DNA of 41,261 bases from Acidocella sp. (lineage in GTDB: Bacteria; Pseudomonadota; Alphaproteobacteria; Acetobacterales; Acetobacteraceae). Made by a program: the position numbers and the translations under genes. Of this stretch, positions 1-41,261 are shown in pieces (the stretch's first letter is position 1; each line of letters begins with the position of its first letter). The notes under the pieces are model-generated. The model ran no database searches, was not told the DNA's origin, and saw only the letters and a program-made list of their open reading frames with translations. The stretch is from contig DAIDJU010000154.1 in the NCBI GenBank assembly GCA_027451225.1, forward strand, positions 1 through 41,261. Reading direction: 5' to 3'.

Positions 1-744
1 GATCTCGACATGCTCGCCCTTGGCGGCGCGGGCCGCGATCAGGGCCTCGGTGGCGACGCTCGGCAGCGCGTAGAGCAGCGTGGTGACGGGCAGCTTGCGC
101 TTGCGGTCGATGCGCACATAAACGAGGTCCTTGGCGTCGAACTCGAAGTCCAGCCAGGAGCCGCGATACGGGATGACGCGCGCGGTGAACAGGTACTTGC
201 CCGAGGAATGGGTCTTGCCGCGGTCATGGTCGAAGAACACGCCGGGGCTGCGGTGCATCTGGGAGACGATGACGCGCTCGGTGCCGTTGACCACGAAGGT
301 GCCGTTATCGGTCATCAGCGGCATGTCGCCCATGTAAACGGGCTGCTCTTTAATGTCGCGGATGGACTTGGCGCCAGTGTCCTCGTCCAGATCCCAGACG
401 ATCAGGCGCAGGATCACCTTCAGCGGGGCGGCATAGGTCATGCCGCGCTGAATGCACTCCTCGACATCGTATTTCGGCTCTTCCAGCTCATAATGGACGA
501 ACTCAAGCCGGCCGCGGCCAGCGAAATCGTCGATGGGGAAAACCGACTTGAAAACTTCCTGCAGGCCGGAATGCGTGCGGGCATCGGCCTTCGTGTGCAT
601 CTGCAGGAACGAATCGTAGCTGGCGCGCTGCACGTCGATGAGGTTCGGCATCGGCGCCACTTCGGGGATGCGGCCAAAGCTTTTACGAATGCGCTTACGG
701 TTGGTGAAAGATTCCTTACCCAAACCACCACTGATCGCGTTCAT
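1..744 (-). CDS. rpoB: RNA polymerase beta subunit, N-terminal part
   Basis: This is the first 248 codons of the beta subunit of DNA-directed RNA polymerase; the rest lies beyond the left edge, and base 1 falls on a codon boundary. The translation from the ATG at 744 begins [20 protein letters not shown] and contains typical beta protrusion and lobe segments, such as SYDSFLQ near the start, [23 protein letters not shown] and [10 protein letters not shown], which is the 'RSPGV' block near the fork of the beta subunit. An AAGGGTG ribosome binding site precedes the ATG at a good distance. It follows rplL on the same strand with about 130 bases between, the standard rplKAJL-rpoBC order. Identification is certain; only the length is incomplete. 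Confidence 0.98.
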
Positions 745-791
745 CGCATCACCCTTGTAAATAAATACAGCTCAGTCTTCATAAAACAGGT

Positions 792-823
792 GGCAGGCGA
801 TCCCCCATAGGTGATCGCCTGCC
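792..823 (-). promoter_or_regulatory. rplL-rpoB intergenic hairpin
   Basis: A perfect 11-bp inverted repeat (arms 792-802 and 813-823, ten-base loop) sits between rplL and rpoB. On the transcribed strand it is not followed by a strong U-run, so it is not a plain terminator. In other bacteria the rplL-rpoB gap carries a partial attenuator or an RNase III processing site that sets the ribosomal protein to polymerase ratio. The position suggests the same role here; this is inference from place and shape. Confidence 0.6.
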
Positions 824-874
824 CTTTAGGCCATCTGCACGCCGAGGCCATAAACGCCACGGCGGGGAAGAAGG

Positions 875-1255
<381 letters not shown>

Positions 1256-1354
1256 GTTTCAATCTTTCGTATAAGTAGACTTTGGTTGGTTCAAGGCAAG
1301 AGCGGCACCATGCCACCCCGCCAATTTTTCAAGCCACAAGGGTCTGAAGCGTTA

Positions 1355-1879
1355 TCAGGCCGCTTCGCTCTTCTGGGAGTCGGCATACGCCGCGAAGACC
1401 CGGGCAAGCTGGCCAGCCGGCGCCTGCAGCACGCCCGCCACCTTGGTCGCCGGGGCTTGGATAAGCCCCAGGATCTTGGCGCGCAGCGAGTCGAGCGACG
1501 GCAGCTCGGACAGTGCCTTAACGCCATCGGCGTCGAGCACCTGGCTCCCGAGGGAGCCACCGAGCAGCACAAACTTGTCGTTGGTCTTGGCGAAGTCGAC
1601 AGCAGCCTTCGCCACCGCCACCGGGTCATTCGACCAGGCAAGCGCGGTGGGCCCCTTCAGGAGCGGGCCAATGCCATCGAACCGGGTTCCATCGAGCGCA
1701 AGCAGGGCCAGACGATTCTTCGCAACCTTGAAGCTTGCGCCAGCCTCGCGCATCTTGCGGCGCAGCGCGGTCACCTCGGCCACCGTCAGACCCGCATTGC
1801 GGGTGACAACGACCATCGAGGTGTCAGCGAACACCGAAGACAGCTCAGCGACGAATTCACGCTTCTCTATGCGATCCAC
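1355..1879 (-). CDS. rplJ: 50S ribosomal protein L10
   Basis: L10 anchors L7/L12 dimers to the ribosomal stalk base and represses its own mRNA. The conserved family start is (M)[11 protein letters not shown]. Here that segment begins with a GTG at 1879, preceded by a GGAG ribosome binding site about six bases upstream. An ATG 13 codons further out (1918) is in frame but would add [13 protein letters not shown], which is not typical of the family and would bury the ribosome binding site, so I prefer 1879 (174 residues). Internal landmarks are [28 protein letters not shown] and VLLGGSLG. The C-terminal helices that bind L7/L12 are present. Confidence 0.95.
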
Positions 1880-2143
1880 ATCCGTCTCCAACTTGCGGCG
1901 GTTGCGGGCAAAACCCACAAAACCGCCAGGTTACCCAAGATGCCGGGACCATCCCGAACATCTCTCGCCTGTCCTTACGTCGAACCACCAAAGCCAAGCT
2001 GTTACGCAAGTCCTTGGCACCTCTCTACCGCATGCGGGCCGAAGCCCATCAAACCTCGCGATACATACGGTCTCGGACAGGTCGGGGCGTTTTCACGCCC
2101 CTGCCCGCGGCGGCCGAAGCCGCCACGTATCTCTTAGAAAAAC
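1880..2143 (-). promoter_or_regulatory. rplJ (L10) mRNA leader
   Basis: The 264 bases between rplA and rplJ carry no gene but are rich in structure on the minus strand. A GGCGGC/GCCGCC stem (2109-2114 with 2119-2124) closes a UUCG-type tetraloop. A six-pair stem GGGGCG/CGCCCC lies at 2084-2089 with 2096-2101. A third small UUCG-capped stem lies at 2036-2039 with 2044-2047. Bacterial rplJL transcripts have an L10 leader where L10 or the L10-L12 complex binds to repress translation; position and length fit. I did not match it to the covariance model, so the exact ends are estimates. A secondary promoter for rplJL could also lie here. Confidence 0.6.
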
Positions 2144-2833
2144 TTAGGCGACGGTGGTGACATCCACATGGATGCCCGCACCCATCGTCGAGGACAGCGC
2201 CACCTTCTTGAGGTAGGTGCCCTTGGCGCCGGTCGGCTTGGCCTTCTGCACAGCGTCGATCAGCGCCTTGGCATTCTCGACCAGCTTGTCGTCGGCGAAG
2301 CTCGCCTTACCGATACCAGCGTGGATGATACCGGCCTTCTCGGCGCGGAACTCAACCTGACCGGACTTGGCGGCGGTGACGGCGCCCTTGACGTCCATGG
2401 TCACGGTGCCGAGCTTCGGGTTCGGCATCAGGCCGCGCGGGCCCAGGATCTTACCGAGCTTACCAACCAGGCCCATCATGTCCGGGGTGGCGATGCAGCG
2501 GTCGAACTGGATGTCGCCAGCCTGGACCTTCTCGGCCAGATCGTCGGCGCCAACCACGTCGGCACCGGCGGCCAGGGCTTCCTCGGCCTTCGCGCCACGG
2601 GCGAACACGCCCACGCGCAGCACCTTGCCGGTGCCGTTCGGCAGGGAAATCAGGCCGCGGACCATCTGGTCGGCGTGACGCGGGTCGATGCCCAGGTTCA
2701 GCGAGATCTCGATGGTCTCGTCGAACTTCGCCTTGGCGTTGGACTTGGCCAGGGACACGGCCTCGGTCAGCGGGTACAGCTTCGCGCGGTCAACATTGGC
2801 GCGGGCGGCGGCAATACGCTTGTCATGTGCCAT
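2144..2833 (-). CDS. rplA: 50S ribosomal protein L1
   Basis: L1 is the mobile stalk protein at the ribosomal E site, helps release deacylated tRNA, and often represses the rplKA transcript. The 229-residue translation has the family's normal length and landmarks: [20 protein letters not shown] near residues 37-56, [32 protein letters not shown], and the C-terminal [14 protein letters not shown]. It starts four bases after the rplK stop, so the two are translationally coupled. Nothing is unusual. Confidence 0.98.
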
Positions 2834-2837
2834 TGTA

Positions 2838-3272
2838 TTAGCCCTCCACCACAGTCACGCCCATGGAACGGGCGGAGCCAGCGAGCATGCGCACGGCGGC
2901 GTCCACGTCGTTGGCGTTCATGTCCTTCATCTTCACCTTGGCGATCTCGCGCAGCTGCTCGATGGTCACCTTGCCGACGGCAGCGCCCTTACCCGGGGTC
3001 GTCGTGCCCTTGGCAATACCCGCCGCCTTCTTCAGGAAGTAGGTGTTCGGCGGGGTCTTCATGATGAAGGAGAAGGTACGGTCGGCGAACGCGGTGATCA
3101 CCACCGGGATCGGCATGCCCGGCTCCATCTGCTGCGTCGCCGCGTTGAATTCCTTGACGAACTGCATGATGTTCAGACCGCGCTGACCGAGCGCCGGACC
3201 AACCGGCGGCGACGGGTTCGCCTTGCCTGCAGGAATCTGCAGCTTGATATAGCCTACAACCTTCTTTGCCAT
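2838..3272 (-). CDS. rplK: 50S ribosomal protein L11
   Basis: L11 binds the GTPase-associated centre of 23S rRNA with L10 and takes part in the RelA stringent response. The 144 residues show the canonical start ([20 protein letters not shown]), [15 protein letters not shown], the proline-rich hinge, and the C-terminal rRNA-binding domain ([17 protein letters not shown] to [10 protein letters not shown]). An AGGAG ribosome binding site precedes the ATG. It is the first gene of this operon here: nusG and secE, which usually precede rplK, are absent and a divergent pncA takes their place. Confidence 0.98.
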
Positions 3273-3432
3273 CTCTGGCTCCTATCCTTTGGCACACGCC
3301 AATGGACCGTGGTACATCCGGCCGGGCGGACCCCCGCCAAGCCTCCCACGTTCCGGTAAGGGGCGGAGCCTTAGCCCATCCCTCCCCCATCTGTCTATAT
3401 CCCCGCGCACTAAATAATCTATAATGTGAGGC
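3273..3432. promoter_or_regulatory. divergent rplK / pncA promoter region
   Basis: These 160 bases separate the ribosomal protein operon (minus) from pncA (plus) and must hold both promoters. On the plus strand a TATAAT hexamer lies at 3420-3425, only eight bases before the pncA ATG, with no convincing -35 box and little room for a ribosome binding site. The rplK side keeps an AGGAG site just before its start. No further elements can be fixed by eye. Confidence 0.45.
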
Positions 3433-4056
3433 ATGCAGCCACATACAGCCTTGCTTGCCGTCGATATTCAGAACGATTTCTGCTCCGGCGGCGCGCTCGC
3501 CGTGCCGGGAGGCGAAACCATCGTCCCGCTGGTCAACCAGCTCGCCAGGCATTTCGAGACCGTGGTGCTCACCCAGGACTGGCACCCGGCGGACCACATC
3601 TCCTTTGCCGCCAGCCATGCAGGCAAACAACCATTTGAAATAATTGATCTCCCCTACGGCCCGCAAGTGCTCTGGCCCACCCATTGCGTGCAGGAGACGG
3701 ATGGCGCGGCGCTGCACCCGGGACTCGACATCCCCCATGCGCGGATGATCATCCGCAAGGGTATCCACCGGACGGTGGACAGCTACTCCGCCTTCCTCGA
3801 AGCCGACCGGACCAGCAGGACCGGGCTGGACGGATATCTGCGCTCACTCGGCGTTACCGACCTTTATATATGCGGCCTCGCCACGGATTTCTGCGTCGCC
3901 TGGTCGGCCGAGGACGCGCGGGCCTTCGGCTTCAACGCCACGATCATCGAGGATGCATGCCGCGGCATCGACCTGGACGGCTCGCTGGCCGCCGCCTGGG
4001 CGCGGCTGAAAGCCTCCGGCGTCGGGCGCATCGCCAGCACCGCGCTCGGGGCATAA
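3433..4056 (+). CDS. pncA: nicotinamidase / pyrazinamidase
   Basis: This cytosolic enzyme hydrolyses nicotinamide to nicotinate and ammonia in NAD salvage. The 207-residue translation has the family signatures in order: LLAVDIQNDFCSGGALAVPG at the N-terminus with the catalytic Asp; the metal-binding segment TQDWHPADHISFAASHAG; the WPTHCVQ block; IRKG with the catalytic Lys; and YICGLATDFCVAWSAEDAR with the nucleophilic Cys. The length matches bacterial PncA. It stands alone, divergent from rplK, and ends in a terminator shared with the cold-shock gene. The TATAAT very close to the start hints at a short or absent leader. Confidence 0.95.
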   Translation: MQPHTALLAVDIQNDFCSGGALAVPGGETIVPLVNQLARHFETVVLTQDWHPADHISFAASHAGKQPFEIIDLPYGPQVLWPTHCVQETDGAALHPGLDIPHARMIIRKGIHRTVDSYSAFLEADRTSRTGLDGYLRSLGVTDLYICGLATDFCVAWSAEDARAFGFNATIIEDACRGIDLDGSLAAAWARLKASGVGRIASTALGA

Positions 4057-4057
4057 A

Positions 4058-4081
4058 AAAAGCGGCCCGGAGGCCGCTTTT
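4058..4081. terminator. bidirectional terminator (pncA / csp)
   Basis: A ten-pair stem (4058-4067 with 4072-4081) closes a CGGA loop. A-runs and T-runs flank the GC core GCGGCC/GGCCGC on both sides, so it can end transcription from pncA (plus) and from the cold-shock gene (minus) alike. It begins right after the pncA stop codon. Confidence 0.9.
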
Positions 4082-4101
4082 CTTATTTACTGTCTGATCG
4101 A

Positions 4102-4740
4102 TCAGTCGAGGCTGATGGCGGAGACTTCCGGGCCCTTGGAACCCTGAACCACGCTCATCTTGACGGCCTGGCCTTCCTGCAGCGGAGAGAGGCCAGCGGC
4201 CTCCAGCGCGGTGGCGTGCACGAACACGTCCTTACCGCCGCTCTGCGGGCTGATGAAGCCGAAGCCCTTGGTGGCATTGTACCACTTCACGATACCGGCC
4301 ATCTCCACGGCCGGGCCGCTCGCCTGCTGGCGGGGCGGGCGCGGGGTGCGCGGACGGTCGAAACCGCCACCGAAACCACCGCTACGGGGCGGCGGAGCGT
4401 CGCCTTCCTTCACCGAGATCACCTGGTCGACCTGGCGACCCTTCTGCCCCTGCCCAACCCGCACTTGCAGGATGGAACCGGGCGTAACGGCCTGGAAGCC
4501 AGCGTTCTGCAGCGAGTTGGCGTGCAGGAACACGTCACCCGAGCCGTCGGCCATCTCGACGAAACCAAACCCCTTCTCGGAGTTATACCATTTCACGGTT
4601 GCCTTTGCCTCGGGGGCAGAGGACGAGGACCCAAACCCGGAAAAAGACGGCGGGGGAAGGGGCGCGTTGCCAAAGAAGTTGTCGTCATCAAAACCGCGAC
4701 GGCGGCTCTGCCGCTGGCGGTCGTTTTTCGGGGGTCGCAC
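4102..4740 (-). CDS. cold-shock protein with two cold-shock domains
   Basis: The 212-residue protein has two cold-shock domains (OB-fold, single-stranded RNA/DNA binding) joined by a Gly/Arg/Pro-rich linker. The first, at about residues 45-112, carries RNP1-like KGFGFVEM and RNP2-like DVFLHA; the second, at about 148-212, carries KGFGFISP and DVFVHA. A basic, disordered N-terminal tail precedes them. Double-domain proteins of this type are common in alphaproteobacteria and act as RNA chaperones. The only fitting start is a GTG at 4740, with an AGAGGA stretch about a dozen bases upstream. A hairpin lies in its leader. It shares a terminator with pncA. Confidence 0.93.
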
Positions 4741-4771
4741 TATAAAAACTGTCCTCTGTGATCTGTCAGGG

Positions 4772-4794
4772 CGTCCGGTGTTTTCAACCGGACG
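4772..4794 (-). promoter_or_regulatory. hairpin in the cold-shock gene leader
   Basis: An eight-pair perfect inverted repeat, CGTCCGGT/ACCGGACG (4772-4779 with 4787-4794), with a seven-base loop lies about 32 bases upstream of the cold-shock gene start. It is either a 5' UTR stem, as in temperature-sensing csp leaders, or an operator between the two divergent genes. The sequence alone does not decide. Confidence 0.45.
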
Positions 4795-4949
4795 GCATCA
4801 ACCATAGGGCAGCGCGGCTAGGGCTTCAATCCCGAAATGGAGTAGGTAGCCCGCATCATCGCATAAAATACCGCGGTTTTCCGTAGCCCTTCGCAAATAG
4901 CATGGCTCGGCGCGCTTGCTCTGCGCGTTGCCGCGCCGTAAGAGCCGCT

Positions 4950-6701
4950 ATGGCTTTCCCCATTGACAATCCGGCTCTGGCCGAAGCGCTCACCGAGCGC
5001 GGCTATTCCAACCCCACTTCGGTGCAGCTTGCCGTGCTGCAACCCGAGGCCGAGGGGCGCGACCTCCTCGTTTCCGCCCAGACCGGCTCCGGCAAGACCG
5101 TGGCCTTCGGCTTGGCTCTGGCCAGCACCATTCTCGGCGCCAATGCGGCCCTGCCCGCAACGCGGCTCCCGCTGGTGCTGGTCATCGCCCCCACGCGTGA
5201 GCTGGCCTTGCAGGTGCATGCCGAACTCACCTGGCTGTACGAAAAGGCGGGGGGGCGCATCGTCTCCTGCGTCGGCGGCATGGACCCGCGCCGCGAGGCA
5301 CGCATGCTCGCCGCCGGCTGCCATATCGTCGTCGGCACGCCAGGGCGGCTGCAGGATCATATCGACCGCGGCAATCTCAGCCTCGCCGAGCTTGAGGCCG
5401 TGGTGCTGGACGAGGCCGACGAGATGCTCGATCTCGGCTTCAAGGACGAGCTGGACTTCATCCTCTCCGCCGCGCCCGAGAGCCGCCGCACTTTGCTCTT
5501 CTCCGCCACCATCTCGCGCGAGATCGCGGCCCTGGCGCGCACCTACCAGCATAACGCGCTGCGGATCGACACGGTCTCCCGCACCGAGCCGCATGCGGAT
5601 ATCGAATACCGCGCCATCGTCGCCCCCGGGCACGAGATCGAGGCTGCACTGGTGAACCTGCTGCGCGCACAGGACGCGCGGGCCATCGTGTTCTGCGCCA
5701 CGCGCGACAATGTGCGCCACCTGCATGCCAGCCTGCTGGCGCGCGGCTTCAACGCCGTGGCGCTCTCGGGCGAGCTGTCCCAGGCCGAGCGCAACACCGC
5801 GCTGAACGCGCTGCGCGAGGGCCGCGCCCAGGTCTGCATCGCCACGGACGTCGCGGCACGCGGGCTGGATCTGCCGGATCTCGGCCTCGTCATCCATGCC
5901 GATCTGCCGACCAACAAGGCCACACTGCTGCACCGCTCGGGCCGTACCGGCCGCGCCGGGCGCAAGGGCGTGTGCGTGCTGCTGGTCTCGCCGGTCAAGC
6001 GCCGCCGCGCCGAGATGCTGCTGGGCTCCGCCAATATCGAGGCCACTTGGCACACCCCGCCGACCCCGGAGCAGATCCGCGCGCTGGACGGCGAACGCCT
6101 GCTCGAACACCCGCTGCTCACGCAAACCCCGGACCCGGAGCAGCAGAGCGCCGCCGCCGGCCTGCTGGAGCGCTTCTCCCCCGAGGCCATCGCCGCCGCG
6201 TTCGTCCGACTGGCCCAGGCGCATCTGCCCGAGCCCGCGCATGTGACGATCCTGCCGCTGGAGCAGTCCCGCCCGGCCCGCACCGCCAAGCCCCAGCCCA
6301 TCGGGGCGGTAACGGGCAGCGGCAACGGCGTGTGGTTCAGCCTGCCCGCCGGACGCAAGAACAACGCCGACCCGAAATGGCTGATTCCGCTGCTGTGCAA
6401 GCGCGGCGGCATCACCAAGGCCGAGATCGGCGCGATCCGCATCTTCGACCGTGAGACCAAGTTCGAGATCTTCGCTCCAGCGGCGGAGTCGTTCTATGCG
6501 GCGGCAACGGCGCAGGCCACGCCGGCCGACCTGTTGATCGAGCCCTCCACCCCGCCGAGCCCCGGCGCCCCGCGCGCGCCCCGCCCGCAAGGCCCGAAGC
6601 CCGCTGGCAAGCCTTACGGCAAGCCGCCGCGTGAAAAGACCGGGCCGGTGAGCGAACAGGAACGCCGCCGCAAGAACAAGGCGACCAAGGGCCTGAAGTA
6701 A
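4950..6701 (+). CDS. DEAD-box ATP-dependent RNA helicase with DbpA-type RNA-binding domain
   Basis: An RNA helicase for ribosome assembly or mRNA remodelling. From the ATG at 4950 the 583 residues show the Q motif (GYSNPTSVQ, 18-26), Walker A AQTGSGKT (43-50), PTRELA (81-86), TPGR (130-133), DEAD (154-157), SAT (185-187), then the second RecA domain with ATDVAARGLD and HRSGRTGRAG. A DbpA-like RRM follows (VWFSLPAGRKNNADPKWLIP, KAEIGAIRIFDRETKFEI), then a disordered Pro/Lys/Arg tail. This is the DeaD/CsdA-DbpA group; I cannot pick the orthologue. An ATG 16 codons further out (4902) gives an atypical Arg/Cys-rich start and is rejected. Its neighbour across the divergent region is a cold-shock protein, which fits RNA handling at low temperature. 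Confidence 0.93.
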   Translation: MAFPIDNPALAEALTERGYSNPTSVQLAVLQPEAEGRDLLVSAQTGSGKTVAFGLALASTILGANAALPATRLPLVLVIAPTRELALQVHAELTWLYEKAGGRIVSCVGGMDPRREARMLAAGCHIVVGTPGRLQDHIDRGNLSLAELEAVVLDEADEMLDLGFKDELDFILSAAPESRRTLLFSATISREIAALARTYQHNALRIDTVSRTEPHADIEYRAIVAPGHEIEAALVNLLRAQDARAIVFCATRDNVRHLHASLLARGFNAVALSGELSQAERNTALNALREGRAQVCIATDVAARGLDLPDLGLVIHADLPTNKATLLHRSGRTGRAGRKGVCVLLVSPVKRRRAEMLLGSANIEATWHTPPTPEQIRALDGERLLEHPLLTQTPDPEQQSAAAGLLERFSPEAIAAAFVRLAQAHLPEPAHVTILPLEQSRPARTAKPQPIGAVTGSGNGVWFSLPAGRKNNADPKWLIPLLCKRGGITKAEIGAIRIFDRETKFEIFAPAAESFYAAATAQATPADLLIEPSTPPSPGAPRAPRPQGPKPAGKPYGKPPREKTGPVSEQERRRKNKATKGLK

Positions 6702-6760
6702 CAGGCGCCGCCGGACTGCTCAGCGCGCCCCACCCGGGCAAGCGCTGAGCGGTCACCCAA

Positions 6761-6809
6761 AGAAAATGCCGCCTTTTTTACAAAAAAGGCGGCATCCAAA
6801 AAACGTTAT
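6761..6809. repeat. dispersed hairpin repeat, copy 1; terminator of lexA
   Basis: A 14-pair inverted repeat (6766-6779 with 6782-6795, arms ATGCCGCCTTTTTT and its complement) lies between the convergent helicase and lexA. Read on the minus strand the stem is followed by TTTTC, so it works as the lexA terminator. The same sequence, including flanking bases outside the stem, recurs at 29051-29099 between bioD and gyrB, with about 41 of 49 positions identical. That identity beyond the stem marks it as a repeat family rather than two independent terminators. Confidence 0.8.
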
Positions 6810-6813
6810 CCCT

Positions 6814-7512
6814 TTAGTAGCGCCGCAGCAGCGCCACCAGCTTGCCCTGCACGCGCACGCGCTCGGCTGGGTAGATCTTCGTCTCGTAGCGGATATTCGC
6901 CGGTTCCAGCGCAATGGAATTGCCCCGCCGGCGCAGGCGCTTCAGCGTCACCTCGTGCTCATCCACCAGCGCGACGATGATCTGGCCGTTATCGGCCGTC
7001 TCGCCCTTGCGGATGATGACGATATCGCCATCCAGAATTCCGGCCTCGATCATCGAGTCACCCTCGACCTGCAAGGCGAAATGGTCGCCATTGCCGAGCA
7101 GCGTCAGCGGCACGTCCACCAACTCGGCCTCGTCGCGCAGCGCCTCGATCGGCAGGCCCGCGGCGATGCGCCCGTATAGCGGCAGGCTCGCCGCCCCCGC
7201 CTCGCTGGCGGCGCGCACGCCGGGCAGCTTGCCAGAGAAATTTCCCTGAATGACATTGGGCGCGAAACGCTGGATGACCCGCTCGGGCGGGGAGAGATCC
7301 TCCGGCAGGCGCACCACCTCCAGCGCCCGCGCGCGGTGCTTGTGGCGGCGCAGAAAACCGCGCTCCTCCAGCGCCGTGATCAGCCGGTGAATGCCGGATT
7401 TGGAGCGCAGATCCAGCGCTTCCTTCATTTCCTCGAAGCTCGGGCTGCACCCGGTCTCGCGCAGATGCTTGTCGATGAACACAAGCAGCTCATGTTGCTT
7501 CGGCGTCAGCAT
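6814..7512 (-). CDS. lexA: SOS repressor LexA
   Basis: LexA represses DNA-damage genes and cleaves itself when stimulated by RecA filaments. From the ATG at 7512 ([10 protein letters not shown]) the 232 residues contain the winged-helix DNA-binding domain (about 1-65, recognition helix near [16 protein letters not shown]), the Ala118-Gly119 cleavage site in GRIAAGLP, the catalytic Ser153 in GDSM and Lys191 in VTLKRLRR. An in-frame ATG four codons upstream is less likely because the family starts at MLT. The promoter carries an alphaproteobacterial SOS box, so the gene should be autoregulated. moaC and moeA, commonly between trpC and lexA in this class, are missing. Confidence 0.97.
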
Positions 7513-7543
7513 GCAGCACTCCAAACCAGCCAGGGCGCTTTAG

Positions 7544-7571
7544 GAACAAAGCGCTAACTAGCGCTATGTTC
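7544..7571. promoter_or_regulatory. 28-bp palindrome in the lexA promoter
   Basis: A 13-bp inverted repeat with one mismatch (7544-7556 with 7559-7571, two-base centre) is built around AGCGCTA...TAGCGCT and begins and ends in GAAC/GTTC. It shares its right-hand GTTC with the SOS box at 7568-7582. It may be a second operator, or a face-to-face arrangement of LexA half-sites. Confidence 0.5.
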
Positions 7572-7582
7572 TAGTTTGGTTC
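7568..7582 (-). promoter_or_regulatory. LexA box (SOS operator)
   Basis: The plus strand reads GTTC-N7-GTTC (7568-7571 and 7579-7582), which is the direct-repeat SOS box of alphaproteobacteria. It lies about 56 bases upstream of the lexA start, the expected place for autoregulation. Confidence 0.85.
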
Positions 7583-7621
7583 TCGTCTGGAGGTCAAGCG
7601 TTACAATCGCCCTGGCGCGGG

Positions 7622-8434
7622 TTATTCAACCCCGAGTAGCGACCGCACGGCAGCGCCGATATCCGCCTGACGCATCAGCGACTCGCCGACCAGGAAGCCC
7701 TGCACCCCCGCCTGCTGCAGGCGCACCACGTCCGCATTGGTCTTGATGCCCGACTCCGAGATCAGGAAGCGGTCCGGTGGGCAGAGGCGCGAGAGCGTCT
7801 CCGTGGTTTCCAGCGAGGTCACCATGGTCTTGAGGTTGCGGTTGTTGATGCCGAGCAGCGGCGATTGCAGGCACAGCGCCCGCTCCAACTCCGCCTCGTC
7901 ATGCACTTCCACCAGCACGTCCATATCCAGCGCCCGGGCCAGCTCCTCCAGCTCGCGCGCCTGGGAATCCTCAAGGGCGGCCATGATCAGCAGGATGCAA
8001 TCCGCGCCCATCGCCCGGCTCTCATAGATCTGCCAGGGGTCGAGCATGAAATCCTTGCGCAGCACCGGCAGCCCCACCGCCGCCCGCGCCGCCTGCAAAT
8101 AGGCCGTGCTGCCGGAGAAATACTTCTCGTCGGTGAGCACCGAGAGGCAGGCCGCACCATTCTCGGCATAGGCCTGGGCCAGGGTGGTGGCGTCGAAATC
8201 CGGGCGGATCAACCCGCCCGAGGGCGAGGCCTTCTTGATCTCGGCGATCAGCCCAGGGCGGCCGGCGGCCACCGCATCCATCAGCGCCCGGCCGAAGCCG
8301 CGCGGCTTGTCGGCGTCGCGCGCCGCCTGCCTCATCGCCTCCAGCGGCGTAACCGCCTGCCGGGCAATAATTTCTTCACGCTTGTCGGCGCAGATTTGCG
8401 CCAGAATATCTTTGTCAGCCACAGTTCCACTCAT
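7622..8434 (-). CDS. trpC: indole-3-glycerol-phosphate synthase
   Basis: Closes the indole ring in tryptophan synthesis, converting carboxyphenylamino-deoxyribulose phosphate to indole-3-glycerol phosphate. The 270-residue TIM barrel shows the catalytic KKASPSGG segment near the N-terminal third, [45 protein letters not shown] and the C-terminal phosphate-binding ISESGIKT and GFLVGESLM. Its ATG overlaps the trpD stop by four bases. It is monofunctional, with no fused TrpF, and is the last gene of the trp run here. Confidence 0.97.
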
Positions 8435-9444
8435 GATGCAGACACCGTTTTGAGCCGCTCCAGCACATCCGCCGCAGCTCCGGTATCGATTGCCGCCGCC
8501 GCCCGGGCCACGCCTTCGGGCAGGGTTTTAACATGCTCCGCCACGATCAGCGCCGCGGCGGCATTGAACAAGATCGTATCGCGATAGCCGTTGCGCGCGC
8601 CGTGTAGCACGGCAAGCAGCGCCGCCGCGTTCTCGGCGGCGTCGCCGCCTTTCAGCGCCTCCAGCGGCACGGGGGCCAAGCCCGCATCCGCCGCCGTCAC
8701 GCTGAATTCCTTGATCTCCCCGCGATGCAGCGAGACGACATGGTTCTCGGCGGAGAGAATCAGCTCATCCAGCCCGCCGCCATGCACCACCCAGGCCGAC
8801 TCGCTGCCCAGATCGCGCAGCGTCTCCGCCACCGGGCGGGCCCAGGCGGGGTCGTACACGCCCACGAGTTGGCGCTTCACCCCGGCGGGGTTGGCCAGCG
8901 GGCCGGTGAGGTTGAACAGCGTGCGCGTGCCCAGCTCCACCCGTACCGGGGCGGCGTGGCGCAGGGCGGGATGATGGCGCGGCGCGAACAGGAACACGCA
9001 GCCGACCTCGCGCAGAATCGCGGAAAGCCGCTCGATCGGCGCCTCGATATTCACGCCCAGGGCCACCAGCGCATCCGCCGCGCCGGAGCGGGAGGACAGC
9101 GCCTTGTTGCCATGCTTGGCCACCGTCACGCCGCAGCCCGCTAGCACGAAGGTAACGGCGGTGGAGATGTTCAGGCTGGCAGCGCCATCGCCGCCCGTGC
9201 CGCAAACGTCGATGGCCCCGTCCGGCGCGTCGATCCGCGTCATGCGCGCGCGCATCGCGGTCACGGCGCCGGTCAGCTCGGCCACGGTCTCGCCCCGGGA
9301 GCGCATGGCCATCAGCATGCCGCCGATCTGCGCCGGAGTCGCCTGCCCGTCCATGATGATGCCGAACGCCGCCTCGGCCTCGGCCACGCTCAGCGTCTCC
9401 CCCTTGCCGAGACGCGCCAGCACCGGTTTGAGCGAAACGCTCAT
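8431..9444 (-). CDS. trpD: anthranilate phosphoribosyltransferase
   Basis: Transfers phosphoribose from PRPP to anthranilate, the second step of tryptophan synthesis. The 337-residue protein starts at the ATG at 9444 ([12 protein letters not shown]), overlapping the trpG stop by four bases. A longer in-frame extension reaching 9798 is only the opposite reading of trpG. Signatures are [28 protein letters not shown] (PRPP and anthranilate binding), [16 protein letters not shown] and the [11 protein letters not shown] block. It is separate from trpG, unlike the enterobacterial fusion. Confidence 0.97.
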
Positions 9445-10034
9445 GCGGCGACCGGCTGAGCCTCGCGCGCCAGGCGCAGGAAATTGCCCAGGATCTGGTG
9501 CCCGCCGGAGGTGGCGATGCTCTCCGGGTGGAACTGCACGCCGTAGATCGGCAAGGTGGCGTGGCGCAGGCCCATCACGGTGCCGTCCTCGGTCCAGGCC
9601 GTGGCCACCAGGCAGTCCGGCATGGTGGAGCGCCGCACGATCAGCGAGTGATAGCGCGTGGCGGTGAAGGGGTTGGGCAGGCCGGAGAAGATGTCCGTAT
9701 TGTCGTGGAAGATCGGGCTGGTCTTGCCATGCACCGGCTCCGCGCCACGAATCACCTCGCCGCCGAAGGCCTGGCCGATGGATTGGTGGCCAAGGCACAC
9801 ACCGAATAGCGGCACGCGGCGCTCGGCCGCCAGCTTCACCATGTCCAGGCAGATGCCTGCCTCGTTGGGCGTGCAGGGGCCGGGGGAGAGCACGATGGCC
9901 TCCGGGTTCAGCGCCAGCGCCTCTTCGGCGGTCAGCGCATCGTTGCGCTTCACCAGGCAGTCCGCGCCGAGATCGCCGAAGAACTGCACGAGGTTGAAGG
10001 TAAAGCTGTCGTAATTGTCGATAAGCAGGATCAT
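9441..10034 (-). CDS. trpG: anthranilate synthase glutamine amidotransferase subunit
   Basis: Supplies ammonia from glutamine to TrpE for anthranilate synthesis; the homologue also serves folate synthesis (PabA) in some bacteria. The 197 residues are a class I amidotransferase: [20 protein letters not shown] at the start, [12 protein letters not shown], the nucleophile Cys in [15 protein letters not shown], and the catalytic His/Glu in VQFHPESI. It lies six bases after trpE and overlaps trpD by four, so the three are translated together. Confidence 0.96.
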
Positions 10035-10040
10035 GGCTTG

Positions 10041-11546
10041 TTACTCCGGCGCGGCGACATAGCGCACCGCGTCCTCAGCGGCGCGGAACAAAGCGCGCGC
10101 CTTTTGCACGGATTCGGCATATTCGGCCTCGGCATCCGAGTCGGCAACCACGCCGACACCGGCCTGCACGTACATCTTGCCGTCCTTCAGCACCGCCGTG
10201 CGCAGGCCGATGCAGGTGTCCATCGTGCCATTGGCGGCGAAATAGCCGATGCACCCAGCATACAGCCCACGGCGCGAGGGTTCCAGCTCCTCGATGATCT
10301 CCATCGCCCGCACCTTCGGCGCGCCCGAGAGCGTACCGGCGGGGAAGCCCGCGATCAGCGCGTCCAGCGCGTCCAGATCCGGGCGGAGCTTACCCTCGAC
10401 AGTCGAGGAAATGTGCATGACGTGCGAATAGCGCTCGACGACGAAGCTCTTCACCACATTCACCGAGCCGATCTCGGCAACACGGCCGACATCGTTGCGC
10501 CCGAGATCAAGCAGCATGAGATGCTCGGCCCGCTCCTTCGGGTCCGCCAGCAGCTCCTCTTCCAGCGCGTGGTCCTCGGCGGCGTCCACGCCACGGCGGC
10601 GGGTGCCGGCCAGCGGGCGGATCGTCACCTTGCCGTCGCGCAGCCGCACCAGGATTTCCGGGCTGGAGCCGACGGCGCAGAAATTGCCGAAATCCAGGAA
10701 GAACAGGAACGGCGCCGGGTTGATGCGGCGGAGCGAGCGGTACAGCGCGAAGGGCGGCAGGGAGAAATTGGCCTCGAAGCGCTGGGAGGGGACGATCTGG
10801 AACGCATCGCCCGCGCGGATATAGTTCTTCGCCGTCTCCACGACGCCGAGGAACTCCTCCTTCTCCATGTTGGAGCTCTGCTCCAGCGGCTCCAGCAGGC
10901 GGCCTTTCAGCGGCGGCACCGGGCGTTCCAGCGCCTGGGCCACGTCGTTCAGCCGGGCTTCAGCCGCGGCGAAAGCCTCGGCGGCGGAAACGCCCTCGCG
11001 CGGGTAGACCGGGGCGGCGATGGTCATCTCGTCGGTCACGCCGTCGAAGATGATGAACACGCCAGGGCGGGCCAGCACGGCGTCGGGGATTTCCAGCACA
11101 TCCGGCTTCAACGCCGGGAGGTCTTCCATCAGCCGCACCATGTCGTAGCCAAGATACCCCAGCAGCCCGCCGGTCATGGGCGGCAGGCAGTCGGGCACGT
11201 CCAGCTTCGTCTGGGCGATCAGCGCGCGCAGGTTCTTCAGCGGAGCCTCGCCCACGGGGGTGAAGGCGTCGGGGCTGGTCTGGGCGTCGCGGTTGATGGA
11301 GGCGATGCCGTGCTCACAGCGCCAGATCAGGTCCGGCGCCATGGCGATAACGGAGTAACGCCCGCGCGCGGCCCCGCCTTCCACGCTTTCCAGCAGGAAG
11401 GAGTAAGGCTGGCCATGCGCCACCTTGAGGAAGGCGGCCACCGGGGTGAGCAGATCGGCGATCCCGTGCCGCCAGACCAGCGCGCCGCGTCCCTGGTCGT
11501 AGGCGGCACGGAAGGTCTCGAAACGGTCTGGCGAAACGGCGTTCAT
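10041..11546 (-). CDS. trpE: anthranilate synthase component I
   Basis: Converts chorismate to anthranilate with TrpG; this is the committed and feedback-controlled step. The 501-residue chain carries the tryptophan-binding LLES motif in the N-terminal domain (FLLESVEGG) and the chorismate-binding core: [37 protein letters not shown], and the C-terminal [15 protein letters not shown] and [19 protein letters not shown] ribosome binding site precedes the ATG by eight bases. Only 13 bases separate it from ppiD, so there is no room for a trp leader-peptide attenuator directly in front of it. Confidence 0.97.
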
Positions 11547-11559
11547 TCTCTATCCAACG

Positions 11560-13440
11560 TTACTGGTATAGCTGCGAGAGCAGCTTCTGGTTCACCTGAA
11601 CCTTGTCGCGCTGCTGCAGCCCGTCAAGGAAGCTCTCACCGATATCCTCCTGCAAGAGCTTTGTCATCGCCTGCGTGAGCTGGGCGTAATCCGTGGGGTC
11701 CTGATCCGGGGTGGGGTCCACCACCTTGCTCAGCACGGCCACGGTGAAGCCGGTGGCGGTCTGCTGCATCGTGGCCTGGCCGGGCTTGAGGCTGAACAGC
11801 ACGTTCACGAATTGCTGATCCACGCCGGCGGGCAGCTGGCCGTTGCGGGTAACGGCCGGGATGGCGGTCACGCTGTAATGCTTGGCGGCGGCCAGGGCGT
11901 CGAGCTTCTGGCCCTGTTGCAGGGCGTAGAACAGGTCGGCGGCCTTCTGCTCGGCCTCGCGGGTCTGCTGGTCGGCCACCCAGGCGGCCACAACCTTGTT
12001 GCGGACCTGCGCGAAGGGGGCGAGCGCCGGGGGGATCACCTGCTCGACGGTCAGCGCGAAATAGCTGCCATCCGGCCCGTTGGTGAGCTGCGCCGGGTCG
12101 CCCTGATGCGCGGCGAAGGCGGCCTTGACGATGGCGTCCTTCAGATCCTCGCCGCCCGGCACCGGGGCGGGCGTGCCATCCGGCGTGTCGCCGCTGGCGT
12201 CCAACGTGCCCTCGGCGGCGGTAAGGCCGAGATTGCCCGGGAGCTGGTCGAGCGGCGTCTGCCCGGCCAGGGCGTCCTGCAACCCGTCCACATCCTGCGC
12301 CACATCGGCCTGCGCCTTTTGCAGTTGCAGCTGCTGCACCACCTGGGCGCGCAGGGCGGCCTGGTCCGGCCCGCTCTGGCCGGTCTGCGTCACCTTGAAC
12401 ACATACATGCCGGTATCGCCCGCGACCGGCCCGACCACCTTGCCCGGCTCGGCGGCGAACACCGCGGCGGCGAGGTTGGGGTTGGGGATCTGCGTCTGCG
12501 TGGCGCTGGAAAGCTCGACGGCGCTGGCGCCGAAGCTCTTGGCCATGGCCTGGATCTCGCTCCAGCTCTTGCCCTTCTTCCACGCGGCCTCGAGGCGCGA
12601 GGAGCTGGCGAGGTCGCCCACCGAGAGCACCTGCACGCTGCGCTCCGGCAGGCTCGGCGCGGTGCCGGCGGCGCGGGCCATGGCGGCGTCCACATCGGCT
12701 TGGGGCACCTGCTCGCTTTGCGCCAGCAGCACCGGGGAGAGCACGACCAGCTTGATCTTGCGGTATTCGGGGGCGGTGAACTGGTCCGGGTGGTTACGCC
12801 AGAAGCGTTGCAGCGTGGCGTCGTCCGGCGTGGCGGGGAGCGGCTGCGTGGCGACGGGGATCTGCACCGTGCTGGCGAAGCGCTGCTCCGCCAGGGCGGA
12901 GAAGAGCGGCTTGATCAGCGCGTCGGGCGCCGCGACCCCGGCCATGACCGGGCCGAGCAGCTGGCGGCTGCTCAGATCACGGCGCACATCGGCGATGAAC
13001 TGGTCCGGTGAGCTGTTATTCTGCTGCAACACCTGGGCGAATTTCGCCTTGTCGAACACGCCGTTGGTCTGGAAGGCCGGGATCTGGCCCATCATCTGGC
13101 GGATCGCCGCATCCGGCACCGCGATGCCGAGCTGCCCCGCCTCCTGCGCCAGCACCTGCTGGCGCAGCACCTGGGCCAAAGCCTGTTCGGCGATCTGCTG
13201 GCGCGTGGCTGCGTCCGGCTGGGTCTGGCCGTTCTGCGCCGCCTGGTTCAGCGCCGACTGATACGCCGCCTGCACCACCGAGACATCCACCGGTTTGCCC
13301 GCGACGCGCGCCACGGCGGTACTGCTCCCCGTGAGCGTGAACACGTTGGAGATGCCCCACAGCACGAAGACGGCGATCAGGAGGATGAAAAACCCCCGCG
13401 CCATCCAGTTACTCATAACTTTACGGACCCAGACCAGCAT
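11560..13440 (-). CDS. ppiD: periplasmic folding chaperone PpiD (SurA-like, parvulin-type)
   Basis: A membrane-anchored chaperone that helps newly exported proteins fold near the SecYEG exit. The 626 residues begin with a short cytosolic end and one transmembrane segment (about residues 14-33, FFILLIAVFVLWG). A SurA-type N-terminal chaperone domain follows (QQIAEQALAQVLRQQVLAQE), then a parvulin-like region around 270-360 that looks degenerate, as it is in inactive PpiD homologues, then a long C-terminal domain. It opens the trp gene run, and its start faces tpiA across about 86 bases. The ppiD-trpE adjacency is a known alphaproteobacterial arrangement. Confidence 0.9.
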   Translation of the reverse strand: MLVWVRKVMSNWMARGFFILLIAVFVLWGISNVFTLTGSSTAVARVAGKPVDVSVVQAAYQSALNQAAQNGQTQPDAATRQQIAEQALAQVLRQQVLAQEAGQLGIAVPDAAIRQMMGQIPAFQTNGVFDKAKFAQVLQQNNSSPDQFIADVRRDLSSRQLLGPVMAGVAAPDALIKPLFSALAEQRFASTVQIPVATQPLPATPDDATLQRFWRNHPDQFTAPEYRKIKLVVLSPVLLAQSEQVPQADVDAAMARAAGTAPSLPERSVQVLSVGDLASSSRLEAAWKKGKSWSEIQAMAKSFGASAVELSSATQTQIPNPNLAAAVFAAEPGKVVGPVAGDTGMYVFKVTQTGQSGPDQAALRAQVVQQLQLQKAQADVAQDVDGLQDALAGQTPLDQLPGNLGLTAAEGTLDASGDTPDGTPAPVPGGEDLKDAIVKAAFAAHQGDPAQLTNGPDGSYFALTVEQVIPPALAPFAQVRNKVVAAWVADQQTREAEQKAADLFYALQQGQKLDALAAAKHYSVTAIPAVTRNGQLPAGVDQQFVNVLFSLKPGQATMQQTATGFTVAVLSKVVDPTPDQDPTDYAQLTQAMTKLLQEDIGESFLDGLQQRDKVQVNQKLLSQLYQ

Positions 13441-13526
13441 CGGCTCTCTTTACCCAAAACCGCTGCCTCTATAGCTAGACCCCCGGAACTCGGCAAATAA
13501 CGGATGCAAACTGGGAGACCATGGAC

Positions 13527-14258
13527 ATGCGGCAACTGATTGCGGGCAACTGGAAGATGAACGGCAAGCTGGCCGAGGTGGCGGGCTACGCCCAGGCGGT
13601 GCGCGCCGCAACGCTGCATGCCGATCTGCTGATCTGCCCGCCCTTCACGCTGATCGACCGTTTCGCCGCCGCGCTGGCGGGCTCGGGCATTGCCCTGGGC
13701 GCGCAGGACTGCCACGCCAACCCGCACGGCGCGCATACCGGCGACACCTCGGCCGCCATGCTGGCCGAAGCCGGGGCGCGCTATATCATCATTGGCCATT
13801 CCGAGCGCCGGCTGGACCATGGCGAGACCAACGCCATCGTGGCGGGCAAGACGGCGGCTGTCATCGCGGCCGGGCTGACGCCGATCGTGTGCGTCGGCGA
13901 GACCGAGGCGCAGCGCGATGCCGGCGAGGCCGAGACCGTGGTGCGCCAGCAGCTCGCCCACAGCCTGCCCGAGGGCTTTGCCGGGGTGATCGCCTATGAA
14001 CCGGTCTGGGCCATCGGCACCGGGCGCACGCCCACCGAGGAGGACGTGGCCGCCATGCACGCCGCCATCCGCGCCGCACTGGTGGAAAAACTGGGCGAAA
14101 CCGGCAAGGGCCTGCTGATTCTGTATGGCGGCTCGGTGAAGCCCGGCAACGCCGCCAGCCTGCTGGCCCTGCCCGAGGTGGGCGGCGCGCTGGTGGGCGG
14201 GGCGAGCCTGAAGGCCGAAGACCTGCTGGCCATCGCCGAGGCTGCCCCGCGCGGCTGA
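13527..14258 (+). CDS. tpiA: triosephosphate isomerase
   Basis: Interconverts dihydroxyacetone phosphate and glyceraldehyde-3-phosphate in glycolysis. The TIM barrel shows AGNWKMNG at the N-terminus (catalytic Asn and Lys), IIGHSERR (catalytic His), AYEPVWAIGTG (catalytic Glu and the mobile loop) and YGGSVKPGN (phosphate binding). Two in-frame ATGs compete, at 13521 and 13527. The GGGAG site ends only three bases before the first but nine before the second, and the family normally begins MR.LIAGNWKMN, so I chose 13527 (243 residues). Confidence 0.97.
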   Translation: MRQLIAGNWKMNGKLAEVAGYAQAVRAATLHADLLICPPFTLIDRFAAALAGSGIALGAQDCHANPHGAHTGDTSAAMLAEAGARYIIIGHSERRLDHGETNAIVAGKTAAVIAAGLTPIVCVGETEAQRDAGEAETVVRQQLAHSLPEGFAGVIAYEPVWAIGTGRTPTEEDVAAMHAAIRAALVEKLGETGKGLLILYGGSVKPGNAASLLALPEVGGALVGGASLKAEDLLAIAEAAPRG

Positions 14259-14350
14259 GGCCGCGCATAGCGCAGCACACGCAGCGCGCGGTTGAACTAT
14301 TGGCGGCGGCGCTTTAGAAGCCGCGAAACCTTTTTCACCCAGGTCCCCAA

Positions 14351-14749
14351 ATGATCAAAGTCCTCCTCGTCCTGCACGTATTCGTCACCATCGCGCTTAT
14401 CGGCGTGGTGCTGATCCAGCGCAGCGAGGGCGGCGGTCTGGGCCTGGGCGGCGGCCAGGGCATGGGCAGCTTCATGACCGGGCGCGGCACCGCCAACCTG
14501 CTTACCCGCACCACCGCCATTCTGGGCACGCTGTTCTTCGTGCTCTCCTTGGCGCTGGCGCTGCTCTATAAGGGCAGCACGGCGAACAACAACGCCGCCA
14601 TCCTCAATGCTCCGGCGCAGAGCACCCCGGCCGTGCCCGCGCCCAGCGCGCCCGCGGCGCCGCTGCCCAGCTCCCTGCCCTCCACCCCGGCGGATGCGCT
14701 GCCCGCACCCAGCGCCCCGGCGGCTCCCGCTCCGGGCGGCGCGCAGTAA
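14351..14749 (+). CDS. secG: preprotein translocase subunit SecG
   Basis: The accessory subunit of the SecYEG protein channel in the inner membrane. The 132 residues have two transmembrane helices (about 4-23 and 56-76) around the conserved loop with QRSEGGGLG and FMTGRGTANLLTRTTA. A long Pro/Ala/Ser-rich C-terminal tail of about 50 residues extends beyond the helices, longer than in enterobacteria but common in alphaproteobacteria. It sits 92 bases after tpiA and 51 bases before pyrG in the classic tpiA-secG-pyrG order. Confidence 0.95.
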   Translation: MIKVLLVLHVFVTIALIGVVLIQRSEGGGLGLGGGQGMGSFMTGRGTANLLTRTTAILGTLFFVLSLALALLYKGSTANNNAAILNAPAQSTPAVPAPSAPAAPLPSSLPSTPADALPAPSAPAAPAPGGAQ

Positions 14750-16432
<1,683 letters not shown>

Positions 16433-16455
16433 GACCGGCGCATTGGAGGGCTAAA

Positions 16456-16482
16456 AAAACGGCGGGGTTTCCCCGCCGTTTT
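16456..16482. terminator. bidirectional terminator (pyrG / sulfotransferase-like gene)
   Basis: A perfect 12-pair stem (16456-16467 with 16471-16482, core CGGCGGGG/CCCCGCCG) closes a TTT loop, with a seven-base A-run on one side and a T-run on the other. It can stop both the pyrG transcript and the convergent minus-strand gene that ends at 16486. Confidence 0.92.
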
Positions 16483-16485
16483 ACG

Positions 16486-17082
16486 TTATGCCTGATTGGG
16501 CTTGGTTATATCGACATGGTTGAAGGGCTGCTGGCCTTTCATCTCCAAAAACGCATCAAGTTTCGGGGCAAGCTCCGGGTCGGAGAGTTCGAACGTGCCC
16601 AGCGCCACATTCCGCTGCCGGGCGTAATCCGTCACCATCTGCGCGAAGCGCCGGTACAGCGCCTCCAGCTCGTCGTCGCCCAGCGAGAGATAATCGCCAA
16701 AATTCTTCCCGTAGGCGATCCAGTACTGCATCTTCTCCAGCACATCCATTTCGCGCTGGTTGATGTGCCGCCTCACCGATTTCACCCACTCGGCAGGCTC
16801 ACGGAGGATGAGAACGAACTTGGCGGCGGGGTAGTTGGTCATCGCCTCGCGGAAGACCACCGGCGCGGGGACGTCGGCCACCGCCTCGAACCCGGTAATG
16901 ATCTTGCTGTACTGGTACCAGACATACTCGCTATCAACCGTCTCCAGCGCCGGCCGACAGATCAGATCAAACCCAATACCGGGCCAGTGCAACGTTTTGA
17001 GCCCGTTGCGTTGGCAAAAATCCGCAAAACTCTGCGTGCCGCTGCGGTGCAAGCTAAGGTTAAAAACCCTGGTCTTTGGCAT
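16486..17082 (-). CDS. sulfotransferase-like protein
   Basis: The 198-residue protein looks like a small PAPS-dependent sulfotransferase of the 'sulfotransferase family' (Sulfotransfer_4-like) fold. The N-terminal strand-loop-helix FNLSLHRSGTQSFADF has the shape of the 5'-phosphosulfate-binding loop, and VLILREPAEWVKSVRRHINQ matches the 3'-phosphate-binding segment. The substrate is unknown. Some bases are visibly poorer in GC than the neighbours (near 47 percent in 16501-16560), which fits an accessory gene. It lies 74 bases after the HAD gene on the same strand and could be the tail of the same transcript, ending at the shared terminator with pyrG. Confidence 0.7.
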   Translation of the reverse strand: MPKTRVFNLSLHRSGTQSFADFCQRNGLKTLHWPGIGFDLICRPALETVDSEYVWYQYSKIITGFEAVADVPAPVVFREAMTNYPAAKFVLILREPAEWVKSVRRHINQREMDVLEKMQYWIAYGKNFGDYLSLGDDELEALYRRFAQMVTDYARQRNVALGTFELSDPELAPKLDAFLEMKGQQPFNHVDITKPNQA

Positions 17083-17156
17083 CCGGCACCCAATCTCTGA
17101 AAATTATCGTCCCAAAACACGCGCGCGGCCGGGCCGCCCGGCGCGTCAACCGCCGC

Positions 17157-17987
17157 TTACCAGCTCAAATCCGGCAGAATCGCCTTGGGCGCGAGGTCAT
17201 TTGCAGCCGCTTCGGCAGAGGCGGCTTCCGGGTGCAAAGCGTGAATGCCCGAGAGTACCCAGAGCGCATCAATCCCCACCCGCGCGGCGCCGGTGATGTC
17301 CGTGCGCAGCGAGTCGCCAATGGCCAGCGTGCGGGCGCGCGGCGTGCCGAGCATCGCCATCACCGGCACGTAGATCGCCGGATCCGGCTTGCCGCGCTCG
17401 ATGACATGCCCGCCCTCGCCCCGGTAAAGCTGGGCCAGCAGCCCGGCGCAGATCACCAGCTCGCCATTCTTGGAAACCTCAAGGTCCGGATTGGCGCAGA
17501 TCATCGGGATGCCCGCCTTCAGACCAGCCTCCAGCACCGGGCGGTACAGCTCCGCGTCGTGCGGGCCGAGATCGTCATCAGGCCCGGTATTGAGCAGGAA
17601 ATCCGCCGCCGCCGGGTCGCCCGCCTCCTCGTAGCCGGGCAGGGTGTCGAACACGTTGCGGTCGCGCTTGGGGCCCAGATGGTAGAGCCGCCGCCCAAGC
17701 TGGGCGAACTCGTCCGTGCGGTCGCGCAGGCCGAGATACACAGCCTCCCCGCTAGACATGATGCCATCATACAGATCCGGCGTGACGCCCATATTCGCCA
17801 GCGTCTGCGCGATGCCGTGCGGGCGGCGCGGCGCGTTGGTGAGGAACACCACGCGCTTGCCCGCCGCGCGCAGCCTGGTCAGGCACTCCAGCACACCGGG
17901 GAAGAGCCGGACGCCATTATGCACCACGCCCCAAAGATCGACGATGAAGCCATCGTAGTTTTCCGCCAGCGCGCCGAAACCGCTCAT
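17157..17987 (-). CDS. HAD-superfamily class IIA hydrolase (TIGR01459-like)
   Basis: A 276-residue phosphatase-type protein. Motif I is DLWGVVHNG (nucleophile Asp near residue 17), motif II lies in FLTNAPRRP, motif III around ERGKPDPAIY, and motif IV is AIGDSLRTDITGA, whose acidic residues bind Mg. The cap sits between motifs II and III, which defines class IIA (NagD-like). The subfamily with a DLWGV nucleophile loop is widespread in alphaproteobacteria, with no assigned substrate. Its ATG overlaps the pyrD stop by four bases, which suggests a phosphate-containing substrate tied to nucleotide metabolism, but that is inference. Confidence 0.88.
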   Translation of the reverse strand: MSGFGALAENYDGFIVDLWGVVHNGVRLFPGVLECLTRLRAAGKRVVFLTNAPRRPHGIAQTLANMGVTPDLYDGIMSSGEAVYLGLRDRTDEFAQLGRRLYHLGPKRDRNVFDTLPGYEEAGDPAAADFLLNTGPDDDLGPHDAELYRPVLEAGLKAGIPMICANPDLEVSKNGELVICAGLLAQLYRGEGGHVIERGKPDPAIYVPVMAMLGTPRARTLAIGDSLRTDITGAARVGIDALWVLSGIHALHPEAASAEAAANDLAPKAILPDLSW

Positions 17988-19012
17988 GCCCCCGCTCCCA
18001 CGGCCTGCGCCACATTGGCAAAGCCGCGCTGGCGCAGCAGCGCCGCCAAACCGGTCTTGAGCTTCGGCAGCAGGGCCGGGCCCTGATAGGCGAAGCCGGT
18101 ATAAAGCTGCACCAGCGATGCCCCCGCCAGGATTTTGGCCAGCGCCTGCTCGGGCGTGGACACACCGCCCGCCCCGATGAATGTCAGCCGCCCGCCCGCC
18201 AGCTTATAGGCACGGGCCAGCATGGCGGTGGAAGGCTCGAACAGCGGCGCGCCGGAGAGCCCGCCCGTCTCGCGTTTCAGCGGGCTTTTCAGCGTATGCG
18301 GCCGGGCGATGGTGGTGTTGGAGATGATCAACCCCGTCACGCCATGCTGCACGGCCACCGAGATCACCGCCTCCAGCCCGTCCTCGGAAAGATCGGGCGC
18401 GATTTTCACATAGACCGGCTTGGGCGAGGAAATACCGGAGAGGATCGAGGCCAGACGCTGCTCGGATTGCAAATCGCGCAGGCCGGGCGTGTTGGGCGAG
18501 GAGATGTTGATGGTGATGTAGTCGGCATGGGGGGCCACCGCGCTCACCAGCGCCGGATAGTCGCGCTCCGGGTCCGCGCCCTCCTTGTTGATGCCGACAT
18601 TCGCCCCCAGCACCACGCGCTGGCGGTCCGCCTGCTGAAGGTTCTCGAGGAACACGGCCAGCCCCTCGTTATTGAAGCCCATGCGGTTGATGACGGCCTT
18701 GTCCTCGGTAAGGCGGAACAGGCGCGGGCGCGGGTTGCCCGGCTGCGGGCGGGGTGTCACCGTCCCGGCCTCGACGAAGCCAAAGCCCAGACGCGCCAGC
18801 CCGTTCACGGCGGCGGCGTTCTTGTCGAACCCGGCGGCGAGGCCGATGGGGGTCTTCAGCGTGCGGCCAAAGGCGCGAGTTTCCAGAATCGGGTCGTCGG
18901 GCGAGGTGTCAGCCCCGGCGAGGCCCAGGCGCAGCGCCTTGATGGTGAGGTTATGCGCGGTTTCCGGGTCCAGCCGGCGCATCACCGGCATCAGCAAAGA
19001 GGACGGGAGCAT
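17984..19012 (-). CDS. pyrD: dihydroorotate dehydrogenase (quinone), class 2
   Basis: Oxidises dihydroorotate to orotate with membrane quinone as acceptor, the fourth step of de novo UMP synthesis. The 342 residues have the class 2 N-terminal membrane-associating helix (LLMPVMRRLDPETAHNLTIK) followed by the FMN barrel: PIGLAAGFDKNA, GFVEAGTVTPRPQPGNP, VLGANVGINKEG, INISSPNTPGLRDLQ, VKIAPDLSEDG, GVTGLIISNTT and IGAGGVSTPEQA. The catalytic base Ser of class 2 enzymes is in the INISSPNTPG segment. It lies six bases after a lipoprotein gene. Confidence 0.97.
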   Translation of the reverse strand: MLPSSLLMPVMRRLDPETAHNLTIKALRLGLAGADTSPDDPILETRAFGRTLKTPIGLAAGFDKNAAAVNGLARLGFGFVEAGTVTPRPQPGNPRPRLFRLTEDKAVINRMGFNNEGLAVFLENLQQADRQRVVLGANVGINKEGADPERDYPALVSAVAPHADYITINISSPNTPGLRDLQSEQRLASILSGISSPKPVYVKIAPDLSEDGLEAVISVAVQHGVTGLIISNTTIARPHTLKSPLKRETGGLSGAPLFEPSTAMLARAYKLAGGRLTFIGAGGVSTPEQALAKILAGASLVQLYTGFAYQGPALLPKLKTGLAALLRQRGFANVAQAVGAGA

Positions 19013-19018
19013 TCGGCC

Positions 19019-19432
19019 TTATTTCACGTAAACGAGGATAACAGGAGCCTGCCCCTCGGCGCGGGCGGCGAGGCTGACATGGTCGGCGGCGACGCCATCG
19101 TCGCGGATGGATTGCGCCACCGCGCCCGCCAGCGGGGCGAGGGATTGCAGCGCGCTCGCGGTGGCGTCTGGCGCTGCCTGCGGCGCTTCGGCCGCAACCT
19201 CGAACGCCGCGTCCTTCTTGATCGCCAGCGCCTGTTCAACGGCGCTCCTCAGCGGCGCGTCGAAACCGACGGTGTTCGGCTGGATCGTCACCAGCGGGAT
19301 GCGCCCGGTAAAGGCCGCGGCGGCGGCGATGTCCTGCGTTTGCGGGGCCACCGGGTCCGCCGCCAGGGTTTCCCGCCCCGGCAGGGAGCAGGCGGCAAGA
19401 GGCAGAACAGCCAGAAGAACAAGGGCGCGCAT
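19019..19432 (-). CDS. small lipoprotein of unknown function
   Basis: A 137-residue protein that I do not recognise. The ATG at 19432 gives a clear lipoprotein signal peptide, MRALVLLAVLPLAAC, with lipobox LAAC and the lipidated Cys at residue 15. The mature part is Ala-rich, with a conserved-looking core around GRIPLVTIQPNTVGFDAPLR and a hydrophobic end, APVILVYVK. There are no catalytic motifs and no further membrane segments. Longer upstream readings only extend into the divergent codA gene. It is the first gene of the run with pyrD and the HAD hydrolase, six bases before pyrD. Confidence 0.75.
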   Translation of the reverse strand: MRALVLLAVLPLAACSLPGRETLAADPVAPQTQDIAAAAAFTGRIPLVTIQPNTVGFDAPLRSAVEQALAIKKDAAFEVAAEAPQAAPDATASALQSLAPLAGAVAQSIRDDGVAADHVSLAARAEGQAPVILVYVK

Positions 19433-19516
19433 GGTTCCGGTGTACCCATGTGCGGCTTGCGCGGCAACTGGCAGGCGGCCATGCTGTGCGGCAAGAGACC
19501 ACGGGGAATTAAGACG

Positions 19517-20800
19517 ATGCTCGACATGCTCATCCGCGGGGCCACCCTGCCGGACGGCCGCGCCAATATCGATATCGGCATTCAGGGCGGCAAGATCGCC
19601 GCCGTCGAACCGAATCTCGCCGCCGAAGCCGGGCAGGTGATCGACGCCACGGGCCGCCTCGTCACCCCGCCCTTCGCCGACGCGCATGTGCATATGGACT
19701 CCGCCCTCTCCCTCGGTCTGCCGCGCCTGAACGAGTCCGGCACGCTGCTGGAGGGCATCGCCCTCTGGGGCGAGCTGAAGCCGGATCTCACCGTCGAGGC
19801 GATTTACGAGCGCGCGAAGAAGCTGTGCCTGTGGTCCATCGCGCGCGGAACGCTGGCCATCCGCAGCCATGTGGATATCTGCGACGACCGGCTGCTGGCC
19901 GTGGAGGCGCTGACCAGGCTGCGCCACGACATGCGCGAGTATCTGGATATCCAGCTCGTCGCCTTCCCGCAGGATGGCTATCTGCGCGCACCCAATGCGG
20001 CGCTCAACCTGCACCGCGCACTGGAGCAAGGCGTGGACGTGATCGGCGGCATCCCGCATTTCGAGCGCACGATGGAAGACGGTGCTGAAAGCGTGAAGGC
20101 GCTGATGCGCATCGCCGCGGACCGTGGCGCGCGCGTGGACATGCATTGCGACGAAACCGACGATCCGCTCTCGCGCCATATCGAGACCCTGGCCGCCGAG
20201 ACAATGCGCCACGGCATGCAGGGGCGCGTGGCGGGCTCGCATCTCACCTCCATGCACTCCATGGATAATTACTATGTGAGCAAACTGATCCCGCTCATCG
20301 CCGAGGCCGGTGTGGGGGCCATCGCCAACCCGCTCATCAACATCACGCTGCAAGGCCGGCACGACTCCTACCCCAAGCGCCGGGGCATGACGCGGGTGAA
20401 GGAGCTGCTGGCGGCGGGGGTGAACGTGGCCTTCGGGCATGATTGCGTGATGGACCCGTGGTACTCGTTCGGCAGCCACGACATGCTGGAAGTCGCCAGC
20501 ATGGGGCTGCATGTCGGCCAGCTTACCTCCCAGGCGGATATCAAAGCCTGCTTCGCCGCCGTGACCGAGACACCGGCAAAAATTCTTGGGTTGCAAAATT
20601 ACGGTATTGCGCCAGGATGCGATGCGAATCTCGTAGTGCTTCAAGCGGCGGATGCGTTCGAGGCGATTCGTATTTCCGCTGAGCGTCTCTATGTTATCCG
20701 GCGCGGCCATGTCATCGCCAAGGCGCCCCCGCGCGAAAGCCGGGTGCTGCTGAATGGTGCTGAGATCGCCGTGGATTTCACGCGTGCAAATCTGGGGTGA
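19517..20800 (+). CDS. codA: cytosine deaminase
   Basis: Deaminates cytosine (and possibly related rings such as isoguanine) to uracil in pyrimidine salvage. The 427-residue amidohydrolase follows E. coli CodA closely: metal-binding HVHMDSALS, NESGTLLEGIALWGELKP, RSHVDICD, LVAFPQDGYL, GGIPHFERTMEDG, MHCDETDDPLSRH, GSHLTSMHSMDNYY, NPLINITLQGRHDSYPKRRG and GHDCVMDPWYSFG, where the second Asp binds metal. No permease gene (codB) is adjacent. I start it at 19517, where the family's N-terminus begins; a longer open frame back to 18296 is the shadow of pyrD. It is followed four bases later by ydfG. Confidence 0.92.
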   Translation: MLDMLIRGATLPDGRANIDIGIQGGKIAAVEPNLAAEAGQVIDATGRLVTPPFADAHVHMDSALSLGLPRLNESGTLLEGIALWGELKPDLTVEAIYERAKKLCLWSIARGTLAIRSHVDICDDRLLAVEALTRLRHDMREYLDIQLVAFPQDGYLRAPNAALNLHRALEQGVDVIGGIPHFERTMEDGAESVKALMRIAADRGARVDMHCDETDDPLSRHIETLAAETMRHGMQGRVAGSHLTSMHSMDNYYVSKLIPLIAEAGVGAIANPLINITLQGRHDSYPKRRGMTRVKELLAAGVNVAFGHDCVMDPWYSFGSHDMLEVASMGLHVGQLTSQADIKACFAAVTETPAKILGLQNYGIAPGCDANLVVLQAADAFEAIRISAERLYVIRRGHVIAKAPPRESRVLLNGAEIAVDFTRANLG

Positions 20801-20804
20801 GGAA

Positions 20805-21554
20805 ATGAAAACAATTCTGGTGACCGGCGCGACCGCCGGGTTCGGTGCGGCCATTGCGCGGCGCTTCGTCAACGACGGCCATCGCGTCATCGCCACCGGG
20901 CGGCGCGTGGAGCGGCTGGAGGCGCTGGCTAACGAGCTGGGCGACAAGCTGCTCCCCGTGGAGCTGGACGTGACCGACACCAAATCCGTCGCCGGATTCG
21001 TGGAGCGCCTGCCGGAAGCCTGGCGGCGCATCGACGTGCTGGTGAACAATGCCGGCCTCGCTTTGGGCCTTCTGCCCGCCTGGGAGGCCGACCTTGAGGA
21101 ATGGGACACGATGATCGCCACCAATGTCACCGGGCTGGTGCATATGACCCGCGCCATCCTGCCCGGCATGGTCGAACGCGATGACGGCATTATCCTCAAC
21201 CTCGGCTCCGTGGCGGGCGAGTACCCTTATCCGGGCGGGCATGTGTATGGCGCCACCAAAGCCTTCGTGCGCCAGTTCTCACTGAATCTGCGCGCGGATC
21301 TTGTGGGCAAGAATATCCGCGTCACCGATATCGAGCCCGGGCTGTGCGGCGGTTCGGAGTTCTCGCAAGTGCGCTTCCGTGGCGATGAAGCAAAGGCTGC
21401 GGCGGTTTACACCGGCACCACGCCGCTCACGCCGGAGGATATCGCCGAGGCCGTGGCCTGGATCGTGGCGCTGCCCAAGCACATGAATATCAACAAGATC
21501 GAGATGATGCCGACCTGCCAAGCCAGCGGCCCGTTTGCGATCAAGCGCAGCTAG
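20805..21554 (+). CDS. ydfG: short-chain dehydrogenase, YdfG type (3-hydroxy acid / malonic semialdehyde reductase)
   Basis: An NADP-dependent short-chain dehydrogenase of 249 residues, very close to E. coli YdfG, which reduces malonic semialdehyde to 3-hydroxypropionate and acts on L-allo-threonine and serine. Motifs are the nucleotide-binding VTGATAGFGAAIARRF (7-22), the NADP-specific ATGRRVERL, NNAGLALG, the catalytic Ser in NLGSVAGEYPYPGG, Tyr and Lys in VYGATKAFVRQ, and DIEPGLCGGSEFSQVRF. The true start is the ATG at 20805; an upstream ATG lies inside codA. Pairing with codA suggests removal of the toxic aldehyde formed when uracil is degraded. Confidence 0.9.
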   Translation: MKTILVTGATAGFGAAIARRFVNDGHRVIATGRRVERLEALANELGDKLLPVELDVTDTKSVAGFVERLPEAWRRIDVLVNNAGLALGLLPAWEADLEEWDTMIATNVTGLVHMTRAILPGMVERDDGIILNLGSVAGEYPYPGGHVYGATKAFVRQFSLNLRADLVGKNIRVTDIEPGLCGGSEFSQVRFRGDEAKAAAVYTGTTPLTPEDIAEAVAWIVALPKHMNINKIEMMPTCQASGPFAIKRS

Positions 21555-21572
21555 ACAACTATAAATTGCATT

Positions 21573-21607
21573 ATTAACCTGCCCGTAACTTTTACGGGCA
21601 GGTTAAT
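21573..21607 (+). promoter_or_regulatory. 16-bp perfect hairpin that contains the comM start codon
   Basis: Arms 21573-21588 and 21592-21607 (ATTAACCTGCCCGTAA and its exact complement) are separated by only three bases. The right arm includes the ribosome-binding CAGG stretch and the first two bases of the comM ATG at 21606. There is no U-run after it, so it is a poor terminator for ydfG. Possible roles are a translational block on comM or a protein-binding operator. Confidence 0.75.
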
Positions 21608-23120
21608 GACCATCGCACGCGTCAACAGCTTCGCTTTCTCCGGCATCGAGGCCCAGCGCGTCGAGGTGCAGGTGCAGATCAGCGCCGGACTGCCGGGGTT
21701 CCTCATGGTCGGGCTGGCGGACAAAGCCGTGGGCGAGGCGCGGGAGCGTGTGCGCGCGGCGCTCACCGCCATGGGGCTGTCGCTTCCCCCTAAGCGCGTG
21801 CTGGTCAACCTCGCCCCCGCCGACATGGTGAAGGAAGGCAGCCATTTCGACCTGCCCATCGCCCTCGCCGTGCTGGCGGCCATGGACGTGCTGCCCGCCG
21901 AGGAACTGGCCGGGTTCGCAGCACTGGGCGAGCTTTCGCTCGACGGCCATATCAACCCGGTGGCCGGGGTGCTGCCCGCCGCCATCGCGGCGTCGCGGCG
22001 GGATTGGGGGCTGATCTGCCCGGCGGCGCAGGGGGCGGAGGCGGGCTGGGCCGGGGAGATCAACCTGATCGCCGCTCCCGATCTGCTCAGCCTGGTCAAC
22101 CATTTCCGCGGCACCCAGCTCATCCCCGCCCCGCCCCCCGGCCAGCTTGGCGGCGGCGGGCCGGTGCTGGACCTCGCCGAGGTGCGCGGCATGGAAACCG
22201 CCCGCCGCGCGCTGGAGGTGGCGGCGGCAGGCAACCACAACCTGCTGATGATCGGCCCGCCCGGTGGCGGCAAATCCATGCTGGCGGCGCGGCTGCCGGG
22301 GCTGCTGCCGGACCTCACCCCGCGTGAGGCGCTGGAGGTGAGCATGGTGCATTCCGTCGCCGGTATGCTGCGCGACGGCCAGCTCATCACCCGCCCGCCC
22401 TTCCGCGAGCCGCACCACACGGCAAGTCAGGCGGCCATTGCGGGCGGGGGCAACCGGGCCAAGCCGGGCGAGGTCTCGCTGGCGCATCGCGGCGTACTGT
22501 TCATGGACGAGCTGCCCGAATTCCCCCGCACCACGCTCGAAACCCTGCGCCAGCCGCTGGAGGCGGGGCAAACCACCGTCTCCCGGGCAAGCGCGCACAT
22601 CACCTACCCCGCCCGCTTCCAACTGGTGGCGGCAATGAACCCATGCCGCTGCGGTTACCTTGGCGATGGCGCGCGCGAATGCGGCCGCGCCCCGCGCTGC
22701 GGCGAGGATTACCAGGGCAAACTCTCCGGCCCGCTGCTGGACCGCATGGATATCGTCATCGAGATCACCCCGCTCTCGGCCAAGGAGCTGACCTGGGCCC
22801 CTCCGGGCGAACCCACCGCCACCGTGGCCGCCCGCGTGGCCGCCGCCCGCGCTTTGGCCCGTGAGCGCTATGGCGAGGACGGACCCGCCAGCAATGCCGA
22901 GGCCGGAGGCGAGCTGATCGCTCTCTCGCCCGAGGCCAAGGTCTTTCTGGAGCAGGCAACGGGCAAGCTGCGGCTCTCGGCGCGCGGCTTTACCCGCGCC
23001 ATGCGGGTGGGGCGCAGCATCGCCGACCTCGCGGGGCAGGAGATCGTGCAGAAACCGCATATCGCCGAGGCTCTGGCTTACCGCTTCCGCCAGCCGGGGC
23101 GGATGCCAGTGACAAGCTAA
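21606..23120 (+). CDS. comM: YifB/ComM-family AAA+ ATPase (Mg chelatase-like)
   Basis: ComM is a hexameric helicase that promotes branch migration during natural transformation; in non-competent species its job is less clear. The 504 residues have the ChlI-like N-terminal domain (SAGLPGFLMVGLADKAVGEA, KEGSHFDLPIALAVLAAM), the AAA+ module with Walker A IGPPGGGKSM (about 214-223), Walker B VLFMDELPEF and sensor AAMNPCRCGY, and a C-terminal helical domain with LRLSARGFTRAMRVGRSIADL. The start lies within a hairpin. Its stop codon overlaps, on the opposite strand, the stop of the glycosyltransferase, with no terminator between them. Confidence 0.93.
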   Translation: MTIARVNSFAFSGIEAQRVEVQVQISAGLPGFLMVGLADKAVGEARERVRAALTAMGLSLPPKRVLVNLAPADMVKEGSHFDLPIALAVLAAMDVLPAEELAGFAALGELSLDGHINPVAGVLPAAIAASRRDWGLICPAAQGAEAGWAGEINLIAAPDLLSLVNHFRGTQLIPAPPPGQLGGGGPVLDLAEVRGMETARRALEVAAAGNHNLLMIGPPGGGKSMLAARLPGLLPDLTPREALEVSMVHSVAGMLRDGQLITRPPFREPHHTASQAAIAGGGNRAKPGEVSLAHRGVLFMDELPEFPRTTLETLRQPLEAGQTTVSRASAHITYPARFQLVAAMNPCRCGYLGDGARECGRAPRCGEDYQGKLSGPLLDRMDIVIEITPLSAKELTWAPPGEPTATVAARVAAARALARERYGEDGPASNAEAGGELIALSPEAKVFLEQATGKLRLSARGFTRAMRVGRSIADLAGQEIVQKPHIAEALAYRFRQPGRMPVTS

Positions 23121-26068
23121 CCGCGCGCCTTCGCCAGAATTTGTTTCACCCGCACAGCGAAATCCTCCGGCTTATGCGCCCGCTCCAGCCGCGCCAGGGC
23201 GGCTTCGCGCAGCGTGCGCCACTGGGCTTCATCGCCATAAAGCCGGGCGATCCGCGCCGCGAAGCCGCGTGGATCGCTCGCGGCGGGCAGTTCCTCCCAT
23301 CCCAGCTGCATGGCCAAAAGCGGCGTCACCACGCAGGGCAGGCCGAACCCTGCGGCTTCGTAGATCTTGTACGGCGTGCCGGCGGCAAAGCGCGTGGGGG
23401 CAATGAACAGCCGCGCCTCGTCATAGAGCGTGGTGAGGTCATCCAGCTCGCCATGCCAGATGATGCCGGGGTGGTTCGCCAGCTCCTCCAGCGCCACGCC
23501 GCGCACCACATGCCCGGCCACATGCAGCACCGGCACCTCGTCCATCAGCATCAGCAGGGCCGGATAGATCTCCGCCGCGTACCAGCGCAACGCGTCGAGA
23601 TTCGGGCTGTCGGCCTGATGCACCGCGCCGACGAACAGCAGCCCGTTCCGCTCGGCAAAGCTGCGCGGCGTGGGGGCGGGGCGGCGCGCCGTGCCCAGCA
23701 CCGCCACATGCGGCAACCCCAGCGCCGCCAGCAACCCGGCCTCGCGCGCGCTTACGGCCAGCACCATCGCCACCGCCCCGGCATGGGCGAATTCCGCCGT
23801 GACGGCCTGGACGAAGTCCTCCCCTGGATTGCGCAGAACGTCGCGGATACTGGCGATGGCCTCGGTATCCAGGATGATCGGGACGCTGATCCCCGCCTCC
23901 GCCAGCAGCGGCAGCATGCGGTTCAGATTATGCGTCCGCGCCACCCAGATCAGGTCGTAAACCTCGCGCCGCTCGGCCAGAAACTCCGGCAGGGAACAAA
24001 AATCCCAGCCCGCCAGCACCTCCACGGTTTCCGGCAGCTCGCCATACAGGCTCATATAATCGTAGGGCGCGCCGTTGATGGGGAAGACATGCACCTCATA
24101 CCCGGCGGCGGCGATGGCGTGGACGATGTCGTTGGAGCGCACGAAGCCCGAGCCCAGGCGGCGCAGCGGCACGGTATCCTCGATAAACAGCACGCGCGGC
24201 TTTTGGCTCCGGCTACGCGCCAAAGGCAGGTTCCGCGGCGCGGGCGGGTATTGCGCCTCCAGAAACGCCTTGTGCTTGGCGCGGAAGATGCGCCGCCCCC
24301 GGCGCATCAGGGCCATCGAGGCCTCGGTGGTGGGGGCGCTGCCGAACTCCATGTGCTCCAGCGTCACCGCCGGGTCGTAGACCACGCGGTATCCGGCCCC
24401 GAGCAGGCGCACGCATAAATCGGCATCCTCGTAATAGGCGGGGGCGAAGGCTTCATCGAGCCCTCCGAGCGCCTTCACCACCTCGGCGCGGCAGAGCAGA
24501 AACACGGCGGAACAATAATCCACATCGCGGACGAAATTCGCCTCGGCCGCCAGCGGCGGGGCGTCACGCAAATAGCCGACCGTGGTGCCCTCGCTCCAGA
24601 TGATCGACCCTGCCTCCTGCAACAGCCCGTTGCTGCGCGTGATTTTCGCGCCCACCGCGCCGATGTCGTCAGCGCCGCGCAGCCGCCGCAACGCCGCCGC
24701 CACGGCGCCGAAGCCCAGCTCGATATCATTATTCAGATACAGCAGCGCTGGAGCTGAAACATGCGCCAGCGCCAGATTGGCCGCACGCAGGAAGCCGAGA
24801 TTCTCCGCGCAGCGTATGATCCGCGCCCCGCGCACGTAGCTGGCGATGCGCCGCGTATCGTCGGTGGAGGCGTTATCGACGACGATCAGCTCGATGCCCC
24901 CGGCGAAATTCCGCCGCAGCGAGGCCAGGGTGCGCATCGTCAGCTCGAAGCGGTTATGCGCGACGAGGATCACGCTCACCTCCGGGGTGGCGGCGGTGAA
25001 ATCCAGCCCTTGCCGCGCAAACAGCGCCAGCCCTGCCCTGGCTTTTTTCAAAAACCCCTCGCGCGTGCCGGCTTCGTCCAGAACCGGCGGGGCGGCGGGC
25101 GGGCTATAGGCCAGGTCCTCGCGCAAGCCGATCAGCCGCAGATGCGCGAAGGCATCGCGCACATGGCCCGCGTTCAAATCGTTGCGTACACGCTCATGCA
25201 TGTCGCGGTAATAGGCGAGGTCGATATCCGCCGAGGGCTGGCGCAGTTCGAAGCAGCCATATTGCACGAATTGCTGATAGGCGTTGCGGTACAGCCCGGC
25301 CTCGATCGCCGCCGCGATATCCGGGTAGCGCCGCCGGTAGAAGCGCTCGGAAAATTGCGGCACCGGGTCGAACCCCTCGGGCGCTTGGTTGGTGAGGTAA
25401 TGGTGCAGCGCGCCGCCATAGCGCCCGTGCAGGATATCCGCCTTGGCGCCGGGATGATGCTCCACATACCAGGCGGGGTCGAAATAAAGCGAGGTCGCCA
25501 ACTCATCCCCGCCCCCGCCTTGCGTCGCGAGGAAATGCACATAAGGGCCGGGGCCGTCGATCTCTCCATCCGTAGCGCCTGCCTCCAGCGCGCGGGCGCG
25601 GTAGAACGGACCGTCGAACAAAAAATGCCCCATGCGGCGCTCGCGCTGGCCGGAGCGCAGGTAATGGTCGTAGCGCCCGTAACAGCCATGCGCGTCGAGG
25701 ATCTCCAGCGTCATATCCTCGTAGAGATCGGCGTAGAGCGCGTCGTCGAACAACCAGTGGGGGGAGACGCCGCGATGGCCGTGCCGGCAGAAATGATCGA
25801 ACCCCGAGGCATAGGCCCCCTGGCGCACCAGCTCGGCGATGTCCGGGTTGGCGGCGAGGTAATAGGCTTCGTCGAATACCGGGCTGGGGCTGTGGCCCTG
25901 CCGCGCGCCGGTCGTCAGGTAATAGTCCAGCACCGCCTCGGGCTTCTGGCCCGCGCAGGCAGCGCGGGCATCGGCGTGATGGTGCAGATACCAGCCGGTA
26001 TCGAACACCGCCCAGGCGGGTTTTACCGGGGCGTCGGGGCGCAGGATTTCATGGGCAGGAAACGGCAT
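23117..26068 (-). CDS. large two-domain glycosyltransferase with N-terminal 43-residue repeats
   Basis: A 983-residue protein in three parts. Residues 20-320 hold seven repeats of about 43 residues, each opening with a Phe-Asp-x-x-x-Tyr type motif (F at 22, 65, 107, 151, 196, 239; I at 282) and carrying a His-Tyr-Leu/Phe segment; similar repeats precede glycosyltransferases of surface polysaccharides. Residues 363-600 are a GT-A family 2 domain: VSVILVAHNRFEL, VDNASTDDT, metal-binding YLNNDIEL and YYEDADLCVRL. Residues about 640-975 look like a GT-B family 4 domain (FVGAVHQADSPNLDALRW, TRFAAGTPYKIYEAAGFG). Likely role: adding sugars to a cell-surface polymer. It lies 34 bases after bioA, perhaps on the same transcript by chance of position. 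Confidence 0.88.
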   Translation of the reverse strand: MPFPAHEILRPDAPVKPAWAVFDTGWYLHHHADARAACAGQKPEAVLDYYLTTGARQGHSPSPVFDEAYYLAANPDIAELVRQGAYASGFDHFCRHGHRGVSPHWLFDDALYADLYEDMTLEILDAHGCYGRYDHYLRSGQRERRMGHFLFDGPFYRARALEAGATDGEIDGPGPYVHFLATQGGGGDELATSLYFDPAWYVEHHPGAKADILHGRYGGALHHYLTNQAPEGFDPVPQFSERFYRRRYPDIAAAIEAGLYRNAYQQFVQYGCFELRQPSADIDLAYYRDMHERVRNDLNAGHVRDAFAHLRLIGLREDLAYSPPAAPPVLDEAGTREGFLKKARAGLALFARQGLDFTAATPEVSVILVAHNRFELTMRTLASLRRNFAGGIELIVVDNASTDDTRRIASYVRGARIIRCAENLGFLRAANLALAHVSAPALLYLNNDIELGFGAVAAALRRLRGADDIGAVGAKITRSNGLLQEAGSIIWSEGTTVGYLRDAPPLAAEANFVRDVDYCSAVFLLCRAEVVKALGGLDEAFAPAYYEDADLCVRLLGAGYRVVYDPAVTLEHMEFGSAPTTEASMALMRRGRRIFRAKHKAFLEAQYPPAPRNLPLARSRSQKPRVLFIEDTVPLRRLGSGFVRSNDIVHAIAAAGYEVHVFPINGAPYDYMSLYGELPETVEVLAGWDFCSLPEFLAERREVYDLIWVARTHNLNRMLPLLAEAGISVPIILDTEAIASIRDVLRNPGEDFVQAVTAEFAHAGAVAMVLAVSAREAGLLAALGLPHVAVLGTARRPAPTPRSFAERNGLLFVGAVHQADSPNLDALRWYAAEIYPALLMLMDEVPVLHVAGHVVRGVALEELANHPGIIWHGELDDLTTLYDEARLFIAPTRFAAGTPYKIYEAAGFGLPCVVTPLLAMQLGWEELPAASDPRGFAARIARLYGDEAQWRTLREAALARLERAHKPEDFAVRVKQILAKARG

Positions 26069-26102
26069 TTCCCGCCCAGGTTGTGTTACTCCGGGGGCTT
26101 GG

Positions 26103-27353
26103 TCAAGCCGCCAGAACGGTGAAGATGGCCCTGGTGAGCGTGGACAGCTCCTCCGGCGCGATGGTGAAGGCCGGGGTGAGGTAGAGGATATTGCGGAACG
26201 GGCGTATCCAAACCCCTTGCTTCACCAGTGCTTGGCGCAGCGCCGAGGGATTCTCGATCCGCTCCAGCTCCACCACGCCGATGGCCCCGAGCACGCGAAC
26301 ATCCTTCACACCCGGCAAGGCGCGGCAGGGCTCAAGCTCCCGCAAAAGTTGCAGCGAGATGGCGGCGGCCTGCGCCAAGCGCGGCTCGGTCTCGAACAGA
26401 TCCAGCGAGGCGTTGGCGGCAGCACAGCCCAACGGATTGGCCATGAAGGTGGGGCCGTGCATCAGCGCGGTCATCGGGCTGTCGGAGAGGAAGGTCTCGA
26501 ACAGCTCATCCGTGGCGATGGTGGCGGCGAGCGGGCTGGTGCCGCCAGTCAGCGCCTTGGAGAGCGTGACGATATCCGGCTTAACCCCCGCCTGCTCGAA
26601 GGCGAACATGGTGCCGGTGCGCCCGAAGCCGGTGAAGATCTCATCGAAGATCAGCGTCAGCCCGTAATGGTCGGCGGCGTCACGCAGGCGGCGCAGCACC
26701 TCCGGCGCGTGCAGCACCATGCCGCCAGCACCCTGCACCAGCGGCTCCACGATGATCGCCGCCAGAGTCTTGTGGTGCTGCTCCAGAAAGGACTCGAAGC
26801 CCGCGATGCTGGCATCATCACGCGGCAGCGGCACCACCGGCTGCTCGGGCAGCAGCCCGGCGAACATCGAGTGCATCCCCTCCTCGGGGTCGCAGATGGC
26901 CATCGTGCCCAGCGTGTCGCCATGATAGCCGCCGGTGAAGGCCAGAACCTTCGTCCGCCCGCGCTCGCCTTGGTTGAGGCGGGACTGCACGGCGATCTTG
27001 ATCGCCACCTCCACCGCCACGGACCCCGAATCGGTGAAGAACACGCGGTTCAGCGAGCCCGGCATCAGAGCCGCGAGGCGCGTGGCCAGTCTATAGGCCG
27101 GCTCATGCCCCAGCCCGCCGAACATCACATGCGGCATGCGCGTGAGCTGCTCGGTCACCGCGCCCACGATATGCGGGTGGTTATAGCCGTGGCAGGCCGT
27201 CCACCAGGAGGCGATGCCGTCGATCAGCATGCGTCCGTCTTCGAGGTGAATACGGCTGCCCTCGGTCCGCACCGCGGGCAGCGGCAGCGGGGCGGTCTGC
27301 ATCTGGGCGTAGGGCAGCCAGACGTGCCGCCAGCCCGTCTCCAGCCAGCTCAT
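26103..27353 (-). CDS. bioA: adenosylmethionine-8-amino-7-oxononanoate aminotransferase
   Basis: Uses S-adenosylmethionine as amino donor to make 7,8-diaminopelargonate in biotin synthesis. The 416-residue class III aminotransferase shows the BioA-specific start ([11 protein letters not shown]), [55 protein letters not shown], the cofactor-binding [14 protein letters not shown], and the PLP Lys in TLSKALTGG. It overlaps the bioB stop by four bases. The Trp-Trp pair and the SAM-specific residues favour BioA over other class III enzymes. Confidence 0.96.
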
Positions 27354-28309
27354 GCCTCGGGTTGCAGCCCCAGCTTGCCGAACAGCGCCTCGTCGTGATT
27401 CACGGTGGCGTTCTTGGTCGTCAGCAGCTTCTCACCGTGGAAGATGGAGTTCGCACCGGCCAGGAAGCACAAAGCCTGGGCTTCGTCGGTCATCGCCTCG
27501 CGCCCGGCGGAGAGCCGCACATAGCTCTTGGGCATGGTGATGCGCGCCGCCGCCACCACGCGCACGAAGTCCAGCGGGTCGATCTTTTCGGACTTGCCGA
27601 GCGGCGTGCCTTCCACCGCCACCAGGGCGTTGATGGGCACGGATTCCGGGGCTTCCGGCAGGCTGGCCAGCGTGGCGATCAGCCCGGCGCGGTCCATCTC
27701 GTCCTCGCCCATGCCGACAATGCCGCCGCAGCAGATATTGATGCCCGCATCGCGCACGGCTTCCAGCGTGTCCAACCGGTCCTGATAGGTGCGGGTGGTG
27801 ATCACCTTGTCGTAATACTCGGGCGAGGTGTCGAGGTTGTGGTTGTAATAGTCCAGCCCGGCATCCTTCAGCTTGGCGGTCTGCTCGCGGTCGAGCATGC
27901 CCAGCGTCACGCAGGTTTCCAGCCCCAGCGCCTTCACGCCCGAGACCATGCTGCACACGGCGTCCAGGTCATGCTCCTTGGGGCTGCGCCAGGCGGCGCC
28001 CATGCAGAAGCGCGCAGCACCCTTCGCCTTGGCCGCGCGGGCCTGCTCCAGCACCGTTTCCACGGCCATCAGCTTGCTGGCCTTGGTGCCGGTCTCGTAC
28101 TCGGCGGCCTGCGGGCAGTAGCCGCAATCCTCGGGGCAACCGCCGGTCTTGATCGAGAGCAGGGTGGAGATCTGGATGCGAGTCGGGTCGAAGTGCTCGC
28201 GGTGCACGGTCATGGCGCGGTAGAGCAATTCCGGGAACGGCAGCGCCAGCAAAGTGGCTACATCCGCGCGGGTCCAGCGCGGTTTTGTGGCAATATGGCT
28301 TTCAGGCAC
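27350..28309 (-). CDS. bioB: biotin synthase
   Basis: A radical SAM enzyme that inserts sulphur into dethiobiotin. The 319-residue chain carries the [4Fe-4S] motif CPEDCGYCP with Cys at 58, 62 and 65, the [2Fe-2S]-side segments RFCMGAAWR and [12 protein letters not shown], and [12 protein letters not shown] start it at a GTG at 28309 because a GGAG ribosome binding site lies exactly seven bases upstream. The in-frame ATG at 28351 would add 14 poorly conserved residues, intrude further toward the divergent bioD, and swallow the site. It is the first gene of bioB-bioA. Confidence 0.96.
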
Positions 28310-28377
28310 CGTTCGTCTCCATCTCTCGATTGCAGGGCACGTTAATCCCATGCTTCAAGAGAGGCAAAAGGACGACT

Positions 28378-29040
28378 ATGGCAAGCTATTTCATCACCGG
28401 CACCGGCACCGGGGTCGGGAAGACCTACGTTACTGCCGGCCTGATTCGCGCCGGACGCGAGTTGAAGCGGGATTTCGCGGCGATCAAGCCGATCCTCTCC
28501 GGCTACGACCCGGAAGATACCTCAGACACCGACACCGCCGTGCTGTTGGCGGCCATGGGCCGCCCGGTCACGCCGCTGAATGTCGCCACCGTCAGCCCCT
28601 GGCGCTTTACCGCCCCGCTCTCGCCGGACATGGCCGCCGTGCGCGAGGGCAAGCGCATCGTGTTCAACGACGTCGTCACCTTCTGCCAAACGGCGATGAC
28701 CGCCGCGCGCGGCACGCTGCTGATCGAGGGCGTGGGCGGAGCCGCCGTGCCGGTGAACGACAACCATCTGATCATCGACCTGATCGTGGCGCTGAAAATC
28801 CCGGTCATTCTGGTCGCGGGCACGTATCTGGGCACCATCAGCCACACCATCACCACCGGGGCGTTTCTGGCCACGCATGGGGTGAATGTGGCCGCCGTGG
28901 TGCTGAGCGAGAGCGAGGAATCTCCCGTGCTGCCCGAGGAAACCGCCGCCACGCTGGAGCGGTTCGTCTCCTGCCCGATCCACATCATCCCGCGCGATTT
29001 CGAAGACGGCTCCTTCCGCAAGCTGGCGGCGAAGCTTTAA
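28378..29040 (+). CDS. bioD: dethiobiotin synthetase
   Basis: ATP-dependent ureido-ring closure of 7,8-diaminopelargonate with CO2, the step between BioA and BioB. The 220 residues start at the ATG at 28378 (MASYFITGTGTGVGKTYV, with the P-loop GTGTGVGKT) and include AIKPILSGYDPED, LLIEGVGGAAVP and VILVAGTYLGTISHT. An AAAAGGA ribosome binding site precedes the start. It is transcribed away from bioB across 68 bases. bioF and bioC are not in the window. No BioR-type operator is visible in the gap. Confidence 0.95.
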   Translation: MASYFITGTGTGVGKTYVTAGLIRAGRELKRDFAAIKPILSGYDPEDTSDTDTAVLLAAMGRPVTPLNVATVSPWRFTAPLSPDMAAVREGKRIVFNDVVTFCQTAMTAARGTLLIEGVGGAAVPVNDNHLIIDLIVALKIPVILVAGTYLGTISHTITTGAFLATHGVNVAAVVLSESEESPVLPEETAATLERFVSCPIHIIPRDFEDGSFRKLAAKL

Positions 29041-29050
29041 AAAAGCTACA

Positions 29051-29099
29051 AGAAAATGCCGCCTTTTTTGTCAAAAAGGCGGCACCCCAAAAACTTTTA
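29051..29099. repeat. dispersed hairpin repeat, copy 2; terminator of gyrB
   Basis: A 12-pair inverted repeat (29057-29068 with 29073-29084) lies between the convergent bioD and gyrB. On the minus strand its stem is followed by a short T-run, so it can end the gyrB transcript. It matches copy 1 at 6761-6809, in the same orientation, over about 41 of 49 bases, including the AGAAAA before and the CC.AAAAAC after the stem. Confidence 0.8.
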
Positions 29100-29109
29100 T
29101 TTGTTTTCC

Positions 29110-31602
<2,493 letters not shown>

Positions 31603-31625
31603 CTAATCCCGCCGCACAAAGAGCC

Positions 31626-32855
31626 TCAGCCGCGCTTTTCCGGCAGCGGCCCAGCACCCACGGCCGCCGCCAGCGCCGCCAGCGCCGTGCGGAACGGCCC
31701 GCGCAGGGCCGCCGCCGGGGTGCCGAGCTGCGTGCTGCGCGGCACGATCCGGGGCAGTTCGGGGATCACCGCATCGAAGCGCAGCCCCATGGTCTGCTCC
31801 ATATAGCTCTGCGCCAGCCCGCCCGGCGCACCGGCCCGGTTGAGCACCAGCAGCGTCCGCGCCCCGCCCGGCAGGCTGGTCAGCCGCTCAAGGTTGCGAA
31901 TGGAGATCATGCTCGGGTCCATGACGATGACGCGCTGCTGCGCGTTGAGCAGCAGGTCCCGGGCAAAGGGCTCCAGCCGCGCCCCGGCATCCGCCACGGC
32001 GAAGTTATAGCGCGCGCGGATGGTCTGGATGAATTTCACCGCGCTCTCATGGTTGTAGTTCACGGCCCGCTCCAGCGGCTCCAGCCCGGCCAGCACATGC
32101 AGCCGGTCGGCGGCGTCCTGCATGCAGCGCTCCACCAGCAGGGTATCCACGCGCTCGGGCGTTTCCAGCACCGCGCTCAGCCCGCTGGCCTGCGGCAGGT
32201 CCAGGTTCAGCCCCACCGTGCCGGTGTTGAGCATGCCATCCAGTAAAGTGGTGTGGCGGTGCAGCTCGGTGGCGATGTACCAGGCCAGATTGGTCGCCAC
32301 GGTCGTGCTCCCCACCCCGCCGCGCGCCCCGGCCACGGCCACCAGCCGCCCGCCGCGCGCGGTGGCCTGCGCCTCGGGCGGGGCGGCGATGAAGGGCAGC
32401 AGGTGGCGCATCACCGCATCGCGCGAGAGCGGCTTGCCCAGATAGTCCCGGATGCCCATGCCCTTGGTCACCATGCGGTAAAAGCTGATCGTCTGCGGCT
32501 TGCCGATGGCCAGCACCACCGTGCCCTCCTGCACCACCTCGGCCAGTTCCATCACCGCGTTCATCGGCTGATCCTCGCCGGAGAGGTCCACCAGCACCAC
32601 CTCCGGCGTGCTGGTGGCCGCTAGGATGTCCAGGCTGGCCCTAAAATCCACCACATGCACCCGGTTATCGCCGGGGATGCGCCCCTCCAGGCATTCGCGC
32701 AGCAGGGCGGCGCTCGGCTCGTCGTTGACAAAGCCCATGAATTTCTCGCGAGCCGGCGCCGATGGGCGCGGCAAGGCCGGCATGGCGAAGGCGTGGCTCC
32801 CCCCTTGCGCCTGGGCGAGGCGGGGCATGGCGAGGGTCCGGCTGTCATCGGGCAT
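31626..32855 (-). CDS. cpaE: CpaE/TadZ-like pilus assembly ATPase
   Basis: A 409-residue MinD/ParA-superfamily protein. A receiver-like domain spans about 38-160 (VVLVDLS, then GIRDYLGKPLSRD). Then comes a P-loop domain with the atypical Walker A AGARGGVGSTTVATNLAW, in which the signature lysines of MinD/ParA are replaced, as in CpaE/TadZ proteins. These localise Flp/Tad pilus machinery to the pole. Later segments (LNLDLPQASGLSAVLETPER, LLVLNRAG) fit the family. The deviant second motif (LLDGMLNTGTVGLNLD, where most have DLDLQFGT) suggests weak or no ATP hydrolysis. No other tad/cpa genes are nearby, so its pilus partners must be elsewhere, or it serves another polar task. Confidence 0.82.
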   Translation of the reverse strand: MPDDSRTLAMPRLAQAQGGSHAFAMPALPRPSAPAREKFMGFVNDEPSAALLRECLEGRIPGDNRVHVVDFRASLDILAATSTPEVVLVDLSGEDQPMNAVMELAEVVQEGTVVLAIGKPQTISFYRMVTKGMGIRDYLGKPLSRDAVMRHLLPFIAAPPEAQATARGGRLVAVAGARGGVGSTTVATNLAWYIATELHRHTTLLDGMLNTGTVGLNLDLPQASGLSAVLETPERVDTLLVERCMQDAADRLHVLAGLEPLERAVNYNHESAVKFIQTIRARYNFAVADAGARLEPFARDLLLNAQQRVIVMDPSMISIRNLERLTSLPGGARTLLVLNRAGAPGGLAQSYMEQTMGLRFDAVIPELPRIVPRSTQLGTPAAALRGPFRTALAALAAAVGAGPLPEKRG

Positions 32856-33046
32856 TGGCGGGAATCCTTGGCTGGAGAGGGCTGGAGGACGTCGCCGGAA
32901 TTTTTCCTGACGCCTCGATCTGCGCAGACAAAGATTGATTCGCCGTTAATGGTTATCGCCTTTCGGGGCAGATATTCTTCCTGCCTTCTTTTCCCGCGGC
33001 GCGGCTTGGCCTATCAGCGCCCCCTCACTCAGGACTTAGGACACAC

Positions 33047-33970
33047 ATGGCTCGGCAAAAGAAAGGCCGCAAACTGGACGGCTGGATCATCCTCGACAAA
33101 CCTCAGGGGATCACCAGCACGCAGGCGCTCAACAAGGTAAAGCGCGCGCTGGACGCGCAGAAGGCGGGCCATGGCGGCACGCTGGACCCGCTGGCCACGG
33201 GCATACTGCCGATCGCGCTGGGTGCCGCCACCAAGACCGTGCCTTATGTGATGGACAGCACCAAGATCTACCATTTCACCATCCGCTTCGGCGAGGCGCG
33301 CGATACCGACGACGCCGAGGGCGAGGTCGTCGCCACCTCCGACGCCCGGCCCACGGATGACGAGATCCGCGCCGCCCTGCCGCAGTTCATCGGCAACATC
33401 ATGCAGGTGCCGCCGGTGTTCTCGGCGCTGAAGATCGACGGCGAGCGCGCCTACGACATGGCCCGCGACGGCCGCCCCCCCGAACTGCCGCCCCGCCCGG
33501 CGCAGGTGGACCGTTTCGAGCTGATCGGCCGCCCGGATGCCGACCATGCGGAGTTCGAGGTGCAGTCCGGCAAGGGGGTGTATATGCGCTCGCTGGCGCG
33601 CGACCTCGCCCGCGCTTGCGGCACGGTGGGGCACATCGCCGTGCTGCGCCGCCTGCGCGTGGGGCCATTCCTGGAAAAAATGGCGGTTCCGCTGGACAAA
33701 TTCCTCGATCCGGCGCATACGCCCGCGTCTCTTGCTGAAACTTTGCTGCCGCTCTCGACCGCGCTGGACGACATCCCGGCTCTGGCCCTGAACGCAGCCG
33801 AGTTCCATGCCCTCTCCCAGGGCCAGGCGATCAGCCTAGTGGACCTGATGGGGCGGATTCCGGAAGCCGCCAACCCCGATGAGGGGCTGGTGCGCATTAC
33901 GGCGGCGGGGCGCGTTGCGGCTCTGGCCCGGCTCTCCGAGGGCTGGCTGAAGCCGGAGCGCTTGTTTTAA
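33047..33970 (+). CDS. truB: tRNA pseudouridine(55) synthase
   Basis: Converts U55 in the T-loop of tRNAs to pseudouridine. The 307 residues show the family core: [39 protein letters not shown] with the catalytic Asp in the TLDPLATG loop, [36 protein letters not shown] and [18 protein letters not shown]-terminal PUA-like extension follows. An AGGA ribosome binding site precedes the ATG. It is followed after 23 bases by rpsO, the usual pair; rbfA and infB are not upstream. Confidence 0.97.
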
Positions 33971-33993
33971 CTCTTGTTTTAAGGAACATCCCG

Positions 33994-34263
33994 ATGTCGA
34001 TTACCCCTGAGCGCCGCACCGCGCTGATCGCCGAATACGCCACCGCCGCCAACGACACTGGCAGCCCGGAAGTGCAGGTCGCCCTGCTGTCCGAGCGTAT
34101 CGCCAACCTCACCGAGCACCTGAAGACCCACGCGAAGGACTTCCACTCCCGCCGTGGCCTGCTCGTGCTGGTCGGCCAGCGCCGCTCGCTGCTGGACTAC
34201 CTGAAGCGCAAGAACGTGAAGCGCTACCAGGACCTCATCGGCCGCCTGAACCTGCGCCGCTGA
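33994..34263 (+). CDS. rpsO: 30S ribosomal protein S15
   Basis: A primary 16S rRNA-binding protein of the small subunit platform. The 89 residues have the standard length and sequence, with [41 protein letters not shown] and [17 protein letters not shown]. Translation is often autoregulated through its own leader. A strong terminator follows directly; pnp, usually the next gene, is not here. Confidence 0.98.
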
Positions 34264-34276
34264 TCGGATAAAAAGA

Positions 34277-34301
34277 ACGGGGCCTTCGGGTCCCGTTTTT
34301 T
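34277..34301 (+). terminator. rpsO terminator
   Basis: An eight-pair GC-rich stem (34277-34284 with 34289-34296, one G-U pair) closed by a UUCG tetraloop runs straight into a T-tract. It begins 14 bases after the rpsO stop and is a classic intrinsic terminator. Confidence 0.93.
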
Positions 34302-34319
34302 ATTGGCCCCGCCAACAAA

Positions 34320-34349
34320 AAACGCCGCCCGGCATCCCGGACGGCGTTT
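34320..34349 (-). terminator. terminator of the DUF1127 gene
   Basis: A 12-pair stem with one mismatch (34320-34332 with 34337-34349) is followed on the minus strand by a six-base T-run. It lies 24 bases after the stop of the minus-strand DUF1127 gene and back to back with the rpsO terminator. Confidence 0.88.
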
Positions 34350-34373
34350 CTCATTTCTGGCGAGCCGGGGCGC

Positions 34374-34607
34374 TTAGCGCGCGGCGCGGAGCATCTCGTT
34401 GATCCCCTCACGGGTCAGGCCGATATCGGCCAGGCAACGGTCGGAGAGCCGATGCAGCTCCGCCGCCACCGCACGGCGCTCACGCCACGCCCGGAACCGG
34501 TTCACCAGCGTATCATGGCGCTCGGCGCCCATGACGGGAGCCCGACGCGCGAAAACGAGCGCACCCAGCTTGCCCAGGGTGGTGTGGTTATGGATAGTCG
34601 CAGACAT
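34374..34607 (-). CDS. DUF1127 (YjiS-like) small protein
   Basis: A 77-residue basic protein whose C-terminal 40 residues match the DUF1127 domain: RFRAWRERRAVAAELHRLSD, then RCLADIGLTREGINEML. Short DUF1127 proteins are abundant in alphaproteobacteria and some affect RNA turnover and phosphate or stress responses through an Arg-rich RNA-binding surface. The N-terminal 35 residues are not conserved. An AGGTGA site precedes the ATG. It is monocistronic, convergent with rpsO and divergent from the aminopeptidase gene. Confidence 0.88.
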   Translation of the reverse strand: MSATIHNHTTLGKLGALVFARRAPVMGAERHDTLVNRFRAWRERRAVAAELHRLSDRCLADIGLTREGINEMLRAAR

Positions 34608-34777
34608 GATTCACCTGTTTTGTCGAGGAGCGGCCGAGTCACCACGACCCAGCAGCACTCCGCATCTGGAGAGTTTTCGCCCTCCGTGCGCCTGCTTATA
34701 GTGCAGTTTGGCGTTTTTTTGTGCTTCCTTTGCGGCGGTGCAGTATTGCACCATACGCATGTCACAGGGGTTTAACT

Positions 34778-36535
34778 ATGCTGAAAAATCATGGGGATCG
34801 ACTCTATGCCTTGCGAGCGCGCCTCGCCGCCGCGGGGCTTGACGGATTTATCATCCCCCGGGCGGACGAATATCTCGGCGAATACGTGCCCCCCTGCGCC
34901 GAGCGTCTGGCCTGGATCACCGGCTTCACCGGCAGTGCGGGCCTCGCCATCGTGCTGGCGGGAGAAGCGGCGGTGTTCTCCGACGGCCGCTACACGCTCC
35001 AGCTTGAGCAGGAAACCGACCCGGCGCTGTGGCAACGGCTGCACATCATCGAGGACAAGCCGGAAACCTGGCTGCGCCCGAGGGCGGCGGGCAAGCGCAT
35101 CGGCTACGACCCCTGGCTGATCAGCCCGGAGGGGCTGAAGCGCTTCGCCGGGGTGGAACTGGTGCCGGTGGCGGCCAATCCCATCGACGACATCTGGGTC
35201 GACCGCCCCGCCCCGCCTCTGGCCCCGGCGGTGCCGCACCCCGAGCACTACGCGGGCGAGAGTGCTGCGGCCAAACGCGCGCGCCTCGCCGCCGCGCTGC
35301 GCGATGCGGGGCAGGATGCCGCCATCCTCACCGATCCCGCCTCTCTGGCCTGGCTGTTCAACATCCGGGGCGCGGATCTGGAATTCTGCCCCTTCGCCCT
35401 CGGCTACGCCCTGCTGCGCGCGGACTCCACGGCGCTGATCTTCATGGCCCCCGAAAAGGTGACGCCGGCATTGCGCGCGCATCTCGGCCCGGAGGTGACG
35501 CTGCTGGACCGCGCCGCCCTGCCCGGCGAGATCGCGGCGCTGCACGCCAAGACCGTGCGTTTCGACCCCGCCGCCCAGCCCGCCTGGTTCGAAACGGCGC
35601 TGGCCGAGGCCGGGGCGCGCATCGCCCCGGGGCCGGACCCGGTCGCCCTGCCCCGCGCGCTGAAGAACGCCACCGAACAGGCAGGCGCCCGCGCCGCCCA
35701 TCAGCGCGATGGCGTGGCGGTGGTGAAATTTCTCGCCTGGCTGAGCACGGCCACCGGCCAGACCGAAAGCACCGCCGCCGCCAAGCTGCTGACCTTCCGC
35801 GCCGAGGGCGCGTTGTTTAAGGGCGAGAGCTTCCCCGCCATCTCGGGCGCGGGCGAACATGGGGCGATCATCCATTACCGCGTCACGCCTGAAAGCGACC
35901 GCGCCATTCGCCCCAACGAGGTCTACCTCATCGATAGCGGCGGCCAGTATCTGGACGGTACGACGGACATCACCCGCACCATCTGGACCGGCCCCGGCCC
36001 AGCCCCGGAAGAGCTCCGCGCCCATGTCACCCGCGTGCTGGCCGGGCATATCGCGCTGGCCCGCATCGCGTTCCCCGCTGGCGTTGCGGGTGGGCATCTG
36101 GACGTTCTGGCCCGCCAGGAGCTCTGGCGCGCCGGGCTGGATTACGATCACGGCACCGGCCATGGCGTCGGCTCCTATCTCTCGGTGCATGAAGGCCCGG
36201 CCAGCATCTCCCGCGCCGCCAAGCCCGTGCCGCTGGCGGCGGGCATGCTGCTCTCCAACGAGCCGGGCTATTATCTGCCGGGGGCTTACGGCATCCGGCT
36301 GGAGAATCTGGTGCTGGTGCAGCCCGCCATCTTCCCCGGCGCGCGCAAGCCGTTTCTGCGCTTCGAGACCATCACCCTCGCCCCGTTCGACCGCGCGCTG
36401 ATCGAGCCGCGCCTGCTGCCGCGCGAGGCGCGGGACTGGCTCAACGCCTACCACGCGCAGGTGTACGAGGCCCTGGCCCCGGCCCTGGATGAGCCCACCC
36501 GCCTGTGGCTGGAGGAGGCCACCGCTCCCATATAA
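34778..36535 (+). CDS. pepP: aminopeptidase P family protein (M24B metallopeptidase)
   Basis: Cleaves the N-terminal residue from peptides with proline in second position; cytosolic, two metal ions. The 585-residue, three-domain form resembles eukaryotic-type XPNPEP1 enzymes: N-terminal creatinase-like domain (DGFIIPRADEYLGEYVPPCAE, WITGFTGSAG), a second such domain, and the pita-bread domain with metal ligands in YLIDSGGQYLDGTTDITRT, the His of GTGHGVGSYLSVHEGP, the Glu of NEPGYYLPGAYGIRLEN and RFETITLAPFD. An AGGGG site eight bases before the ATG at 34778 fixes the start; an upstream ATG at 34721 lies in the promoter region. Confidence 0.93.
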   Translation: MLKNHGDRLYALRARLAAAGLDGFIIPRADEYLGEYVPPCAERLAWITGFTGSAGLAIVLAGEAAVFSDGRYTLQLEQETDPALWQRLHIIEDKPETWLRPRAAGKRIGYDPWLISPEGLKRFAGVELVPVAANPIDDIWVDRPAPPLAPAVPHPEHYAGESAAAKRARLAAALRDAGQDAAILTDPASLAWLFNIRGADLEFCPFALGYALLRADSTALIFMAPEKVTPALRAHLGPEVTLLDRAALPGEIAALHAKTVRFDPAAQPAWFETALAEAGARIAPGPDPVALPRALKNATEQAGARAAHQRDGVAVVKFLAWLSTATGQTESTAAAKLLTFRAEGALFKGESFPAISGAGEHGAIIHYRVTPESDRAIRPNEVYLIDSGGQYLDGTTDITRTIWTGPGPAPEELRAHVTRVLAGHIALARIAFPAGVAGGHLDVLARQELWRAGLDYDHGTGHGVGSYLSVHEGPASISRAAKPVPLAAGMLLSNEPGYYLPGAYGIRLENLVLVQPAIFPGARKPFLRFETITLAPFDRALIEPRLLPREARDWLNAYHAQVYEALAPALDEPTRLWLEEATAPI

Positions 36536-36610
36536 TGATTGACCGGGCGAAGCGCTGCATTGCAAAATTCCCTTAAGCGAATCGCTGAATTCCAGAAGAA
36601 AGGCCCGACC

Positions 36611-37144
36611 ATGCGCCTGTTCGTCGCCCTCGACCTCCCCTGGGAGATTAAAGAAGAACTCAGCGATCTCACCTGCAATCTGCCCGGGGCGCGCTGGGTG
36701 CCGACGGATAATTTCCACCTCACGCTGCGCTTCATCGGCGAGGCCAACCGGCTCCAGGCCGAGGAGATCGACTTCGCCCTCGCCACTTTGCGCGGGCGCA
36801 GCTTCACCTTCTCGCTCTCCGGGCTTGGCTGGTTCGAGAAGAACGGGCGGGTGAACACGCTGTATGTGGGGGTGGAGCGCAACCAGGATCTGGCCCGGCT
36901 TCAGGCCAAGGTGGAGACGGCGCTGCACCGCTGCGGCCTGGCGCCGGATAAGCGCAAATTCACCCCGCATGTCACGCTGGCGCGCATGGATATGGGCGTC
37001 ACCCCCGCCCTCACCAGCTTCGTGCAGGCGAACAACCTGTACCGCTCCGCGCCCATCCGGGCCGATAACGTCACCTTGTTCAGCTCCTTCCTGGGCAAAG
37101 ACCAGCCGACTTATACGCCGGAAGCCGAATATGCGCTGGGGTAG
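36611..37144 (+). CDS. thpR: RNA 2',3'-cyclic phosphodiesterase (2'-5' RNA ligase family)
   Basis: A 2H phosphoesterase of 177 residues. Both HxTx catalytic motifs are present: HLTLRF near residue 37 and HVTLAR near 120. The start MRLFVALDLPWEIKEEL and the FLGKD segment near the end match ThpR (LigT), which opens 2',3'-cyclic phosphates on RNA and in vitro joins tRNA halves through 2'-5' bonds. The ATG at 36611 has an AAAGG site; an upstream open stretch to 36539 is not supported. It follows pepP by 75 bases. Confidence 0.93.
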   Translation: MRLFVALDLPWEIKEELSDLTCNLPGARWVPTDNFHLTLRFIGEANRLQAEEIDFALATLRGRSFTFSLSGLGWFEKNGRVNTLYVGVERNQDLARLQAKVETALHRCGLAPDKRKFTPHVTLARMDMGVTPALTSFVQANNLYRSAPIRADNVTLFSSFLGKDQPTYTPEAEYALG

Positions 37145-37256
37145 AGCCTTCGGGGAAATCTCCGCGCAGTCATAAAAACTTCACTCTCAGCCTATGATTT
37201 AGCGCAAGGCCCGCATGCGATGATTCCGTTACCAAATCGGCATCGGGAGAATGATC

Positions 37257-39173
37257 GTGACGGTGAAGAGCGAAATTGTCGGGGTGCTGGGCGAGAGCGA
37301 GGTGCTGCTCCCCGGACTGATCAGCGCGGCGCTGGCGGCCAATGACCGGATCAAGCTGCGCCTCTCCCTGATGCAGGATGCCGCCGCCCATGCGCGGGAG
37401 CCCGCCCGTGCGGCGCGGGGTTTCGCGCCCGAGCTGCGCGCCGCCGGGCTGGATGCCGAGATGCCGGAAACAGCGCTCGGCCAAGCCAAGCTGCTGGGGC
37501 CGGATACGCTGTTCCTCCCTGGCGCGGGTGCGCTGCTCGGCGGGTTGCAGGCCGATCTTGCCGCCATGCTCGCCCCGCTCGCCACCGCCGCCACGCCAGA
37601 GGCTTCGGCGCTCGCAGCGCGGGTGCTCGCACTTCAGCCCGCCCTCATTCCCCAGGCGGCGGATGAGATCACGCTCAGCCGCATCTCCGTCCTCACCAGC
37701 GCCAACCGCGAGGGCGAGGACAAATTCCACGTGCTGGTGATGGATCTGCACAAGGCGCTGAACCAGCTCGCCGCCAACACCGCCGCCGAGAACCTGGACG
37801 GCGCGATGGTCCACGGCCTGACCGAGGACGACCGCCACGCCGTGCGCGCCTTCATGCGCGGGCTGCATCGCACCGCGCCTCTGGCCTTCGGGCATCCGGG
37901 CCTTGGCACCACGGCGGTGCATGGGGCGGCGCATCTGACCATCCAGAACGATATCGGCACCACCGACGCCCATGTGCTGGTGGTGCACGTGACGGAGGCG
38001 GACGTCATCGTCACCTACACGGACATCCACCGCCCCCGCGCGAAATTCTTCATCGACATGTTCGTGGGCTGGGATGTGGAGTGGAGCCCGCTCAACCAGC
38101 GTCAGGCCAAGGGGCTGGAGGAGGAGGCGTTCTACCTCATCAATGGCCGCTTCGCCTCGCCGGACGCAGACAGGCGCAACGCGTTCCTCGGCTTTCTCGC
38201 CTCCAGGCTGGTCTTTCTCATCGACTGGAACAAGGCCCGCAAGGCGCTGCAAATCTTCCTCGGCAAGAACGCCGCCATCGGGCTCCTCACCTGGGCGGCG
38301 GCGCATGATCACGGGCATCGCGCCTTCCTCGAACTCGGGGGCGCGGAGCTGGTGTACGACGCCGTGCACCGCGCCGCCTCGGGGCGCATTCGCTATGGCG
38401 AGCGGCTGGATGACGCGCTGGGCGAGACTGACTGCGTGGAGTTCCTGCGCAACGCCCTGCGCGGCACCGCCCAGGGCCTGAGCGCCGGGCGCAGCGCGCG
38501 GCTGATCCGCGACGAGATCCAGGCCGAACTCTCCCGCCGCTTCGAGACCGCCGAGAGCACGGTGTTCACTTTGCTGGTGCGGCATCTCGGCCTCTCGCGC
38601 TGCATTGCCGAGGGCATCGCCGCCTGCCTGGAAACCCCCGCCCCGGCGCTGGACTACGCCCGCCGCGCCAAGGTCATGGAGGCCAAGGCCGACAAGCTCA
38701 CCGCCCAGCTGCGCGAGCTGGCGGCGCGGATGCAGGGTGCCACGATGCTGCGCCAGGTCATCGACCAGGTGGAAAACACCACCGATGCGCTGGAGGACTG
38801 CGCTTATGTGCTCGGGCTGGTGCCCATGAACGGCGAGTGCGCCACCACATTGCTGCTGCCTCTGGCCGAGATCGTGACCGGCGCGCTCTCCGCCATGATC
38901 CGCGCGGTGGAAGCGGCCTCCCGCCTGCCAGAAGGCCAGCGCGCCGACGCCGCCGAGGCGTTGCAAGCCATCGACGCCGTGGTGAGCCTGGAACGCGAGG
39001 CCGACACCGCCCAGCGCGAGGCCTTCGCCGAGTTGATGCGCGCCCCCTGCACCGATGCCCGCGCCCTGGTGCTGCGCCTGGAACTGACCAAGGCGCTGGA
39101 GGGGGCCACCGACCAGCTATCGCACGCCGCCTTCGCCCTGAGAGACCGCGTGCTGGAGGAGCTTTCCGCATGA
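37257..39173 (+). CDS. PhoU-like (DUF47) fusion protein
   Basis: A 638-residue protein in two parts. Residues about 425-635 are a DUF47/PhoU-like helical domain with two copies of the PhoU acidic motif: MEAKADKLTAQL with QVENTTDALED, and LEREADTAQRE with LTKALEGATDQL. These bind metal and phosphate-related partners in PhoU. The first 420 residues, starting VKSEIVGVLGESEVLLPGLI, are unknown to me; they include a beta-rich stretch around 238 (VLVVHVTEADVIVTYTD) and a His-rich stretch AAHDHGHRAF. The ATG at 37251 abuts a GGGAGA site too closely; a GTG at 37257 is seven bases from it, so I start there. It overlaps the next gene by four bases. No phosphate transporter gene is visible. Confidence 0.8.
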   Translation: MTVKSEIVGVLGESEVLLPGLISAALAANDRIKLRLSLMQDAAAHAREPARAARGFAPELRAAGLDAEMPETALGQAKLLGPDTLFLPGAGALLGGLQADLAAMLAPLATAATPEASALAARVLALQPALIPQAADEITLSRISVLTSANREGEDKFHVLVMDLHKALNQLAANTAAENLDGAMVHGLTEDDRHAVRAFMRGLHRTAPLAFGHPGLGTTAVHGAAHLTIQNDIGTTDAHVLVVHVTEADVIVTYTDIHRPRAKFFIDMFVGWDVEWSPLNQRQAKGLEEEAFYLINGRFASPDADRRNAFLGFLASRLVFLIDWNKARKALQIFLGKNAAIGLLTWAAAHDHGHRAFLELGGAELVYDAVHRAASGRIRYGERLDDALGETDCVEFLRNALRGTAQGLSAGRSARLIRDEIQAELSRRFETAESTVFTLLVRHLGLSRCIAEGIAACLETPAPALDYARRAKVMEAKADKLTAQLRELAARMQGATMLRQVIDQVENTTDALEDCAYVLGLVPMNGECATTLLLPLAEIVTGALSAMIRAVEAASRLPEGQRADAAEALQAIDAVVSLEREADTAQREAFAELMRAPCTDARALVLRLELTKALEGATDQLSHAAFALRDRVLEELSA

Positions 39174-40741
39174 GCAAGTTCGCCCCGCTGTTCATCGGCC
39201 TGCCCGGCCACGCCAAGGCCCTGACCAAGGAGGTGGCGGGCAACAAGGCCGCACAGCTCTGGCGGATGAGCCATCTCGGCCTGCCGGTGCCGCCCGCCTT
39301 TGTGCTGCCCGCCACGCTCTGCGCCGCCCTCAACGCCGGCGAGGCCGAGGCCCTGCACGCGCTGGAGCACGGCTTGCGCAAGGGCATCGCCGAGCTGGAG
39401 GCCTTCACCGGCCGGGGCTTTGGCGATGTGCGCGCGCCGCTGCTGGTTTCGGTGCGCTCAGGGGCCGCGCAGTCCATGCCGGGGATGCTGGAGACGATCC
39501 TGGATGTGGGGCTGAACGAGCGCACGCTGCGCGGGCTGATCGGCCTCACCGGCAATCCGCGTCTGGCGTGGGACAGCTTCCGCCGCTTCCTACAAATGTA
39601 CGCCGAGGTGGTGCTGGAAACGCCCAAGACCGGGTTCGAGACCGCGCTGGCCGACATGCTGCACGCTGAAGACGCGGCCAGCGAGGCGGAGCTGGACTCG
39701 GAGGCGCTGGAACGCCTGACCCTGCGCTTCCAGGCACTGGCGGGCGGGGTGCCGGAAGACCCGATGCAGCAGCTGCTTGAGGCCGCGCGCGCCGTGTACC
39801 GCTCCTGGGAGGGCGAGCGCGCCCGCGAATACCGCCGCCTGAACCAGCTTGAGGGACTGACCGGCACGGCGGTGACGGTGCAGTTGATGGTGTTCGGCAA
39901 TGCCGGGCAGAAATCCGGGGCGGGGGTGGCGTTCTCGCGCAACCCGGCCACGGGGGAGCGGGAATTTTATGCCGATTACCTGAGCAACGCCCAGGGCGAG
40001 GATGTGGTGGCGGGCCGCCGCCCCACAGGCGGGGCCGGGGCGCTGGCTCTGCTGCTGCCCGAGGTAGCGCGCGAGTTGGAGGACGGCGCGCATCGCCTGG
40101 AGGATGAATACCGGGACATACAGGACATCGAATTCACCATCGAGCACGGCAAACTCTATTTTCTGCAAACCCGCTCGGCCAAGCGCACCCCGCGCGCGGC
40201 GCTGCGCATTCTGGTGGATTTCGTCGCCGAAGGGCTGCTGACGCCGAAAGAGGCGCTGGCCAGAGCCGAGGCCATCGACCTCGAAGCCGCCCGGGTAACG
40301 CGCTTTGCCGACACGCACCCCCCGCTCGCCACCGCCATACCCGCCGCCCCCGGCGTGGCCAGCGGCCGCGTTGCCTTTACCTCCGAGCGCGCCAAGGTAC
40401 TGGCTGAAAGCGGCGAGAAAGTGATCCTGGTGCGGCACGACACCGCCACCGAGGACGTGGCCGGGTTCGCCGTGGCCTCGGGCATTCTCACCGCCACGGG
40501 CGGGCGCACCGCCCATGCCGCCGTGGTGGCGCGCCAGCTCGGGCGCGTCTGCCTTGTGGGCTGCACGGCGTTGCGCCTGCTGCCCAATGGCGCGGAGCTG
40601 GCGGGGCAGGTTTTCACCGAAGGCGACTGGCTCTCGCTGGATGGTGAAACCGGCGCGGTGACGCTGGGCAAGCGGGAGATCGTCTCCGAGCTTCCCGCCC
40701 GGGAAATGGCCGCCCTGGCCTCCTGGCGCGCTGGACAATAA
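39170..40741 (+). CDS. PPDK-like phosphotransferase lacking the PEP/pyruvate barrel
   Basis: A 523-residue protein matching only the N-terminal two thirds of pyruvate phosphate dikinase. The ATP-grasp part has VSVRSGAAQSMPGMLETILD, RLAWDSFRRFLQMYAEVVL, GVAFSRNPATGEREFY, NAQGEDVVAGRRP and IEFTIEHGKLYFLQTRS. The swivelling domain keeps GGRTAHAAVVARQLG with the phosphorylated His at residue 449. The C-terminal TIM barrel that binds PEP/pyruvate (about 350 residues in full-length PPDK) is absent and the gene ends cleanly in TAA. So it should form a phosphohistidine from ATP, but passes it to an unknown acceptor, perhaps a neighbour's product. It starts by ATGA overlap with the DUF47 gene. Confidence 0.85.
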   Translation: MSKFAPLFIGLPGHAKALTKEVAGNKAAQLWRMSHLGLPVPPAFVLPATLCAALNAGEAEALHALEHGLRKGIAELEAFTGRGFGDVRAPLLVSVRSGAAQSMPGMLETILDVGLNERTLRGLIGLTGNPRLAWDSFRRFLQMYAEVVLETPKTGFETALADMLHAEDAASEAELDSEALERLTLRFQALAGGVPEDPMQQLLEAARAVYRSWEGERAREYRRLNQLEGLTGTAVTVQLMVFGNAGQKSGAGVAFSRNPATGEREFYADYLSNAQGEDVVAGRRPTGGAGALALLLPEVARELEDGAHRLEDEYRDIQDIEFTIEHGKLYFLQTRSAKRTPRAALRILVDFVAEGLLTPKEALARAEAIDLEAARVTRFADTHPPLATAIPAAPGVASGRVAFTSERAKVLAESGEKVILVRHDTATEDVAGFAVASGILTATGGRTAHAAVVARQLGRVCLVGCTALRLLPNGAELAGQVFTEGDWLSLDGETGAVTLGKREIVSELPAREMAALASWRAGQ

Positions 40742-40754
40742 AGAAAGCAGGACT

Positions 40755-41261
40755 ATGCTGACCTCACCACAGCCCAGCCCCCCTGCCATGATGACCGACC
40801 CCGTTGCCGTGCCTGTGCAGACCCTGCGCTTTCTGGCCACCGCCGAAACCCTGGCGGCCCTGCCCGGTAGCCCGCTGCTGGACACACCCACCACCCCGCC
40901 ACGCGCCAAACGCAGCATCTGGCAATATTACGACAGCCCGGACTTCACCCTGGCGCTGCACCGCGTGTTTCTGCGCATGTCCAAAACACGGCGCGGCCAC
41001 CGGCTGGAGTTGCACATGCCGGGCGTGGACATGGCGGCGGATATTCCCGGCGCCACGCCGGACCTCGCGGCGCTGGGCCCGGATTGCGAGGCGGCCATCA
41101 CCACGCTGCTGGATGGCGCGGCGCTGCACCCGGCCTTCACCACGGACATCAAGCGCCTCACCCGCCGCGCGGGCGAAGTTGAGATCGGGCTGGAGACCGG
41201 CAACATCCTGGCCGGAGCCGAGAAGCAGCATGTAAGGGAAGTGGCGCTCACCGGCCCGGGC
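40755..41261 (+). CDS. divergent CYTH-domain protein, C-terminus beyond the window
   Basis: The 169 visible residues run off the right edge in frame. They resemble the CYTH (triphosphate tunnel) fold: a first strand TLRFLATAETLAALPGSPLL, then QYYDSPDFTLALHRVFLRMS, matching the family's Y-F/Y-D-T/S-P-D..L...LRLR block, then TDIKRLTRR, VEIGLETGNILAG and VREVAL, matching the paired acidic strands. The hallmark ExExK of the first strand is not intact (VQTLR instead), so metal binding may be weak or lost. CYTH proteins cleave inorganic or organic triphosphates and are often fused to CHAD, a polyphosphate-binding domain, which could lie past the edge. It begins 13 bases after the PPDK-like gene. 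Confidence 0.65.
   Translation, partial: MLTSPQPSPPAMMTDPVAVPVQTLRFLATAETLAALPGSPLLDTPTTPPRAKRSIWQYYDSPDFTLALHRVFLRMSKTRRGHRLELHMPGVDMAADIPGATPDLAALGPDCEAAITTLLDGAALHPAFTTDIKRLTRRAGEVEIGLETGNILAGAEKQHVREVALTGPG

Follow-up and report, generated by a model that had tools for sequence, protein, structure and literature searches.

We show that two adjacent genes at the end of an Acidocella-like contig form a fixed pair, a two-gene unit in which a protein joining an orphan domain to a PhoU/DUF47-like bundle (gene 1) is followed by a PPDK relative without a pyruvate barrel (gene 2). We propose, with moderate confidence, that their products are the two subunits of one phosphotransfer device, i.e., a two-component dikinase. 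A barrel-less PPDK has only recently been shown to be a kinase, and where the phosphoryl group of such proteins goes is the question that the pair addresses.

A fixed gene pair and its loose neighbour

The window, i.e., the whole stretch of DNA analysed here, is a complete contig of 41,261 bases from an Acidocella-like genome whose closest named relative is Acidocella aromatica (91% identity across gene 1). In line with the preliminary description of this DNA, three co-directional open reading frames are packed at its right-hand end, on the forward strand, with the preceding gene ending at 37144, an ATGA overlap between genes 1 and 2, and a 13-base gap before gene 3 (Table 1). A second in-frame start of gene 1 is the ATG at 37251; the A. 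aromatica gene 1 starts with GTG. Residues of gene 1 are numbered along P0001, the translation from 37254.

Table 1 Features at the right-hand end of the window
Feature	Positions	Strand	Basis
Candidate CRP/FNR (FixK2-like) box ATGATTTAGCGCAA, 63 nt 5' of the gene 1 GTG	37194-37207	+	cross-locus pattern
Gene 1 (P0001), GTG to TGA; orphan domain fused to PhoU/DUF47-like bundle	37257-39173	+	alignment, profile, model
Orphan domain in gene 1 (P0001 residues 76-412)	37479-38489	+	alignment of 56, AlphaFold2
PhoU/DUF47-like C-terminal bundle of gene 1, approximate ends	38619-39167	+	alignment, profile, Foldseek
Gene 2 (P0002), ATG to TAA; barrel-less PPDK-like dikinase, ATP-grasp plus phosphohistidine swivel	39170-40741	+	Pfam, NCBIfam, alignment
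RTAH within the phosphohistidine motif GGRTAHAAVVAR, catalytic H449 of gene 2	40505-40516	+	alignment
Gene 3, cut off at its 3' end; CYTH part of a CYTH-CHAD protein, loose neighbour, without ExExK	40755-41261	+	Pfam, full relative

Among the loci of the best 80 of 149 gene 1 relatives, 79 have gene 2 immediately after gene 1, and the contig of the 80th ends at that point; a putative second subunit is thus encoded beside the first, as in a two-component dikinase. Where our own ORF calling recovered both genes (77 loci), they share an ATGA overlap in 29, lie within 60 nt of each other in 46 and are farther apart in 2. We saw no natural fusion of the two genes, and the long frames in L017 and L064 resolved into two genes on remapping. 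Across 385 alphaproteobacterial genomes, gene 1 is present in 11, and gene 2 adjoins it in all 11 (the 11th, G302, by inspection). Of the three families whose co-occurrence in alphaproteobacteria the preliminary description suggested looking for, those of genes 1 and 2 go together, and the CYTH gene is a loose neighbour, as detailed below. Two PPDK-like matches at E ≤ 1e-100 occur in 13 of the 385 genomes, 11 of which are the gene 1 genomes. All 19 PPDK-like matches fetched away from gene 1 (one from G143, and the 18 with the highest scores among the non-paired matches listed) carry a barrel in the same frame, and the paired control is without one. Frame length was rejected as a test for the barrel, because each frame extends between two stop codons and reaches 891 and 1059 in two genuine members of the pair.

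Gene 1 is rare, and the hosts of the pair are scattered soil and acid-water bacteria. It is found in 6 of 61 relatives, counting the window's own genome, and in 5 of 398 phylum genomes, one of them a PhoU-only match; the orphan domain alone as a query recovered 4 of the 398, the same four pair genomes, and the pair is intact on inspection in two genomes of the phylum sample (G596 and G724). The copy of another genome of the same genus (G032) shares merely 38% identity with the window gene 1, which suggests that it was acquired separately. Of 72,556 plasmid records, 3 hold gene 1, with an intact pair in both of the two inspected; on the betaproteobacterial plasmid, the pair is intact and gene 1 has 36% identity. 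Plasmid annotation calls gene 1 'phosphate transport regulator' or 'DUF47 family protein', and gene 2 'PEP/pyruvate-binding domain-containing protein'.

Gene 3 is a loose neighbour outside the two-gene unit. It is incomplete because the window is the whole contig and ends inside it. Its first 169 codons score 23.0 bits for CYTH against a Pfam cut-off of 23.2, and its full-length relative in A. aromatica carries CYTH plus CHAD (CHAD, 1.1e-52). The earlier assignment to CYTH is only partly right: the full relative has the CHAD domain that it was suggested to look for, and the window's own frame is truncated, falls just below the cut-off and has its N-terminal ExExK replaced. ExExK is given as the motif of catalytic CYTH proteins in the available part of PMC8233210; it is replaced at L014 as well, and kept in the CYTH proteins of L026, L029, L030, L032 and L069. 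Only 5 of the 80 loci (L014, L026, L029, L030 and L032; three settings) have a CYTH gene immediately next to the pair, and at L069 one lies a few genes away. Neighbour clusters gave none directly beside the pair in the other 75, an upstream neighbour being called in 75 of the 80 loci and a downstream one likewise in 75. At L036 (A. aminolytica) and L015 (another Acidocella), a gene other than CYTH comes after the pair. On these counts we rejected the three-gene system of the preliminary description; the CYTH adjacency nonetheless looks above chance for an uncommon family, as judged without a background rate.

A polyphosphate module, in which gene 1 and the CYTH-CHAD protein together would present polyphosphate as the final acceptor of the phosphoryl group, appears quite improbable. 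Such a module would be in line with the CHAD domain of the full relative, with the position of CHAD proteins on polyphosphate granules (available part of PMC10892726), with the three settings in which CYTH genes flank the pair and with a PhoU gene that precedes the pair at L044. It is at odds with the 75 loci that have no CYTH gene directly beside the pair and with the replaced ExExK of the window, and inspection by eye of the neighbours listed revealed no polyphosphate kinase.

A PPDK relative that ends before the barrel

Gene 2 matches the Pfam families PPDK_N (1.1e-37) and PEP-utilizers mobile domain (2.1e-19), and aligns with residues 13-511 of an 874-residue PPDK of known structure. The pyruvate barrel of that enzyme lies beyond residue 511, so that gene 2 has none. 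The match to TIGR01828, the full-PPDK family, stops at position 522 of 865 and scores 534.7 bits against a cut-off of 843.45, and the dikinase family NF004531 (PRK05878) gives 447.3 bits, under its curated cut-off of 456. Of the parts that make up a full PPDK, gene 2 has the ATP-binding and swivel domains with their catalytic residues, and its stop codon at 40739 comes without any C-terminal PEP/pyruvate barrel. The catalytic positions of PPDK (K26, R96, D319, E321, Q333, R335 and H449) do not vary across the alignment, being the same in 44 of 44 rows (33 paired, 11 others). The earlier view of gene 2 as a barrel-less PPDK relative is borne out by this alignment and these residues.

Phylogenetic analysis placed the paired gene 2 proteins in a single clade with 100/100 support against the 11 other PPDK-like rows. 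The 33 paired rows comprise 31 of the 77 paired loci, the window and an Aquabacterium betaproteobacterial plasmid protein, and the 11 outgroup rows include the truncated M. avium and truncated R. opacus proteins. We also considered whether gene 2 is half of a split PPDK and rejected this, because the window's own genome additionally encodes a full PPDK of 892 residues and has no stand-alone barrel; every one of its four PF02896 matches lies in a frame of 597-893 aa.

Use of ATP and formation of a phosphohistidine by gene 2 are likely, since gene 2 keeps the same parts as VadK, which autophosphorylates His422 with ATP and Mg according to the available part of PMC13400623. This homology gives good grounds for the earlier claim that the protein uses ATP to make a phosphohistidine.

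An orphan domain as candidate acceptor

The last 180 residues or so of gene 1 are PhoU/DUF47-like. P0001 itself has no accepted Pfam match; among 56 aligned gene 1 members, 21 match PhoU_div/DUF47 (best 2.7e-7) and 5 match PhoU in Pfam, and 6 match TIGR00153 in NCBIfam. The gene 1 profile matches the solved PhoU-like structure 3l39 (E 1.3e-4; profile positions 456-638 of 643), as does the gene 1 model in Foldseek (E 7.1e-4, TMt 0.81). Four ExxxD motifs are invariant in the alignment of 56 (E476/D480, E507/D511, E580/D584 and E616/D620), giving gene 1 the PhoU-type bundle with ExxxD expected of PhoU/DUF47 proteins. The fusion reported earlier is confirmed by the 21 family matches and by 3l39.

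A plain DUF47 protein was rejected, as Pfam, NCBIfam, profile and Foldseek PDB searches turned up nothing convincing for the first 455 residues. Beyond PhoU/DUF47-type families, the best E among the 56 members is 0.0017 in Pfam (BLOC1_2, a match that falls at 470-520 in P0001) and 0.023 in NCBIfam. AlphaFold2 gave pLDDT 89.2 and pTM 0.68 for the full-length protein, and pLDDT 89.6 and pTM 0.87 for the orphan domain (residues 76-412), whose model has zero Foldseek PDB matches at E ≤ 0.001. The best hit, an Arp2/3 subunit (E 0.022, TM about 0.2), followed by ZraS, was treated as noise. Within the orphan domain, H159, H166, N170, H214, Q231, N232, D233, H240, D257, H259, R262, D324, N326, K327, R329 and K330 are invariant in the alignment of 56, a set of His, Asp, Asn, Lys and Arg residues that resembles an active site.

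In PPDK, the swivel domain reaches the pyruvate barrel after phosphorylation. We propose, from the conserved residues, that in the pair the gene 1 protein is the acceptor. Gene 2 would bind ATP in its PPDK-type ATP-grasp domain and phosphorylate its own H449 in the swivel domain, which, with the barrel missing, would pass its phosphoryl group on to a site in the gene 1 protein. Gene 1 is proposed to supply this site because it is the only constant protein beside gene 2. The acceptor might be a ligand held in the orphan domain or a residue of that domain, and the PhoU-like bundle with its ExxxD motifs would most likely set specificity or couple the reaction to phosphate or metal status. A two-component dikinase sits uneasily with the Foldseek PDB search, which gave no significant match for the orphan domain, and with gene 2 holding both ATP-grasp and swivel, which the known two-component dikinases split. 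A bolder version is doubtful, and we consider it unlikely; here the orphan domain would be a previously unknown catalytic fold that takes the phosphoryl group from a PPDK-type phosphohistidine and, when oxygen is limiting, acts on an energy-rich phosphate or a store of phosphate, while the PhoU bundle would be its built-in sensor of phosphate or metal.

The strict linkage of the two genes would also suit a regulator paired with its target. Regulatory roles are known for PhoU domains, and gene 2 might be a VadK-like regulatory histidine kinase with enzyme targets elsewhere, for which gene 1 would serve as a sensor or adaptor reading phosphate or metal through its bundle. Such a sensor fits the data nearly as well as an acceptor does, and we regard it as possible but rather less than probable. 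According to the available part of PMC13400623, VadK, the nearest studied relative, has no barrel, autophosphorylates and co-precipitates with methylcitrate enzymes, its solubility is improved by co-expression with its operon partner Rv1126c, and its proposed role is to regulate enzymes rather than supply a substrate. Against a regulator of this kind, the paired gene 2 clade is separate from the mycobacterial truncated PPDK; P0004, the neighbour of the mycobacterial protein, has no Pfam match at E 0.001 and is unlike gene 1 by eye; and the neighbours of the pair vary between hosts, with no common metabolic target visible. To our knowledge, the biochemical action of PhoU-like domains is poorly understood, and the pair gives such a domain a possible catalytic context, perhaps with a link to oxygen control. 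With one dedicated partner at every readable locus, the acceptor role that we propose for gene 1 is testable with two purified proteins.

Upstream box, gene neighbourhoods and known systems

The loci share an upstream sequence, rTGACA-N5-ATGA followed by ATGATCTrGCGCAA, located 40-85 nt 5' of the gene 1 start. This box pattern occurs at 61 of 78 loci, compared with 31 of 896 regions upstream of other genes at the same loci (Fisher p 2e-57, relatedness uncorrected), a proportion partly fitted to the data, as the pattern was drawn from these very sites and many loci are related. Grouped into gene 1 identity clusters, it is present in 33 of 46 at 80% identity, 17 of 28 at 70% and 7 of 11 at 60%. 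The remaining 17 of the 78 loci are without the box, L044 having a near match by eye. A first, unfitted symmetric FNR half-site score gave no clear excess (9 of 77 regions at p < 0.05 vs 9.2% of 816 control genes). In the window's own genome, the 16-base form with one mismatch allowed has 2 matches, the window site being exact, and the reversed-pattern control also has 2; in six other genomes, the 17-base form with at most 2 mismatches has 70 matches vs 16 for the reversed control.

The box appears CRP/FNR-like, resembling FixK2 boxes. The available part of PMC9104804 defines the FixK2 box as TTGA/C-N6-T/GCAA and lists ATGATCTGGGTCAA, TTGATCCAGCGCAA and TTGACCTGCCTCAA; of our 62 sites, 53 (that of the window among them) begin with A, departing from that definition, as the published ATGATCTGGGTCAA does too. 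We suggest that the pair is probably switched on at low oxygen through this CRP/FNR-type box, i.e., that the operon behind it would be turned on in many hosts when oxygen is scarce, although the box is absent in 17 of 78 loci and its first base is off the FixK2 definition in most. A reversed Pho box candidate, with ATGACA and ATGA 11 bp apart, was also noticed by eye upstream of gene 1.

Gene neighbourhoods offer no dominant third partner among the 139 neighbours scanned for families (138 of 148 dereplicated neighbours within two genes, plus the L026 CYTH-CHAD gene), where the counts were GST 5, ADH 4, nitroreductase 3 and CYTH 3. A P-type ATPase cluster at 6 of 80 loci and a phosphoketolase at 18 of 80 are lineage-bound or scattered. 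At 13 of the 80 loci, all named Bradyrhizobium, an acetate kinase gene precedes the pair on the same strand, 81-87 nt away; at L049, where the acetate kinase family was checked, a phosphoketolase precedes it. At L067, acetate kinase- and phosphate acetyltransferase-type genes adjoin the pair on the opposite strand. In B. diazoefficiens, the operon bll2518-bll2517 for phosphoketolase and acetate kinase depends on FixK2, according to the available part of PMC9104804. The main text of PMC6515984, as far as available, has the bll2518 phosphoketolase in a microoxia comparison and mentions neither bll2514-bll2517 nor a dikinase or PhoU. In the main texts searched, bll2514, bll2515 and bll2516 are not named.

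These acetate kinase genes and the FixK2-dependent operon would suit a device running in reverse, in which a donor, for instance acetyl phosphate, gives up its phosphate to gene 1, and gene 2, via its phosphohistidine, makes ATP from AMP and pyrophosphate when oxygen is short. PPDK chemistry is reversible, as stated in the available part of PMC13400623, but these acetate kinase neighbourhoods are confined to one genus, and we consider this direction very improbable. Polyphosphate and acetyl phosphate are unproven candidate partners of the proposed two-subunit device, named from neighbourhoods alone.

The claim that no named system has this composition stands for the pair in the literature searched, and needs amending in that VadK, PpsAB, CreHI and HpeHI are already named. 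No paper bringing DUF47 together with a dikinase was found in the main texts searched, and the 12 papers that combine two of PPDK, DUF47 and PhoU do not deal with the pair, as judged by titles and abstract starts. Like gene 2, VadK (Rv1127c) has an ATP-grasp and a swivel with a catalytic His, no pyruvate barrel, and an operon partner; it lies near methylcitrate genes (PMC13400623, available part). Its stand-in in our tree, an M. avium plasmid protein assumed to be an orthologue of Rv1127c, falls outside the paired clade among the 11 outgroup rows (100/100 split), and the neighbour of this stand-in has 201 residues and no Pfam match, whereas that of gene 2 is the orphan-PhoU fusion. PpsAB, CreHI and HpeHI resemble the proposed device in spreading a dikinase over two proteins with a phosphohistidine carrier. 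According to the available part of PMC12167813, where HpeHI exemplifies the split dikinase mechanism, these systems separate ATP-grasp from swivel and resemble rifampin phosphotransferase; in contrast, gene 2 keeps ATP-grasp and swivel together, and the fold of its partner is unrelated.

PPDK shares the catalytic residues of gene 2 across 13-511 and differs by its PEP/pyruvate barrel. PhoU/DUF47 (PhoU_div) proteins share the ExxxD motifs and the 3l39 fold match with the C-terminal 180 residues of gene 1, in which the bundle is instead fused to about 455 unclassified residues and tied to a dikinase. CYTH-CHAD proteins of the YgiF type have the domain order of the A. aromatica gene 3 relative, the Acidocella copies being without ExExK. 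Overall, two-protein dikinases, barrel-less PPDKs and PhoU proteins are already known, and we rate the fixed pair with an orphan-PhoU fusion as new within the literature searched.

Upstream region and neighbourhood of the pair

Upstream of gene 1 lies a CRP/FNR-like box that is conserved from the window to other loci carrying relatives of this gene, and the genes near the pair (gene 1 and the barrel-less PPDK-like gene 2) include, at individual loci, a PhoU gene and a LigT/2'-5' RNA ligase-type gene as well as genes of acetate kinase and phosphotransacetylase type (see table). An additional ATGACA element was observed upstream of the box, with a spacing of 11 bp to an ATGA, in the window and in loci L014-L093; this arrangement also resembles a reversed Pho box. 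At 13 Bradyrhizobium loci (L049 and 12 others), the pair is directly preceded by an acetate kinase gene on the same strand.

Features at the window and at loci with gene 1 relatives, with the truncated-PPDK comparison locus (L148)
Feature	Locus	Coordinates	Position or strand
CRP/FNR-like box, conserved	window; also L014-L093	37194-37207 (window)	5' of gene 1
LigT/2'-5' RNA ligase-type gene	window	36611-37144	upstream of pair
DUF1045 gene (LigT/2'-5' RNA ligase superfamily) and amidohydrolase (PhnM-like by eye)	L041	5978-7896	upstream of pair
ABC ATPase (PstB-like by eye)	L028; L064	6206-6943; 5012-5749	at most two genes from pair
PhoU gene	L044	5343-6014	upstream of pair
Acetate kinase gene, preceded by phosphoketolase	L049	4294-11565	same strand as pair
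Acetate kinase-cluster gene with PTA_PTB plus MaoC-type gene	L067	4172-6817	adjoining pair, opposite strand
CYTH-CHAD gene, Acidocella	window; L014	40755-41261; 11499-13025	
Pair on betaproteobacterial plasmid pTB101, Aquabacterium olei	L145	6966-10533	
Truncated-PPDK gene paired with gene for 201-residue protein, plus nearby genes for PEP-utilizing enzyme and hypothetical protein, Mycobacterium avium plasmid pP7a	L148	5001-11256	

The CYTH-CHAD neighbour

In the CYTH-CHAD protein of Acidocella, the CYTH domain no longer carries an ExExK motif, and the role of this domain may be confined to binding or scaffolding.

Spread of the pair and a mycobacterial truncated-PPDK pair

The pair extends beyond Alphaproteobacteria. 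Within the window's own genus, the gene 1 copy of genome G032 (locus L012) shares just 38% identity with that of the window, a divergence hinting at separate horizontal acquisition. On the M. avium plasmid, genes for a PEP-utilizing enzyme and a hypothetical protein were observed near the truncated-PPDK pair. This plasmid possibly carries two adjacent dikinase systems.
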